Shown here piece by piece: positions 1 through 64,000 of a DNA stretch of 64,000 bases. Position 1 is the first letter of the stretch. Every line of letters starts with the position of its first letter. Origin of the DNA: Verrucomicrobiota bacterium (GTDB lineage Bacteria; Verrucomicrobiota; Verrucomicrobiia; Limisphaerales; UBA1319); the NCBI GenBank assembly GCA_022709905.1, contig JAKLHY010000042.1:1-64000 (forward strand), given 5' to 3'. The notes below the pieces were generated by a model that worked only from the letters and a program-made list of their open reading frames with translations, was not told where the DNA came from and did not search any database. The translations under genes and the position numbers were made by a program.

Positions 1-315
1 CTGAAAATCTACAGCACAATGCGCACTGAGCTTAAGTTTCGCTTAGCCAAAAGGTTTTCCGTGGAAATCCAGGCTAGCCATTGTGCAGCGGGTCATCCAT
101 CGTCATGGCGGGCAGGTTGGGGCGGAGGGCGAGGTGGGAACAGGCGCAGTGTTCTGGTTCACTTTGCCCGCAAAGCCTGTCGCCATGCAACACGAATGCT
201 CATCGGAGCTATCACCCCCTGACTGAGTTCATCTTCTTCCCGCACGAATTGCCAGGCATTTGCCGGTTCGGGGGCCCCTGCATGTGTTGGAGACCTCAGT
301 CGTTTGAAGCCCTGG
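1..315. other. Stretch without a supported gene
   Basis: These bases lie beyond the 3' end of pheA. The open frames here are short, have no recognisable protein motif and shadow each other. I see no hairpin with a T-run that would terminate pheA, and no RNA gene. A gene that starts outside the window could end here, but nothing in the sequence supports that. Confidence 0.4.
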
Positions 316-1377
316 TCAATCGGTTTTGGGAAACGAACCGAGGATTTTGACGAAATTACAGTGTTTCTGAAGTTCGGCGACCGCCCTGGCGACTTTGGGG
401 TCCTCCATGTGTCCATCCACATCGATGAAGAAAAAGTATTCCCAGGCTTTTCGTTTGCTGGGACGCGACTCGATTTTCGTCATGTTGACACGGGCGCGCC
501 AGAAAGGAGACAGTGAGTGAAACAGAGCGCCCACCTTGTCGGCGACGCTGAGCAATAGACTGGTGCGATCGTGGCCGGTGGGCGGGCTGCATTGACGGCC
601 GAGAACCAGAAACCGCGTGACATTCTCCGGATTATCCTGAATGTCCTGCTGGAGGACCTGCAGGTGATAACGTTCCGCCGCGAGGGAACTGGCGATAGCC
701 GCGGATCGACGGCGGCTCGCGGCCAGGGCCGCGGCCCGGGTGGTGGAGGACGCTTCAATGACTTCCGCCTTGGGCAGGTGCCGTTGCAGCCAGAGACGAC
801 ATTGCGCCAGGGGCTGCGGGTGCGAATACAGCACGTTGATTTTGTTGACGGGATCCTGTCCCACCAGGCAATGCTGGATGGGCATTACCATCTGCGACAC
901 AATCTTGAGTTCGCTGTCGACCAGCATATCCAGCGTGTGGGTGACCACGCCTTCGGTGGAGTTCTCTACCGGCACCACGCCGTAATCAGCCCGGTGCTGG
1001 CTGACTTCGATGAATACGTCGCTGATCGTGTTTTGCGGTGAGTAGTGCAGACTGGATCCAAAGCGCTTGAGGGCCGCCTGGTGCGTGAAGGTCGCCTCGG
1101 GGCCAAAGTAGGCGATGGTCATGGTTTTTTGCAGCGACAGGGCGCTGGACATGATTTCGCGGTAAATGGCTCGGAGGGATTGGGGGGTAATCGGGCCTGG
1201 ATTGACCTTGCACACGCGTTGCAGGACGCCCCGTTCCCGGTGTGGAGCATAGACGGCCTCTCCCGATTGATGTTTAAGATCGCCGATGGCCAAGACGTGC
1301 TGCGTTCTCTCGTTCAGCAGACGGATAATCTGTGTGTCGAGTTGATCAATGGTCTTTCGATGTTCAGCGATAGTCAT
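316..1377 (-). CDS. pheA: Bifunctional chorismate mutase/prephenate dehydratase (P-protein)
   Basis: The enzyme converts chorismate to prephenate and then to phenylpyruvate in phenylalanine synthesis, in the cytoplasm. Three domains are visible in the usual order: an AroQ-type chorismate mutase (about residues 1-85), the prephenate dehydratase domain (about 86-262, with the ENST motif at 138-141 and the catalytic TRF motif at 254-256), and a C-terminal ACT domain (about 270-353) that keeps GAL (near 283) and ESRP (303-306), the two motifs linked to phenylalanine feedback binding. Length (353 residues) is normal. scpB ends only 8 bases upstream, so pheA is probably the last gene of an scpA-scpB-pheA transcript, a metabolic link for which I see no functional reason. 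Feedback inhibition by phenylalanine is expected from the motifs. Confidence 0.97.
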   Translation of the reverse strand: MTIAEHRKTIDQLDTQIIRLLNERTQHVLAIGDLKHQSGEAVYAPHRERGVLQRVCKVNPGPITPQSLRAIYREIMSSALSLQKTMTIAYFGPEATFTHQAALKRFGSSLHYSPQNTISDVFIEVSQHRADYGVVPVENSTEGVVTHTLDMLVDSELKIVSQMVMPIQHCLVGQDPVNKINVLYSHPQPLAQCRLWLQRHLPKAEVIEASSTTRAAALAASRRRSAAIASSLAAERYHLQVLQQDIQDNPENVTRFLVLGRQCSPPTGHDRTSLLLSVADKVGALFHSLSPFWRARVNMTKIESRPSKRKAWEYFFFIDVDGHMEDPKVARAVAELQKHCNFVKILGSFPKTD

Positions 1378-1385
1378 AGGCCATT

Positions 1386-2141
1386 TCAGGAACGAGGTTC
1401 AGGTTCCGGTTCCGGCGGCGGCGAGGGGGGGAGTGACGGCGAGGCATCGCTGCCGGCGGGAGCATCCGGAGGATTGAGGCCAAGTTCGGACTGTGGGGTT
1501 TCTGGCGCGACCAAAGCATCGGGGGGCACTGTCGCCAATCCGGGATCCGTGGTCAGTAAGGCTTCCGGTTTATGGATGGGAATGCGGCGCAGTTCGTCCG
1601 CCGCTGGAAGATCTTCCAGGTTCTGCAAGCCAAAATACTCCAGAAAGTGAGCCGTGGTGCCGTAAGTGATCGGACGCCCCACCACTTCCGCCCGTCCCAC
1701 GGCCTCGACCAAGCCTCGTTCCAACAGGGTCTGGATGACGCCGTCCACTGATACCCCTCGGATTTGCTCGATTTCAGCCCGCGTGATTGGCTGGCGATAA
1801 GCCAGGATGGCCAGGGTTTCCAGCGCGGGCTGCGACAGGCGGGGGGGGCGGGGCTTTTCTCCCAAGAGGACCCGCAGCCAAGGGGCGAAGGCCGGCCGGT
1901 TGACCACCTGCCAGGAACCGGCCACACCCACGAGCTGGTAACTGCGTTGGGCGTCATCAATTTCCCGTTCCAGTTCATCCAGCGCCGCGCTTATGGCTTC
2001 GAGCCGGGTCCGCCTCAAGGCCTTCGTCTCCGGATCGTCCGAACGTTCCGCAGTGGTCACCAGGACATCCCTCAGTTCGGCCGGACTCATCGGTTTTTGA
2101 GCCTGAAAAAGGAGAGACTCCAAAATCAGTTTAAGATCCAT
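1386..2141 (-). CDS. scpB: Segregation and condensation protein B
   Basis: ScpB is the winged-helix (kite) subunit that, with ScpA, binds SMC to form the bacterial condensin needed for chromosome segregation. The 251-residue protein begins with the typical helix (LKLILESLLFQA) and carries the family segment LETLAILAYRQPITRAEIE and the ITYGTTAHFLEYFGL stretch that closes the second winged helix. The frame is open further upstream, but that extension would lie wholly inside scpA, so ATG at 2139-2141 (or the one at 2145-2147) is the sensible start. It overlaps the scpA stop by about 10 bases, so the two are probably translationally coupled. The C-terminus, after about residue 195, is a proline- and glutamate-rich tail (PPSPPPEPEPEP) that looks disordered and is longer than in most ScpB proteins. 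Confidence 0.95.
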   Translation of the reverse strand: MDLKLILESLLFQAQKPMSPAELRDVLVTTAERSDDPETKALRRTRLEAISAALDELEREIDDAQRSYQLVGVAGSWQVVNRPAFAPWLRVLLGEKPRPPRLSQPALETLAILAYRQPITRAEIEQIRGVSVDGVIQTLLERGLVEAVGRAEVVGRPITYGTTAHFLEYFGLQNLEDLPAADELRRIPIHKPEALLTTDPGLATVPPDALVAPETPQSELGLNPPDAPAGSDASPSLPPSPPPEPEPEPRS

Positions 2142-2958
2142 GGGCATCCTGGGGCTTGGTGTGAGCGGCTTCCTGGACACTGCTGGCAGGAACAGCGGGA
2201 GATTCGGCTGTGGATTGCTCGTTCTCGCTTTGGGCGTTCTCGGCAATTTCAATTTCGCCGAAGGCCTCATTTTGGGCGATGCAAATCCGGCGCAAACGCA
2301 CCAACTCCAGGAGGGCCAAAAAGGTCACAATCACTTCGTTTCGGCCTGACGCCGTTGAGAACAGCTCGGAAAACCGAACGCTTTTCCGGAGGCCAACCAG
2401 TTGCGAAAGGGAGGAGATCTTCTCGCTGACAGACCATTTTTCTTCCAGGATCTCCTGGGTGCCGGCTTGTCGATCGAACCGTTTCAGGAATGCGCTGACG
2501 GCCTCAATCAGGTCCATGAGGGAAACGCCTGGCTTGGCCGGCGCCTCATCTTCGGCCGGTAACTCGGGTTTGCCAGGAGTGCGCCGATAAACCAGCTCCT
2601 GCTGGGTTTCCAGCGCTTGAAACCGCGTCGCCATATCCTTGAATTTCTTGTACTCGACCAGCTGACGAATTAATTCCCAGCGGGGATCCAGGGTGTCTTC
2701 CTCACCCTCAACGACCGTTTGTTGGTCCACGGGCAGCAATTCCCGGCTCTTGATGTAGAGCAATGTGGCTGCCATGACCAGGAACTCGCCGGCGATCTCC
2801 AGATCCAGGCGCCGCATGGATTCCACATATTCCACGAATTGATTGGCCAGGCGGGTAAGATTGACCTCGTAAATATCAACCTCCTCCTTCTTGATTAAAT
2901 ACAAGAGGAGATCGAGCGGGCCTTCAAACACTTCGAGTTGGACCTTGTAATCCGTCAT
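2131..2958 (-). CDS. scpA: Segregation and condensation protein A
   Basis: ScpA is the kleisin subunit that bridges the SMC heads and recruits ScpB. The 275-residue product starts with MTDYKVQLEVFEGPLDLLLYL, a hallmark of the family, followed by the EVDIYEV and LVMAATLLYIKSRELLP segments of the N-terminal SMC-binding domain. The C-terminal part (about residues 150-240) contains the predicted winged helix that contacts the SMC cap (SVSEKISSLSQLV, FLALLELVRL). The frame stays open for another 300 codons upstream, but that stretch has no family similarity and runs antisense to the genes on the other strand, so ATG 2956-2958 was chosen. The last 25 residues are serine-, alanine- and glutamine-rich. 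The gene is divergent from the sigma-factor operon that begins near 3076. Confidence 0.95.
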   Translation of the reverse strand: MTDYKVQLEVFEGPLDLLLYLIKKEEVDIYEVNLTRLANQFVEYVESMRRLDLEIAGEFLVMAATLLYIKSRELLPVDQQTVVEGEEDTLDPRWELIRQLVEYKKFKDMATRFQALETQQELVYRRTPGKPELPAEDEAPAKPGVSLMDLIEAVSAFLKRFDRQAGTQEILEEKWSVSEKISSLSQLVGLRKSVRFSELFSTASGRNEVIVTFLALLELVRLRRICIAQNEAFGEIEIAENAQSENEQSTAESPAVPASSVQEAAHTKPQDAHGS

Positions 2959-3075
2959 GACTGCACTCCCCTGGACCCGGTCAGCGCAGGGGAGGGTATT
3001 CTTAGCCCACCCTCTTCCTCTTGGCAACCGCAGAAGACGGCACGATGCGTCTTGCGTCCCACACCTCCGCCGGGC

Positions 3076-3342
3076 ATGATGCTCAGGATGAAACTGCCGA
3101 GTGAACCGGTCACGATAACACCGCAGCAAATAGCCACCCTGAATCAGACCCTTTCGGATGTCCGGCACAATATCAATAATTATCTTTCCTTGATGACCGC
3201 GGCGGCGGAAATCGTGAGCCGAAAACCCGAGATGGCTCCTCGGATGCTGGCCAACTTGGTGACTCAGCCCCAAAAAGTGACCGACGAGATGCGGCGGTTC
3301 TCGGCCGAGTTCGAAAAAGTGCTGCAGATTCAGAGGGAATAA
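3076..3342 (+). CDS. Small helical protein with histidine-kinase DHp-like H-box
   Basis: An 88-residue, almost entirely helical protein. Residues 27-36 read SDVRHNINNY, which resembles the H-box of the dimerisation and histidine-phosphotransfer (DHp) domain of histidine kinases, with His31 as the candidate phosphorylation site; a second amphipathic helix (about 50-85) would complete a helical hairpin. No ATPase domain follows, so it cannot phosphorylate itself. The frame is open upstream to a TTG at 2938, but the first part would overlap the scpA start and is proline-rich without family character; I chose the ATG at 3076, with ATG 3088 as an alternative. It ends 30 bases before the sigma-factor gene and probably shares its transcript. 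Function is inferred only from this motif. Confidence 0.65.
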   Translation: MMLRMKLPSEPVTITPQQIATLNQTLSDVRHNINNYLSLMTAAAEIVSRKPEMAPRMLANLVTQPQKVTDEMRRFSAEFEKVLQIQRE

Positions 3343-3372
3343 CCTTGGAGGGATTGAACAGAGGCAAACCAC

Positions 3373-4056
3373 ATGGCAGCTCGGGCTCCGCACAACTCGG
3401 ACACGCCTGGAGATTCCCAATCCCTTGTTTCTGCGATTCACGCAAACGTTGGAGATGAGGGCCTTTTGGCTGAAGAGAATCTGGAATCTGGCGATGTGGA
3501 GTTGATCGCGGCTGTTTTGGCCGGCCGTCCGGAGTGTTTTGAGCCTTTGATCGTACGATATCAGAGCCGGGTGTTTCGACTCGTGCGCCGCTATGCTCGC
3601 CGGGAGACCGACGTGGAAGATCTGGCGCAGGAGGTCTTTATCCGGGCTTATCACAAACTGAAAACATTTCGGGGAACGGCGCCGTTTGAACACTGGCTGA
3701 TGCGTTTGGCGGTCCGGGTGTGTTACGACTATCTGCGCAACCATCAACGTCGCCGGGAAACCTCCTGGGCAGATTTGGGCGAGGTCGAGCAACAATGGCT
3801 TGAAAGGTATGCGGCGGATCCTCGCACCACGGAGGAGACCGATAATGGGGCGCGGGAATTGGCTCAAAGACTGCTGTCGCTGCTGTCTCCCGCTTCACGG
3901 CTGGTCCTGACACTCCAGGAGATTGAAGAACGGCCGGTCAAGGAAATCGCCCAGATCACCGGCTGGTCGGTCCCGCTCGTCAAAGTGCGCGCCTTCCGCG
4001 CTCGCCGTGAAATGCGGAAGCACCTGGAAAAACTCGCCCGAAAGAATCAACTGTAA
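3373..4056 (+). CDS. ECF-type RNA polymerase sigma factor
   Basis: A 227-residue sigma-70 family protein of the extracytoplasmic-function type. Region 2 is clear around residues 55-105 (VFRLVRRYARR, VEDLAQEVFIRAYHKLKTFRG, the -10 recognition and core-binding part), followed by the RVCYDYLRNHQRRRE segment, and region 4 lies at about 165-220 (LSPASRLVLTLQEIE, VKEIAQITGWSVPLVKVRAFRARREMR) as the -35-binding helix-turn-helix. The first 45 residues are an unconserved acidic extension. The next gene starts 46 bases downstream and encodes a one-helix membrane protein, and the one after that a membrane-anchored LTxxQ protein; together they look like a sigma/anti-sigma/sensor set. ECF factors are normally held inactive by a membrane anti-sigma until an envelope signal arrives. 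Confidence 0.93.
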   Translation: MAARAPHNSDTPGDSQSLVSAIHANVGDEGLLAEENLESGDVELIAAVLAGRPECFEPLIVRYQSRVFRLVRRYARRETDVEDLAQEVFIRAYHKLKTFRGTAPFEHWLMRLAVRVCYDYLRNHQRRRETSWADLGEVEQQWLERYAADPRTTEETDNGARELAQRLLSLLSPASRLVLTLQEIEERPVKEIAQITGWSVPLVKVRAFRARREMRKHLEKLARKNQL

Positions 4057-4102
4057 CCTTGAATCGCCAGGGCGCGTCCAATGGAATAGCTGGGAATGAC
4101 CT

Positions 4103-4402
4103 ATGAATGCCAAGGGATTGAGTGAAATGCTCCTTCGGGCCGCGCGGCTGGATCCGCCTTCGGACACGGTGCCTTATGCTTTTGAGAAACGCATGATGAC
4201 CCTGTTGGCCTCGCCATCGAGGGATCTCGGCGCCAGCCTGGGCATTGCCTGGTTGTGGCGGGCTTCTCTCGCGGGTCTGCTGATCATGTTTTGCTGTGGG
4301 GTTTGGACCCTGTCGGTATCCAAGGGGCCGGTCTCGCTGGCCCTGGAATTGGAGCAGGTGGCCTATGCGGCCTGCTGTGAAATTGGAGGAGACGCTTGGT
4401 GA
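4103..4402 (+). CDS. Single-pass membrane protein, candidate anti-sigma factor
   Basis: A 99-residue protein with about 50 cytoplasmic residues, one hydrophobic helix (about residues 50-72, LWRASLAGLLIMFCCGVWTL) and a short outer tail. It has no recognisable zinc-binding anti-sigma motif. Size, topology and position directly after an ECF sigma gene are those of short one-helix anti-sigma factors such as CnrY, whose N-terminal cytoplasmic segment clasps the sigma factor. The stop codon overlaps the GTG start of the next gene (GTGA), so the two are probably made in equal amounts. The role is inferred from context and topology; there is no sequence signature that proves it. Confidence 0.7.
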   Translation: MNAKGLSEMLLRAARLDPPSDTVPYAFEKRMMTLLASPSRDLGASLGIAWLWRASLAGLLIMFCCGVWTLSVSKGPVSLALELEQVAYAACCEIGGDAW

Positions 4403-4902
4403 AGTCCTGGCAGGCCATTATTGCCGCCATTGTGATTTTTTGCACTGGCTTGGTGAGCGGCGTGCTTCTCACGCGCCAGTACTTGCAGCGTCATACTCCC
4501 GATCCGGCTCTCGCCAGTTCCGCCTTCCTCTCCATGGGACCTTCCTGGGCTAGAGCCGAGTATCTCCGCCGGGTGCAGCAACAACTCGATCTGACCGCTC
4601 CGCAACGTGAGAGGATCGACCAGATCCTTGCTTCCGGCCAAGCCAATCTACGCGCCATATGGGAGCCCATCGCCCCCCAATCCCAGGCTGAATTGCTCCA
4701 AATCCGCGATCGCATCCTGGCCGAGCTCAATCCCCGCCAGCGGGCGCAGTTTGATGATCTGACCAAACAGAAATCCCCTTGGCGCCGCGATTCCGGAAAG
4801 CCGCGCGAATCCTCTCACAAGCGCGAGCGTTCGGGCGAGTTGAGCCCCGCCCAAGAAAAGAATGCCGGCTCGGAAACAGGCCCGGCTCAACCCCCTCATT
4901 GA
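4399..4902 (+). CDS. Membrane-anchored LTxxQ (Spy/CpxP-like) periplasmic protein
   Basis: A 167-residue protein with an N-terminal transmembrane helix (about residues 6-25), then a helical periplasmic part carrying two copies of the LTxxQ-type motif (LTAPQRERID near residue 68 and LNPRQRAQFD near 115), the signature of the Spy/CpxP and CnrX-type fold. The tail after about 125 is charged and probably disordered. The start is GTG at 4399, with GGAGGA at 4385-4390 at good spacing; it overlaps the preceding stop. In CnrX-type sensors this fold binds metal through histidines, but here only one histidine (near residue 32) lies before the disordered tail, so the ligand, if any, must differ. Predicted to control the preceding small membrane protein and through it the sigma factor. 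Confidence 0.75.
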   Translation: MKSWQAIIAAIVIFCTGLVSGVLLTRQYLQRHTPDPALASSAFLSMGPSWARAEYLRRVQQQLDLTAPQRERIDQILASGQANLRAIWEPIAPQSQAELLQIRDRILAELNPRQRAQFDDLTKQKSPWRRDSGKPRESSHKRERSGELSPAQEKNAGSETGPAQPPH

Positions 4903-4915
4903 AAAAACGCGGATC

Positions 4916-6346
4916 CTATGTGCGGGAGGATTCCGACCGCGGATGGGTTTGCTCAACAACCGCCTCGCGACCGCTGTGACCTACGATCCGAACGGTGGTT
5001 CCTTGAGGAATCAACTCACCCTGGCTGATGACATCCAGAATTATGTCCTCAAACTGCGCCTTTCCCCCGGGACGAAGATTGGATATCGCGATTCCCTCGC
5101 GACCGACCTGGGATTTCTGCGCGCTCCATAATTCCTGGACACTGCCTTCACCGCTGGCTGAGCGAGAAACCAGCATGCCGTAGATCGGAGTTTTGGGGAA
5201 AATCCGGCTGATGAGGAAAGCCAAAAAGCCCCCGCCCACCAGGGCAATGAGCAGATCCCTCACCGGCACTTGAAGTTGTGGCAATGTCGGGATCGGAGGC
5301 ATCCCCGGGTAGAGATCGACCGTTCCCATAATAATAGCGATCAACATCAATGCCGCTCCCACTAAACCTGGAATTGCCGTCCCTGTAAAGACCAGCAGCT
5401 CCAACAAAACCAAGCCTACGCCCACTAAAAAAACAACCGCCCATTCCAGACCCGCCAATCCCGCCACGTATCCTCCCAAAAAGTAAAGGGCAAACGCGCT
5501 TAGTCCAATAATGCCCGGTAATCCGAAGCCTGGTGTCTTGAACTCGATGTATAGCCCGACGATGCCAATAATGAGCAGGATGGGACTCAGGGAATTGAGC
5601 CATCCGGCCAGTTTTTCTGCCCCGAGCGGCTCGACTCGCACCACCTTATGCTGCCCCAAACCCAGAAGCCGAAGCAGGTGATCGAGGCCTTCGACTGTGC
5701 CTGCTGACAACAACGGCCGTGCGGGAGTTCCATAGTTTTTTTCCGCTTGGCGATTCGTTAAAGTGAGGATCTGGCCTTTTTCGTTAAGCACCTCACCGTC
5801 AATAATGAGCTCCTTGTTTTTGTCGATCATTGCCTCGATGACTTCCGCGTTATGACCGTTTTGTTCGGCCCTGGCTCTGACCAGCGCGCTGATCCCTGAA
5901 GTCATCTTGGCCTCCAGCGTGTCGGGAATTTTTTCCACTCCTGCTCCCCCAGGAGCCATCAGGATCGGCGCCGCCGCGCCAATAACACTGCCCTCCGCCA
6001 TGTAGATTTTTTGGGTGGCAACCGCGATGAAGGCCCCGGCCGAAAATGCCTTTCGATTGACAAACGTAACGGTGACCCCCCGGAACTGCCCCAGGATCTC
6101 TATGATCTCCTCCGTCACGTCGACACGCCCCCCGTTTGTGTCCATGTCCAGGATGATGACTTCAGCGTTGGCCTCCATCGCCTCCTTAACCCCCCGGCGC
6201 ACCAAGTAGGATAAGGGAGTCGCTACCTCCTCACGAACGGGGATAATATAAGCTTTTTTGTCGGGCAACGCGGCCCGATTCTCACTCTCCCCTCCAATGA
6301 GGTTTAGCCCCGCCAGCATCACCAATCCAGCCAGGAGTGTTTTCAT
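4916..6346 (-). CDS. NfeD-family membrane-bound serine protease (NfeD1b type)
   Basis: A long-form NfeD protein of 476 residues. After a signal peptide or anchor (1-19) comes a ClpP-class serine protease domain: DTNGGRVD at 69-76, the catalytic serine in FSAGAF (Ser102) and a candidate general-base lysine at 147, matching the Ser-Lys dyad known in the archaeal homologue PH1510. Four or more hydrophobic helices follow (about 245-375), then a small OB-fold NfeD C-terminal domain (about 400-470) that usually faces the cytoplasm. In many genomes such proteins partner a stomatin/SPFH protein; no stomatin gene is beside it here. It converges with the sigma-factor operon, with only 13 bases between stop codons. 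Likely role: membrane protein quality control. Confidence 0.92.
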   Translation of the reverse strand: MKTLLAGLVMLAGLNLIGGESENRAALPDKKAYIIPVREEVATPLSYLVRRGVKEAMEANAEVIILDMDTNGGRVDVTEEIIEILGQFRGVTVTFVNRKAFSAGAFIAVATQKIYMAEGSVIGAAAPILMAPGGAGVEKIPDTLEAKMTSGISALVRARAEQNGHNAEVIEAMIDKNKELIIDGEVLNEKGQILTLTNRQAEKNYGTPARPLLSAGTVEGLDHLLRLLGLGQHKVVRVEPLGAEKLAGWLNSLSPILLIIGIVGLYIEFKTPGFGLPGIIGLSAFALYFLGGYVAGLAGLEWAVVFLVGVGLVLLELLVFTGTAIPGLVGAALMLIAIIMGTVDLYPGMPPIPTLPQLQVPVRDLLIALVGGGFLAFLISRIFPKTPIYGMLVSRSASGEGSVQELWSAQKSQVGREGIAISNLRPGGKAQFEDIILDVISQGELIPQGTTVRIVGHSGREAVVEQTHPRSESSRT

Positions 6347-6716
6347 ATATTTAAGCCTATCAAATATTACGGGTGAAGCAAGCCATCGGTACCTCCCTTA
6401 CGCTCAGCTGGTCGTTTCTGTCTGACCCTGGAGCTACGCGCTTTCCTCGACTTCTGGCGTGGAGTAATTCCAAAAAGACCATGGCGACGGATCGTGAGTT
6501 ATCATGAACGATAGCAGGCCAAACCAAGGGCTACAAATGAACTTCCTGTCAGTCAATCCTGGTTTAGGAACTCTGTAAATTGTTTATCTGAAGAAGATTA
6601 TCGAAGTTTACCTTTTTCAATTTTCCGTTCAATTTTTTTCAAAAAATTTATGAAAAAATATTGACACTGGAATTCGCTTCTGGGAGAGTAGGGTCACACA
6701 CGGAAACAAAGGTGAC
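6347..6716. other. Intergenic region, AT-rich towards its right end
   Basis: No gene is supported here. The last 80 bases are strongly A/T-rich, with T and A tracts at about 6612-6660, and lead straight into a TTGACA at 6661-6666. That arrangement would suit a promoter with an upstream A/T element for the secreted-protein genes to the right. The region also divides two divergent units, nfeD on the minus strand and the exported proteins on the plus strand. Confidence 0.4.
6661..6694 (+). promoter_or_regulatory. Possible promoter of the exported-protein genes
   Basis: A perfect -35 hexamer (TTGACA, 6661-6666) follows an A/T tract. The -10 element is weak: at the usual 17-base spacing the hexamer is GAGAGT (6684-6689), and the better-looking TAGGGT (6689-6694) is 22 bases away. 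The translation start at 6717 leaves room for a short leader. The -35 and A/T tract are seen; the promoter role is inferred. Confidence 0.3.
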
Positions 6717-7367
6717 ATGATGAGAACAAAAACACTAATTCTGACTGCTGTGCTTGGCGCAGCAAGCGTTGCCGCCGCGGTGGCGCAATCGGTTTACTCA
6801 GTCAACGCAGTTGGCTTTGTGAACAAAACGGTGAAGGCTGGTCAGTTCGCTCTGTTGGCCAATCCCTTAAATCTGCCTGACAACACGCTGGCTGCTGTTC
6901 TGCCAGACGTGCCGGTCAATACTAAAGTTTATGAGTATGATGCCGCCACGGGCGCTTTTTCCATTTATACCAAGCGCGCGACGGGCTGGACGGGCACTGG
7001 AGCCGCAACAGCTAAGTTGAATCCGGGCGAAGCTTTCTTCATTCAAAACGTGGGCACGGCTGATTTTAACGTGACCTTCGTGGGTGAAGTGCCTCAGGGA
7101 ACCCTTACGACTCCGATCGCACAGGGATTCTCTCTGATTGCTTCGCAGGTTCCTCAGGCTGGCACGATTCAGACTCAGTTGGGATTGCCTGCACAGACGA
7201 ACGACAAAGCGTATCTGTTCGTTGACGGCAACTATCAGATCTTCACCCGCCGCGCAAGCAGCTGGACGGGTGGGACTGGCGAGCCGGCCGTTGGCGTGGC
7301 TGATGGTTTCTTCTATCAAGCCGTCGCTGCTGGCACTTGGACACGCAGTTTTTCGGTGAATCAGTAA
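6717..7367 (+). CDS. Exported protein with two repeated halves
   Basis: A 216-residue protein with a clear signal peptide (about 1-23, ending VAAAVAQS). The mature part has two related halves: each contains a KVYEYD/KAYLFV-type strand followed by an RxSGWTG-like block (RATGWTGTG near residue 87; RASSWTGGTG near 180) and a GEAFFIQN/DGFFYQAV strand. Proteins beginning with YSVNAVGFVN after the signal are familiar to me from Verrucomicrobia as abundant, uncharacterised exported proteins, but I cannot name a function. It has no C-terminal sorting signal, unlike the next gene, which starts 27 bases downstream and probably shares its transcript up to the terminator at 7919. Enzymatic motifs are absent, so a structural or surface role is more likely. 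Confidence 0.85.
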   Translation: MMRTKTLILTAVLGAASVAAAVAQSVYSVNAVGFVNKTVKAGQFALLANPLNLPDNTLAAVLPDVPVNTKVYEYDAATGAFSIYTKRATGWTGTGAATAKLNPGEAFFIQNVGTADFNVTFVGEVPQGTLTTPIAQGFSLIASQVPQAGTIQTQLGLPAQTNDKAYLFVDGNYQIFTRRASSWTGGTGEPAVGVADGFFYQAVAAGTWTRSFSVNQ

Positions 7368-7394
7368 TTGAACGAACGATAATCGACCCTAACA

Positions 7395-7901
7395 ATGCAT
7401 ATGAAAAAAGTACTATCGATCATGGCCGCGCTAGGCATGGCAGGTGCAGCAGTGCAATGCTTTGGCGGCGCAGCGGTCTTCGCGAACAACTACGATGCCA
7501 ATAAGCCAGTGTATGTGGACGCAGTCGGCACATTGGCTCCTATGGCCAATTCGTGGGTTCAATTCTACACGGCCGGCAACGCGCCCATCGGGGCGGCAAT
7601 TGGGTTTAGTGAAGATGGCTTTTTTGATGGTGGTTTCTTCGAAGTCCCTGGAGCCGCAGACAATGCCGATGTGTCCTTCATCCTGAAGGGCTGGACGGGC
7701 GCTGCGACCTTTGATACCGCTGCCAAGAAAGCTGAAGCTCTGATCAGCCAAAAGGCTGGTGCGAACCCTGGAGCACCGACTCCTCCGAATCCTGCCGCAT
7801 TGGCAATGCCTGACAACTTCGTGCTGGCAATTCCTGAACCTTCCACAGTGGCTCTGGCCCTGCTGGGTGGTGCGGCGCTGTTGCTGCGTCGTCGCAAATA
7901 A
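7395..7901 (+). CDS. PEP-CTERM-sorted exported protein
   Basis: A 168-residue protein with a signal peptide (1-24) and a C-terminal PEP-CTERM tripartite signal: IPEPST (about 146-151), a hydrophobic helix (VALALLGGAALLL) and a final RRRK cluster. PEP-CTERM proteins are processed at the inner membrane by an exosortase and sent to the surface or matrix; no exosortase is found in this window. The mature part is glycine- and alanine-rich and contains a WVQFY...GFFDGGFFEVP segment seen in other short PEP-CTERM proteins; no catalytic motif is visible. A second ATG six bases in (7401) is an equally good start, and neither has a strong ribosome binding site. A strong terminator follows at once. Confidence 0.9.
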   Translation: MHMKKVLSIMAALGMAGAAVQCFGGAAVFANNYDANKPVYVDAVGTLAPMANSWVQFYTAGNAPIGAAIGFSEDGFFDGGFFEVPGAADNADVSFILKGWTGAATFDTAAKKAEALISQKAGANPGAPTPPNPAALAMPDNFVLAIPEPSTVALALLGGAALLLRRRK

Positions 7902-7918
7902 TTATACAGTGTGTTCTC

Positions 7919-7949
7919 AAAAAGCCGCCCTTTTGGGCGGCTTTTTTTT
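7919..7949 (+). terminator. Rho-independent terminator
   Basis: GCCGCCC at 7924-7930 and GGGCGGC at 7935-7941 form a perfect seven-pair GC stem, extended by flanking A-T pairs, with a TTTT loop and eight Ts behind it (7942-7949). It ends the unit of the two exported proteins. Confidence 0.95.
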
Positions 7950-8338
7950 GCATTTAAAAGACCGTACGGATGCTGCCAATCACAGATGTTGCGATATTTT
8001 CGTATCGTCCATGATATCTGAAATCAAGGTAGACTGTGATTCACTACAGAGAGCAGCGAGATCACAGAGGGCTTCTTAACCAAGACTCGATTCCCTCTAG
8101 AACAATGGGTTAAACAGTTATATTACGTGTTCTCAGTGGTTTCTGTAAGAAGAAGCCCCTAAGCGAAGTGGTCAGGCGCTGCACGGATGCCTGCTTAGGT
8201 CTGGGATCAGTGAGTTGGTAACGGGGGAAGTGTTACGCAAGTGCTTTCGGTGGAAATTGTAACGTTCAAACCTCTCTTAGCCGCCATAAATGATGTTATT
8301 GGAGGAGTTCCAAGAGTCCGTGGGGCATGAAACTTACG
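7950..8338. other. Intergenic region, nothing recognised
   Basis: It lies between the terminator of the PEP-CTERM unit and the 3' end of the thioredoxin-like gene on the opposite strand. Open frames are short and without motifs. No tRNA, repeat or hairpin with a T-run was found. Confidence 0.4.
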
Positions 8339-8773
8339 CTACTTGCGTAACTTCTCCACTTCAGCGATAAAGCCCTTCGGTCCGGATTCCATGTAGCCCA
8401 GCTTACCGAGTTCCTTGCCTTCAGAGTTAAGGATGACGACTGTTGGAAAGCCTTCTATTGCATATTTTTCTGAAAGGACGCGATTGGCCTTCTTGACTTC
8501 TACAGTTTGAGCCTTTTTTCTGGGAAAATCGATTTCAACCAGAAGGAGGTTCTTTTCTGCATAGGTGGCAAACTCCTTTTGATCAAAGATTTCCTTCTTA
8601 AGTTTGATGCACCACGAACACCAATCGGATCCAGTGAAATTTGCCAGAACAAGCTTTTTACTTTCCTTGGCTTTGGCCAAGGTGGCGGAAAGATCGGTGG
8701 ACCAAGTCAAAGGAGCTGCAGAAAGCGCGGTCAGGGTGGCGATTAGGGAGGCAAAAACGAGAATCGTTTTCAT
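8339..8773 (-). CDS. Exported thioredoxin-like protein
   Basis: A 144-residue protein with a signal peptide (1-20, ending LSAAPL) and a thioredoxin fold. The redox motif is WCSWC (near residues 51-55), within FTGSDWCSWCIKLKKE, typical of the thioredoxin_7/YyaL-type family, and the cis-proline loop is present as EGFPTVV. The mature protein probably acts in the periplasm as a thiol oxidoreductase. ScanDing cytochrome-maturation neighbours are absent, so its substrate is unknown. The dihydroorotase gene ends 38 bases upstream on the same strand, so the two may be co-transcribed, though a functional link is not evident. Confidence 0.88.
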   Translation of the reverse strand: MKTILVFASLIATLTALSAAPLTWSTDLSATLAKAKESKKLVLANFTGSDWCSWCIKLKKEIFDQKEFATYAEKNLLLVEIDFPRKKAQTVEVKKANRVLSEKYAIEGFPTVVILNSEGKELGKLGYMESGPKGFIAEVEKLRK

Positions 8774-8811
8774 AGTCGATTTTTTAAATGAAAATAAGTT
8801 TAAACAACTCG

Positions 8812-10215
8812 CTATATTAGCACAGGTTTAAGCTCGGTCGCAAATTTATCTTCTCGCCAAATCAGGCGGCCACGGACCCAGAGCCCCATGGTTTTCCCTT
8901 TGAGTGGCCAATTGAAGAATGGAGTATTGGTGGACTTGCTGGCACAATGATCGTGAGAATAGGTCCATTCACAATGGGGATCGAAGACAGTGATATCAGC
9001 GTCTTTTCCCGGGGAGAGAGTGCCTTTATCCAGACCGAGGATGCGAGCGGGATTCATGGTGAATCGGGCGATCAGATCGGATAAATGCATGATTTTGGAG
9101 TGAAAGAGTTGGGTGAGGGCCAAGGCGAGTTCGGTTTCGAGGCCGGTGATGCCGAAGGGAGCATAATCAAACTCGACCTCTTTTTCGAAGTTGCAGTGGG
9201 GAGCGTGGTCGCTGGCGATGACGTCAATGGTGCCATCAGCGATGCCTTCGAGGATGGCCTTTCGATCATGGGAGGTGCGGAGGGGAGGATTCATTTTGAA
9301 GCAGGTATCGTAACTGGGCCAGGAGGGTGGATTTTTACCGTGCTTCGAGTGGCGCCAGAAGTCTTGTCCATCGGTTTTCCAATAATGATCGCTGCCGGCG
9401 ACAGCGGCGTCTGTAAGGGTGAAATGGTGTGGGCATGCCTCGGCACTAACGGGCAGGCCTTGTTTCTTGGCTTCGCGCAGGAGGCTGATGGATTTGGCGC
9501 TGCTCAGGTGCTGGAGATGGACATGGGCGCCGGTTTTTTCCGCAAGCAGGATGTTACGGGCAACGATGGTCTGTTCGCCCGCGGCTGGCCAGCCGCGAAG
9601 TCCGAGGAGAGTGCTCCAGTAACCTTCGTGCATGACTCCGTCAGTCACGAGGGAGTAATCCTGGCAGTGATCGAGGACGGGGAGCTGAAACATGCGGGCG
9701 TATTCCAGGGATCGCCGCATCAGTTCATTGTTTTGGATGCAATGTCCATCGTCGGTGATGGCGACGATCCCGGCGTTTTTGAGCGAGCCGATGGGTGCCA
9801 TTTCCTCGCCGGCGAGGCTTTTGGTGATGGCCCCGGCCACAAACACATTAACCGCGGCTTCATTTTTGGCTTTGTCGCGTATAAAAGCCACCGTGCTCGC
9901 TTGATCGATCGGGGGGGTGGTATTGGGCATGCAAAGGACCGAACTGAAACCGCCGCGTGCGGCCGCGCGGGTTCCCGTGGCGATAGTCTCCTTGGCCGTT
10001 TGGCCAGGTTCACGCAGGTGAACATGGAGATCGATCAGTCCCGGGCAGATGACGAGGCCGTTGGCTTTGATCCGCTGGGCGTGAGCCGGGGCTTGGAGAG
10101 CAGCGTCCCGGCCGATGGCGGCAATTTTTCCATCGTCAATCAGGAGATCGGTTTTTGCATCGAGTTGGTTGGCGGGGTCGATGACACGGCCGCCGGTCAA
10201 GAGCACCGCATTCAT
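8812..10215 (-). CDS. pyrC: Dihydroorotase, class I, with active-site-side insertion
   Basis: The enzyme closes carbamoyl-aspartate to dihydroorotate in pyrimidine synthesis. The 467-residue protein keeps the zinc and catalytic motifs of class I dihydroorotases: DLHVHLREPG, DDGHC, LDHCQD, EACPHHFTLT and SDHAPH. Between the TLTDAAV and KMNPPLR motifs it carries about 30 residues (starting GSDHYWKTDG and ending PSWPSYDTCF) where most members have about ten, so a longer loop sits close to the active site. ATG 10213-10215 starts directly before the first strand; the frame is open 13 codons further but without family similarity. It is divergent from the tRNA-Gly gene. I use the symbol pyrC for the class I enzyme; fusion partners such as an inactive aspartate-transcarbamoylase-linked form cannot be judged from the window. 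Confidence 0.93.
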   Translation of the reverse strand: MNAVLLTGGRVIDPANQLDAKTDLLIDDGKIAAIGRDAALQAPAHAQRIKANGLVICPGLIDLHVHLREPGQTAKETIATGTRAAARGGFSSVLCMPNTTPPIDQASTVAFIRDKAKNEAAVNVFVAGAITKSLAGEEMAPIGSLKNAGIVAITDDGHCIQNNELMRRSLEYARMFQLPVLDHCQDYSLVTDGVMHEGYWSTLLGLRGWPAAGEQTIVARNILLAEKTGAHVHLQHLSSAKSISLLREAKKQGLPVSAEACPHHFTLTDAAVAGSDHYWKTDGQDFWRHSKHGKNPPSWPSYDTCFKMNPPLRTSHDRKAILEGIADGTIDVIASDHAPHCNFEKEVEFDYAPFGITGLETELALALTQLFHSKIMHLSDLIARFTMNPARILGLDKGTLSPGKDADITVFDPHCEWTYSHDHCASKSTNTPFFNWPLKGKTMGLWVRGRLIWREDKFATELKPVLI

Positions 10216-10285
10216 GCGGAGCAAAGCATAAGCGGATCGGCGTTGACATGGCAAGCATCCTGATTATTATCGGGGCCGATTGGTA

Positions 10286-10359
<74 letters not shown>

Positions 10360-10399
10360 GAATAATCATCGCTCCTGGCGTTAACACGAGTCCTTTCCT

Positions 10400-10867
10400 A
10401 TGGACGAAAACAACTCCGCTCCAGCTCCGTCGGCATCCCCGGTTTCGACCGAGGAGACCTTGTTGTGGAAAGGCTCATCCTCGGCCTGGCGCATGCTGGG
10501 TTTGTTTACGGTCTGTTTTCTGTTTTGCTGGTTATTAGTTCCCATCTTAATCGCCTGGTGGAAGTATTGGGAGAATCGATGCCGGATTTTCGAATTGACC
10601 ACGCAAAGGATTCGGCTGACGACCGGCATTTTCAACAAGGTATCCGAGGAGATAGAGCTTTATCGGGTTGAGGATATCAAGGTCGTCCAGCCGTTTTGGT
10701 ATCGATTGTTCGGGCTGGGCAGTATCATGCTGGCCACCAATGATGCCTCGGCGCCCACCTTCACGATCGACGCCATTCCCAATGTCGTGGAACTGAGAGA
10801 GCACCTCCGAAAAAGCGTGGAGCAATGCCGGGATCGGAAACGGGTGCGGCTGATGGAAATGGAGTAA
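10400..10867 (+). CDS. Membrane protein with bacterial PH domain (YdbS-like)
   Basis: A 155-residue protein. Residues 18-30 begin the typical ETLLWKGSSS strand, a hydrophobic segment at about 31-54 gives one or two membrane passes, and the remainder is a bacterial PH (bPH2, DUF304/YdbS) domain with the motif FELTTQRIRLTTGIFNKVSEEIELYRVEDIK. The family sits at the membrane; its role is unknown in most organisms. The N-terminus is serine-, alanine- and proline-rich. It follows tRNA-Gly by 40 bases and faces uvrC, so it is probably transcribed alone or from the tRNA promoter. Confidence 0.85.
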   Translation: MDENNSAPAPSASPVSTEETLLWKGSSSAWRMLGLFTVCFLFCWLLVPILIAWWKYWENRCRIFELTTQRIRLTTGIFNKVSEEIELYRVEDIKVVQPFWYRLFGLGSIMLATNDASAPTFTIDAIPNVVELREHLRKSVEQCRDRKRVRLMEME

Positions 10868-11046
10868 GGACCGCATCGGATTCACTTCGTCATGGTCTGC
10901 GGAATGTTCCTTCCGGCCTCGTCGATGGGCAACACGAATCCACGGGGGGCAAGAAGTTCATAATGTGTTTAATCAGGATTCAGTTTATATCCACTTCCTT
11001 ATTTTGAGAATATTCAATAAAATTCAGAAAGCGAGCAAGGAAATCT

Positions 11047-12654
11047 CTAAGGCATTTCATCCTGAGATTGACCGGGGTCAGCGAGTTCAGTCGGATTAGG
11101 CGTCGCGCCGAGCCGGGCCTGGAGAAATTGTTTCAGTTGTTCTGCCGTTTTGCCGCCGAGACCGGGGATTGCGGCAATGGCTTCAACCGGGGCCATGTTC
11201 AAACGTTGCACCGAACCGAATTTTCTCAAGAGGGTCATTTTGCGCTGCTGTCCTATGCCGGGGAATTCATCCAGAATGCTTTCGGAGAGTCGTTTCAGGC
11301 GGAGTTGAGCGTTGAAGGTGTTCGCGAATCGGTGGGATTCATCGCGGATGCGCTGCAGGAGTTTGAGAGCATTCGAGTCGGCGGGGAGGCGCAAGGGCTC
11401 GGGCCAATCGGGGTGGTGGATTTCTTCATGCTCCTTTGCCAGGCCGACGACGGGAATGTGGTGGAGTTCGAGTTTGCGGAGTTCATCCAAGGCGGCATTC
11501 AACTGGCCTTTGCCGCCATCAACGAGAATCAGATTGGGCAGGCGAATCGGGGCTGCTTTTTCGGAGGGTGTGGTTTGGGATTCACCGGGGATGGACCAGG
11601 CGGATTGGGATTGTTCGGTGATTTCCTTCAAGCGGCGGGTGTATCGGCGGCGGATGGCTTCGGCGATGCAGGCAAAATCATTTTGTCCGGCCACGGTTCG
11701 GATTTTGAATCGGCGGTAATTGGAACGATCGGGCTTGCCATCGGTGAAACAGACGAGGGAGGCCACGGCGAAGGTTCCGCTGATATTGGAGATGTCAAAA
11801 CCTTCGATTCTCTCTGGAGGGCCGGCCAGTTGCAGCACGCGGGCGAGTTCCAAGAGGTCTTTTTGGGGATCGGATGCCAGGGGTAGCGAGTAGGGGATTC
11901 GATCGAAGGACTTGGTTTTCTGGGTCGTGCGACGGAGGTCCGTGATGGCATCGCGAAGTTGGGCGGCCTTCTCGTAGTCAAACCGCGCGGCCGCTTCTTT
12001 CATGGCCTCTTCCAGTTGAATGACCAAGTTCTGGCACTGGCCGGCCAGGAATTCGCAGGCAGCTCGGACCTGCGAGGCATAGTCCGCCAGGCTGACATTA
12101 CCGATGCAGGGCGCGGTGCAATATTGGAGATGGGCATAGAGGCAGTGGCGATAATCCTGTTCCGAAGGCCGCAAAACCCGGCAGCCGCGCAAAAGGAACT
12201 GGCGTCGGACAAGGTCGAGAGTTTTACGGGCGGATCCCGAATGGGCAAAAGGCCCGTAGTAAAACGATTGATCCTCCTGCTTGACGCGGGTGAGGGTGAA
12301 GCGGGGGATGGGATCGTTGAGGTTGACCTTGATCAGGAGGAAGTTCTTGTCGTCGCGGAAGCTGATGTTGTATCGGGGATGAAATTCTTTGATCAGTCGG
12401 CCTTCGAGGAGAAGGGCCTCGGCTTCGTTGCGGACCTCGTGAATTTCGAGGTCATGGATAGCTTCGACCAAGGCGTTGAATTTGAGGTCCCATCCTTGTC
12501 GCCGTGAAGGATGAAAGTATTGGGACACTCGCCGGCGCAAATCTCGAGCCTTGCCCACATAGATGACCGTGCCGAAACGGTCTTTCATGAGGTAAATGCC
12601 GGGCTTGTGGGGCAGTTGGCTGAGCTTGTTGCGAATATGGTCGGTCGCTGGCAT
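11047..12654 (-). CDS. uvrC: UvrABC excinuclease subunit C
   Basis: UvrC makes both incisions around DNA damage during nucleotide excision repair. The 535-residue protein has the GIY-YIG nuclease domain (residues about 15-95: KPGIYLMKD, IYVGKARDLRRRVSQYF), a short cysteine-containing segment (CRVLRPSEQDYRHCLYAHLQYCTAPC), the UVR motif that binds UvrB (about 205-240, RFDYEKAAQLRD), the RNase H-like endonuclease domain (FDISNISG, ILVDGGKGQLNAAL, GLAKEHEEI) and tandem helix-hairpin-helix motifs at the end (LDEFPGIGQQRK, IAAIPGLGGKTAEQL). It is shorter than the common length of about 600 residues, mainly through short linkers. The gene starts with ATG 12652-12654, 39 bases downstream of the SIS-isomerase stop. 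Confidence 0.96.
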   Translation of the reverse strand: MPATDHIRNKLSQLPHKPGIYLMKDRFGTVIYVGKARDLRRRVSQYFHPSRRQGWDLKFNALVEAIHDLEIHEVRNEAEALLLEGRLIKEFHPRYNISFRDDKNFLLIKVNLNDPIPRFTLTRVKQEDQSFYYGPFAHSGSARKTLDLVRRQFLLRGCRVLRPSEQDYRHCLYAHLQYCTAPCIGNVSLADYASQVRAACEFLAGQCQNLVIQLEEAMKEAAARFDYEKAAQLRDAITDLRRTTQKTKSFDRIPYSLPLASDPQKDLLELARVLQLAGPPERIEGFDISNISGTFAVASLVCFTDGKPDRSNYRRFKIRTVAGQNDFACIAEAIRRRYTRRLKEITEQSQSAWSIPGESQTTPSEKAAPIRLPNLILVDGGKGQLNAALDELRKLELHHIPVVGLAKEHEEIHHPDWPEPLRLPADSNALKLLQRIRDESHRFANTFNAQLRLKRLSESILDEFPGIGQQRKMTLLRKFGSVQRLNMAPVEAIAAIPGLGGKTAEQLKQFLQARLGATPNPTELADPGQSQDEMP

Positions 12655-12693
12655 GACTGAAAGCCGGCCCCGGAAAGTTTGCCCGTGGACGGG

Positions 12694-13272
12694 TCAAGCG
12701 GTCGCCTGAGTCAATTGAGGATTCTCCATAAAGGCGTAACAAATAAGATGGCAAATCATCATATGGGCATCCTCCACACGGCCATAATGAGTGGAGTCGA
12801 TGACAAGGGTCTGATCGGCGAGTTCAGCGAGGCGGCCTTTTTTGCCCCCGACCAGGGCAAGGGTGGTGATGCCCTTCTCCTTCGCCCACTGAAAAGCCTT
12901 GACCAAGTTGGGCGAATTCCCGCTCACACTCATGGCGAAGAGCAAGTCTCCCGGCCGGGCAAAATTCATCAGCTGTCCGACAAACACATCCTCGTAAGAG
13001 TAATCGTTGCCCAGGGCGGTGAGCCAGGCCACGTTGTCGTTGAGCGTTAAACAACGGAAACGCCGGCTGATTTTGTCAGAGGCGCCCTTTCCCAGGTCCG
13101 TAATGAAATGGGAGGCATTGGCGGCGCTCCCGCCGTTACCGCACACAAAGATCTGCCGATCGGCCAAAAGGGCATTGCGAAACGTCTCGATCAGTTTCTG
13201 GATTTCGGCCAGAGGAAGCGCGTCCAGGATCGCTTGTTGTTCTTTCACATATTGGTTGAGCCAAGTGTTCAT
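12694..13272 (-). CDS. gmhA: SIS-domain sugar-phosphate isomerase, GmhA/DiaA type
   Basis: A 192-residue protein with the SIS fold. The phosphate-binding segment FVCGNGGSAANASHFITDLGKG (positions about 42-63) and the second sugar-phosphate motif SVSGNSPNLVKAF (about 114-126) match phosphoheptose isomerases, which convert sedoheptulose 7-phosphate to D-glycero-D-manno-heptose 7-phosphate, the first step of lipopolysaccharide core heptose synthesis. HMMICHLI near the end also fits the family. The heptose kinase and epimerase genes are not adjacent, and DiaA-like replication regulators share this fold, so the substrate is inferred. The gene is divergent from trpS with 89 bases between starts, and lies 39 bases upstream of uvrC on the same strand. 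Confidence 0.85.
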   Translation of the reverse strand: MNTWLNQYVKEQQAILDALPLAEIQKLIETFRNALLADRQIFVCGNGGSAANASHFITDLGKGASDKISRRFRCLTLNDNVAWLTALGNDYSYEDVFVGQLMNFARPGDLLFAMSVSGNSPNLVKAFQWAKEKGITTLALVGGKKGRLAELADQTLVIDSTHYGRVEDAHMMICHLICYAFMENPQLTQATA

Positions 13273-13361
13273 GGGCAGGAATATAATCGCAAATTGGCTG
13301 CGCGACAGGTTTTTTCGGAATTGAAGTTGAAGCGGATTCCGCCACTTGTTAGCGTTCGGGC

Positions 13362-14327
13362 ATGCGTATTTTGTCTGGAATACAGCCTTCGGGGATCCTG
13401 CATCTCGGGAACTATTTCGGGATGATGAAGCCGGCCATTGATTTGCAGACTCAGGGCGAAGCCTTCTATTTTATAGCGAATTACCACTCCATGACCTCTC
13501 TGTTTGACGCCGAAGAACGCCGTCAAAACACCCTGGCGGTAGCGGTGGATTTTCTGGCTTGCGGTCTGGATCCGGAGAAGGCGGTCTTTTTCCGTCAGTC
13601 CGATGTCCCGGAGGTTACCGAACTGACCTGGTTGCTCAGCACGCTGACCCCCATGGGATTGCTGGAACGATGCCACAGCTACAAAGACAAGCTGGCGCGG
13701 GGAATCTCGCCCAATCACGGTCTGTTTGCCTATCCGGTTCTGATGGCGGCCGACATTCTGATATACGATTCGAATGTCGTGCCTGTGGGCCGGGATCAGA
13801 AACAACATGTCGAGGTGACCCGGGATATTGCGATCAAGTTTAACCAGCAATACGGTGAGACCTTTGTCATCCCGGAACCCCAGATTCGGGATGAAGTCGC
13901 GGTGGTTCCAGGGACTGACGGGCAGAAGATGAGCAAGAGTTACGGCAACGCCATTGATCTTTTCTGCGAAGAGAAGATCCTCCGCAAACGCATCATGGGG
14001 CTCGTGATGGACAGCCGGACTCCGGAAGAACCCAAACCTGACGCCGAAAAAAACATTGCGATCCAACTTCTGCGCCTGGTGGCGGCCCCCGAGATCAGTC
14101 GCGATTTTGAAGATCGATTGCGCGCGGGGGGGCTGGGTTACGGCGACCTGAAGAAATCGTTATTCGAAAACTGCTGGCAATACTTTGCCCCCGCTCGGGC
14201 CAGGCGGGCGGAATTATTGAACAACCTGGACTACGTCCATCAAGTGCTGGAATCCGGGGCGGCCAAGGCCAGAGTCGTGGCTGCAGTCGTGCTCAAACGC
14301 GCCCGTCGCGCTTGCGGTTTGGAGTAA
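13362..14327 (+). CDS. trpS: Tryptophanyl-tRNA synthetase
   Basis: A class I synthetase that charges tRNA-Trp. In the 321-residue protein the HIGH-type motif appears as PSGILHLGNYFG (about 9-20), the tryptophan-binding region as ANYHSMTSLFD, and the KMSKS loop as GQKMSKSYGN (about 187-196). RDQKQHVEVTRDIA is the usual GDQxxHxELxRD motif. Length and domain order are normal. The start ATG comes after the divergent region shared with the SIS isomerase, and the 3' end meets the MEMO-like gene with 21 bases between stops. No T-box or leader peptide is evident upstream. Confidence 0.97.
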   Translation: MRILSGIQPSGILHLGNYFGMMKPAIDLQTQGEAFYFIANYHSMTSLFDAEERRQNTLAVAVDFLACGLDPEKAVFFRQSDVPEVTELTWLLSTLTPMGLLERCHSYKDKLARGISPNHGLFAYPVLMAADILIYDSNVVPVGRDQKQHVEVTRDIAIKFNQQYGETFVIPEPQIRDEVAVVPGTDGQKMSKSYGNAIDLFCEEKILRKRIMGLVMDSRTPEEPKPDAEKNIAIQLLRLVAAPEISRDFEDRLRAGGLGYGDLKKSLFENCWQYFAPARARRAELLNNLDYVHQVLESGAAKARVVAAVVLKRARRACGLE

Positions 14328-14348
14328 GTTTTTTGTCCGTGTGAAAGA

Positions 14349-15188
14349 TCACGATCGGCTGATTTCGGAGGCGGGTGTGGTGAACATGAACGCTCCATAG
14401 CCAACCACCCGCTGGCGCGGACCGGCGGTGTCCCCGGAATTGCGCAGATCGATCGTGGTGCACTTCAATGCGTGGTTCCGAGCGGCAAACAGCAGCCCCC
14501 GCACGGGAGCGCATCCGCAGGCGTCTGCGCTATCCAACTCGTCCGCGGCCAACCGTTCGATTTTACAGGCGGTTGCATAATCAATGCTTTTGGCCGTTTC
14601 GTAATCGAGATAATGGCTAAGGTCCGAGCTGATGATGATCCGGGTTTCCTGTCCGCCCCACAGGGCCTCCAGACAGGTCCCGACTTCCTCCGGAGAAGCT
14701 TCGCCAATGACCAAGGGTATGATGGAACAGCCCGGAAGCACTTCCTGCAAAAAGGGGAGTTGGACCTCCAGGCTGTGTTCCTCGCGATGGGCGTCCTCCC
14801 GAATCTCCACAAGCCCCTGTCTGGCCAGAGATTCGCCAGCGGCTTGGTCCAGAAGGACCTCTCCCAAGGGCGTTGAAAAGGAATAGGCCTGGCTCAACGC
14901 GATCCCATGAAAGGGCACATAATGCGATGGCCCGGCCAGCACCACGCGCCGGATTACTTGCTGGTCCCGGGCGAACTGGACAAACGCGCTGGCGGCGATG
15001 GGCCCCGAATAGATGTAGCCGGCATGAGGGGAGATAATGGCCTTGGGACTTGGACCGGACAGTTCGCGAGCTTTATGAAGCATATCCTGAACCATCGATC
15101 GCAGTTCGACTGGCTCATCGGGATAAAACCGGCCTGCCGCAGAGGGAAATCGTCGCTGACCTCCAGAGGAATTGGGATGGCGGTGCAT
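14349..15188 (-). CDS. amrB: AmmeMemoRadiSam system protein B (MEMO1-like)
   Basis: A 279-residue member of the MEMO family, related to class III extradiol dioxygenases. Family motifs are present: FPSAAGRFYPDEP at the start, SPHAGYIYSGPIAA (first metal-site histidine), AGPSHYVPFHGIAL, EHSLEVQLPFLQ and SSDLSHYLDY (later histidines). The radical SAM gene of the same system is 42 bases upstream on the same strand, so the two form an operon. In many genomes the third member, the AMMECR1 protein (A), is fused to B or encoded beside it; here the protein ends right after the B domain and no A gene is in the window. The reaction of the system is not settled. Confidence 0.9.
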   Translation of the reverse strand: MHRHPNSSGGQRRFPSAAGRFYPDEPVELRSMVQDMLHKARELSGPSPKAIISPHAGYIYSGPIAASAFVQFARDQQVIRRVVLAGPSHYVPFHGIALSQAYSFSTPLGEVLLDQAAGESLARQGLVEIREDAHREEHSLEVQLPFLQEVLPGCSIIPLVIGEASPEEVGTCLEALWGGQETRIIISSDLSHYLDYETAKSIDYATACKIERLAADELDSADACGCAPVRGLLFAARNHALKCTTIDLRNSGDTAGPRQRVVGYGAFMFTTPASEISRS

Positions 15189-15230
15189 AGAATTTTGTTG
15201 AAGTGTTAGTAGCCGTCAATGATTTTTATT

Positions 15231-16340
15231 TCAGGACCAGATGCCGGGGATCACTGTATGGCAATCGGGGCAGCAGCCTTGATGACTGATCCGGTAGCTG
15301 CGCACACGAAATCCCGCACGTTCGACCAACGGCTTTTTGCAGGTCGGGCAACGGGTGTCTTCCCACTGCCTGACTTGTCCGGGCAAGTTGCCCGCATAAA
15401 TGTATTTAAGTCCTTCGGCCTGGCCAATGGTTACAGCCTTCAGGAGATCCCCGGCCTGGGTGGGGCGGGGATGGATCATTTGGTAATCGGGATGAAACGC
15501 CGTGACATGCCAGGGAATGTCCGGACTCACCGACGTCAGAAAATGGGTCAGGGAATGCAATTCATCATCCGAATCATTAAATCCGGGTATGAGCAAAGTC
15601 ACCACTTCCACCCAGAATCCCATCTCGCGGGCGTTACGGATAATTGAGGTGACCTGATCGAGCGAACCGCCCAACGCTCGATATTTATCGTGATGAAAAG
15701 TCTTAAGATCGATCTTTATTGCGTTCATCCAAGGACGGACGAATTGCAGAGCTTCGACGGTGGCATGTCCATTTGAGACGAAGGCGCACAGGAGTTTGTG
15801 ACGGGTGGCCAGTTCAAAAACCGACGCAGCCCACTCGATGGTAATGACCGGTTCGTTGTAGCTTGAAACAACCATGCGGGCTTGATGCTGTTGGGCGATC
15901 CGGACGATTTCCTCGGGTGTAATGGGCTCGATCTGGCCGATCGCACGGGGAGTCTTCAGGGCTTGGCTGGAGAGCCAGTTCTGACAGAAACCGCAGTGGA
16001 AATTGCAGCCGAGCATGCCGAACGTCAAAGCCTTGGCTCCCGGCAGCAAGTGAAAGAAAGGCTTTTTCTCCACCGGATCGGCAATGAGACCGGCAACGTA
16101 CCCGTAAGGCGCATGTAGTGTTCCGGCTCTGTTGAATCGCACTTGGCAGACGCCCCTTTGGCCGGAGGCCATCAGACATCGGTGGCCGCAGGCGAGGCAT
16201 CGAACCCGGTCATTTTCCCTTTTAGATAGCGTGGTGGCTGTGGTGAAGAGATCCAAATGTTCCGCCAGACTGGCATTGGCCAATGGGGGACTTGGAGACG
16301 GCAGGGAGGGCGAGGATGAATTGTCCGGGTTCTGAACCAT
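15231..16340 (-). CDS. amrS: AmmeMemoRadiSam system radical SAM enzyme
   Basis: A 369-residue radical SAM protein. The iron-sulfur motif CNFHCGFC lies in FGMLGCNFHCGFCQNW, with PHAPYGYVAGL-type and VEKKPFFHLLPG segments before it, as in the AmrS (PflA-like) family. Upstream is a zinc-ribbon-like CxxC...CxxxG pair (CLACGHRCLMA), and the C-terminus has CPTCKKPL and CCPDCH, a rubredoxin-like or zinc-binding tail. ATG 16338-16340 is preferred because the 90 codons upstream in frame have no family similarity. The product probably abstracts a hydrogen from a substrate handed to or from the MEMO partner encoded next. It starts 124 bases from the degenerate xylA, on the same strand. Confidence 0.92.
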   Translation of the reverse strand: MVQNPDNSSSPSLPSPSPPLANASLAEHLDLFTTATTLSKRENDRVRCLACGHRCLMASGQRGVCQVRFNRAGTLHAPYGYVAGLIADPVEKKPFFHLLPGAKALTFGMLGCNFHCGFCQNWLSSQALKTPRAIGQIEPITPEEIVRIAQQHQARMVVSSYNEPVITIEWAASVFELATRHKLLCAFVSNGHATVEALQFVRPWMNAIKIDLKTFHHDKYRALGGSLDQVTSIIRNAREMGFWVEVVTLLIPGFNDSDDELHSLTHFLTSVSPDIPWHVTAFHPDYQMIHPRPTQAGDLLKAVTIGQAEGLKYIYAGNLPGQVRQWEDTRCPTCKKPLVERAGFRVRSYRISHQGCCPDCHTVIPGIWS

Positions 16341-16464
16341 GGATGATCGCACAAGACTAACTTCTACCGAGGCATAAGAGTTGTCAAAATCCCCTCGCGG
16401 GGGGCGGAACAAAACAGAGACAACCTTGAGAGGTGTCCCTGGGTCCATCCGGAATTGCAGGGAT

Positions 16465-17204
16465 TCAAATGTAATCGTTAAACAGGTTTTCGAGGAACTC
16501 CTGGCGGCCGCTGACGTTAGGGGTGCTGCTGCCTTTCTTGAGCACATAAGCTTCGAGTTCCTTGAAGCTGGATTTGCCGGCTTCAATCCGGGCGCCAATG
16601 CCGCTGTCAAAGGAACTGTAGCGCTGCTTGACGAAATCGGCCAGGGTCGCGTGGTTGGTTTCGATGTTTAGCTTGAAATGATCCATCAAATCATAATGGC
16701 GCAGGAAATTCAGGCACGCCGCGGCATTGGAATCATACTGATGTTTGGTGGGTTCTTTCGGCTTGGGTTCAATATAGGACGGGCCCTTGAATCCGATCGA
16801 TTTCTTGTAGTCGACCGCCATGTGAAGGAACCGCCCCAGGTGGTCAAGTTCGCGTTTCATGTCAGTGTTCAACAAGGTGGAATAACCCTCCCGACCTCCC
16901 CAGAAAACGTATCCGGCGCCCCGAGTTTATCCATGAACTCAAAAGCCACCCGGACGCGGCGTTGGGCATTCTTGACAGAATTCGATCCGTCGTCCCATGG
17001 GCGAACGGCGGTCGCAGCCCCGAACTGGTCGGACAAGCCGTTGCGAAAAGTATGCCAGTAGACCACCGAAAATCGCAGATGATCCTTCATGGACTTACCT
17101 TCCACGACTTCATCCGGATTATAGTACTTAAAATCCAGCGCATTCCGGGATTGCGGTCCTTCGTATTGGATTTTGCGAATCGTTTTGAAGTAAGATGAAG
17201 CCAT
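16465..17204 (-). pseudogene. xylA: Xylose isomerase remnant with two internal deletions
   Basis: Two overlapping frames together spell an incomplete xylose isomerase. The first (from ATG 17202-17204) covers the N-terminus, [23 protein letters not shown] and [11 protein letters not shown], up to KLGAP. Just after that, near 16920, the reading frame shifts by one and resumes with [22 protein letters not shown], a motif normally about 90 residues later. The second frame runs through [14 protein letters not shown] and [10 protein letters not shown], then jumps in frame to [10 protein letters not shown] and ends with [15 protein letters not shown], the family C-terminus, skipping another stretch of about 110 residues. 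The missing parts held the catalytic His-Asp pair and most metal ligands. Total length is about 740 bases against about 1,320 for an intact gene, so it cannot encode a working enzyme. Confidence 0.9.
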
Positions 17205-17631
17205 GGGTTTTGTGTCCAAGGTTTCGATTAATTAGTGTCATAGTGACATTTCTCCATCTGTTCAAGTCAAGCCCAAACCCCTACTTCGGGGGGCTGCATG
17301 TTGGATGGGCAAGGCTATTGGGAAAGGGTAAGGACCGGTCCAGAGATGGCGCGAAAGAATGCTCGAATACCACCCGAGTTAAAGGAAGATGTCTGGAGCT
17401 GACAGCACGGTCTCTGGTCACAAATGTGGGGGACAGTAGACGAAGCAGCAGATTTGGTGGGAAAATCCTTCTGGCAAAGGAAATGCTTATTCAGGTTGAC
17501 CCTTATGCGGATGAAGACGCACGGAGGCTTCCTCAGGCGCCTCGAGAGGGGCGAGGTTTTTCCAATCCGAGCGTTGACACTGGGATTTTGAGTGGATAAG
17601 GTCGCTAGGAAACTTAACTAATTTAGGTAAA
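17205..17631. other. Intergenic region between the xylA remnant and the coiled-coil gene
   Basis: No gene is supported. A short hairpin (CCTCG 17540-17544, CGAGG 17552-17556) followed by five Ts at 17557-17561 could be a weak plus-strand terminator, although I see no plus-strand gene before it. A good promoter follows at 17574-17602. Open frames have no motifs and are rich in charged residues by chance. Confidence 0.4.
17574..17602 (+). promoter_or_regulatory. Sigma-70-type promoter
   Basis: TTGACA at 17574-17579 and TAAGGT at 17597-17602 are separated by 17 bases, the optimal distance. The predicted start of transcription near 17610 leaves a short leader before the ATG at 17632. It would drive the coiled-coil protein and the small lipoprotein, which end at the terminator at 18613. 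Confidence 0.55.
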
Positions 17632-18384
17632 ATGTTGTTACGAATTTGCTTAATTGTTGCGGTGGTCGGGGGATTGGGAGCCGTGGGCTTAATCCATACC
17701 AAGCTCAAGGACAAGATCGAGACGATCACCACCGAGCGCGACAACAACGCACAGGAGCGCGATCGTTTTCAGCAGGAATCCACCAAAGCCAAGCAAGCTG
17801 AACGAAAGGCCAAAGAGGAGCGCGACGACTCGAATCAGCAGTTGGCCACAGCCACAAATGAGCTGATCATCGTCACGGCAAAAGCGACGGAACAGGAAAA
17901 GCGCGCCAACGATCTTTCCAGCCGCTACAATGCGACACTAAAAGAGCGCAACGAGGCCCAGGCGCAACTGGCTGCCTGGAATGTGCTGGGCGTTACGCCG
18001 GCCCAGGTGGAGGAGATTAAGGCTTCGTTGAAGAATGTGACCACCGAGCGGGATGCAGTGACCGCCGAGAAAGAAATCCTGACCAAGGATAACCGGAGAT
18101 TGATTGCTGAGCTGCAGCGATTTATCGGCGATAGTGACAAAGTCAAACTACCCGAAGGCCTCAAAGGCAAGGTCATCGCCGTAGACCCTCAATGGCAGTT
18201 TGTCGTGCTCGATATCGGATCCGACCAGGGAGTCCTCGAGCGGGGTGAGATGCTTGTGAACCGCAATGGTAAGTTGGTGGCCAAGGTTCGCATTTCCAGC
18301 GTCGAAACCAACCGTTCCATCGCCAATGTCCTGCCCGAATGGAAACAGGAGGACGTGGCGGAAGGGGATCAAGTCCTCTACTAA
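17632..18384 (+). CDS. Membrane-anchored coiled-coil protein with MreC-like C-terminal domain
   Basis: A 250-residue protein. An N-terminal hydrophobic helix (about 4-20) is followed by a long coiled coil (about 24-165) rich in Glu, Lys, Gln and Ala heptads (ERDNNAQERDRFQQE and similar). The last 75 residues form a small beta domain: GKVIAVDPQWQFVVLDIGSDQGVLERGEMLVNRNGKLVAKVRISSVETNRSIANVL, whose GxDQGV...GE...V...GxLVGKV order resembles the beta domain of the shape protein MreC. I infer an envelope-spanning protein held in the inner membrane. It is followed after 3 bases by a small lipoprotein gene, and both lie between a promoter and a terminator, forming a two-gene unit. Function unproven. 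Confidence 0.8.
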   Translation: MLLRICLIVAVVGGLGAVGLIHTKLKDKIETITTERDNNAQERDRFQQESTKAKQAERKAKEERDDSNQQLATATNELIIVTAKATEQEKRANDLSSRYNATLKERNEAQAQLAAWNVLGVTPAQVEEIKASLKNVTTERDAVTAEKEILTKDNRRLIAELQRFIGDSDKVKLPEGLKGKVIAVDPQWQFVVLDIGSDQGVLERGEMLVNRNGKLVAKVRISSVETNRSIANVLPEWKQEDVAEGDQVLY

Positions 18385-18387
18385 ACC

Positions 18388-18567
18388 ATGGGCAGGAAAA
18401 GATTACACCCTTGGGGCGCGCCTGTTCTGTTGCTCGGCTTAGTGCTGTTGGCGGTTCTTTCCGCAGGCTGTGCGACCACTGACACCGAGAATGTTTCTGA
18501 ACGTCCCTGGAATTCGCCAAAATCCTGGGAACACGGCATGCCCAGTGGCATGTATGAACGCAGGTGA
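18388..18567 (+). CDS. Small lipoprotein (59 residues)
   Basis: A very short gene that starts 3 bases after the coiled-coil gene. Its 59-residue product has a basic n-region, a hydrophobic core (residues 11-24) and the lipobox LSAGC, giving a lipidated cysteine at residue 28. The mature 32 residues contain the tryptophan-rich segment ERPWNSPKSWEHGMPSGMYERR, with three strong aromatic or proline-flanked positions and no catalytic motif. The lipobox, the tight spacing and the terminator 46 bases downstream all support a real gene. I infer that it partners the coiled-coil protein at the envelope. Short lipoproteins with a PWN-P-SWE tail may recur in related genomes; I could not check that here. 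Confidence 0.75.
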   Translation: MGRKRLHPWGAPVLLLGLVLLAVLSAGCATTDTENVSERPWNSPKSWEHGMPSGMYERR

Positions 18568-18612
18568 TCTGGACTGATTCGGACTGGAAACAGTAGCGAT
18601 TTTCGATTGACA

Positions 18613-18639
18613 GGGCGCCAGCGGGTCTGGCGCCCTTTT
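18613..18639 (+). terminator. Rho-independent terminator
   Basis: A nine-pair stem, GGGCGCCAG (18613-18621) with CTGGCGCCC (18627-18635), closes a five-base loop and is followed by TTTT (18636-18639). It ends the coiled-coil and lipoprotein unit. Confidence 0.9.
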
Positions 18640-18668
18640 GTCATGCGGACAGTCCGTCCTGAACCGAT

Positions 18669-19391
18669 ATGGTAGGCGCTTGGCTCAATGCGGCGGGAAT
18701 CGTTTTGGGCGGTGTCGCTGTTCTTATTTGGCGTGGACAGCTTCCTGCGATTTTTCAAGCCCGGCTTAAAATTTTTCTGGCGGTCGCAACGGTTGTGGTG
18801 GGTTTGGGAATGACTTGGCGTGGCATTGGCGGACCGTTATCTGATGTTCTGATTCAATGTCTCATCCTGTTGTTATCCTTGACGGTCGGCAGTTTCCTCG
18901 GGCGGTTGCTGCGCTTGCAGCACTATTCCAATCGTCTGGGGCGTTTCGCTCAAAATCAACTTCAACTGGCCAGTCAGAACCCGGAAAAATCCTGGAATGC
19001 GGGATTTCTGGCAGGCACCGTTTTGTTTTGCAGCAGCCCCCTGGGTCTAATGGGGGCGTTTTTTGACGGGCTCAGCGGCAACTATGCCATTCTGCTGGTC
19101 AAAGCGGTCATGGATGGTCTGGCCGTCTTCTCCCTGGCCAAAGCGACCCGGTGGGGGATTGTGGTGTCTTGTCTTCCCGTCCTGGCCGTTCTGGGATCTC
19201 TGACGCTTCTCGGGCAACAGCTTGAACAAGTTGCCCACGACCAAACCGCAGTGCTGGCCTCTGTTGAGGCCGTGGGCGGAATGTTGGTGTTTTGCGCCTC
19301 GCTGATTATCCTCGAATTGAAGCGCGTGCCATTGACGAACTATCTTCCGTGCCTCTTGGTGGCCGCTGTCCTTGCATTGTGGTGGAGATAG
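18669..19391 (+). CDS. DUF554 family membrane protein
   Basis: A 240-residue protein with about six to seven hydrophobic helices and the features of DUF554 (YdfK-like): the N-terminal GAWLNAAGIVLGG, the GIGGPL loop and LFCSSPLGLMGAF with FDGLSGNYAILLVKAVMDGLA. The family is widespread, with suggested transporter-like roles but no established substrate. The gene begins 30 bases after a terminator and faces the DHH phosphoesterase gene with about 70 bases between stops, so it is probably transcribed alone. Confidence 0.9.
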   Translation: MVGAWLNAAGIVLGGVAVLIWRGQLPAIFQARLKIFLAVATVVVGLGMTWRGIGGPLSDVLIQCLILLLSLTVGSFLGRLLRLQHYSNRLGRFAQNQLQLASQNPEKSWNAGFLAGTVLFCSSPLGLMGAFFDGLSGNYAILLVKAVMDGLAVFSLAKATRWGIVVSCLPVLAVLGSLTLLGQQLEQVAHDQTAVLASVEAVGGMLVFCASLIILELKRVPLTNYLPCLLVAAVLALWWR

Positions 19392-19463
19392 ACTGGAACT
19401 CGCGCGCCTGGCATCTGGTCCGGCGGCACCCCCGCCAAAACCGGATGCAATTTTAACAAATCC

Positions 19464-20408
19464 TTAAGAGGAACCGGGCTTGAGTTCATCGAGGATGTCA
19501 TCCAAATCAGGTGCGGATGAAGCAAGCACCGAGGTCGGATTCAGGATTTTCCGCAGATACGCAATGGCATCGGGGATGGACTGGACCGATCGCGGCAACA
19601 CCGCGCCACAGGCGTTAGGATGGCCGCCTCCATGGAGGAGTTCGGCGATCTTGAGCGCTTCTCCGTTCAGGCTGCGTAGGCTGACGACGATCGTGCCATT
19701 TCCTCTGCGGAACATCGACAGCAGCACCGTGTGAGGACAAGCTCGCTCCTTGAGCAACTGATTGACGATCAGGTTGGCGCTCCCGAGGAGCACCTCGACA
19801 AATCCAACAGCCGGACTCAACTGGACAATGTTCTTTCGGGACCATTCCAGCCCGAGGGGATCCTCCACGCGGCGTTTCACCGCCATGACTTCCAGTAAAG
19901 GATGATTCAGAAGACGCTCAGGATTTCCTTCAATCAAGGTGCAAAGATTCCAGAACTGATAGGTCTTCACCAAATTGGCGTAGTCATTGGCGACCGTAAA
20001 GTCAGCGTGGTCTTGTTCGAACAGATCCGCCAACCGGCATAGAGCAACCAAACGATCAAGAACCGGATTGGCCAAGCCAGCTTGCTGGCAGACTTGGTAA
20101 ACCAAGGAACAGGAGCATTCCCTGGTATGATGAATCAGGCGGGCATTTCGCGGAGTCGTTCCCGTCGGATGATGGTCAATCACAACCCAATTTGGACGGT
20201 CCATCCTGGAGTCGAAAGCGAAATCACTCACCCAGGCGGCCTTTTCCGTAAGGGTCCTCTTCTGCCAGGCATCATTCTGATAGGCCTCAATCGGAATTGT
20301 CTCCTCGAACCACGATTCGGCCAGCTTCTGCAGCAGCAGGCTGCTGAGAAAACCGTCCAAATCACTCTCGTGAGTGAATATTACCACCGGTTTGGGCCAC
20401 TTTTCCAT
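19464..20408 (-). CDS. DHH/DHHA1 family phosphoesterase
   Basis: A 314-residue protein with the DHH superfamily motifs: FTHESDLDGF (motif I, near residues 11-20), VSDFAFD (motif II), VIDHHPTG (motif III, the DHH itself near 75-82) and D in LADLFEQD, followed by a DHHA1 domain with the GGGHPNACGA motif near 258-267. Such enzymes are manganese-dependent hydrolases of oligoribonucleotides, 5'-phosphoadenosine phosphate or cyclic dinucleotides. It lacks the PAS/GGDEF parts of GdpP and has no recJ-type OB domain, so it is of the short NrnA-like sort, though the N-terminal motif spacing differs somewhat. Substrate is therefore uncertain. It is divergent from msrB with 121 bases between starts. Confidence 0.85.
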   Translation of the reverse strand: MEKWPKPVVIFTHESDLDGFLSSLLLQKLAESWFEETIPIEAYQNDAWQKRTLTEKAAWVSDFAFDSRMDRPNWVVIDHHPTGTTPRNARLIHHTRECSCSLVYQVCQQAGLANPVLDRLVALCRLADLFEQDHADFTVANDYANLVKTYQFWNLCTLIEGNPERLLNHPLLEVMAVKRRVEDPLGLEWSRKNIVQLSPAVGFVEVLLGSANLIVNQLLKERACPHTVLLSMFRRGNGTIVVSLRSLNGEALKIAELLHGGGHPNACGAVLPRSVQSIPDAIAYLRKILNPTSVLASSAPDLDDILDELKPGSS

Positions 20409-20529
20409 GTGCCGCGCAGACTACTCCACATTTGAGGCCGCCGTCAAACTCTCGCGTCGGAGCCCCTTCGATCAGGACTGTCGCCTCGCTGATTTTTTGA
20501 CGACACCAAGGAATGGGATATGGTAAGGC

Positions 20530-21114
20530 ATGCGTCGTTATTTTACAGGCTTGATCTGTGCAGGAGTGCTGGTGCTGATGTCTGATGGCACCGGCCAAAC
20601 CGTTTCCACACCCTCAGTCCCCCCTAAGAGATCTCCCATGTCCAACTCCTTTGTCCGCGTTCGTCTGCTGAATGCCGATGGACAATTAACCCCGGTGCAA
20701 ACGATTCCCAAAGTCGTCAAGTCGGACGAGGATTGGCGCCGTCTTTTGCCCGAGGACGTCTATCGTATCGCCCGTCGAAAAGGCACCGAACAGGCGTTTT
20801 GCGGGGCCTTCTATGATCACAAGAAGGCCGGATTCTACTATTGCGTTTGCTGTAATCTACCTCTATTTTTATCAAGTTCAAAATTTGATTCGGGCACCGG
20901 GTGGCCCAGTTTCAACAAGCCGATTGCTCCCGAAAATATCGTCACCTCCATTGACCGCAGCCATGGCATGGTGCGCACCGAGATCCTTTGTGTCCGGTGT
21001 GATGCCCATTTGGGGCACGTTTTCAACGATGGCCCAAAGCCAACCGGATTGCGCTTTTGCTTGAATTCCGCCTCTCTGGTTTTTCGGGAAAACGCCGACT
21101 CGGAATCTCCATAA
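20530..21114 (+). CDS. msrB: Peptide methionine-R-sulfoxide reductase
   Basis: MsrB reduces the R form of methionine sulfoxide in proteins. The 194-residue product carries an N-terminal hydrophobic stretch (residues about 5-22) that looks like a signal peptide, followed by the MsrB domain from about residue 63: [56 protein letters not shown]. Cys in RFCLNS is the catalytic residue, and the CVCC and CVRC pairs bind the structural zinc. Export suggests repair of periplasmic proteins. An internal ATG near 20638 after the signal peptide would give a cytoplasmic form, so the true compartment is uncertain. Confidence 0.94.
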
Positions 21115-21395
21115 GGCTCCATTTCCTTCCCGATTCCGGGATGCACGGATGCTGTTAATGAGCAGTTTTGTCCGCTCACCGGCTCCTTTTTCTTTCCAAC
21201 GCACTGTCCACAAGCACTCTTGGGGATTGGATGCCCTTGGCATACTTCATGCAGATCCGGAGTGGTCTGAGGTCCAAATCCTGTAACAAAGGTTTATTAA
21301 CCCGTGTCCTTACTGCAGGGAAAGCGGGCCCCGGCTTACGGGAATGAGTGAAAAAAACGTCCGTTTGAAAGGCCCGATACGGAGAAGGATAGGTT
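21115..21395. other. Intergenic region, nothing recognised
   Basis: It lies between msrB and the DUF4160 gene, both on the plus strand. I found no terminator with a T-run, RNA gene or repeat, and the overlapping minus-strand frames look like shadows. Confidence 0.35.
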
Positions 21396-21656
21396 ATGCC
21401 AGTGTTATCGAAGTTCTATGGGATAGTCATTCGCATGTTATGCGCCCGGCTGATGGGGGCGCGATTTCACGCGTTTTACGAAAATTACGAGATTGTCGTC
21501 AGTGTATGGCCATTAACGATCGTGGAAGGAGACGCGCCTTTTTGGGTTCGGGAGAAAGTCATGAATTGGGCGATTCTCCATCAGCAGGAGTTACTGGCTG
21601 CCTGGAATCGATGCCTGGCCGGTCAGAGGCCGAGTCCCATTGCCCCATTGGCCTGA
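21396..21656 (+). CDS. DUF4160 protein
   Basis: An 86-residue protein with the typical start MPVLSKFYGIVIRM, a FHAFYENYEIVVSV strand and the C-terminal helix VMNWAILHQQELLAAWNRCLAG, as in DUF4160. In other bacteria such genes are often followed by a DUF2442 partner, an arrangement suggestive of a toxin-antitoxin-like or accessory module. Here no intact DUF2442 gene follows: the next 120 bases have no convincing open frame, so this gene appears to be on its own. The metal- or nucleic-acid-binding role is unknown. Confidence 0.85.
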   Translation: MPVLSKFYGIVIRMLCARLMGARFHAFYENYEIVVSVWPLTIVEGDAPFWVREKVMNWAILHQQELLAAWNRCLAGQRPSPIAPLA

Positions 21657-21781
21657 TGAATTGTCACGCCAGCGGCTGAATCCAGGAATTGACCTTGAAA
21701 AATCCAGATGCTGATGTTGAATACTCTTTGTTGATCGAGACAGGAATGGCAGATCGATGAGTCTTGCGAAGGGACCTTAGT

Positions 21782-22582
21782 ATGGCGTTAATGCACGAGA
21801 TTGACTATCAGATACATGGTGATGATCTGCAGTTCGTGGAAATCGAATTGGATCCCCAGGAGGCTGTGGTTGCCGAGGCCGGAGCCATGATGTTCATGGA
21901 TGACGGCATAGAGATGGAAACCATTTTTGGGGATGGTTCGCAGCAGGGCGGCGGTTTTTTAAATGCCTTGGTTGGGGCCGGTAAACGGTTGTTGACGGGG
22001 GAATCCCTTTTCATGACCGTGTTTCAAAACCGGGCTGTGGGAAAGAAACGCGTGGCCTTCGGGGCTCCGTATCCCGGCAAAATTATCGCGATTCACCTGA
22101 GTGAAATCGGCGGGGAATTGATCGCCCAAAAGGACTCCTTTTTGTGCGCAGCCAAGGGCGTCAGCGTTGGTATTGCCCTTAATCGCAAGATCGGAGCGGG
22201 CTTATTTGGAGGCGAAGGCTTTATCATGCAGCGGCTGCAAGGGGATGGCTGGGCCTTTGTGCATGCGGGAGGAACCCTGTATCAGCGCGAACTCGGTGTG
22301 GGGGAAACCTTGCGTGTAGACACGGGCTGCGTTGTGGCTTTTCAGCGCGGCGTGGATTTTGACATTCAATACGTCGGCAAGATCAAGACCGCGTTTTTTG
22401 GGGGAGAGGGTCTGTTTCTCGCCACGTTGCGCGGGCCCGGTCGGGTCTGGCTTCAATCGCTGCCTCTCAGTCGTCTGGCGGATCGGATCACGGCGGCCTC
22501 ACCGAAAACCGGCCGAGGTGGCCGGGAAGAAGGATCGGTCCTTGGAGGACTGGGGCGACTGCTGGATGGCGACAACTCTTAG
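21782..22582 (+). CDS. AIM24 family protein (TIGR00266)
   Basis: A 266-residue beta-rich protein with the AIM24 family features: [68 protein letters not shown] and [27 protein letters not shown]. The family was named after a yeast mitochondrial protein; in bacteria the role is unknown. ATG 21782-21784 was preferred to the upstream TTG because AAGGGA lies seven bases ahead of it. The product has no signal peptide. The gene overlaps the 3' end of the cysteine desulfurase gene by 4 bases in convergent orientation. Confidence 0.9.
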
Positions 22583-23811
22583 CGTGGATGCGCTGCAGGC
22601 AGATTGATGGTTGCCGGTTTCTCTTCGAAGCGTGGGCGTGATTCTGAAGGCGGCCTGGCCGGGGAGAACGCCCTCAGTTTTTGAACCAAGCCGGGCAAGT
22701 GCTGCAGCACGTAATCGACATCATCTTCGGTGTTGTCGATACTGAGGCTGAATCGAATGCTGCTTCGGGCTGCGGCCGGTGTCAATCCCATGGCGCTCAG
22801 GACATGGGACGGCTCGAGGGAACCCGTGGTGCAGGCCGAGCCGCTCGATGCGCAAATCCCCAGCTGATCGAACATTAACAGCAGCGCTTCGGATTCGATT
22901 CCGTCAAACCTGATGTTTGTGGTATTGGGGAGTCTTGGCTCGGTGGCACCATTGAGCTGAGTCCCAGGAAGAGTGTTCAGAATGGTGGATTCCAGGCGAT
23001 CCCGGAGAGCCCGCACCCGACTGTTTTCTTCCGACAGACGGCTCAACGCCAATTCGGCCGCGCAGCCGAAGGCAACCATGCCCGCAACGTTTTCGGTTCC
23101 TCCCCGGCGGCCGCGTTCCTGATGTCCGCCCAGCAGGAATGGGTGAAATGGAGCCTTTCGGCGCGCGTAAAGCAGACCGATTCCTTTGGGCGCGTGAAGC
23201 TTATGAGCCGAGAGCGAAAGAAAATCGATTCCCATCTGAGCCGCATTTAAGGGAAGCTTGCCCGGTACTTGAACCGCATCCGTGTGAATCAGCACCGAGT
23301 GGTGATGACAAATGCTCGCCAGTTCAGCAAGAGGAAAAAGCACGCCCGTTTCATTGTTCGCCAGCATGAGGGTGACCAGAGCCGTATCGGGCTGAAGGGC
23401 GCCTTGCAGCTCAGCCGGATCCAGTCGCCCCTGATTATCTACTGGCAAGTAAGTGACCCGGTACCCTTGTTTTTCAAGATCCTGACAGACATTAAGAACC
23501 GCGGAATGTTCCACAGCCGAGGTAATGATGTGCCGTTTTTCTGGGTGAATTCTCAAGGCACTGCGGATGGCCGAGTTATTGCTTTCGGTGCCGCAACTGG
23601 TGAAGATGACCTCCTTGGGATCTGCTCCGACTAAAGTTGCCACACGATCTCGGGCCTCATCGATGGGCTTGGCCAGTTTGTTCCCAAAGAAATAAAGACT
23701 GGACGGATTGCCCCAGTCCTCGCGTAAAAACGGGAGCATGGCCTCCACGACCTCTGGTGCAACCCGAGTGGTCGCGTTGTTGTCCAGGTAGCATAACTTC
23801 ATAGGATTCAT
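22579..23811 (-). CDS. Cysteine desulfurase (NifS/IscS family)
   Basis: A PLP enzyme that takes sulfur from cysteine for iron-sulfur cluster and thiocofactor assembly. Of about 410 residues it shows [30 protein letters not shown], the [10 protein letters not shown] segment, the PLP lysine in [23 protein letters not shown] and the catalytic cysteine in [17 protein letters not shown]. The last 40 residues are an arginine- and proline-rich tail beyond the usual end. Start choice is open: ATG 23809-23811 or 23800-23802 both precede the first strand, and the frame is open further upstream without family similarity. No iscU, suf or regulator gene is beside it, so it may serve several pathways. Confidence 0.92.
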
Positions 23812-23955
23812 GACAATCACCGGCGACATGATAAAGCCTGGCTTACGCCTCGCAAGCAATACATCGCCGGGGGTTTGCATTCCCGGGTAGGTCTTGAGCC
23901 GATCCAGCTCCTTGGAGTCAAATCCGCATTGTCGCGGATGATGAGAGACGCTAGC

Positions 23956-26900
23956 ATGCAGCATATGAGATCAGCAGCCCCCATGACTTGGTTGATCCGT
24001 TTTCTGTGCCTCCTACTTATGGGATGGGGGATCCGGATCCGCGTGCAAGCGGACTTGCCGAGTTCGACCTCGGTGAAACGCCTTTTTCGAGAGCCCCCGC
24101 GCGCATATGCCCCCGCGCCGTTGTGGGTATGGAACGATCAATTGACCGAGGAACAGATTGTGAGCACCCTGCGCGACCTGGCGTCTCAGGAGGTCAAACA
24201 GGTCTTTGTTCATCCTCGGCCGGGTCTCATGACTCCTTATCTTTCCACGGAATGGTTTGAGCTCTGGCGGTCGGCCCTGCGAGAGGCCAAAAAACAGGAC
24301 ATGAACATCTGGATCTATGATGAAAACTCCTATCCTTCCGGGTTCGCAGGAGGGTTTGTTCCCGAGGTGATGCCGGAGTCCCGAGGCCGCGGATTAATCA
24401 TCCAGGAAACAAAAACGGCACCGGGCTGGACAACGAATCTGGTCGCGGTGTTCCAAAAGGAACGAGCTTCTTGGAAGGATGTCAGCCGGACGCTTCGGGA
24501 AGGAGCCTCCATCAGGGAGGGAGCGTTCCTCGTGGCATCTCTTGTTCGGGCCGGGGATTCGCCTTGGACTGGGGGAAAATGCTACGTCGATTTGCTTTAT
24601 CCGGGAGTCACCCAGAAATTTTTGGAACTGACTCTGGAACCGTATCGCCGGGAATTTGGAGACGAATTTGGTCGGCGCATTCCTGGTGTGTTTACGGATG
24701 AGCCCAACATCAAGCCCACAGGCGGATTGCCCTGGACTGACGACTTGCCGGACGAGTTTGTCCAGCGGCGAGGTTACTCGCTGATCGACAACCTCCCCTC
24801 TCTGATCGTTCCCTCCGGTGACTGGAAGAGAATTCGGCATGACTATTTCCGCACGCTCCACGAACTGTTTGTCGAACGATGGGCAAAGCCATATTTTAAA
24901 TACTGCAGCCGGACCGGTCTCGAGTTTACCGGTCATTACTGGGATCATGAATGGCCGAACTGCCTGGGGGTGCCCGATAACATGGCGATGTATGCCTGGC
25001 ATCAGCGGCCCGCCGTCGACATCCTGATGAACCAGTTCCAGGAGCATACTCATGCGCAGTTTGGTAATATTCGGATCGTCAAGGAACTTTCCAGCGCCGC
25101 CAACCAACTGGGCAAATCCCGAACCCTGTGCGAAGCATACGGCGCCGGCGGGTGGGACCTGCGGTTTGAGGATATGAAGCGGATCGGAGACTGGATGTAT
25201 GCGCTAGGCGTCAACACGATGGATGAGCACCTGTCCTATATCACCTTGCGGGGAGCCCGCAAACGGGATCATCCCCAATCGTTCTCCTATCATGAGCCCT
25301 GGTGGCCGGCCTATCATGTTTCCGCCCGTTACTTCTCCCGATTGTCGGCCGCCTTGTCCAGCGGCGAACAGGTCAATTCCATTCTAGTTCTTGAACCGAC
25401 CACCACAGCATGGATGTACAACACCCCCACAGCAAACGACCCCCACCTCGTCGAAATCGGACAATGGTTTTTCGAACTGCTGCAACGCCTGGAGGCCGAG
25501 CAAGTGGAGTACGACCTGGGATGTGAAGATATTATTGCCCGTCATGGCTCGGTCGTTGGTTCCCGTTTGGTCATCGGCAAACGCAGTTATGCGGCCGTCG
25601 TGCTGCCCGCAGGCACGGAAAACCTGATGGCTTCCACCTTTTCGCTCCTCGACCAGTTCCTGAAATCCGGCGGCATACTCTATGCCCTCGGCGATGCCCC
25701 CTCTCGCATCAGTGGGGACCGCGTCGATAAAGCGTCGGCCCTTTTCCAGAATGCCGGCGGGAGGAAATCCAACCTCAAGGATCTGCCCTCGCAGCTCCAT
25801 GGGCTGAATCTAAGCGACGGGATTTTTGTCCGCCGCGCCTCCGGCGATCAAGGTTTGTTACTCCACCATCGCCGCCAGTTCTCCGATGGCAATCTCCTTT
25901 TCCTCGTCAACACCAGCCTTGGGCATCCTGCGCGAGGACATGTTCAATGCCAGGCTCCAGGCGCGGAGGTTTGGGATCCTGAGACCGGAAAGATCCGGCC
26001 TTTTGCGGGAATATCGTCTGAAGATCCCGCCTTTTACTCCTTTGAACTTCCTCCGGTTGGCAGCCTGTTGCTTTTTCTTGCCAACAAGCCAGTTCCGGTT
26101 GAAACCGTCAAAGAGAACAGGCGCTTCACCGATTGGTCCGCTCCCACGGAGGTTCGCCGGTTGGAACCGAATGTGCTCGTCCTCGATTTCGTTGATGTTA
26201 CGGTTGGATCCGAACAGTTGACCCAAACCTATTTCTATCGAGCCAACCAGCTTGTCTTTCGCCAGCATGGTCTGGATCGTAATCCGTGGGATAACGGTGT
26301 CCAGTTCCGGGACGAGTTCATTCGCCGGATTTTCCCCAGTGAGAGTGGATTCCAGGCCAGTTATCGGTTCTCTATCCAAGATCGGGTTCCAGAAGATCTG
26401 GCGATCGTGATCGAGCGTCCCGATCTCTACTCTGTCGAGTGCAACGGAGCCCCCCTCCAACCGGTACCGGGTCTCTGGTGGTTGGACCGGGCATTTGGCC
26501 GAATCTCCATTTCGCGCCAAGCTAAGGTCGGGAACAATGTCATTACCCTCACGGCGCGTCCCTTCACCATCAGCCACGAAATTGAACCGATCTACGTGCT
26601 GGGCGGCTTTTCGTTGGCCCCCGCTCAGGCCGGTTTCGTCATTACGCCCGAACGCATGCTCTCCCTGGGCCAATGGAACGTACAGGGAATGCCCTTCTAC
26701 GGGGCGGGAGTGTCGTATCGCCAAAACATCCATTTGCCCCAAAAAAAGGGGCGCTATCATGTCAGACTCAGCGATTGGCGGGGCAGTGTAGCCGAGGTGC
26801 GCGTCAATGGTCATCCTGCGAATTACCTGTGGCACCCACCCTATCTGTGCGAAGTGACCGAGTTCCTCCGGAAAGGATGGAACCAGGTGGAAGTCCGTGT

Positions 26901-27078
26901 TATCGGCACCTTGAAGAATACCCTCGGCCCTCACCACAATGGGCCCGGTCTCGGATCCGCCTGGCCCGGGATGTTCCAGAAGGGCCCCGATTCCGGTCCT
27001 CCGCCACCCGACGCTTACGCCACGGTTGGCTACGGTCTGTTTCAACCCTTTATCGTGCAACAATCAGAATCCAATTAG
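23956..27078 (+). CDS. Exported GH106-like glycoside hydrolase
   Basis: A protein of about 1040 residues, with a signal peptide around MTWLIRFLCLLLMGWGIRIRVQA near its start. The mature N-terminus PPRAYAPAPLWVWNDQLTEEQIVSTLRDLASQEVKQVFVHPRPG, the WIYDENSYPSGFAGG motif and a TDEPN motif near GVFTDEPNI are those of the GH106-type (alpha-L-rhamnosidase-related) family, in which a (beta/alpha)8 barrel is followed by beta-rich domains. The C-terminal 200 residues form jelly-roll-like modules, with a galactose-binding-like end (YHVRLSDWRGSVAEVRVNG). The true substrate cannot be told; rhamnose-containing plant or algal polysaccharides are likely. The exact start is unsure: ATG 23956, 23965 or 23983 would all keep the signal peptide. 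It begins 145 bases from the divergent cysteine desulfurase. Confidence 0.85.
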   Translation: MQHMRSAAPMTWLIRFLCLLLMGWGIRIRVQADLPSSTSVKRLFREPPRAYAPAPLWVWNDQLTEEQIVSTLRDLASQEVKQVFVHPRPGLMTPYLSTEWFELWRSALREAKKQDMNIWIYDENSYPSGFAGGFVPEVMPESRGRGLIIQETKTAPGWTTNLVAVFQKERASWKDVSRTLREGASIREGAFLVASLVRAGDSPWTGGKCYVDLLYPGVTQKFLELTLEPYRREFGDEFGRRIPGVFTDEPNIKPTGGLPWTDDLPDEFVQRRGYSLIDNLPSLIVPSGDWKRIRHDYFRTLHELFVERWAKPYFKYCSRTGLEFTGHYWDHEWPNCLGVPDNMAMYAWHQRPAVDILMNQFQEHTHAQFGNIRIVKELSSAANQLGKSRTLCEAYGAGGWDLRFEDMKRIGDWMYALGVNTMDEHLSYITLRGARKRDHPQSFSYHEPWWPAYHVSARYFSRLSAALSSGEQVNSILVLEPTTTAWMYNTPTANDPHLVEIGQWFFELLQRLEAEQVEYDLGCEDIIARHGSVVGSRLVIGKRSYAAVVLPAGTENLMASTFSLLDQFLKSGGILYALGDAPSRISGDRVDKASALFQNAGGRKSNLKDLPSQLHGLNLSDGIFVRRASGDQGLLLHHRRQFSDGNLLFLVNTSLGHPARGHVQCQAPGAEVWDPETGKIRPFAGISSEDPAFYSFELPPVGSLLLFLANKPVPVETVKENRRFTDWSAPTEVRRLEPNVLVLDFVDVTVGSEQLTQTYFYRANQLVFRQHGLDRNPWDNGVQFRDEFIRRIFPSESGFQASYRFSIQDRVPEDLAIVIERPDLYSVECNGAPLQPVPGLWWLDRAFGRISISRQAKVGNNVITLTARPFTISHEIEPIYVLGGFSLAPAQAGFVITPERMLSLGQWNVQGMPFYGAGVSYRQNIHLPQKKGRYHVRLSDWRGSVAEVRVNGHPANYLWHPPYLCEVTEFLRKGWNQVEVRVIGTLKNTLGPHHNGPGLGSAWPGMFQKGPDSGPPPPDAYATVGYGLFQPFIVQQSESN

Positions 27079-27087
27079 CGCTGACCT

Positions 27088-27432
27088 ATGATCGCTGTCA
27101 TGTTTGAATGGTACATCCTGGTGGCTTGGTATCTCCTTTGGATCGTGCTCCTGACTGTGCTCGCCCTCGATTGGCTCAAAATCCACCTTAGAGTTCGCGA
27201 AGCCCGCAAAAAGGGCCTGTATCCTGCCGATGACCAGGAACCCTCCCTCGACGATGTGAAACGCCTCGTCGCTGCCGATGAATTCGCACTGGCCATGAAG
27301 CTTTATAGCGATATGGAAGACGTGGGCGACAAGGAGGCCCGGCTGGCTATTGACAAAATCAAGGCCGAATTCGCCGCTGATTCTGCCGACACTTCCCTGA
27401 GCGGCAAGCCCACAAAGACCAAACTTGCCTGA
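27088..27432 (+). CDS. Small one-helix membrane protein
   Basis: A 114-residue protein starting 10 bases after the glycosidase gene. Residues about 8-28 (WYILVAWYLLWIVLLTVLAL) form one strong membrane helix, followed by a helical, charged cytoplasmic part with a SLDDVKRLVAADEFALAMKLY segment and a lysine-rich end. It has no family that I recognise. The codon use and spacing look natural and the tail resembles a helical hairpin (DDVKRLVAADE, KEARLAIDKIK), as in TPR-like or ribosome-associated fragments. A second ATG at 27100 is possible. It is the last gene before the long rRNA leader. Confidence 0.65.
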   Translation: MIAVMFEWYILVAWYLLWIVLLTVLALDWLKIHLRVREARKKGLYPADDQEPSLDDVKRLVAADEFALAMKLYSDMEDVGDKEARLAIDKIKAEFAADSADTSLSGKPTKTKLA

Positions 27433-28112
27433 CGCATAGGCCACCGACGCGTGGCTCCAGCCTCATCCCACAGAGAATGCCCACTCCCCGGAGTGTGGAT
27501 TCGCTGTGATTCCGCGTAAACCAAATGGGAAACAGATGAGTTATCATAGTCGAGTATAAGTACAAGTCATTGCATTTATATATTGATATATTTGAAATAT
27601 TTAAACATATAACATATAGTGTGCATTGATAAGATCAGCAAATGATTCGCTGGCTTCCGGCCGTTTCAAACAAGGACTGGATCCTTTGGCCATCCGAGGC
27701 AGCGCCTGTGTGCGCCCCAACCCTTTCCTCCACCCCCGGACCAAGACACATCAGATTCATTTATATTAGTATAATGCAATATCAATATGTAAAGTATGAT
27801 TATAATATAAATATGGTTAAATGACTATGTTATCCTTATCAAAAACCTTAGGTGTTGGAGGATCCGCCGGTTTTTACGAAATGAATCCGTAGAAGGAGTG
27901 GAAGGAAACGTTATTCGGCGAAAAAAACGCGGATGAAAGCGGGAAAAGGGGATTTGAATGGAAAAAGGAGTGATGATGGCTCGCCAGAAAATCTGGGAGT
28001 TTTATTTTCATATCTATTTAATATGCAGTGAGATATAAAATGTTGTTGTTTAATCACATGGCGAGAATAGAAACCATGAAGCCGGGGAGAGCAAAATTTT
28101 TTAAAAAACCTC
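27433..28112. other. AT-rich region upstream of the rRNA operon
   Basis: Bases 27540-27840 are very rich in A and T, with tracts such as tatatattgatatat, in contrast to the neighbouring GC-rich genes. No gene is supported, and the minus-strand frame at 27911-28405 is antisense to the rRNA leader. The region may supply curved DNA or upstream activating sequence for the strong rRNA promoters that follow. Confidence 0.4.
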
Positions 28113-28141
28113 TTGCACTCGGATAGGTGGATTTGTAGATT
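28113..28141 (+). promoter_or_regulatory. rRNA operon promoter, first candidate
   Basis: TTGCAC (28113-28118) and TAGATT (28136-28141) stand 17 bases apart, preceded by an A/T tract of the UP-element kind (GCAAAATTTTTTAAAAAACC region at about 28091-28110). It lies upstream of the second, better promoter. Confidence 0.45.
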
Positions 28142-28208
28142 GTCGAAGCTGTTGCGGTTGATCGCAACATCGGGGCTGAAAAAAAAGAAAAAAACTTCTA
28201 AAAAAGTT

Positions 28209-28236
28209 TTGACAGCCCCAGCGGAGACGATAAAGT
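28209..28236 (+). promoter_or_regulatory. rRNA operon promoter, second candidate
   Basis: TTGACA (28209-28214) and TAAAGT (28231-28236) are 16 bases apart. The 30 bases upstream are mainly A runs broken by single bases, an UP-element-like tract. Position is about 230 bases ahead of the mature 16S 5' end, so the leader includes the processing stem at 28339. Confidence 0.65.
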
Positions 28237-28338
28237 CACCGCGCTTTTGAGCGACTGAGAAGCCGGTTGCAAAAAGCAAACTGGCCCTCGGGATTTTTGT
28301 CCCCTGGGTAATAGAATTTGGCCGGTAGAAACCGGATG

Positions 28339-28366
28339 CTCTTTGAAAATTGAATTGTGCGATAAG
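28339..28366 (+). other. 16S processing stem, 5' arm
   Basis: These 28 bases, beginning CTCTTTGAAAA, are complementary at 26 of 28 positions to bases 30126-30153 in the spacer after 16S. They would form the long duplex that brackets 16S rRNA and is usually cut by RNase III. Confidence 0.8.
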
Positions 28367-28461
28367 TGAGAGCCCCTCAAAACGCGCAAGAGCAATCGAG
28401 CGCAATTTGAGAATTAATCAAAATATCAGGGTGGCAACATCCTGAACATGAATCAAGTCTT

Positions 28462-30039
<1,578 letters not shown>

Positions 30040-30125
30040 TAGGTGAACTCGCTCTGGCGAGATTCACTAGGTCGACCGGAAATTCGATCTGTTTATCAGG
30101 TCAATCATTTCCGGTTAAGGGCCTC

Positions 30126-30153
30126 CTTATCGCACAATTCAGTTTTGAAAGAG
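30126..30153 (+). other. 16S processing stem, 3' arm
   Basis: Complement of the leader arm at 28339-28366, with two mismatches or wobbles in 28 positions, so both sides of the 16S gene can pair for excision. It precedes tRNA-Ala. Confidence 0.8.
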
Positions 30154-30208
30154 TTCGATCTTTCAAAAGGGGTGACACCCGAGACCCCATCGCCCCTGAA
30201 GAGTTTAT

Positions 30209-30283
30209 GGGGCTGTAGCTCAGTGGTAGAGCACCTGCTTTGCAAGCAGGCTGTCGGGAGTTCGACTCTCCTCAGCTCCACCA
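30209..30283 (+). tRNA. tRNA-Ala (anticodon UGC)
   Basis: Acceptor GGGGCTG pairs with CAGCTCC (30273-30279), the anticodon stem CCTGC/GCAGG encloses TTTGCAA, giving TGC, and CCA is encoded at 30281-30283. It sits in the 16S-23S spacer as in many bacteria. Confidence 0.98.
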
Positions 30284-30302
30284 GCCAATTGGGAACCAGT
30301 TG

Positions 30303-30379
30303 GGGCGTGTAGCTCAGTTGGTTAGAGCATGCGCTTGATAAGCGCAGGGTCACTGGTTCAAGTCCAGTCACGCCCACCA
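30303..30379 (+). tRNA. tRNA-Ile (anticodon GAU)
   Basis: Acceptor GGGCGTG pairs with CACGCCC (30369-30375), the anticodon stem is GCGC/GCGC around loop TTGATAA with anticodon GAT, and CCA is encoded at 30377-30379. Only 19 bases separate it from tRNA-Ala. Confidence 0.98.
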
Positions 30380-30408
30380 AGTCTGATTTTTCCGGAGTAA
30401 TCCGGTTT

Positions 30409-30431
30409 GTTCTTTGAAAACTGCACATTGC
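30409..30431 (+). other. 23S processing stem, 5' arm
   Basis: The sequence starting GTTCTTTGAAAACTGCACA pairs with 33423-33445 after 23S with 21 of 23 positions complementary. Its CTTTGAAAA core repeats that of the 16S leader, suggesting a shared recognition or antitermination element. Confidence 0.8.
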
Positions 30432-30491
30432 ATTTAGGGTAAAAATTACAATTCGCTGAGAGTCATTGAGAAAGATCTCGATGACCAGATT

Positions 30492-33382
<2,891 letters not shown>

Positions 33383-33422
33383 AACGATTAAAGATCAGTT
33401 TCAGCCAGCGAATGAGCCCTGG

Positions 33423-33445
33423 GCAGTGTGCAGTTTTCAGAGAAC
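33423..33445 (+). other. 23S processing stem, 3' arm
   Basis: GCAGTGTGCAGTTTTCAGA... is the complement of the 5' arm at 30409-30431 with two mismatches. It lies between 23S and 5S. Confidence 0.8.
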
Positions 33446-33466
33446 ATCCTTGTTCTTTAACAATTT

Positions 33467-33581
33467 TCTGGTGACCATAAAGCTGTGGTCCGACCCGATC
33501 CCGTCCCGAACTCGGCCGTCAAACACAGCATTGCCGATGGTAGTGGTTGTATAGCTTCCGCGAGAGTAGGATGTTGCCAGA
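33467..33581 (+). rRNA. 5S ribosomal RNA
   Basis: The 115-base sequence has the 5S layout: terminal TCTGG/CCAGA helix, CCGACCCGATCCCGTCCCGAACTCGG in the loop B-C region, and GAGAGTAGGATGTTGCC at the end. It is the last gene of the operon, with a terminator right after it. Confidence 0.95.
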
Positions 33582-33590
33582 TTAAATTCA

Positions 33591-33624
33591 AATCCCTCAG
33601 GTTAACCCTGGGGGATTTTTTTTG
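33591..33624 (+). terminator. Rho-independent terminator of the rRNA operon
   Basis: AATCCCTCAGG (33591-33601) pairs with CCTGGGGGATT (33607-33617) through eleven positions with one G-T pair and a five-base loop, followed by a run of eight or more Ts from 33616. Confidence 0.93.
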
Positions 33625-33773
33625 CCCCAAATAAGGAGCCGCAAATTCTCGGACAGCATATCCATTCCGGTTTCGGGACTTGCGCCTGGCTCGTCCCATG
33701 CTACTTTTTCGCTTGTACCTTGCGTTCGCACCGTCTCCGAGACGGGCTTTCGCTTGAATCGCCCAAATTCCTC

Positions 33774-34295
33774 ATGGACCAGGACCGAATTAGAATGACG
33801 GCAATAGCATCGGGTGTCTTGCTGTACACCGGTTTCCAAGCGTCCGATATTCTCAATTACTGGCGCACCAATCCCTATGATCGTTGGGGATGGCTGGCCT
33901 TTATCATTTGGTGTCTGCCCATCGGCTTGTCTTTCCTGCATCGGCGCTTTGGTGCGGGGGCAAGCCGCCCAACTGCTCCGCTCCTGGGATTGGGACTGGC
34001 CGTTTCATTGCTGGGCACGATGGGCGACCTCAGCTTGTTCAAATTTTTTGGTTTTGCCCTTTCATTGGCAGCCATCGTGCCCTGGCGCTGGTCAAACCTC
34101 GTCTGGATTGCGACCTGCGTCGCTTGGATTCACGTTCTAGGCTATTTCCTCCAATGGTTTAGTTCTAATCGTTTATTCATTCATATCATGAGAATCGTTA
34201 TCGCTTTGGCCGGTGTTTTGTGGTTTGTTTTGGTCGCCTGTTATAGTTCCCGGCTGCAAGTAACAAAGAGCGATGAAACATCAAAAGCATCCTGA
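33774..34295 (+). CDS. Membrane protein with about five helices
   Basis: A 173-residue protein whose sequence is mainly hydrophobic stretches (about 6-24, 35-54, 68-88, 90-110, 112-132 and 138-155) and short loops, with a charged C-terminus. I do not recognise a family and see no catalytic residue pattern; it is not an obvious exosortase. The ATG at 33774 was preferred over one 54 bases upstream because that extension is polar and arginine-rich. It overlaps the next gene by 23 bases if the first ATG of that gene is used, so they may be co-transcribed. Confidence 0.6.
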   Translation: MDQDRIRMTAIASGVLLYTGFQASDILNYWRTNPYDRWGWLAFIIWCLPIGLSFLHRRFGAGASRPTAPLLGLGLAVSLLGTMGDLSLFKFFGFALSLAAIVPWRWSNLVWIATCVAWIHVLGYFLQWFSSNRLFIHIMRIVIALAGVLWFVLVACYSSRLQVTKSDETSKAS

Positions 34296-34713
34296 TGGCT
34301 TGAGGTTGCGACCGAAGAGTAATCGTTATACCCTGGCCTTTATGGAAGTAAAAAATCTGAATGAGGTTCCTTGCTTTGTAACCAAAGACGGATCGGAGAT
34401 CAGAGAGCTCCTGGCCTATCGCAATTCCTGCATTCGCCATCAAAGCTTGGCGGAGGCTCGTGTTCATCCCCATAGCTCGACCCAGGAGCATTTCCACGCG
34501 AACTCAGAGGAAATCTACTATATTACTCATGGACGAGGGCGGATCCGAGTGGGGCAAGAAGAACGCGAGGTTCGGACGGGCGATGCGATAGCCATTCCTC
34601 CCGGCACTCGACACAAGCTTTGGAACATCGGCCATGAAGCCCTCAGACTCCTTTGTTGCTGCACGCCCCCGTACGAACATGACGACACAGAACTTACCGA
34701 GTCTTCAGTCTAA
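34273..34713 (+). CDS. Cupin-domain protein
   Basis: A 146-residue protein. From about residue 60 it has a single cupin barrel: RVHPHSSTQEHFHANSEEIYYITHGRGRIRV is the first cupin motif with metal-ligand histidines and glutamate, and GDAIAIPPGTRHKLWNIG the second. Metal-binding single-domain cupins act as isomerases, dioxygenases or binding proteins; nothing here specifies which. The first 23 codons could be leader, since ATG 34342 begins right where the fold seems to start. The 3' end overlaps lipA by 35 bases. Confidence 0.8.
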   Translation: MKHQKHPDGLRLRPKSNRYTLAFMEVKNLNEVPCFVTKDGSEIRELLAYRNSCIRHQSLAEARVHPHSSTQEHFHANSEEIYYITHGRGRIRVGQEEREVRTGDAIAIPPGTRHKLWNIGHEALRLLCCCTPPYEHDDTELTESSV

Positions 34714-35617
34714 AGGGACCCGCTCCCGACTGCCTGAATGGCTCCGCATCAAGCTCCCGACCAGCGACAGCTATGCGCAGACAAGATCTTTGCTGGAGAC
34801 CTTGCGGCTGCACACGGTCTGTGAGAGCGCCCGGTGCCCCAACCATTGGGAATGTTGGACGCGGGGAACGGCGACATTCATGATAGGAGGGGACCGATGC
34901 ACACGAGCTTGTCCTTTTTGTGCTGTGTCAACTGCCAAACCACATCCTCTTGATCCTGCAGAGCCAGAACGAGTTGCAGAGGCAGCTCGGCGAATGGGTT
35001 TGCGCCATGTGGTGATTACGTCAGTAGCTCGGGATGACCTGAAAGATGGCGGCGCCAATCACTTCTGCCAAACGATCCATGCCGTGCGCAAGCTGAATCC
35101 CGGAATGGTCGTAGAAGTGCTGGTTCCTGATTTTAGCGGCCGGGAAGACGCCATTAGTAGGGTGCTGGACGCATCACCCAGCATCTTTAATCATAACCTG
35201 GAAACGGTATCCCGTTTGACTCCGACGGTTCGGTCCAGGGCAACATACGAACGGTCGCTGCATGTTTTGCGTGTGGCCAAAGAACATGCGGGAGACGCCA
35301 TTTTCACGAAGTCGGGTTTGATGCTGGGATTGGGGGAGACAACAGCCGAGGTGATGATGGCTCTACGCGATTTGCGCGCCGTCAACTGTGAACTGCTAAC
35401 CTTGGGCCAGTACCTGCAGCCCACGCGCGAGCATTTGCCTGTTGCCGAGTATATTCCACCCAAAATATTTGAGTGGTATGCCGATCAGGCACGAGCCCTC
35501 GGTTTTCGCCACGTCTCCAGCGCCCCGCTGGTGCGAAGCTCCTATCATGCGGAGGCTTTCAGAATTGAATCATCGGCTCCGAAGGCGGGCGCGCCGAAGG
35601 AATGCAAGACCGGCTAG
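34679..35617 (+). CDS. lipA: Lipoyl synthase
   Basis: LipA inserts two sulfurs into octanoyl groups on lipoyl domains of the pyruvate and 2-oxoglutarate dehydrogenases and the glycine cleavage system. The 312-residue protein carries the auxiliary cluster motif CESARCPNHWEC, the radical SAM motif CTRACPFC, and the conserved C-terminal serine in RSSYHAE. Start ATG 34679-34681 agrees with the family start; the frame is open 15 codons further into the cupin gene. lipB is not in the window. The 3' end overlaps the convergent acetyltransferase gene by 48 bases. Confidence 0.96.
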   Translation: MTTQNLPSLQSKGTRSRLPEWLRIKLPTSDSYAQTRSLLETLRLHTVCESARCPNHWECWTRGTATFMIGGDRCTRACPFCAVSTAKPHPLDPAEPERVAEAARRMGLRHVVITSVARDDLKDGGANHFCQTIHAVRKLNPGMVVEVLVPDFSGREDAISRVLDASPSIFNHNLETVSRLTPTVRSRATYERSLHVLRVAKEHAGDAIFTKSGLMLGLGETTAEVMMALRDLRAVNCELLTLGQYLQPTREHLPVAEYIPPKIFEWYADQARALGFRHVSSAPLVRSSYHAEAFRIESSAPKAGAPKECKTG

Positions 35618-36202
35618 AGTCAAAATGACGGTGGCAATAATCAGAACCACAATGCTTGCGCCGTACTTGATGAATCGGGCCCGGCGCATCATGCGTTGTG
35701 TTTCCTCTTTTTGTTGCATCATGAAGATGGCAAATTCCTGTTCCACGGCCTTTTGAATCGCCCCCTCATCTTTGAGTGGGAGGCATAGCCATTTTCCCTG
35801 GGGCTCATGGATTCCCGGTGGCAGGCGCTGGAGTTGTTGATCGGTTGCGGGCTTGAAGCCAACGTGGTGCCAGAAGGGAGCGTCTTCCTGGGTCCAAAGG
35901 CGCATCAAGCCGTGATTACGGGCCAGGGCGGTGAGGCGTTCCCAAAGTGGATCCCGGTAATCATCCTCATGGAGTGGATTGGCGAATACTTCACTGTGGA
36001 CGATTCCTTGATTGCCATCCAGATGAAGTCCCACCGCCCCAAGAAAGAGCCCCGCCTGATCGCAAACGACCTGGAACTCGCGAAATCGCTCCTTCAAAAT
36101 GGCAACCGGCAGGCAGGCCTCCTCCCATAAGCGGCACAACTCGGAGAGATCCTCCACCGTTGCCCGTCTGACTTGGTAGCCTTCTGGAATCATTGATCCC
36201 AT
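35570..36202 (-). CDS. GNAT-like acetyltransferase with C-terminal membrane anchor
   Basis: A 210-residue protein. Residues 8-130 resemble a GNAT acyltransferase: YQVRRATVEDLSELCRLWEE at the start, the strand LFLGAVGLHLDGNQGIVHSEVFANP, and the later NHGLMRLWTQEDAPFWHHVGFKP. The canonical QxxGxG/A acetyl-CoA motif is not well preserved. Unusually, residues about 182-203 form one strong hydrophobic helix followed by a positive RRARLRSR end, so the protein is probably tail-anchored with the catalytic domain in the cytoplasm. It overlaps lipA at the 3' end. Substrate unknown. Confidence 0.7.
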   Translation of the reverse strand: MGSMIPEGYQVRRATVEDLSELCRLWEEACLPVAILKERFREFQVVCDQAGLFLGAVGLHLDGNQGIVHSEVFANPLHEDDYRDPLWERLTALARNHGLMRLWTQEDAPFWHHVGFKPATDQQLQRLPPGIHEPQGKWLCLPLKDEGAIQKAVEQEFAIFMMQQKEETQRMMRRARFIKYGASIVVLIIATVILTLAGLAFLRRARLRSR

Positions 36203-36309
36203 TTTATTCGGGAGGATGACGTTCGTAAAGGGAAACTCTCAGATCGAGGTTGTCATTTTGGATTCTCTCTGCTTCCTTTGACATAACTGAAAGGCCAACT
36301 CGCACGATT

Positions 36310-38613
36310 ATGAAATCAACTCCTGCATTTTTTACAATCTCTCGGTTCTTGATCCTGGGTGCAGCCAGCCTGCTGTTCGGAGGGGGGGCGATTGGAGCGG
36401 AGGCGGCGGAGAGTATCGAATCAGACGGGGCGACCGACAGCTTGCCGCAAGCAACTCGAGGGTTTCGCAGTCTGGAGGGCCGGATCAAAGCCCCAGTTTT
36501 GGCCGCCGCCGAGGCCAAGCCCGGCGGCCCCGCTGGATCCAGCGGTTTTTCGCTGTTTAATGGAAAAGATCTCTCCGGATGGCATCCCGATGTGCCTGAT
36601 AAAGACAAGAATCCTGCCCTGGGTCCAAGCTTTATTGTGCGGGACGGCCTTCTTGTGAGTCTGGGGAATCCAGGCGGCCACCTGATCAGCGACCAGGTCT
36701 ATTCCAATTACGTTCTCGAGGTGGAGTATCGATTTCCCAAGAAAGGCGGCAACTGCGGGGTGCTTGTCCATGCTTCCACGCCGCGTGCGCTCTATGACAT
36801 GTTCCCTCAATCTATCGAAGTGCAACTGATGTCGGGGAATGCAGGCGATTTTTGGTGCATTCAGGAGAACATCGAGGTGCCCGAGATGGAACGTCGGCGA
36901 CCGCGGTCAGCTGGCCAGGCATTCGGCGGAGGGCCTTCCGACGCCCGCCGGATCCTCAATCTGACGGACGATTCGGAGAAACCTTTGGGGGATTGGAACC
37001 TCGTGCGCATCGAATGTCGCGCGCGGGAAATTATCGTGTGGGTCAACGGGGACTTGCTAAATCACGGCTCCCGATGCACTGCGGACCAAGGGCGCATCGC
37101 ATTGCAGGCCGAGGGCACGGAAGTCGAATTTCGCAGGGTCTGGTTGCGTCCGCTCCATGTTGACGCCTCCGCGGCCTCCTCGCCCAATGGAATCGGGCCA
37201 TCTTCCACGAGTGAAACGGTTTCCCGGCCTATCGCTCTCCATCCAATGAATTCACACTATTTCCTATGGCGCGGCCACCCCACAGTACTCATCACATCAG
37301 GCGAGCATTACGGCGCAGTGTTGAATCTGGAGTTTAACTACGGGAAGTATCTGGACACCCTCGCCGCCGATGGTCTGAACAACACGCGGACCTTCAGCGG
37401 GGCCTATGTCGAACCCCAAGGCGCTTTCAACATCGCACGCAACACCTTGGCTCCTTTGCCGCAACGATTCATCTGCCCATGGTCACGGAGCCAGCAATCG
37501 GGGTACGCCGGTGGAGGGAATAAGTTCGATCTTTCCCAGTGGGATGACGCCTATTTTGCCCGGCTCAAGGACTTCGTTGCGACAGCCGACAAGAAAGGGG
37601 TTGTGGTTGAGTTCACTCTTTTTTGTCCGATGTATGAAGAGCCACAATGGTCCCTCAGTCCCATGAACGCCGCCAATAATATCAATGCCTTGGGGGCCGT
37701 GGCCCGTACCAACGTCTACACGCTGGATCGCCATGGGGGTCTGCTGGCCGTGCAGGAAGCCCTCGCTCGCAAGGTCGTAACTGAGCTCAACTCCTTTGAC
37801 AACCTCATGTTCGAAATCTGCAACGAACCCTACTTTGGCGGGGTGACTCTGGACTGGCAGCGGCATATCGCCGATATCATCGTGGAAACCGAACGATCAC
37901 TCCCCAAAAAGCATCTCATCACACAGAACATCGCCAATCATTCCGCCAAAATTGAACACCCCCATCCCGCGGTGTCTGTGTTCAATTTTCATTATGCCGC
38001 CCCTCCCGATGCTGTGGCGATCAACTACGCGCTCAACCGCGTCATTGGGGACAACGAGACCGGATTTCGTGGCACCAACGACGCACCTTATCGAACCGAG
38101 GCGTGGGATTTTATCCTGGCCGGCGGGGCATTGTTTAATCACTTGGACTATTCCTTTGTCGCAGGACATGAAGACGGCACTTTTGTTTATCCGGCATCGC
38201 AACCGGGCGGCGGTAATCCCGCCTTTCGAAGGCAAATGAGGACCCTGAGCCAGTTCATTCATAGCTTCGATTTCATCCGTATGCGTCCGGATCTTTCGGT
38301 CGTCCGGGCAGGCGTTCCCCCCGGGGGGACCGTCAGGGCACTGGTCGAACCGGATCGAGCCATAGCCCTTTATGTGCGCAACGTGGGCAAGGCTGACTCA
38401 GCCCGGGACGTCCAGTCCCCGCACGCCGGCCTATCTACAACCGAGGCTACCGCCCTGGAAATCAACCTGCCCAGTGGAACCTGGCAGGCCGAGTGGGTGA
38501 ACCCCCAAACAGGCGAAATAACGCCCGTCAGGGAGATCCAGGGGGGAGGCATTCGTGTCCTCACTGCGCCTTCCTATGAAATCGACATTGGTCTGAGGCT
38601 GGTTCGGATGTAA
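36310..38613 (+). CDS. Exported DUF1080 - glycosidase fusion
   Basis: A 767-residue protein. After a signal peptide (about 1-30) and a linker comes a DUF1080 (3-keto-disaccharide hydrolase-type jelly roll) domain, seen in GFSLFNGKDLSGW, YSNYVLEVEYRFPKKGGNCGVLVHAS and a QGRIALQAEGTEVEFRRVWLRPL strand, ending near residue 290. The second part begins LHPMNSHYFLWRGHPTVLITSGEHYGAVLN and is a cellulase-like (beta/alpha)8 barrel with FEICNEPYFGG, giving one glutamate in the usual acid/base NEP motif, and a later region RTEAWDFILAGGALFNHLDYSF. A beta-rich end follows. Two carbohydrate-active domains in one exported chain point to breakdown of a complex glycan. Start ATG 36310-36312 places the signal peptide first. 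Confidence 0.85.
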   Translation: MKSTPAFFTISRFLILGAASLLFGGGAIGAEAAESIESDGATDSLPQATRGFRSLEGRIKAPVLAAAEAKPGGPAGSSGFSLFNGKDLSGWHPDVPDKDKNPALGPSFIVRDGLLVSLGNPGGHLISDQVYSNYVLEVEYRFPKKGGNCGVLVHASTPRALYDMFPQSIEVQLMSGNAGDFWCIQENIEVPEMERRRPRSAGQAFGGGPSDARRILNLTDDSEKPLGDWNLVRIECRAREIIVWVNGDLLNHGSRCTADQGRIALQAEGTEVEFRRVWLRPLHVDASAASSPNGIGPSSTSETVSRPIALHPMNSHYFLWRGHPTVLITSGEHYGAVLNLEFNYGKYLDTLAADGLNNTRTFSGAYVEPQGAFNIARNTLAPLPQRFICPWSRSQQSGYAGGGNKFDLSQWDDAYFARLKDFVATADKKGVVVEFTLFCPMYEEPQWSLSPMNAANNINALGAVARTNVYTLDRHGGLLAVQEALARKVVTELNSFDNLMFEICNEPYFGGVTLDWQRHIADIIVETERSLPKKHLITQNIANHSAKIEHPHPAVSVFNFHYAAPPDAVAINYALNRVIGDNETGFRGTNDAPYRTEAWDFILAGGALFNHLDYSFVAGHEDGTFVYPASQPGGGNPAFRRQMRTLSQFIHSFDFIRMRPDLSVVRAGVPPGGTVRALVEPDRAIALYVRNVGKADSARDVQSPHAGLSTTEATALEINLPSGTWQAEWVNPQTGEITPVREIQGGGIRVLTAPSYEIDIGLRLVRM

Positions 38614-38749
38614 CCGAAAGGCGATTTGGCGAGTCTTAAAATGGTGACGTTCCTTTGGTTGTTGTGCCCTCGACGGCCAGCAGTTCATCGGCTGCAGTCT
38701 GGTTGGCTGCAAACGTTTGGATGATTGGACGTCGTGGTTGTTTGGGAAG

Positions 38750-38786
38750 CTGGGGCGACTGGAAGATGGGATTCCGGTCGCCCCAG
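38750..38786. repeat. Perfect-looking hairpin without T-run
   Basis: CTGGGGCGACTGGAA (38750-38764) and TTCCGGTCGCCCCAG (38772-38786) are complementary at 14 of 15 positions around a seven-base loop. No T-run follows, so it may be a protein-binding site, a transcript-stabilising hairpin or a REP-like element rather than a classical terminator. Confidence 0.6.
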
Positions 38787-38901
38787 CGCCTTTAAGACCC
38801 GAAGGATTTTTTTCCGTCGTCCATTCCTCAAATGAATTCTGAACGAGACAGCGGCGGGAGACTCATGCTATCGTTTCGAAATAAACCATAGAGAATTCTA
38901 T

Positions 38902-40302
38902 ATGAATGAAGTGCGCATGAAAAACAACCAAGCCAACTGCTTTATAAAACCGTTTGCGATCAATCGCCGTCGCTTTCTCTATACCGCATCGGCCTCTTTG
39001 GCCTACGCAGTCCTCGGGGCCTATGGGGCCGATTTGGTGAACAGAAAGCCGAGACGTGTGGGCCTCATTGGGGCTGGCTGGTATGGCAAAAGTGATTTAT
39101 GGCGTCTGATCCAGGTTGCCCCCGTCGAGGTGGTATCCATTTGTGATCCTGACAAAAAGTTATTGGCCGGCGCTGTGGAAATGGCTAGCCAACGGCAGGA
39201 ATCGAAAAGGTCTCCCCGCGCTTACACCGATTACCGCGAGATGCTGAAGGAAAAGGATTTGGATATCGTCCTTGTTGGATCTCCGGATCATTGGCATGCC
39301 TTGCACGGAATTGCGGCCATAGAAGCCGGCGCGGATGTTTACCTCCAGAAACCGACCAGCGCGGATGTTCTCGAAGGCGAGGCGATCCTTGCGGCGGCTC
39401 GGAAACATGGCCGCGTGGTCCAGGTTGGCACCCAACGCAAAAGCACCCCCCATCTCATCGAGGTAAAAAAACAGATCGTGGACGCTGGCCTGCTCGGAAA
39501 AATCGGCCACGTTGATATGTGCTGCTATTACCCTATGCGGGCGAACGGAAATCCACCCGTGGAACCTGTCCCCGAGTTTTTTGACTACGATCTATGGACC
39601 GGGCCGGCGCCTTTGCGGCCTTTCGATGGCATGCCGCACGTGCGCTGGTGGCGAACCTTCATGGAATATGGGAATGGCATTATGGGCGACATGTGCGTGC
39701 ACACGCTCGACACAGTGCGCTGGATGTTGGGCCTCGGATGGCCAACACGGATCAGTTCCTTCGGCGGAATCTTCGTCCAGAAAGAGGGCAAATCCAATAT
39801 CTCCGATACGCAGACCGCGACATTCGAGTATCCCGGATTATCCGTTGTTTGGCAGCACCGCACCTGGGGCAATCCACCCGACCCGGACTATCCATGGGCT
39901 CTGTTCATTCACGGCGAAAAAGGTGTGCTTAAAGCCAGTACCATGCGAGCGGACTTTATTCCAAACGATTCCAAGGCCCAAACCCTTCACTTCGAGTGCC
40001 TGTTCGAGCGCGAGCAATTCCCCGAGGATCTAAAAGAAAAGGACATCGAACTCAACGCCGCCCCCGCCACCCGCCGTCATATGCTCGATTTCCTCGCGGC
40101 AATCGACCATCGAAGCCGGCCCATCGCCGATATCGAGCAAGGCCACATTTCTACGGCCAGCTGCATCCTTGCTAATCTGGCAATGAAGGTCGGGCGTCCG
40201 GTCGCTTATGACGCTCGGAAACGGGAACTGGTGGGCGATGCGAAAGCCAACGCCTTGTTGCGTCGCAACTATCGCCGGCCCTGGAAACACCCGGCCCCGT
40301 GA
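38902..40302 (+). CDS. Tat-exported Gfo/Idh/MocA family oxidoreductase
   Basis: A 466-residue protein. The N-terminus has a twin-arginine motif, NRRRFLYTASASLAYAVLGA, so it is probably exported folded with its cofactor. The Rossmann fold is clear in RRVGLIGAGWYGKSDLWRL, with NAD(P) binding, VVSICDP, VLVGSPDHWHALHG and the EKPTS-type segment as YLQKPTSADV, typical of sugar-related members such as N-acetylgalactosaminidase-like or glucose-fructose oxidoreductases. The long C-terminal half has HVRWWRTFMEYGNGIMGDMCVHTLDTVRWMLGL. The neighbours are glycosidases, so its substrate is probably a sugar released by them. Normal length, alone on its strand. Confidence 0.9.
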   Translation: MNEVRMKNNQANCFIKPFAINRRRFLYTASASLAYAVLGAYGADLVNRKPRRVGLIGAGWYGKSDLWRLIQVAPVEVVSICDPDKKLLAGAVEMASQRQESKRSPRAYTDYREMLKEKDLDIVLVGSPDHWHALHGIAAIEAGADVYLQKPTSADVLEGEAILAAARKHGRVVQVGTQRKSTPHLIEVKKQIVDAGLLGKIGHVDMCCYYPMRANGNPPVEPVPEFFDYDLWTGPAPLRPFDGMPHVRWWRTFMEYGNGIMGDMCVHTLDTVRWMLGLGWPTRISSFGGIFVQKEGKSNISDTQTATFEYPGLSVVWQHRTWGNPPDPDYPWALFIHGEKGVLKASTMRADFIPNDSKAQTLHFECLFEREQFPEDLKEKDIELNAAPATRRHMLDFLAAIDHRSRPIADIEQGHISTASCILANLAMKVGRPVAYDARKRELVGDAKANALLRRNYRRPWKHPAP

Positions 40303-40456
40303 TTGTCTGGCAGCCTGCGCCAGTCCCCTGGCGCTTTGAATTGTCCATGGATCATCCAAACCGGCCGAAGTCAACCTCACTACATGAGGCTGTTGCGCAA
40401 GCGTCAGGGGACTCCGTCCCGTGCGCTCACGAATCTTTTCCTTGATCCGGAGCTCC

Positions 40457-41863
40457 TCATTCGCTGGAGCGTCCTGGCGGGAGATAGCGGCGCGAGGCGT
40501 CATCCAAAACCAGAATCCAGTCCAGCATCTCGCCTGAATTCGGGGGATCGAACTGGCGGTCGCCGGTATTGGGGAATTCGCCGATGGATTGGGCCTCTCC
40601 GTTGCGAGGATTGAACCACCAGGCTTTCACTTTACTGCCGTTAATCTTGTTCATGCGGACGCTGAACGGCCTCCCGATGGGCGCATAAACCATCGCGTAG
40701 GTGCCTTCCTGATCGCGTGTGGCTACAAATCGACGCAGCCCGGCTCCGGGAACTGAAGTCGGAACCTCCGCCTGCACCAGGATCGAATCATCCGGGATGC
40801 GTGTCAGGAAGGGACGCGATTCGATGAGTCGCCGTCCGTATTGCATTTGACCGGCGCCGGGCTGGTCGATGGCCTTGAACCAGGGCATCAACGGGGCGTT
40901 GATCGGGGAGCGGCCCGGAGCATACATCTGCCAGACGGAATGATGACCATAGGTGTGGCCGCATGCCCCCGAGAACAGATCCCAATACAAGGGACGACGC
41001 ACATCCGCTGCAACGGAATGCCCGAAATCCTTGGCGTTGAACGAAACGGGGTGATCTTCATAGATCGGTTCTCCATCCAGGACGGGCTTGATCGGCGTTC
41101 GATCATAGTCCGCCCTCGTATTACTGTAGGAACGGAATTCGGTCACATGACCATTTTGTCGCATGTTAAAATCCAACCATTCTTCCCCGTGCAACCACGC
41201 CGAGGACCCCTGGCCGCCCGGAGGATGGAAAGTGATGAGATGTGCCCGATTATCTCCGGCCCGCAAACCCAGGGCCATCGCCCGAATCACCGCCTTGTGC
41301 CCGTCGTTTTCGATGGCACGATCCCCGCCCAGGATCCAGATCAGCCGTTTGTCCCGATACCGTTGACCCAGCCATTCACCGTAGATGCGGGCTTTTTCCG
41401 GATCGAAGGTGACAGGACCCGTTCCCCAGGCCTTGTTCCATTTGTCGCCCCACGTGGGCAGGAAGCCCATTGTCAGCCCAAGCGCATTCGCCTTGTTGAC
41501 GATGTAATCCACATGGTCCCAATAGTCATTGGCAGGCCCTTCCTTGACATCCGGGGTGGCGGGATCATTGTTGAGCAGGGGACGATGGCCATATGGATTC
41601 GGATCATTTAGGCCATTCAGTTCGGCAAGGGCCACGGCCTGGATGACCGTAAAACCCTTGTGAGCCCGGTTTTCGAGGTACCGATCGGCCTCCTCGCGGT
41701 TGAGGCGGTGGAACAATTCCCATGCTGTATCTCCCAGATAAAAGAACGGCCGGCCATTTTCCTCGATTAAAAAGCGTCCATTTTCGGACACTTTCAATCC
41801 GGATGCTGCTTCAGCCCCGGGAATAACTGCAGTTAAGGCGGCAAGAATCCAGAGAAACATTTT
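40457..41863 (-). CDS. GH140-like exported glycosidase (DUF4038 family)
   Basis: About 468 residues with a signal peptide ([18 protein letters not shown]). The barrel begins [45 protein letters not shown], the classic DUF4038/GH140-type opening, followed by [37 protein letters not shown] with a candidate catalytic glutamate, and a C-terminal beta region. GH140 members include apiosidases that act on pectin side chains. A longer start at 41914 is possible; the shorter one puts the signal peptide at the very start. The upstream gene (41986 on) is on the same strand, so they may share a transcript. Confidence 0.82.
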
Positions 41864-41985
41864 CGAGGCGACGCTTCGTGAACTCGATTCGCAACAGATG
41901 GGTTGGTCTTGCATAAATGGATTTTGAATAAGGACCTGTTCAAAACAAACCCAGGATTGAACTGATCCCGGGTTCTTGTCTAGGG

Positions 41986-42858
41986 CTATCGTTTGATGGG
42001 AGCAATGTGAGCGGTCATCCATTCCCAGTCATTCTGGGCCGAGGTCCCCAGAAAAGGCAGGTCCGGGTAAGGACGAGGGGTGGAGCCATCGCTGGACTTC
42101 TGGGTCTTGCTCATGCCGGCGGTCTGCCACTTGCGAATCTCGGAGTGTCCGTCGGCAAAGGTAAAGCCGCAGGCGTTGCCGTGCCGGCCTGAGGGGGCAT
42201 CCAGCCATGGATTTCTGTTGTAGGTGTTCAGATTCGAGAACGGGAAATAATGGGCGTCATTGATGCTGTTCTCATGTTCATCCAACAGAGTATAGATGTC
42301 GGTCGGGCCGGGGCCGGTGATATCGGAGACCTTTTTGACACTTCTGTATTTGGTGGCTCCGGAGGCATAGCCGCTGGCGGGGCCCAGCATGGCGTTGCAG
42401 GCGTAGCTGATGAGTCGCGGCATCAGCTTGTTTTGATACTTCAGTTTGCTTTTGTCGGCTGCGCAGTGAAAGGCGTCCCGTGCGTTCAGGTATCGCCAAG
42501 TGGGACTGTTGGTGAGCACTCGATCAGTGACCCCGTCCGGAGCCTGGTCCCAGGCTCCCTCCATCCACAGGGGCGGATCCTGGTTTCCGCCCCGGAACGG
42601 CCCGAGCGCGATATCCTCGTAATCATTGGCATACATCAGCCAGGCAAGTCCGAGTTGCTTGGAATTATTCATGCAATGAATGCCCTGGGCCTTCTGTTTG
42701 GCCTTGGCGAGGGCCGGTAACAGCATGCCGGCGAGGATGGCAATGATGGCGATGACGACCAAGAGTTCAATCAAGGTGAAACCCCGCGCCGCGGCAGCAG
42801 TGCCCGGCCGGCCCATGCCCGTGGAAGGAAAAGTCGCTTTCATAGGATCACAAGGCAA
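41986..42858 (-). CDS. Prepilin-type N-terminal cleavage protein with FADGH C-terminus
   Basis: A 290-residue protein. The stretch [25 protein letters not shown] near residues 26-50 is the classical type IV prepilin-like leader-plus-helix, cleaved before Phe by a prepilin peptidase and methylated. The rest is a small globular domain ending in [14 protein letters not shown], a motif I associate with the very numerous pseudopilin-like proteins (DUF1559-type) of Planctomycetes and Verrucomicrobia. They are likely exposed proteins assembled or secreted by a type II-like machinery, which is not in the window. ATG 42843 would remove five extra residues. It overlaps the long form of the next gene's frame but not its likely start. 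Confidence 0.87.
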
Positions 42859-43048
42859 AGATGCGACGATCGGCGGCTACTGGCTAGGAGACGACGGTCT
42901 TTTTTTGGGATTTTTGGATCACAAATCCGTCTGAATGACCACCGGTTTCAGGGGGCGATTTCAGCTTGATCGAAAGTCATGTCATGAGTATCGTCAAGCT
43001 AAATGCTTGATCATGCATGGACTGAAGCTCGCAGACCAGAAGTCTCTG

Positions 43049-45016
43049 ATGAAACAACCGGTCACCGTTCTCGTGGGGATCGGGACTGAGCGGGCTGCCC
43101 AGCTCGAGCGTTTGGGGATTCTGACGGTTGAGGACCTACTGCTGCATCGGCCGCGGCGTTATGAGGATCGGCGAAAACTGGTTCGGATTGGCGAGTGGTC
43201 CCAGGGTCAGACCGCGATGATTCAGGGGACGGTCACCGCCATGGGAGTCAAGTGGTATCAACACCATCGAAAGTCTGTTTTTGAACTGATTTTGGAGGAT
43301 GGATCCGGTCGTTTGCGGTGTCGTTGGTGGAACATGCCCTATTTAGAGCAAATCTACCGGGCGGGCCAAACGCTGGTCGTCTTTGGCAAACTCAAGGACG
43401 TGAAGCCCCGCATTGTGGATCATCCCGAGGTCGAGGCCGCCGAGGAAGGGGACGATGTTTCCCTGCACGTTCACCGGATTGTGCCGATATACCCGCTGAC
43501 CGAAGGGGTGTCGCAGCGTTGGTTGCGGGCCTTGATCTGGCGAAGTCTGTCCCGTATCGAAGGCACGGTCGAGGAACCATTTACCGGCTATCCCCCTCCC
43601 GGGTGGATGACACGCGCTCAGGCCTTGTTTTTCCTCCATTTTCCAGACGAACTTGCGAATGCGGATCAAGCCCGGCAAAGGCTGGCCCTGGACGAGCTCA
43701 TGGTGTTGCAGACCGAGTTTATGCGGCGTCGTCGGAATCTCGCCCGGAACGCGTCCGCACGCTCCTGCGGGGGTGACAACCGGTGGATTCGGCCCTTCCT
43801 GAAGCGCCTTGATTTCGCGTTAACCGCAGCCCAGACACGGGTTCTGCGCGAAATACGACAGGATCTGGCGGGACCGGTGCCCATGCGCCGCTTGTTGCAG
43901 GGCGATGTCGGATCTGGCAAGACCGTCGTCGCGGCCTGCGCCATTCTCATGACCCTGGAAAGCGGACTGAACGCCGTGCTGATGGCGCCCACCGAGATCC
44001 TGGCGGAACAGCACCATAAGAAATTCGGGAAATGGCTCGATCCCTTGGGGCTGCCGGTCGGGCTATGGACAGCCGGGCGAAAGGACAGTCTCCCCGCCTC
44101 AAACGTCGCATCCATAGACCGTCCAGAGCGTCCACGGCTGGTCGTGGGGACCCATGCGCTATTCGAGGAGTCCTTTTCCCTGGACGCGATCGGCCTGGTC
44201 ATTATCGATGAACAGCACAAGTTTGGCGTGGTCCAACGGGAACGTCTGGTTCGCAAGGGATGCTATCCTCACCTCCTGGTGATGACGGCAACCCCTATTC
44301 CTCGAACGCTTGCGCTGACCTTGTATGGTGACCTTGACGTGTCCGTGATTGATGAAATGCCAGCCGGCCGCGGCAAGGTCCGCACCTTTCTCCGGACAGA
44401 GGCCTCCCTGGAGAAGGTCTGGGATTTTGTGAAAAACAAGCTTCAGGAAGGGCGTCAGGCGTATGTGGTTTGTCCGCGACTGGAAGAGGATGGTATGGGA
44501 GACTTGAAGGCCTTGACCTCGGAGTATGCTGAACTCCAGAAGCGGATGGCTCCGCATCGGGTGGGATTCGTCCATGGCCAACTCCCGGCTGATGACAAGG
44601 TTCAGGTCATGCGGGAGTTTTCTGAGGGGCGCTTGAAGGTCCTGCTGGCGACCACCGTGGTGGAAGTCGGCTTGGATGTGCCCAACGCAACGGTGCTGGT
44701 CGTGTTGAATGCCGAGCGCTATGGCTTGGCCCAATTGCACCAGCTCCGAGGGCGGATCGGGCGGGGGGCGCACGAGGCTTACTGCATCCTTGTGGGACAG
44801 AGTCGGACCGATGCGGCCCGGGCCCGGCTCAGGGCCTTTTGTGAAACCACCGACGGTTTCAAGATTGCCGAGATCGACATGAAACTTCGCGGACCGGGAG
44901 AGATGCTGGGACAGCAGCAGAGCGGCATGCCCCAGTTCCGTTTTGCCGATCTGGTGGAGGATTTCAGCCTGCTCAAGGAAGCCCGGGCGATCGCCGCTCG
45001 GTTGGAGATGAAATGA
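43049..45016 (+). CDS. recG: ATP-dependent DNA helicase RecG
   Basis: RecG reverses stalled replication forks and moves Holliday junctions. The 655-residue protein has the N-terminal wedge/OB domain (LVGIGTERAAQLERLGILTVEDLLLHRPRRYEDR, TVTAMGVKWYQHHRKSVFELILEDGSG), helicase motifs I (GDVGSGKT, near residue 285), II (DEQHKFGV, near 387), III (MTATPIPRTL) and VI (LRGRIGRG, near 566), and the TRG-type C-terminal region. The frame is open 38 codons upstream, but the ATG at 43049 fits the family start; ATG 43013 is an alternative. It is 13 bases ahead of the TatD gene. Confidence 0.95.
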   Translation: MKQPVTVLVGIGTERAAQLERLGILTVEDLLLHRPRRYEDRRKLVRIGEWSQGQTAMIQGTVTAMGVKWYQHHRKSVFELILEDGSGRLRCRWWNMPYLEQIYRAGQTLVVFGKLKDVKPRIVDHPEVEAAEEGDDVSLHVHRIVPIYPLTEGVSQRWLRALIWRSLSRIEGTVEEPFTGYPPPGWMTRAQALFFLHFPDELANADQARQRLALDELMVLQTEFMRRRRNLARNASARSCGGDNRWIRPFLKRLDFALTAAQTRVLREIRQDLAGPVPMRRLLQGDVGSGKTVVAACAILMTLESGLNAVLMAPTEILAEQHHKKFGKWLDPLGLPVGLWTAGRKDSLPASNVASIDRPERPRLVVGTHALFEESFSLDAIGLVIIDEQHKFGVVQRERLVRKGCYPHLLVMTATPIPRTLALTLYGDLDVSVIDEMPAGRGKVRTFLRTEASLEKVWDFVKNKLQEGRQAYVVCPRLEEDGMGDLKALTSEYAELQKRMAPHRVGFVHGQLPADDKVQVMREFSEGRLKVLLATTVVEVGLDVPNATVLVVLNAERYGLAQLHQLRGRIGRGAHEAYCILVGQSRTDAARARLRAFCETTDGFKIAEIDMKLRGPGEMLGQQQSGMPQFRFADLVEDFSLLKEARAIAARLEMK

Positions 45017-45029
45017 TGAGGATCGAGTC

Positions 45030-45926
45030 ATGAATTCTTTCGATGAATCGAATCGGTTCGGCGGCGACAAGACGCGACGGGCAGGCGCGCCCCCCTTCGC
45101 CGTTCCCCTAGTCGACAGTCATCTGCACCTTCAGGAGGCCGTTTTTGAGGGCGACATGGACTCTGTTCTTGAACAGATCCGACAGGTCGGGATCCGGTTC
45201 CTTGTCTGCAACGGATCGAGTGAAGCCGACTGGCCGCGTGTGGCTGCGCTGGCGCGGCAACATCGAGAGATCATTCCCTGTTTTGGTTTGCATCCGTGGT
45301 ACGTCGGCCGGCGCTCGATGCAATGGGATCGCGCCTTGGAAGACCGCTTGACAGCGAGCCCCGCTGGCGTCGGTGAGATCGGATTGGACCGATGGATTGA
45401 ACCCAGGGATGAACGGGCTCAGGAGGAGGTCTTTCGGCGGCAAATGGCCTTGGCCCGACAGTTGAACCGGCCCGCGATGATCCATTGTCTGCAGGCTTGG
45501 GGATGGTTGATGGAGGTGCTGCGGTCCGAGCAGCCGCCTGATGCCGGTTTTCTGATTCATGCATATGGAGGCTCTGTGGAATTGATTAAACCCCTCGCAG
45601 ATCTTGGCGCGTATTTTTCCTTTGCAGGTAGTGTTCTGCGGGAAAAGAAAACCAGACAACGCGAAGCCCTGAAGCGGATTCCCAGAGATCGATTGTTGCT
45701 GGAGACCGATGCTCCGGACCTCATGCCTCCGGCGAGCTCCTGCTCGTTTGTTCTCCGTGACGAACGAGGGCGGGAACGGAATCACCCCGCGAATCTGGCG
45801 GATATTCTGTTGGGCGTTGCCGGTCATTTAGGCGTAGCCCCAGCCCGTTTGGCTGAATTGCTTTGGGAAAACAGCCGGCGTTTCCTCGCGGACCTGTTGC
45901 CGGAACCATCGCTGCCTCCTCTTTGA
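45030..45926 (+). CDS. TatD family metal-dependent hydrolase
   Basis: A 298-residue member of the TatD amidohydrolase-like family of 3'-5' exonucleases. Metal ligands are present: DSHLHLQ, GEIGLDR, the histidine in MIHCLQAWG, that in IHAYGGSVEL, and D in ETDAPDLMPP. The protein has a 20-residue extension before the fold. It begins 13 bases after recG, so both are probably co-transcribed and could act in DNA processing. The C-terminal AELLWENSRRFL is the usual family ending. Confidence 0.93.
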   Translation: MNSFDESNRFGGDKTRRAGAPPFAVPLVDSHLHLQEAVFEGDMDSVLEQIRQVGIRFLVCNGSSEADWPRVAALARQHREIIPCFGLHPWYVGRRSMQWDRALEDRLTASPAGVGEIGLDRWIEPRDERAQEEVFRRQMALARQLNRPAMIHCLQAWGWLMEVLRSEQPPDAGFLIHAYGGSVELIKPLADLGAYFSFAGSVLREKKTRQREALKRIPRDRLLLETDAPDLMPPASSCSFVLRDERGRERNHPANLADILLGVAGHLGVAPARLAELLWENSRRFLADLLPEPSLPPL

Positions 45927-45962
45927 ATCATCAGACCTGCTTTTGAGTTTTTTATTCTTTGC

Positions 45963-46745
45963 ATGGATATGACGAACGCGTTCTCTGAGCAGTTTTCACG
46001 CACCGCGAAGCTGATGGGGCCCGAGGTCCTGAAACGCTGGCAGGCGGCTGAAGTCGTTGTTGCTGGCGTGGGTGCGGTTGGCGGTTATGCCGTGGAGGCC
46101 CTGGCAAGATCGGGTGTCGGCCATCTGAGGCTGGTGGACTATGACCGGGTGGAACTGAGCAACCTGAATCGCCAGGTGCTGGCCGTTCATTCGACCCTCG
46201 GCCGGCAGAAAACCATCCTCGCCGCCGAACGCGTCCGCGACATCAATCCTCAGTGCCAGGTTTCAACTATTGATTTGCGAATTGATGCCGGAAATGTTGA
46301 GCAAGTGCTTGCTGGAATCCCTGACTTGGTAGTCGATGCCATCGATGATGTGGATGCCAAAATCGAGCTGATTGCCGCAGCTCAGGAGAGGGGGCTGCCA
46401 ATTGTCTCTTCAATGGGAGCCGCGCGCCGGATCGATCCCGGCAGCGTGCGGACCGGATTGCTCAGTCGGTCGGAGGGATGTCCGTTGGCTCGGCTAATCC
46501 GGCGCCGGTTGCGTCAAAGAGGCCTATCCTTGGATATTCCATGTGTTTATTCGATCGAGCCAGCCGCAGGAGGAACACACACCCATGCCACCGGTCAAGG
46601 GGATTCAGGAGGATCCGAGATTCGAAAGCGTGTTCTCGGAAGCCTGCCCACCCTTACGGGCATCATTGGGCTGACGCTGGCCCATGTTGCCTTAATGAAC
46701 CTTCTGGATAGTGCACACGCCAAGTATGGCCCTTCGAAATCCTGA
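45963..46745 (+). CDS. tcdA: tRNA t6A dehydratase-type E1-like enzyme
   Basis: A 260-residue ThiF/E1-like protein that probably cyclises threonylcarbamoyl-adenosine (t6A) to ct6A in tRNA. The ATP-binding Rossmann motif is VVVAGVGAVGGYAVEALARSGVG, followed by the LVDYDRVELSNLNRQVLA segment (with the Arg of the E1 fold) and DAIDDVDAKIELI. The later block SSMGAARRIDPGSV, CPLARLIRRRLRQRG and CVYSIEP are distinctive of the TcdA/CsdL branch. The C-terminal transmembrane segment found in E. coli TcdA is suggested by TGIIGLTLAHVALMNLL. It follows the TatD gene by 36 bases. Confidence 0.92.
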   Translation: MDMTNAFSEQFSRTAKLMGPEVLKRWQAAEVVVAGVGAVGGYAVEALARSGVGHLRLVDYDRVELSNLNRQVLAVHSTLGRQKTILAAERVRDINPQCQVSTIDLRIDAGNVEQVLAGIPDLVVDAIDDVDAKIELIAAAQERGLPIVSSMGAARRIDPGSVRTGLLSRSEGCPLARLIRRRLRQRGLSLDIPCVYSIEPAAGGTHTHATGQGDSGGSEIRKRVLGSLPTLTGIIGLTLAHVALMNLLDSAHAKYGPSKS

Positions 46746-46791
46746 AATGTGTTCCGATGTTTCATGTTGCCGGGGTCATGAATTCGCCGTT

Positions 46792-49125
46792 TTACTTTTG
46801 CTTGAGTCCGATCACCCTGGGGTAATCCGAGCGTGAGGGCACTGGGTCAGTCGCGCCTTTAAGGTGCTTGTTCAGGAACCAGAGCGTGTAGCCCCGGATC
46901 GTTCTGGAGACTTCCAATCCGTCGGGCATATCCCCGGGACGCACCCACCAATAGTGGCTCGTGAATATGGTATGTACGGTATTACCGATTTGAACCCAGG
47001 TAGCGTCTTGCGACGCGCGGTCGTAGTACTTAGTCGTGTTGTTGTCCGAGGCATTCAACATGAGCAACGGAGACCGGACATCCTGCTCGGACAGCCTGTT
47101 TACGACCTCACCCAACCCGACTCCCAGTTCGAGCAGCACGGCGGCGCGGCAGCGGGTATCGGAACGGCACAACTCCATCGGCAGCCAGGCCCCCATGGAG
47201 TAACCTGCCACCGCGACGTTATCGGCGTCAGCCATGCCTGCCAGCCAGCCGTCGTTGGCGTTCCAGCGTTTCAACTCCTCCAGCAGGAATCGCATATCGG
47301 CGATACTATCATTCACCATCAGGATCGAGCTCCACGTTTCAACCCGCAGGTTCCTGGTGTTTATCACCCGACCATCCGGGAACACACTCATATATGCATG
47401 AGAGTGATCCGGGACCACCACGAGGTATCCGTGGCTGGCGAGTTCTTCGGTCAGATCGACGCGTTCATTCCGGTCGCTCCATCCCCCATGAGAGTGGAGG
47501 ATCACTGGATAAGGGCGGGGTCCTCGCAAAAGGGGCGCTCCACGGATTGCGTAGGTGTGAAAAAACGGAGCGACCGAGAGCACGAGTGCCATTCCCCATG
47601 CCGGGTCCGAAGCGTACTCGCGATCGAGCCAAAGGTTGGGGTGCCCGCCGCCCTTGGCCTCGGCCGGATACCACACATTCACCATGAATGAGCTGTTGGT
47701 GGGTACGCCGTAACGGTTGGTTCGACTGGGATCGGTCACCAGGAGCGAGGCAACCCCGACCGCGTAGGGACCCGTTGGCGGCAGAAAGGGAGTGATGAAA
47801 TTGGCTTCGGGGGTGCGATAAAAACGAGCCCCGGCGTTGTTCAAGTCCTGGTCCAAATGCGTCAGGGCATTGGATGAGACGTTCCGTCTCAGAAGCGTTG
47901 TCCACGGCACCCAGGTCCGCAGATCAGTCGAGGTCTCGATGGGATAGAGGTCGAAGTATGGCGCAAAACGACTGGGAGTGCCACCCGTTAACGCGAGTTC
48001 CACACTGCCATTAGGCATGGCCCTGATTCCGTCAAAGCGATGGGGCACCATCCCGGCCATATCCAACACGGTGATCGTCGCTGAGGTGATTCTCCCCAGA
48101 ACGACTCCATTGGAGGGATTGTCGAGGGTTAACTTCAAATGCAGGTCGGGAGTCGCTTCCTCTCGATAAAGGACGGGCACGGAGAGAACTTTTTCCACTT
48201 CACCCGAGGCGAAACTCAAGGTTCCGCTCACCTCCGTGTAGTCCAAGCCAGCGATTGCGGTGAAATTCGTGGTGGCATATTGCACCGAAAAGGCCGGCAG
48301 ATCCACGTCCTTGCCGCGAAGAACCTTGATCGCGACGGATCCCTCGGTCTCGTGAATCAAGTAGTGCACGAACTCGAGTTGAACGCCGCTGTCGTTGTCC
48401 AGGATGGTGACCGTGGCGGTCTGGGGGGTGCCCAGCACGGCTCCCCCCGCTGGATTGCTTAAACTCAGTCGGAAAGCCCGGCTTGTTTGCTTGAAGCTAT
48501 TGTTCACCACCGGCACCTGCAATGGCTTGACCGTTTCCCCTGCGGCGAAGGTCAAGGTGCCAGTGATTTGAACATAATCCACTCCCTGGACGGCGGCGCC
48601 ATCACTCGTGGCATAGTCCACGGTCACCGGATAATCGCCATCGTCGTCCCGGACGACCGCGAGCCGAATCGCCCCGTCGCCTTCGCTGACCGAGTAGCCG
48701 GAGAACTCGAATTGAATGCCTCGGTCATTGGAACTAATCGCCACGAGAGCATTCGTGCGAGTTCCCAAGATTGACTCACCGCTGGGATTGCTGAGCAAAA
48801 TCTGAAATGTCTCCGTGCCTTCAACCAGGCCGTCATTCAGGATCGGCACGCTGATGCTCTGGCGCGTGACACCCGCCGCAAACTGAAGTGTGCCGGCGAC
48901 CCCGGCGTAATCCAACCCCGCGGTGGCGGTTCGATTCGTGAACGCATAATCCACGCTGACCACGGTGTTGAGATCGTTCGTGCGTTCGACGACAATAATC
49001 GCGGCGGCGGTGTTCTCGGCGACATTGTAGGAATTGGCCGAGAATTGGACCACACTGATGGCCTGCGCCTGCATGCCATGTCCGATTAAGACCATCACGA
49101 ATAATGATTGACATGTTTGTTTCAT
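46792..49125 (-). CDS. Exported protein with three Calx-beta repeats and PAF-acetylhydrolase-like domain
   Basis: A 777-residue secreted protein. After a signal peptide (about 1-23, MQAQA end) come three Calx-beta domains of about 110 residues each, recognised by YSVSEGDG-type starts, VDYATSDGAAVQGVDY and GTLTFAAGE blocks and ILDND ends; such domains bind calcium between strands and act as adhesion modules. A linker with ETSTDLRTW ... ARFYR then leads to a serine alpha/beta hydrolase, with the nucleophile Ser643 in GYSMGA and a secretory PAF-acetylhydrolase-like HSHGGWSDRN and DHSHAY. The architecture suggests a surface esterase or lipase. Its upstream neighbour is the leucine-rich-repeat gene, 57 bases away on the same strand. 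Confidence 0.85.
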   Translation of the reverse strand: MKQTCQSLFVMVLIGHGMQAQAISVVQFSANSYNVAENTAAAIIVVERTNDLNTVVSVDYAFTNRTATAGLDYAGVAGTLQFAAGVTRQSISVPILNDGLVEGTETFQILLSNPSGESILGTRTNALVAISSNDRGIQFEFSGYSVSEGDGAIRLAVVRDDDGDYPVTVDYATSDGAAVQGVDYVQITGTLTFAAGETVKPLQVPVVNNSFKQTSRAFRLSLSNPAGGAVLGTPQTATVTILDNDSGVQLEFVHYLIHETEGSVAIKVLRGKDVDLPAFSVQYATTNFTAIAGLDYTEVSGTLSFASGEVEKVLSVPVLYREEATPDLHLKLTLDNPSNGVVLGRITSATITVLDMAGMVPHRFDGIRAMPNGSVELALTGGTPSRFAPYFDLYPIETSTDLRTWVPWTTLLRRNVSSNALTHLDQDLNNAGARFYRTPEANFITPFLPPTGPYAVGVASLLVTDPSRTNRYGVPTNSSFMVNVWYPAEAKGGGHPNLWLDREYASDPAWGMALVLSVAPFFHTYAIRGAPLLRGPRPYPVILHSHGGWSDRNERVDLTEELASHGYLVVVPDHSHAYMSVFPDGRVINTRNLRVETWSSILMVNDSIADMRFLLEELKRWNANDGWLAGMADADNVAVAGYSMGAWLPMELCRSDTRCRAAVLLELGVGLGEVVNRLSEQDVRSPLLMLNASDNNTTKYYDRASQDATWVQIGNTVHTIFTSHYWWVRPGDMPDGLEVSRTIRGYTLWFLNKHLKGATDPVPSRSDYPRVIGLKQK

Positions 49126-49182
49126 ATTTTAAAGGATCGACTTGTGAATTTTGTATATGGGTGGGCTGTGATTAGGAACAGG

Positions 49183-51063
49183 TTAAGGTGAGCGAAGGCG
49201 GTAAAACTGGGCCGGGTGCTTGCTCCATTCGGGATCGCTGAAATGAGATACGCCATTCAACAGAGTATTGGTTCCGATGGCCAACCAGGTTGGATCGGCC
49301 AGTTCCGTGCAGGCTTCCACCACAACAGAGGCGTTCGTTGCCCAGGAAATGACAAAACCAAACGGATTCGCTTCCATGCCGCGGGAAAGACTGCTTTTTA
49401 GGATCATCGGATTTGGAAGGACCCAGAACGCCGTTGGACAATCCCCGAAGGTCGTGGCCCATCCTGCGGTTCCCGGAAGATAATAGACAGTCGTCAGGGA
49501 TGGGAATACCCCACCTAACCCCTCGATCGTGGGGGCGTCACCATGGAAATAAATCCCGGTCAGGTTGTCGCAACCGAAAAACGCCACCTCGCCGATGCTG
49601 GCAACACCACTGCCGACGGTGACGTTGGTCAGGCTGGTGCAGAAAGAAAATGCTCCCGCCACCCAGCCACGGAAGGCTGAGCCTTCGATACTGACAACAC
49701 TGTTTGGGATAGTGACGCTGCCCAGACTGGTGCAGTCAGAGAACGCGTAGCCCCCAATGCTGGTGACGCTGTTGGGGATTGTGACGCTGGCCAGACTGGT
49801 GCAGGTCGAGAACGCTCCGCCCCCGATGTTGGTGACGCTATTGCCAATTTCCATGCTGGCCAGGCTGGTGCAGCCCCGGAATGCCTCATTTCCAATGCTG
49901 ATGACACCGTTGCCGATTGTGACGCTTGCTAGGCTGACGCAGTTTTGGAACGTCCAATCCTCGATCCTAATCACCCTGTCGCCAATGGTCACGTTGGTCA
50001 GGCACAAGCACTCCGCGAATGCCTCGCACCCGATGCTGGTAACGCTGTCGGGGATCGTGATCGTGGTCAGGCTGGCGCACCCAGAGAAGGTTCTTTTCTC
50101 GATGTTCGTAATGCTGTTGGGGATGGTGACACTCGTCAAGTTGGTGCAGCCAGAGAAGGCTCCCTCCTCGATGCTCATAATGCTGTTGGGAATCATAACG
50201 CCTGTCAGGTGGGTGTTGCCCGAAAATGCGCCAGGCCCGATGTTGGTCACATAGTTGGGAATTACATAGCTTCCCTCTTTGCCCATTGGATATCGGATGA
50301 GCGTGGTTTGGCTTTTGCTGAACAATATACCGTCCAAGCTGCTGTATGCCGTGTTTGAAGAATCAACAACGACAGCCCTCAGGCTGGCGCAGCCAGAGAA
50401 GGCTTCTTCTCCAATCTTGAATACACTATCGGGGATCGTGATGGCAGTCAGGTTGGCGCAGCCAGAGAACGCCCTAATCCCGATGCTTGTGACACTTTCG
50501 GGGATCGTGATGGTCGTAAGGCGGGCACAGTCAGAGAAAGACCCATCCCCGATGTTGGTGACGCTGTCGGGAATCATGACGCCGGTCAGGCGGACGCAGC
50601 CATAGAACCCCCAGTCCCCGATGCTGGTGACGGTGTTGGGGATTGTGTAGCTTCCGGATTTGCCTCCCGGACATCTAAGGAGCGTGGTTTGGTCCTTGTT
50701 GAACAACACACCTTCCAGACTGCTATAAATGGGATTGAGCGGACCAATGGTTATCGCGATCAGGCTAGTACACCCATCGAACGCCTCCCTCCCGATGTTG
50801 GTGACGGTGTTGGGAATCGTGACGCTGGTCAGGGCGGTGCAGCCAGAGAACGCCCCACCCCTGATGCTGGTGACCGGTAAAAACCAATCCGGCGGAAAGC
50901 TCTCCGGGATCGTCACATTACCCCAGGCACCTGTGAATCGGGTAATGGTGACGTTTATGTCGCTGTACTCATATTCGAAACCGCCGAATAGCGCGGGACG
51001 GGCCGCCGCCGATCCGCAGACGAGCAAACCACCAACAAGGTAGCCCCACGTTTTTGATTTCAT
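49183..51063 (-). CDS. Exported BspA-type leucine-rich-repeat protein
   Basis: A 626-residue protein with a signal peptide (about 1-22). The middle contains 16 LRR_5 repeats of about 23 residues of the form IGxxAFSGCTSLTSVTIPNSVTS, two of which (near repeats 2 and 6) carry a longer YSSLEGVLF...TTLLR island. Such proteins bind fibronectin, carbohydrate or other surfaces in other bacteria. The last 75 residues have the sequence SWATNASVVVEACTELADPTW ... QFYRLRSP, a module shared with neighbouring proteins. GGAGA at good spacing precedes the ATG at 51061-51063. The DNA repeats give 69-base near-copies, so copy number may vary. Confidence 0.88.
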   Translation of the reverse strand: MKSKTWGYLVGGLLVCGSAAARPALFGGFEYEYSDINVTITRFTGAWGNVTIPESFPPDWFLPVTSIRGGAFSGCTALTSVTIPNTVTNIGREAFDGCTSLIAITIGPLNPIYSSLEGVLFNKDQTTLLRCPGGKSGSYTIPNTVTSIGDWGFYGCVRLTGVMIPDSVTNIGDGSFSDCARLTTITIPESVTSIGIRAFSGCANLTAITIPDSVFKIGEEAFSGCASLRAVVVDSSNTAYSSLDGILFSKSQTTLIRYPMGKEGSYVIPNYVTNIGPGAFSGNTHLTGVMIPNSIMSIEEGAFSGCTNLTSVTIPNSITNIEKRTFSGCASLTTITIPDSVTSIGCEAFAECLCLTNVTIGDRVIRIEDWTFQNCVSLASVTIGNGVISIGNEAFRGCTSLASMEIGNSVTNIGGGAFSTCTSLASVTIPNSVTSIGGYAFSDCTSLGSVTIPNSVVSIEGSAFRGWVAGAFSFCTSLTNVTVGSGVASIGEVAFFGCDNLTGIYFHGDAPTIEGLGGVFPSLTTVYYLPGTAGWATTFGDCPTAFWVLPNPMILKSSLSRGMEANPFGFVISWATNASVVVEACTELADPTWLAIGTNTLLNGVSHFSDPEWSKHPAQFYRLRSP

Positions 51064-51247
51064 GATCCGTCTCCTTTCCCGATGAAGACGATCCGAACGC
51101 CAAAGCGCCACCGCCTGTCGCGGCCAATCCCTCCTTCGGATGGAGTCTTCATCGCGTTAAGTACCATCTATTTATTGGATACAAATTGCGCCGTTACACT
51201 GTGTGCTCAGGTGAATAGTCCAAAAAGGTTAACCAGGCATTGTTTGT

Positions 51248-53149
51248 TCACGGCTTCGGATGGGCCAGAAGCCAGTCGATGACCAGCGTCGAAAACTCCG
51301 CCGAGAGCGTCGGCTCGTGGCCGCCCCCGTTAAGCGTCCATAATTCGACGGCGCCGCCCGGCGGATGGTTCGTGTAACGGGTGATCACCGTGTCGAGCCC
51401 CGCTATGGTCTTACTCAGATCCAGGGACGGCGCCGCATCCGAGGCAAGACCGGTGGCGCGATTATACTCGGCCCAAATCCGAATAGCCTCCAAGGCACCT
51501 GGAAAAGCCGGCGCGTTGGCTGGGAACTGGTTGACGGTGGTCAGAGCACCACCAGTATAGAATACGATGGTGTCGGCAGTGCCGTGGATGTGAAGAATAC
51601 TGACCGGCTCGGAGGGTGCGCAGCGGCCAACATCCAGGAACGTCATGCCGGCCAAACTGGCGATGCCGGCGATGAGGTCCGCCGACTCGCAAGCCATCCG
51701 ATACGCCATGAATCCCCCATTCGAATGTCCGATCAGGTAAATCCGCTTTCGGTCCACGACGAACTGCCGGCCAGCCTCCTCGATCAAGCCCCGCAGATAG
51801 CCAACATCGTCAACGGCGGCGCCTCCAAAATTACAGCAGGCATCCGTGGCGTTCCAGAATGGGCAGTTCCAACGGTCGATTGTGCCATCGGGGTAGCAGT
51901 AAAAAAAGCCTCGCGCTTCGGCCAAAGGTCGAAGCTTCATGTAGGCTTCCTGCCAGGCTCCATTCACGGTGTATCCGTGCAGCAGGATAACGAGGGGCAT
52001 GGGTGTTTGACCGTCATAGCCGGATGGGACATAGAGGGTCACCGGTCTAGGGCGTGTGACCCGGTAATAGGTCATCGGCACTGGTGACTGGACCGCGTAC
52101 GGATTCGTGGCGGTTAAGAGCGTCTGCCAGGGCCCCATCACTTGGTCTGCCCGTTGCAGTTGGCCTCCGCCGGTCCAACTGAGGATGTTTACCCCCCACT
52201 CCCTCCGAATTGCCAGCGCGGTCTCATCGGGAGGTGCCAGCATGACTAAGGCGCCCTCAATCACCACTACGGTCAAGGATACCCCCAGCGCAGCTCCGCC
52301 CGTTGGATTGCTCAAAGTCACTCGGAACCGTTTAGTCCCCGCTGCTGCCCTGCCCCGGAGGATGGGGACGCTGAGGCTCTTGACCGTTTCGTTCTCCTCG
52401 AACGTTAGTGTCCCGGAAACCGCTTGGTAATCCTCCCCCGCCTTGGCGGTCAGGTCGCTGGTGGCATAATCGACGGTGATCCGTCCCAAGGCTGCATCAT
52501 TCCCCCGCAGCACGGTGACGGTGATCCTATCCGCTTGATCCCACGAATTTGTATAGAGTCCCAGTTCAAAACCCACCCCGGGATCATTGTCGCGGACGTG
52601 AACGGTTGCCGTCGTCGGTGCACCAAGCACAGCCCCACCGGTGGGACTGCTTATTCTCACGCGAAAAGTTTCAGAGATTTCCTTGACGCCGTCGTTGAGG
52701 ATCGGCACAGCGACCCGTTTAAGCCTTTCCCCCGGCGAAAACGTGAGCGTATTGGTGGTGCCGGTGTAATCTTGTCCGCTGATAGCCGTCGCGTCGATGG
52801 TGACCAAGTCCACGGTGACGGTCGAGTTAGAGTCATTGCTGCCTCGCCGCACGCCGATCAACGCAACCCCCGCATCTTCGGCTACCGAGTAACTGTTGGT
52901 GTCGAAAGCCAACGTCCCCGCAACCGCCGTGTAATTCACGCCATTGATTGCCGTGCCGTCAGCGGTGGCAAAGTCCACGCTCACGGGCGTGTTGATATCG
53001 TTCTGTCGCTGGATATTGAATGTCACCGGCCCGGCAGCGTCCGACACGCTGCAGTTGGGCTGGGCGAATTGGATGGTGCTGGCGGCTTGCAGGCGCACGC
53101 TAAGACCGATTAGTGCCGTTACGAACGTGTATCGAATCGCGTTTTTCAT
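51248..53149 (-). CDS. Exported protein with Calx-beta repeats and PHB-depolymerase-like esterase
   Basis: A 633-residue protein. A signal peptide (1-22) is followed by Calx-beta modules: the first lacks its second half (GTLAF is joined directly to DTNSYSVAEDAG of the next), and two more follow with HVRDNDPG and VTVDYATSDL. Then LSWTGGGQLQRADQVMGPWQT ... YYRVTRP, a form of the RFYR module, and an esterase of the polyhydroxybutyrate depolymerase/LpqC family: LLHGYTVNG, Ser476 in GHSNGG, Asp526 in HGTADT and His611 in GGGHEP form the triad. It probably degrades an extracellular polyester or acetyl/feruloyl ester. The ATG has no strong ribosome site. Confidence 0.85.
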   Translation of the reverse strand: MKNAIRYTFVTALIGLSVRLQAASTIQFAQPNCSVSDAAGPVTFNIQRQNDINTPVSVDFATADGTAINGVNYTAVAGTLAFDTNSYSVAEDAGVALIGVRRGSNDSNSTVTVDLVTIDATAISGQDYTGTTNTLTFSPGERLKRVAVPILNDGVKEISETFRVRISSPTGGAVLGAPTTATVHVRDNDPGVGFELGLYTNSWDQADRITVTVLRGNDAALGRITVDYATSDLTAKAGEDYQAVSGTLTFEENETVKSLSVPILRGRAAAGTKRFRVTLSNPTGGAALGVSLTVVVIEGALVMLAPPDETALAIRREWGVNILSWTGGGQLQRADQVMGPWQTLLTATNPYAVQSPVPMTYYRVTRPRPVTLYVPSGYDGQTPMPLVILLHGYTVNGAWQEAYMKLRPLAEARGFFYCYPDGTIDRWNCPFWNATDACCNFGGAAVDDVGYLRGLIEEAGRQFVVDRKRIYLIGHSNGGFMAYRMACESADLIAGIASLAGMTFLDVGRCAPSEPVSILHIHGTADTIVFYTGGALTTVNQFPANAPAFPGALEAIRIWAEYNRATGLASDAAPSLDLSKTIAGLDTVITRYTNHPPGGAVELWTLNGGGHEPTLSAEFSTLVIDWLLAHPKP

Positions 53150-53265
53150 GTTGTCCCATCCGAATATGGATTAATGAACAATATAAATCGGCAATCCTGC
53201 AAACCTGTGAGTTCGTATAGCAAACTGCACCTTCCCATGAACCTTGATCATAATCCTAATCCTCA

Positions 53266-53314
53266 TCCTAATCGTAATTCCCTCGGAAAGTATCAATTAA
53301 GATTACGATTAGGA
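53266..53314. repeat. Inverted repeat, 13-base arms
   Basis: TCCTAATCGTAAT (53266-53278) is the exact reverse complement of ATTACGATTAGGA (53302-53314), with 23 bases between. The arm is preceded by two more CCTAATC-like units from 53255, and an inverted third copy (15 of 16) is at 53595-53610. Confidence 0.8.
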
Positions 53315-53473
53315 GTTCAAGTTCGGTTCATGGTCCCCATGCGCGCCAATCCGCCTGGCGTCGGGACTTTCCATGAACCTGCCAGCTCGGACCGCCCGAC
53401 GTCCCGGCGGGCAGCACTGCGGATCTGGCCTGGGCCGCTTGGACTTACCCCGAGACGCTCGCCACGGGGACGT

Positions 53474-53510
53474 GCTGCGACCGAGGGACCGGTCGCGCTC
53501 CGTCCGCAGC
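53474..53510. repeat. Nested GC-rich hairpin
   Basis: GCGACCG (53477-53483) pairs with CGGTCGC (53490-53496), inside GCTGCG (53474-53479) and CGCAGC (53505-53510). No T-run follows, so a REP-like element is more likely than a terminator. Confidence 0.5.
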
Positions 53511-53747
53511 GGAGTCTCCATTGTGAGATAAAGAAAAAATGGAAAAAGGTTGGGGGAATTCTGTGAAAAATTGGAGACTGGGCGTAGGATCATGATTGCG
53601 ATTAGGATGAAGCTTCCGGGTCGCCTTGTATGAAACCATAATCGCATCCACAAACCGCGCAGTGGTTTGGCTGAGCGAGGATGGGCCTCAGATCAGCGCT
53701 TCGCCGTAGAGCGGACAGTCGTCCGGCAGGAGTGAGGCCCGGCCTCG

Positions 53748-56700
53748 CTACGGTTCCGCGGTCATGGCGGCCAGAAGCGGTGCCGCGGTGGTCACCCTGG
53801 AAATGAAATCGATGCTGGTGACTTCGACCTCCGGCCAGGGATTATCGTAGGTGCCCAGATACAGGCGCAGGGTGGCCCCGTAACGCTGGGCGATTGGATT
53901 GGCACCGGTCCAGGCCACGCGGCCACGTTCGAGAGAGGGTTCGGCCGCCTCGCCCTGACGCAGCCACCAATCGCGCAGGTCGCGTCCATATACAATCTCC
54001 TGCTCTCGTTGGCGGCCATCGGCGTAATGCCAGACGTAGCTGCCAATAACCGTGCCATCCTTGATCGCGTCCGGGATTCGCGGAAGTCCGGCGCAAGTTC
54101 CATGAAGGACGCGGAGGCGTCTGAGCTTCTGGTTCACGAGGATTCCACTGACGTTCGTTGGATACATGCCTTGACCCGTTCGCCACATGGCGCCAGTCGT
54201 CTCCAAACGCCGCAACATCACCACCCCCCGGATGTCGAATGTCACCCCTCCCAGGATGACCAAGCCCGACGGAAGGGTGGTGAGATCATTATCGGCATTC
54301 CACTGGGAACCGTCCAGAATGAGAGGCCCACGGAGACTGCAGTTGTATTGCCGGCCGAGGTCGATCTGGTGTGGGCCAGCGCCAGAATCGCGCAATGGCC
54401 ATGACGACTCATCGGCATTTACGATAATCGGCCAAGCGTTGGTGCCGCCCGCTCCGGGGCTCTCCGCCGCCATGCGTTTGCGCCAATAGGCCCGGGCGTA
54501 GGCCCTGATCCGGTCGGCTTCGGTGGAGCCTGGCATCGCCCTGTAATCCTGGGTACGCCACGGAAAGGCCTCGAGCTGTCTGAGCCGGAAGCTCCAGTCG
54601 CCCAACAGGAGACGGTGACTGTTAGTCGGCAGGAACAGGACTTCGCAGATGGCGTCGGCGTTGTCTCCCAGATCAAACACTTGCCGGCGGTTTGGGAGAT
54701 CCCACACCTCAACCACGGACCGGTCTAATCCACCACTCCCACTGTCGTCGACCGGTGACACCAATCGTTTGCCATCGGGGGTAAAAGCCAGCCATCCCCC
54801 GGCGCTGCGAGAGGGCCTCTCGCTGAGGAGCGTTCTGGTTTGCGCATCCCACAACCTGAGCTGGTTATCCCGTCCAGCAACCGCGATGATTCGTCCGTCC
54901 GGACTAAACCAACCTCCCCCGCCCGCGGTGCCATGCTGCACCGCCTCGAGGCTGAATAAACGCTGGCCAGATTCCACGTCCCATACGGTCGGGACAGCCG
55001 TGTCGCTCAGATCGTCACCAACGCCACACACCAGTAGCGTGCGTCCGCTGGGGTCAAAGTTAACGAGGAACACCGTTGGCACCTGGGTCTTGAAGTGATG
55101 CAACTCCCGTCGTGTGCTGACGTCCCAAATCCTCACGAAACCCGCCATGTCGCCAACGGCAAGCCGCCGGCCATCCGGGCTGTAAGCGACACAAAGCACG
55201 GCGCGATCCTGACCGGGAAACTGGCCCAGGGAGCGTCCTGTTTCCACCTCCCAGAGGCGCACCGTGTCATCTAAGCCCCCCGTGACCAAGTGCCGGCCGT
55301 CCGGGCTGAAGGCGGCGCCCATCGGGAAGTGGCACCGCGAATGGATGGTCCATTGGAGTTGCCCACTGAGAGAATCCCAGAGGTTTAAGTCGCCGCAATA
55401 CGGAGCCGCGGTGATCCACCGGCCATCGGGGCTGCAGGCCACCGACCAGGGCACAAAGTCGAGTTCGAAGAGAGATCGTCCCGGTTTGGCGCTCCAGATC
55501 TTGGCTTCACCATCCCAACTGAGGGTGGCCAACAACCGTCCATCCGAACTGAACCCAAGGGTATCCACCAGGGCGAGATGACCGCAGAGCTTCAACCCCT
55601 CACGCTTCCGCACTAAATCCCAAATCCTGACGAGTCTCTCGGCGCCAAAGGTGGCGAGCCAATCGCCGTTCGGGCTGAATGCGGCGTTATAAACCCGTTC
55701 GGGGATGCTGAACACCTCCTCGCCATTATCCACCTGGTAGATCCGGGCTGTTCCGCTGTCGCCGGTTGTGCAGACAAACCGTTCGTCCTCGCTGAAAACC
55801 ACCCGCCCCTGGGCGAGTTGGAAGAGCCGCAGTGCGCCCAATACGCGCCCCATTTTACCTTCAGACCACAAGGCGACGCGGTGCGCATGGTCGATAGTGG
55901 CATAGTGTCTGCCGCTCGGGCTCGGGAACACGGCGAGATAGATTTTGGGATCGAGTTCGACGACGGCCTTTTCCCGGCCCGAATTGGCATCGTGCCAGCG
56001 CAGATCCAAGCCTTGCTGGACGATCAGCTGCCGGCTGTCGGTCGTGAAGCGCAAAACGTCCACGGCACGATCTGCCAGCCTCAGGCTGAAGCACTCACGC
56101 CCGGACTGCCGCTCCCAGACGCGGACCTCGCCACGAGCGGTGCCCGCCGCGAGCCGCTGACCAGTTCCATCATAGGTCACCCCTGTCACTCCGGGTCTAC
56201 GCCCCGTCGATCGCTCCATCCTCCAGGTTGACTCCGAGTGGAGTTCGAACGATCCCCGCTGTTGTCCGCTGACCAGGTCGACACACCGGATCGTCCCATC
56301 GGGCATCGCGAGGCTTAATTCGGATTCGTGCGGATGCGGGACCCAACACACCGCCGAGTTCGTGCGCTCGGTGAGTGTCCAAAGCAATTTGCCATCCGCC
56401 ACGTCCCAGACCCTGAGTTGCCCGTCGCGGCAGTCGGTCAACAGGCGCTTGGCGCTCGCGTCAAAGGCCACCCTCGAGACCAGCATCCCCACGTCATAAA
56501 AGGGCGTGGTGACCCGGTTCGTTGCGGTCAGGATGCTCAGAATCTCCTGATGACACCTGGCGACCAGGTAGCCCCATTCCCAGTGCCGCAACGCGGTCGG
56601 GCATTTCAATAACAGATCCAGGGCTTGGTTGATGCTGCCCTTCTGGATGGCGCCGTCGGCTCCCTTAATGTTCGAGTAATAAGTCTCCAGCTTCTCAAGC

Positions 56701-57830
56701 TGGCGCGCCGCGGAGATACGCCAGAGCGACACCGCGGTTCCCAATAACACGGTCAGGACCAGGATCGCGCTCAAAGTGGCCAAGGCAGGTTTGCGTCGGC
56801 ACCATAGCAAAAGCCGCTCGATCGCCCGCACCGGCCGCGCCCGGATTGGCATGGCCCCCAGCCAACGTTCCAAGTCCTCCGCTAGAGCCTCCGCCGAGGC
56901 ATACCGACGGCCCGGTTCTTTGCTCAGGCACTTCAGACAAATGGTCTCCAAGTCACGATCCACGGCCGGGTTGATCGCGCTGGGCCGATCGGGCTCGCGT
57001 TCGCGAACTTGGACCATTGTTTCCAGAGGGGTGGGCGCGCGGAACAACGCCCGGCCGGTCAGCAGTTCAAACAGAATTGCGCCCAGACTGTAGACATCCA
57101 CCGCAGTCGTCAGTGGCTTGCCGCCTCCGGCGGCCTGCTCCGGCGCCATGTAATTGGGTGTGCCCAGGGCCGCGTGGCTCAGTGTCAGATTGCTGTCCCC
57201 ATGCAGCAACTTGGCCAGGCCGAAATCAGTGACGTGAGGCTGACCCTGGGTGTCCAGCAGAATATTGGCCGGCTTGAGATCACGATGGAGCACGCCGTGC
57301 TGGTGGGCATAGTGAACGGCTCGCGCCACCGTGGCAAGCAACTCGGCCGCGCGCCGGGGCGCGAAGGGCCCGTGCTTGAGTTCATGGGCCAGATTCGGCC
57401 CTTCGACCAGCCGCATGCTGTAGAAATCCTGGCCCTGATGATGGCCGACCTCGTAGATCGAGACGATGTTCGCGTGATCCAGGCTGGCCGCGGCCGTGGC
57501 CTCGGTGTGGAACCGCCTCACGAACTCCGGCGAGGCCAGCGGACCGGCCAAGATCATCTTCAGCGCCACCGTGCGATCCAGACTCGCCTGCCGCGCCTTA
57601 TAGACCACCCCCATCCCGCCGCGCCCAATCTCCTCGAAAAGTTCGTAGTCACCGAAGCGCTCAGGTTGGCCTGCCGTGCCGGACAGGCCACTGGGAAAGG
57701 AGGCAGATTCCTCTTCGACGGCATCAGAACTGAGGCCGATCTCAAACAGGCATCGGGGACAAAGTCTCCCCAGCGCACCCGCTGCCAACGGCGCGCCACA
57801 ATCGGCACAAACCCTCGTCGATGAGTTCAT
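53748..57830 (-). CDS. Membrane Ser/Thr protein kinase with C-terminal WD40 domain
   Basis: A 1360-residue protein. The N-terminus has a zinc-ribbon-like pair (CADC 8-11, CPRC 24-27). The kinase domain (about 60-320) keeps [11 protein letters not shown], Lys91, [11 protein letters not shown] (182-192) and DFGLAK (202-207), so it should be active. A transmembrane helix lies at about 348-370, and the remainder contains many WD40 repeats (GH/WD pairs from about residue 450 to 1050, such as [50 protein letters not shown]), probably two beta propellers, then about 250 residues of beta-rich sequence without a known family. The kinase faces the cytoplasm; the propellers would sit outside. The ECF sigma gene is 227 bases upstream on the same strand and is its likely partner. 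Confidence 0.88.
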
Positions 57831-57906
57831 ACGGTTATCCCTTGCCCGTAGTCATCGGTTTCCAGAACCGCTCGCCCTCGCTATGAACCGTGAGTAGGTA
57901 GGGCGC

Positions 57907-57950
57907 GACCGCTGGGCGCGCCGAACGTTAAGACGGCCGGCCCAGCGGTC
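57907..57950. repeat. Inverted repeat, 11-base arms
   Basis: GACCGCTGGGC (57907-57917) and GCCCAGCGGTC (57940-57950) are exact reverse complements with 22 bases between. It lies in the gap between the kinase gene and the ECF sigma gene, so it could attenuate or stabilise a common transcript, or be an extragenic palindrome. Confidence 0.6.
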
Positions 57951-58057
57951 CGGACCCGTTCCAACCATCGGGTTCATGGCCCGTGGGTAGGTCCGGCAGG
58001 AACAGGCGGCTCATGATGAAATAAAGCAAATTTGGAGAAAGGTGGGAGGAAAAATGC

Positions 58058-58816
58058 TCACCCGCCAATCACCTCCATCAGGTGGTGAATTTCTTCGTCG
58101 ATTTCGCTGGGACAACTCACCGTTTGGGCGATTTCTGCGCGCAAGAGTGCCCGAAAGCGTCGCTTGAGCCGATGCAGTTCGTACTTCACCGTGCCTTCGG
58201 CAATCCCCAGTTCTCCCGCCACTTGGCGGTAACTGCATCCGCTCGACTCCCCCGGCAGCAATTGCTCGAGCAGCTTGAAGTGCTGGGCATGGCCTTTGGC
58301 GACGAACTCTTCCCTCAAGCGATGATGGACCTGCTCGAGAACGGTTAAAGCCCACCGGCGTTCGTAGAGCCGATCGGCGGTCAGTTCATGGCCCAAATCT
58401 TGGAGATACCGGCTTTCCGCTTCCGCTTCATCCAGAGGAATGGACCGGCTGCCGCCCCCGCGCTTCTGGGCCTTGGCCCGGTCCCATTCGTTGGTCAAAA
58501 AGTGTCGAAGCGAGCTTAGGAGAAACCAGCGGAACTTGCCTCGTCCCGGCTGGGCCATACCCGCGAAATTCTTCTGCAATAACCGGGCAAAGAACTCCTG
58601 GGTCAAGTCCTGGGCATCCGGGGCCGAATAGCCTTGTCGCCGCACAAAGGCGTAGAGCGGATACCAGTAAGTGCAGCAGAGTCTCTCCAGCGCTTCGCTA
58701 GCCTCAGGCGACTCTTGTTGCCCAGCGGCTAGCACGACGCTCCAATGGGTCGTCGCAAATTGTCCAGCCGTTTGCGCGACAGCTTCAGACTGATGGTTTT
58801 CCCTGTCTAACACCAC
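58058..58816 (-). CDS. ECF-type sigma factor linked to the WD40 kinase
   Basis: A 252-residue sigma factor of the kind that starts FATTHWSVVLAAGQQ and has TYWYPLYAFVRRQGYSAPDAQDLTQEFFARLL as region 2, a central GKFRWFLLSSLRHFLTNEWDRAKAQKRGGG stretch and a region 4 helix-turn-helix (YRQVAGELGIAEGTVKYELHRLKRRFR). I recall this type as the group of ECF factors found beside Ser/Thr kinases in Planctomycetes and Verrucomicrobia, where phosphorylation, and not an anti-sigma factor, is thought to control activity. Here too, no anti-sigma gene is present and the kinase gene follows. The gene is divergent from the large PPDK-like protein, about 400 bases away. Confidence 0.9.
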   Translation of the reverse strand: MVLDRENHQSEAVAQTAGQFATTHWSVVLAAGQQESPEASEALERLCCTYWYPLYAFVRRQGYSAPDAQDLTQEFFARLLQKNFAGMAQPGRGKFRWFLLSSLRHFLTNEWDRAKAQKRGGGSRSIPLDEAEAESRYLQDLGHELTADRLYERRWALTVLEQVHHRLREEFVAKGHAQHFKLLEQLLPGESSGCSYRQVAGELGIAEGTVKYELHRLKRRFRALLRAEIAQTVSCPSEIDEEIHHLMEVIGG

Positions 58817-59220
58817 TGATTGTTTGGAGGTACTGGGTTGGAGTATCGAATTATTACCCGGCAGTTCAAAATCGTTTATCGTGGCCGATCGCTTGTTTTC
58901 TTGGCTTTGCCCTCCAAGCGAACCATCAACTTATATCGATGATGGAATGGTTTTACATGTATTAGTGCCGTAGGAAATACTACATGGTCATAGTCTCATC
59001 AGTCATACGTTTATGTCAATGATTATCAATGCATCCCAGCTATTTGCATTAGGCGCCGTTCGGGCATGTCTCGGTAACTAATGCCGGTCAAGGAACGGCA
59101 ATAGATCATCAGCGGGCTTAAAACGAAGATGGTTCGGCTTGGGTTAGCCCTAGATAGGTTTCTGTTGCATGCCGCCGTAATCGGAGCAGGATAGTCGCCG
59201 CATCCTGGCAAGCGTAATAT
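58817..59220. other. Intergenic region, nothing recognised
   Basis: It separates the divergent ECF sigma gene and the gene of the large exported PPDK-like protein. The base composition is more AT-rich than in the neighbouring genes. The short frames in it have no convincing similarity, and no clear promoter pair was identified. Confidence 0.35.
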
Positions 59221-62200
59221 ATGAGACAAACAACAATTCAATCCGCGGTAAATTACCCGCTTCATCCGAGTCAAGTCCGGCGCCTGGCGTGGTGGAGTGC
59301 GCTGCGGTGTGGCGTTGTTCAGATTTACCTAGTGTCCTTGCTGCTAATGGTTGGGGGGGCCATTTCTGGTCTGGCTGAAGATTGGTTTACGGCCATCGAT
59401 AGCCAAACCAACGGATGGATCTCTTTTACCGGCAGCATGCGGACCAACCGTCTGGTCACGCTGCAGACATCGACGAACCTTCTCGAGTGGACGACCAGCG
59501 CGGTCCTGGACCATCGAACATTTCAGCCGGATCAATGGTATCAACTCGAGTCGACCAATCAGCATTTTCACTTCATCGATCCGATCGGATCCCAGGATTC
59601 TGTTCGGTTCTATCGGTTTATCTTGACGGCTTTTGCCGAGACGAATGACTGGAAGAACCAGATCTTATTCCCAAAAGACGCTTTTGCGAATGAACCCGCC
59701 ATCCCGGACGAGCCGAAGGTTCGGTGGCTGAAATTTCTCATCTTCATGGACCAGCCCGGTCGAGTGTATTACCAAGACAGCCAGAAGTATCTTTTGCATC
59801 AGCATTTTGCCGCCGCAAAGTGGCCGCGCTTTGCGAACCTCAGCACACCCGAGTTTGATCGGATCTCGCTTTATAACACCAACCGTCAAATCCTCCTGGG
59901 AACGGTGTTGCTGCCGCCCCGGGAGGGGATCCTCGAGTATGGCGTGCAGTTCTCGGCCCGAGATCCGATTCCCCGGGAACTGGTCAGGCAAAGCTTTGAA
60001 CTGGTGCGATCGACAATTTTGGCCGGATCGGAAACCGGTGTGTTTTATTTCCCGTCTTTTGAGCAGACCGAGACTGCCGCAGTGGATGCCAGTTTTTTTG
60101 CCGCCCATGGGATCCGAGTGAGCACGGTGAATCGATGGTTGGAAGGGAACCAGGTTTACGCCTCGGGATGGGCGCTGGGAACCGGTCGGTTCTTGCCAGC
60201 CTCGGACATCGCCACAGCCTATGCCGAAGGAAGACTTCGCCCCCAAGATATCCTGTTGACCGACGGTGTGCCTGCCGAGTTGCCTTTTGTGGCGGGCATT
60301 ATGACCACAACCCCCGCCACGCCCAACTCGCATGTGGCCATAATGGCGGGAGCGTATGGGATTCCATTTGCCTATGTGGCGGAAACCAACTTGCAGAGCC
60401 GGCTGCGGGAACTGGATGGCCGCGAGGTGGTGCTGCAGGCGTCGGTGCAGGAGGGATACGGCCGCATCAGCGTCATTCCTGTGGACGGGACCATCCCCGC
60501 GGCGTTGCGCGCTGAATTGCTGGGGATGCAACGGCCCGCCGAGGCGGAGATCAAATCCAAGGCGCATTTGGGGGCCTACCACGGCGCCGTCGATGGGCTT
60601 TGGCTGGATGACATCTGTTATTTTGGCGGCAAGGCCTCGCAATACGGACTGCTGCGGCGAACGATTCCTCAATATACCCCCGAGGCGATCGCATTTTCGT
60701 TTGATCTATGGGATGACTTCATGGCCCAGCCGCTTCCCACCGGCAGATCGTTAGGCGAGGAAATCCAAAAGCGCCTTGCAGGCTTCACTTATCCGCCAGA
60801 CATGCAGGCCGTGAAAACCAATCTTGCCGCCATTCGCACACTGATCACCGATTCCACCCTTTTCACCCCGGCACAACAGCAATCGATCCTGGCGGCCTTG
60901 GCTCCATTTGATCCGCAACGAAACATTCGTTTCCGAAGTTCGAGCAACGCCGAGGACGCCCAAACTTTTGCGGCTGCCGGGCTCTATGACAGTTATAGCG
61001 GTTGCCTGGCTGACGATTTGGATGGCGACTCAGCCGGCCCATGCCGATGTGATCCGCAGGAAAACAAGGAACGCGGAGTGTTCCGGGCGATCCGCAAGGT
61101 CTATGCCAGTTTTTATAACGACAACGCTTATCTCGAACGCCTTCGCCACGGCATTGACGAAGCTCAGGTTGGAATGGCTTTGCTGGTGCATCATTCAACG
61201 CCCGACGACCTCGAGTTGGCCAACGGCGTGGCGACCATCACCCTTCGAGATCAGGGATTCTTCGGCGTGGAAACCGTGGCCAATCTGGTCACCCAAAAGG
61301 GCGCGGTCTCTGTCGCCAATCCGGAAGGCAATGCCAAGCCCGAGATTGTGGAAATCACGCCTGGCGGAGCTCCCATGCTGCTGCAAGCATCGAGCCTGGT
61401 GCCTCTGGGCGAGCATGTGCTTGAGTGGGAGGATGAATATGCCACTCTCGCTGACCTCCTGTTCCAGGTCCATAGCAACTATGTTCGCCAGTTGCCCGTC
61501 TCGGCAAGCAAGTCCAACCTCGTCTTGGATCTCGAATACAAGAAGGTCACTCCCGAGAACCTCCAGATCAAACAGGTCCGATCTCTGCCCCCCCCGGCAA
61601 TGACTGCGGCCATACCCTACCTGTTGAACGAATCCACATCCTATTGGCTGTATCAACGGGAAGGCATCGATGTCTTCGCCAATCATCATTTAAAGTGTTT
61701 TCTCACCTTGCAGACGTATAGCGGCGCCGTGGTCAGATCCAATTTAAACCAGACGCTCTACACCCAGGCCCGTTTGGAGTTTCGACGTGGCACAAACCGG
61801 ATTGTCCTGGAGGGTGCCCCGTCCACCTGGCCCGAGGCCACTCACACGGTCACGTTTGACGAACGATTGGGCTTTGTCGTGACGGACACTTGGATCCACG
61901 GGAGCGGGGCTGACCTCTGGAGATTTGAGCTGGTATCGACCGTGCCGGCCACGGCGACTGTTTCAGCGCCTTTCCTTCCCCAGGGTGAGATTCGCAAACG
62001 GCTCCGAGTCGCCTACGCCACGCCGATGCCCAAATATGATTCCTGGAATAACCGCAGCATCACGGAGCCGTTGGAAGAGATCCAGCTGATCCCTTGCCCT
62101 GACTTGGCCTCGTTGGCTGCTGTCGATCCCGTCCGCCGCACCTCGGGGAATGTGGAATTTGAGATTCGTTTCCTGGAGTCGACTCAGGCGTCGGGTCCTC

Positions 62201-62520
62201 CGGTGGGGGCCGATAAGAGCGCCTGGGGCTATTACTTGGCGGCCCTTTCACCGTGGGCGCAAGCGCGCATCAGCGGTCTCCTGGCTGAGCCGGTGGTTTT
62301 GCGTGATTATTATGCGACTTCCGCTTCGCCTGGGCACAAAAACCTGACCACCTGGTATCTTTTTGAGCCGCGCCTGGATCCCGATCTGCCGCCCTCCCAA
62401 CTCGAGGAATTGAGGAACAAGGATATCGAACTCATCTATCTTCAATACGACATTATTGGGAATCGAACCACAGTGATGTTGATGGGCGCCAACGGCAAGT
62501 TTCGACCGCTGGCGCCTTGA
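59221..62520 (+). CDS. Exported protein with permuted PPDK/PEP-synthase-like domains
   Basis: A 1099-residue protein. Residues 1-52 carry a hydrophobic segment (about 33-51) with the look of a signal peptide or anchor. Residues about 57-134 are the RFYR-type module (TLQTSTNLLEWTT ... VRFYRFIL). Residues 355-388 contain TTTPATPNSHVAIMAGAYGIPFAYV, the swivelling phosphohistidine domain of PEP-utilising enzymes with His371. After it, at about 465-860, comes a PEP/pyruvate-binding ATP-grasp-like domain: YFGGKASQYGLLRR with Lys471, RFRSSSNAEDAQTFAAAGLYDSYSG with Arg572, and LEYKKVTPENLQIKQVRSLPP at its end. In PEP synthase and PPDK the order is the reverse (ATP-grasp first). No PEP-binding barrel follows. 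The remainder is beta-rich and unknown. A role outside the cytoplasm without ATP is hard to explain. Confidence 0.8.
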   Translation: MRQTTIQSAVNYPLHPSQVRRLAWWSALRCGVVQIYLVSLLLMVGGAISGLAEDWFTAIDSQTNGWISFTGSMRTNRLVTLQTSTNLLEWTTSAVLDHRTFQPDQWYQLESTNQHFHFIDPIGSQDSVRFYRFILTAFAETNDWKNQILFPKDAFANEPAIPDEPKVRWLKFLIFMDQPGRVYYQDSQKYLLHQHFAAAKWPRFANLSTPEFDRISLYNTNRQILLGTVLLPPREGILEYGVQFSARDPIPRELVRQSFELVRSTILAGSETGVFYFPSFEQTETAAVDASFFAAHGIRVSTVNRWLEGNQVYASGWALGTGRFLPASDIATAYAEGRLRPQDILLTDGVPAELPFVAGIMTTTPATPNSHVAIMAGAYGIPFAYVAETNLQSRLRELDGREVVLQASVQEGYGRISVIPVDGTIPAALRAELLGMQRPAEAEIKSKAHLGAYHGAVDGLWLDDICYFGGKASQYGLLRRTIPQYTPEAIAFSFDLWDDFMAQPLPTGRSLGEEIQKRLAGFTYPPDMQAVKTNLAAIRTLITDSTLFTPAQQQSILAALAPFDPQRNIRFRSSSNAEDAQTFAAAGLYDSYSGCLADDLDGDSAGPCRCDPQENKERGVFRAIRKVYASFYNDNAYLERLRHGIDEAQVGMALLVHHSTPDDLELANGVATITLRDQGFFGVETVANLVTQKGAVSVANPEGNAKPEIVEITPGGAPMLLQASSLVPLGEHVLEWEDEYATLADLLFQVHSNYVRQLPVSASKSNLVLDLEYKKVTPENLQIKQVRSLPPPAMTAAIPYLLNESTSYWLYQREGIDVFANHHLKCFLTLQTYSGAVVRSNLNQTLYTQARLEFRRGTNRIVLEGAPSTWPEATHTVTFDERLGFVVTDTWIHGSGADLWRFELVSTVPATATVSAPFLPQGEIRKRLRVAYATPMPKYDSWNNRSITEPLEEIQLIPCPDLASLAAVDPVRRTSGNVEFEIRFLESTQASGPPVGADKSAWGYYLAALSPWAQARISGLLAEPVVLRDYYATSASPGHKNLTTWYLFEPRLDPDLPPSQLEELRNKDIELIYLQYDIIGNRTTVMLMGANGKFRPLAP

Positions 62521-62630
62521 TCCATACCTGTCAGGCTCGTGCGCAATCATGAATACCAGAACTAGCATTCAGGGATCTTGCTGAATGCCACGCAGCATGA
62601 GCACAAGGTGGTGTGCTTCCGAATGCGAAT

Positions 62631-63710
62631 CTAAATCAAACCTCGATCCACCAGGTGCTCAGCCACAAGGATGGCACCTTTGGCCGCGCCCATCTTAGTG
62701 TTGTGCGAGACCAACACGTATTTGATCCCATTGGACAACACAGGATCGACACGCAAACGCCCCACGGTGGTCACCATCCCATCCTCAGTGTCCCGATCTC
62801 GCCGGGGTTGAGGACGAAACGGCTCATCTGTAACTTGGATAAGTCGCGATGGAGAGGAGGGCAGACGGCGACTGATAAAGTTACGACCGAATTCAGCCAG
62901 GACCGATTTCACATCCGCAAGGCTTGCGCTTCGTTCAAGAGACACATTGACCGCCTCGGTGTGCCCCTCCAACACCGGCACGCGGGTGCAAGTGGCCGAA
63001 ACAGCCCAGTTGGCCGGAACAATATGGTCGCCTTCCAATCGCCCCAGGATTTTCTGGGCCTCGCGCTGGACCTTCTCCTCCTCTTTGGGAATGTAAGGAA
63101 TGACATTATCGATGATGTCCAGGCCAATCACCCCAGGGGAACGTCCTGCTCCCGAGCAGGCTTGCAGGGAAGTCATTAATACCGATTGGATGCCGAATGC
63201 GTCCTGAAGCGGTTTCAGCGTGATGGCCAAACCCGTCACCGTGCAATTTGGGATCGGGGTGATGAATCCCTGCCAGCCTCGCCGGGCCTTTTGAACGGCT
63301 ATTAATCCATCGTGCTCAAGATTGACACCCGGAATAAAGATGGGCACATCCGGTTCGTCACGAAACGCAGACGCCGTTGACACCACAGGCGTTGTCCGGG
63401 CATAGATTGGTTCCAACTCTCGTGCCGCGTCGGATTCCACTGCGGCGAACACGAGGTCAACCGTCCGCGCATCGAAGGTCCGAGCTTCCTGGACGGGAAG
63501 ATCTGCCAATGCCGGAGAGAGGGGCTCCGGGCAAAACCATTGCAGCGATCCAGATTCATGGGTGATGGCCTCGCGATAACATTTTCCGGCTGACCGCGCC
63601 GATGCCGCCAAAGCGGCGACCTCGAAACCCGGATGACGGGCCAGTGAGGCTAGGAATTGTTGTCCGGCCAGGCCGGTGGCTCCGATGATGGCGACTTTTT
63701 TCTTCTGCAT
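62631..63710 (-). CDS. asd: Aspartate-semialdehyde dehydrogenase
   Basis: The enzyme reduces aspartyl phosphate to aspartate semialdehyde, at the branch to lysine, diaminopimelate, threonine and methionine. The 359-residue protein has the NADP Rossmann motif KKVAIIGATGLAGQQFL, the catalytic cysteine in PIPNCTVTGLA and a histidine in RVPVLEGHTEAVNV, and GINGIKYVLVSHNT-type end (SNGIKYVLVSHNTKMGAAKGAILVAEHL). Motif spacing follows the archaeal/fungal-type branch of the family. ATG 63708-63710 directly precedes the first strand; a longer TTG start exists but lacks family similarity. Confidence 0.94.
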   Translation of the reverse strand: MQKKKVAIIGATGLAGQQFLASLARHPGFEVAALAASARSAGKCYREAITHESGSLQWFCPEPLSPALADLPVQEARTFDARTVDLVFAAVESDAARELEPIYARTTPVVSTASAFRDEPDVPIFIPGVNLEHDGLIAVQKARRGWQGFITPIPNCTVTGLAITLKPLQDAFGIQSVLMTSLQACSGAGRSPGVIGLDIIDNVIPYIPKEEEKVQREAQKILGRLEGDHIVPANWAVSATCTRVPVLEGHTEAVNVSLERSASLADVKSVLAEFGRNFISRRLPSSPSRLIQVTDEPFRPQPRRDRDTEDGMVTTVGRLRVDPVLSNGIKYVLVSHNTKMGAAKGAILVAEHLVDRGLI

Positions 63711-63737
63711 GTGGATGTAGGGGGTTGTCGAAAACAA

Positions 63738-63768
63738 AAACCCCCGTCGTCTTTCGGCGGCGGGGTTT
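63738..63768 (-). terminator. Rho-independent terminator (minus strand)
   Basis: AAACCCC and GGGGTTT with inner GTCGTC/GGCGGC pairs form a long GC-rich stem with a small bulge and a four-base loop; read on the minus strand it is followed by TTTTTGTTTT, giving the T-run. It ends the unidentified gene at 63789 and separates it from asd. Confidence 0.85.
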
Positions 63769-63788
63769 GAGAAGCTCTGTTTTCGGGA

Positions 63789-64000
63789 TTAGTGTTTCTC
63801 GATCCGTCCACCGAAAGGCGATCGCGCCTTGGTAGTCGTGGTCGGTTTGAAGGTTGCAGTTCGGGTTTTCTGAGTGAAGACCATGGGGGCCAAGCCCATC
63901 GATAGGCAGGCCGACTTGACGCTCATGGTTCGCAACGCTTCCAACATACCCGGAAAATGATTAATTCGGTTTACGTCGAAAGTCAAACCAAACGCGCTCA
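63789..64000 (-). CDS. 3' end of an unidentified gene (runs off the window)
   Basis: An open frame enters from the right edge and stops at 63789-63791; a TTG at 63984-63986 is the only start codon of any sort near its beginning, so the true start is probably outside. The visible 65-odd residues are basic, with KTRTATFKPTTTTKARSPFGGRIEKH at the C-terminus, and have no family that I recognise. The strong terminator 20 bases downstream supports a real gene on this strand. Confidence 0.5.
   Translation of the reverse strand, partial: SAFGLTFDVNRINHFPGMLEALRTMSVKSACLSMGLAPMVFTQKTRTATFKPTTTTKARSPFGGRIEKH

Follow-up and report, generated by a model that had tools for sequence, protein, structure and literature searches.

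The window, a 64,000-nucleotide stretch of a Verrucomicrobiota contig, contains an intact open reading frame at positions 59221–62520 (plus strand) that begins with ATG and encodes a protein of 1099 amino acids. The frame is kept in relatives, which align with the window protein over ~1050 residues at 35–53% identity; given this, the codon-position GC of 0.60/0.45/0.66, and the invariance of H371 and K471 in all 22 aligned sequences, it is not a chance reading frame. A second full copy (43% identity) lies on another contig of the same genome. Divergent from this gene, behind a gene for an ECF-type sigma factor, is a Ser/Thr protein kinase with WD40-like repeats (53748–58816, minus strand). The window protein has the domain order signal peptide, beta module, conserved domain, swivel, ATP-grasp, and C-terminal all-beta domain, with the following features:

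59221–59376, plus strand: signal peptide (residues 1–52) with an RR..R n-region and a hydrophobic core at 30–44, ending in AISGLA ahead of EDW
59380–59625, plus strand: N-terminal beta module (54–135) of the TSTNLLEW...FYRF type, with AlphaFold strands at 55–137
59668–60246, plus strand: conserved N-terminal domain (150–342), delimited by alignment, candidate phosphate-acceptor (substrate) domain
60247–60495, plus strand: phosphohistidine swivel domain (343–425) with the motif TPNSH371V, from a PF00391 match and alignment with the GWD-type LVSHVAVRARN
60331–60333, plus strand: CAT codon of the catalytic histidine, H371
60583–61587, plus strand: ATP-grasp nucleotide-binding domain (455–789) in canonical internal order, from PPDK_N and Foldseek matches
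60631–60633, plus strand: K471, equivalent to Lys22 of RPH/PPDK
60934–60993, plus strand: loop R572-SSxNxED...AAGLYDS591, in which all 22 sequences share R, N, E, D, AGLY, and S
61003–61050, plus strand: insert C595...DxDxD...C610, a Ca-loop-like acidic motif between a Cys pair, invariant and confined to the long family
61534–61581, plus strand: E772...Q785-x-R787, closing strand of the ATP site, of the PPDK/RPH C-lobe Glu and Gln-x-Arg type
61591–62517, plus strand: C-terminal all-beta domain (791–1099) with invariant H822 and K825, defined from an isolated model and from split genes in relatives

Pfam analysis matched PPDK_N (PF01326) at residues 468–671 above its gathering score (E 1.8e-12) and the PEP-utilizers swivel domain (PF00391) at 352–392 below its cut-off (E 0.0021; 18.1 vs. 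23.1 bits), and both families were reported at E ≤ 10 in all 16 long homologues. Across the 22 aligned sequences, long and short relatives together, H371, K471, R572, N576, E578, D579, S591, and E772 were invariant, and Q785 and R787 were present in 21, all but a truncated frame. The swivel His371 and, after it, the ATP-grasp part with its Lys and Arg motifs lie where the initial annotation had placed them. Counting from the Arg, R572 falls on RPH Arg117 and S591 on RPH Thr136. The Lys22Ala variant of RPH is inactive and its Arg117Ala and Thr136Val variants transfer no phosphate to the substrate, His825 being the attacking residue and Glu297 dispensable (PMC4844700). The residues of the first half-reaction (H371, K471, R572, S591, E772, Q785, and R787) are all retained in some 16 long homologues as well as in several shorter relatives. 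Given the invariance in the 22-sequence alignment and the roles of the RPH mutants, no catalytic residue appears to be missing and the nucleotide site looks intact at the sequence level. The ATP-grasp Lys, Arg, Ser/Thr, Glu, and Gln-x-Arg and the swivel His that characterize the PPDK_N/phosphohistidine dikinase superfamily are all present, and both the family assignment and the catalytic residues are well supported. As had been noticed from the letters, there is no PEP barrel: PF02896 had no Pfam match in the window protein or the 16 long homologues, and the genome's own PPDK does carry this domain.

The full-length AlphaFold model had a mean pLDDT of 78 and a pTM of 0.65. Foldseek matched it to the RPH ATP-binding domain 5hv6 (TM 0.73–0.75 by target length) and also to PPDK, in line with an ATP-grasp fold. 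The H371 loop of the swivel was poorly modelled (pLDDT ~35–40), so that the swivel-to-ATP geometry could not be read from the model. A single-sequence search of the PDB yielded nothing useful, and in a viral fold library Gp139 of Bacillus phage G was the sole match with E under 0.001.

Four regions had escaped the initial annotation: the ~190-aa N-terminal domain, the beta module ahead of it, the Cys-DxDxD-Cys insert, and the ~300-aa C-terminal beta domain. K171, H193, G227, P278, and G320 of the N-terminal domain do not vary in the long or the short family, nor in a cytoplasmic Streptomyces relative, in which the domain is retained even though the C-terminal domain is lacking. Because it is the sole other domain kept by minimal relatives, the predicted acceptor site is most probably located in 150–342, at K171/H193. 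A profile search of the PDB with this domain found no convincing relative; a 61-residue match to mitochondrial phosphatidate cytidylyltransferase (E 0.0006) was not persuasive. The TSTNLLEW...FYRF motif of the beta module also occurs at three further loci (L003, L008, and L009), and the same module stands at the front of separate C-terminal partner proteins at L054, L059, and L062. Row L010 of one alignment, taken from a wrong frame, was disregarded.

The C-terminal domain, modelled in isolation, reached a pLDDT of 87.4 and a pTM of 0.86 and had no PDB match above TM 0.22; a kievitone-hydratase-like fold was discarded at TM ~0.2 in the full and isolated models. We found the domain in eight genomes, always within or beside the kinase part except for one ~75-residue fragment in the genome of the window itself (G000:C57:36748–36972; L081:4770–5000, minus strand), apparently the remnant of a third copy. 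In genomes G437, G211, and G234 it is encoded apart, by a neighboring gene that has a signal-like start and a copy of the beta module of its own. Kinase part and C-terminal domain are two neighboring exported genes at L059:2954–6452 (G437) and L054:8324–11373 (G211), the second gene of the latter being spread over two overlapping frames; at L062:10868–13476 (G234:C290) an N-terminal part lies beside the separate exported C-terminal-domain gene, and swivel and ATP-grasp are missing. The domain probably binds or positions a substrate or partner.

At the N-terminus, an n-region of ~29 residues with positive charges at R20, R21, and R29 precedes a core (30–44) whose Kyte-Doolittle mean of 2.33 is unsurpassed by any other 15-residue stretch, and the charges flanking the core are +3 before and −3 after. 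Every short Verrucomicrobia relative, and every long homologue whose N-terminus is complete, has an N-terminal hydrophobic core; positive charge precedes it in nearly all homologues, and nearly all likewise show the C-outside charge pattern. The Streptomyces relative (L063) has no signal peptide and no look of export. The Tat route was rejected: the RR pair of the window protein is absent as a conserved feature in L005, L007, and L014. By alignment, the C595/C610 pair and its DxDxD loop are absent from the short relatives; we infer that the pair would fit an oxidizing compartment. EF-hand motifs adjoin the signal in one short relative, and DxDxDG-type repeats were seen by eye in others. The signal-peptide-like start noticed earlier therefore held up against core, flank charges, and homologues, and as far as sequence features tell, nothing marks the N-terminus as non-exported. 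Signal features and family conservation are strong and the export signal itself is well supported; the protein is accordingly predicted to be exported, to the periplasm or beyond the cell. Our literature search found no paper on an exported PPDK_N protein and no described precedent of such a machine outside the cell interior. Its predicted export, not its domain order, is the unusual part of the window protein.

The domain order had been read as that of a circularly permuted relative, on the premise that PEP synthase, PPDK, and related kinases have their ATP-grasp part ahead of the swivel domain and that all of these use cytoplasmic ATP. The latter statement is loose, since plant glucan water dikinase (GWD) acts in plastids, and the former fails for GWD and phosphoglucan water dikinase (PWD), which have the reverse order: in the plant and algal enzymes the catalytic His lies upstream of a C-terminal PPDK_N (PMC12892837, PMC11986951, PMC5575247), and in potato GWD it is His992 (PMC12892837). 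A genome from elsewhere in the bacterial order of the window (G022) encodes a GWD1-type alpha-glucan water dikinase (L080:5559–8807, on G022:C58; GWD1_pHisD at 117 bits) with Ig_N_CWD1 at residues 20–133, GWD1_pHisD at 608–712, and PPDK_N from 754. In a tree of ATP-grasp domains, a branch with support of 100/98 separated the long and short families, the Streptomyces relative, and the G022 GWD from PEPS, RPH, and PPDK. Because the GWD row had been rejoined in PPDK_N order and formed a long branch, the place of GWD inside this swivel-first group is unsure; support for uniting the long and short families to the exclusion of GWD was 44/9, too low to show a clade. Subthreshold GWD1_pHisD matches occurred in two short relatives, L056 and L057 (E 0.0018 and 0.0044). 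In view of the published GWD/PWD order, the G022 protein, and the tree grouping, the swivel-first order is an old trait that a whole group has in common, rather than a permutation peculiar to the window protein. The grouping further suggests that GWD enzymes, which phosphorylate starch, are part of a broader bacterial set of swivel-first proteins, a point of relevance to the origin of starch phosphorylation.

The family is sparse, with paralogues in several genomes. Within the class sample, 16 of 286 genomes had a match to the long or short form, some by the shared ATP-grasp part alone, and 14 of 388 genomes in the phylum sample matched the long-family profile, several of them weakly. One long-family member (L006, JAKPTZ010000040.1) lies on a 5.9-kb contig binned as Deltaproteobacteria, reflecting either horizontal transfer or misbinning. 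A search for co-occurring genes, proposed with the initial annotation, found no fixed neighbor around the relatives and none hinting at a substrate; recurrent neighboring histidine kinases proved unrelated, linked through a common ATPase domain alone.

Our preferred reading, to which we give a probability of roughly 55%, is that the window protein is an exported phosphohistidine-relay dikinase of an uncharacterized bacterial family that has its domain order in common with glucan water dikinases. For its activity, ATP source, and acceptor we infer a cycle in which ATP would bind the cleft of the ATP-grasp domain (455–789), H371 would take the beta-phosphate as AMP and Pi leave, and the phospho-His domain would then swing to the acceptor site placed in 150–342, where the receiving hydroxyl would perhaps belong to a glycan or another extracytoplasmic molecule. 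For a glycan, the kinship with GWD is perhaps a hint, and the only one. The earlier suggestion of an unfamiliar substrate held up. Against the preferred reading count the scarcity of ATP outside the cytoplasm, the poor model around H371, the lack of a conserved neighbor gene hinting at a substrate, and the absence of any carbohydrate-binding module in the Pfam results; as the Km of RPH for ATP is ~8 μM (PMC4844700), low extracytoplasmic ATP, by analogy, need not exclude activity. More tentatively, and with doubt outweighing confidence, we propose a bacterial dikinase family outside the cytoplasm in which the His would be charged from scarce ATP and glycan or protein polymers, in the periplasm or outside the cell, would be phosphorylated via the undescribed acceptor and C-terminal beta domains.

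The same scarcity of outside ATP makes sensing or scavenging plausible, and the protein might instead bind or hydrolyze extracytoplasmic ATP as a sensor, scavenger, or phosphate carrier with no dedicated acceptor molecule, as the absence of any acceptor domain of known kind, with neither a PEP barrel nor a recognized substrate domain, would allow. We consider this unlikely, since a pure binder would have no need of the invariant swivel His or of K171 and H193, which are kept family-wide. Less probable still is that the hydrophobic N-terminus leaves the catalytic domains in the cytoplasm or at its face with normal access to ATP; the long n-region and the cytoplasmic, signal-less Streptomyces relative fit such an arrangement, but the charge asymmetry predicts that the C-terminal part is outside, the signals of relatives are of the usual cleavable type, each split partner gene has a signal too, and the Cys pair is invariant.

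We give equally little credence to a genuine exported GWD acting on alpha-glucans. Like GWD/PWD, the window protein places the swivel before the ATP-grasp domain, has no GG loop before the His and an [LNV]SHV motif in its place, and carries the RS(S/D)xNxED...AGLYDS loop, which is also present in the GWD1-type protein. The ATP-grasp domain of GWD1-type enzymes is internally shuffled, however: in the G022 protein the RSDSNAED...AGLYDS segment follows the KQVWASKWNDRAY segment, whereas in the window protein, where the order is the ordinary one, RSSSNAED comes before RKVYASFYNDNAY. PWD has an ATP-grasp domain of ordinary internal order. Pfam found GWD1_pHisD (PF22973) in none of the 16 long members, and no CBM45, CBM20, or other carbohydrate-binding module and no GWD N-terminal Ig domain (Ig_N_CWD1) in the window protein or long members; a search of the window's own genome for GWD1_pHisD was likewise negative, though that control search gave no match anywhere. 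The N- and C-terminal domains are the window protein's own, not those of GWD, and it has an export signal, in contrast to the plastidial plant GWD and the G022 protein, which has no obvious one. These features set the window protein apart from GWD proper.

A further alternative is an enzyme running in reverse outside the cell, making ATP from phospho-substrate, AMP, and Pi or dephosphorylating its substrate; in its favor, phosphorylated organic matter serves as a nutrient. This we regard as very improbable: PPDK does run toward ATP in bacteria and protozoa (PMC5371819), but no neighboring gene supports such a role and AMP would be as scarce outside as ATP.

Should the window protein prove active, it would place a phosphohistidine dikinase in surroundings where little ATP is believed to be available to bacteria, and would suggest that bacteria phosphorylate molecules beyond the cytoplasm.

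Among known systems, rifampin phosphotransferase (RPH) and two-component small-molecule dikinases (HpeHI) resemble the window protein in their ATP-grasp fold (5hv6 being among the best matches), in lacking a PEP barrel, and in their Lys/Arg/(Thr/Ser)/His relay residues, and they illustrate how the same relay is served by differing acceptor domains. These are cytoplasmic, and RPH differs in its order of ATP-grasp, acceptor, and swivel (PMC4844700); where they have the GG-type His loop T/SxxGGxxxH (PMC12167813), the window protein has a TPxSH motif, and the NCBIfam model RIF_Ptrans_rph scored the window protein at 29.3 bits, short of its cut-off of 999. PEP synthase and PPDK have homologous ATP-grasp and swivel domains but combine the canonical order with a PEP/pyruvate barrel and fall on the other side of the tree. 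The Streptomyces "PEP/pyruvate-binding domain-containing protein" (WP_331760287.1) shares the N-terminal domain, the swivel and ATP-grasp order, and the K and His motifs, and differs in having no signal peptide, C-terminal beta domain, or Cys insert; its gene (L063:2190–6870, on a plasmid of Streptomyces sp. NBC_01471) lies next to genes for an ATP-grasp protein and an MFS transporter, a row that looks like a small biosynthetic cluster. The swivel-first order is thus already known from GWD and PWD; what is new in the window protein is that a GWD-like framework carries an export signal and two domains not described before.
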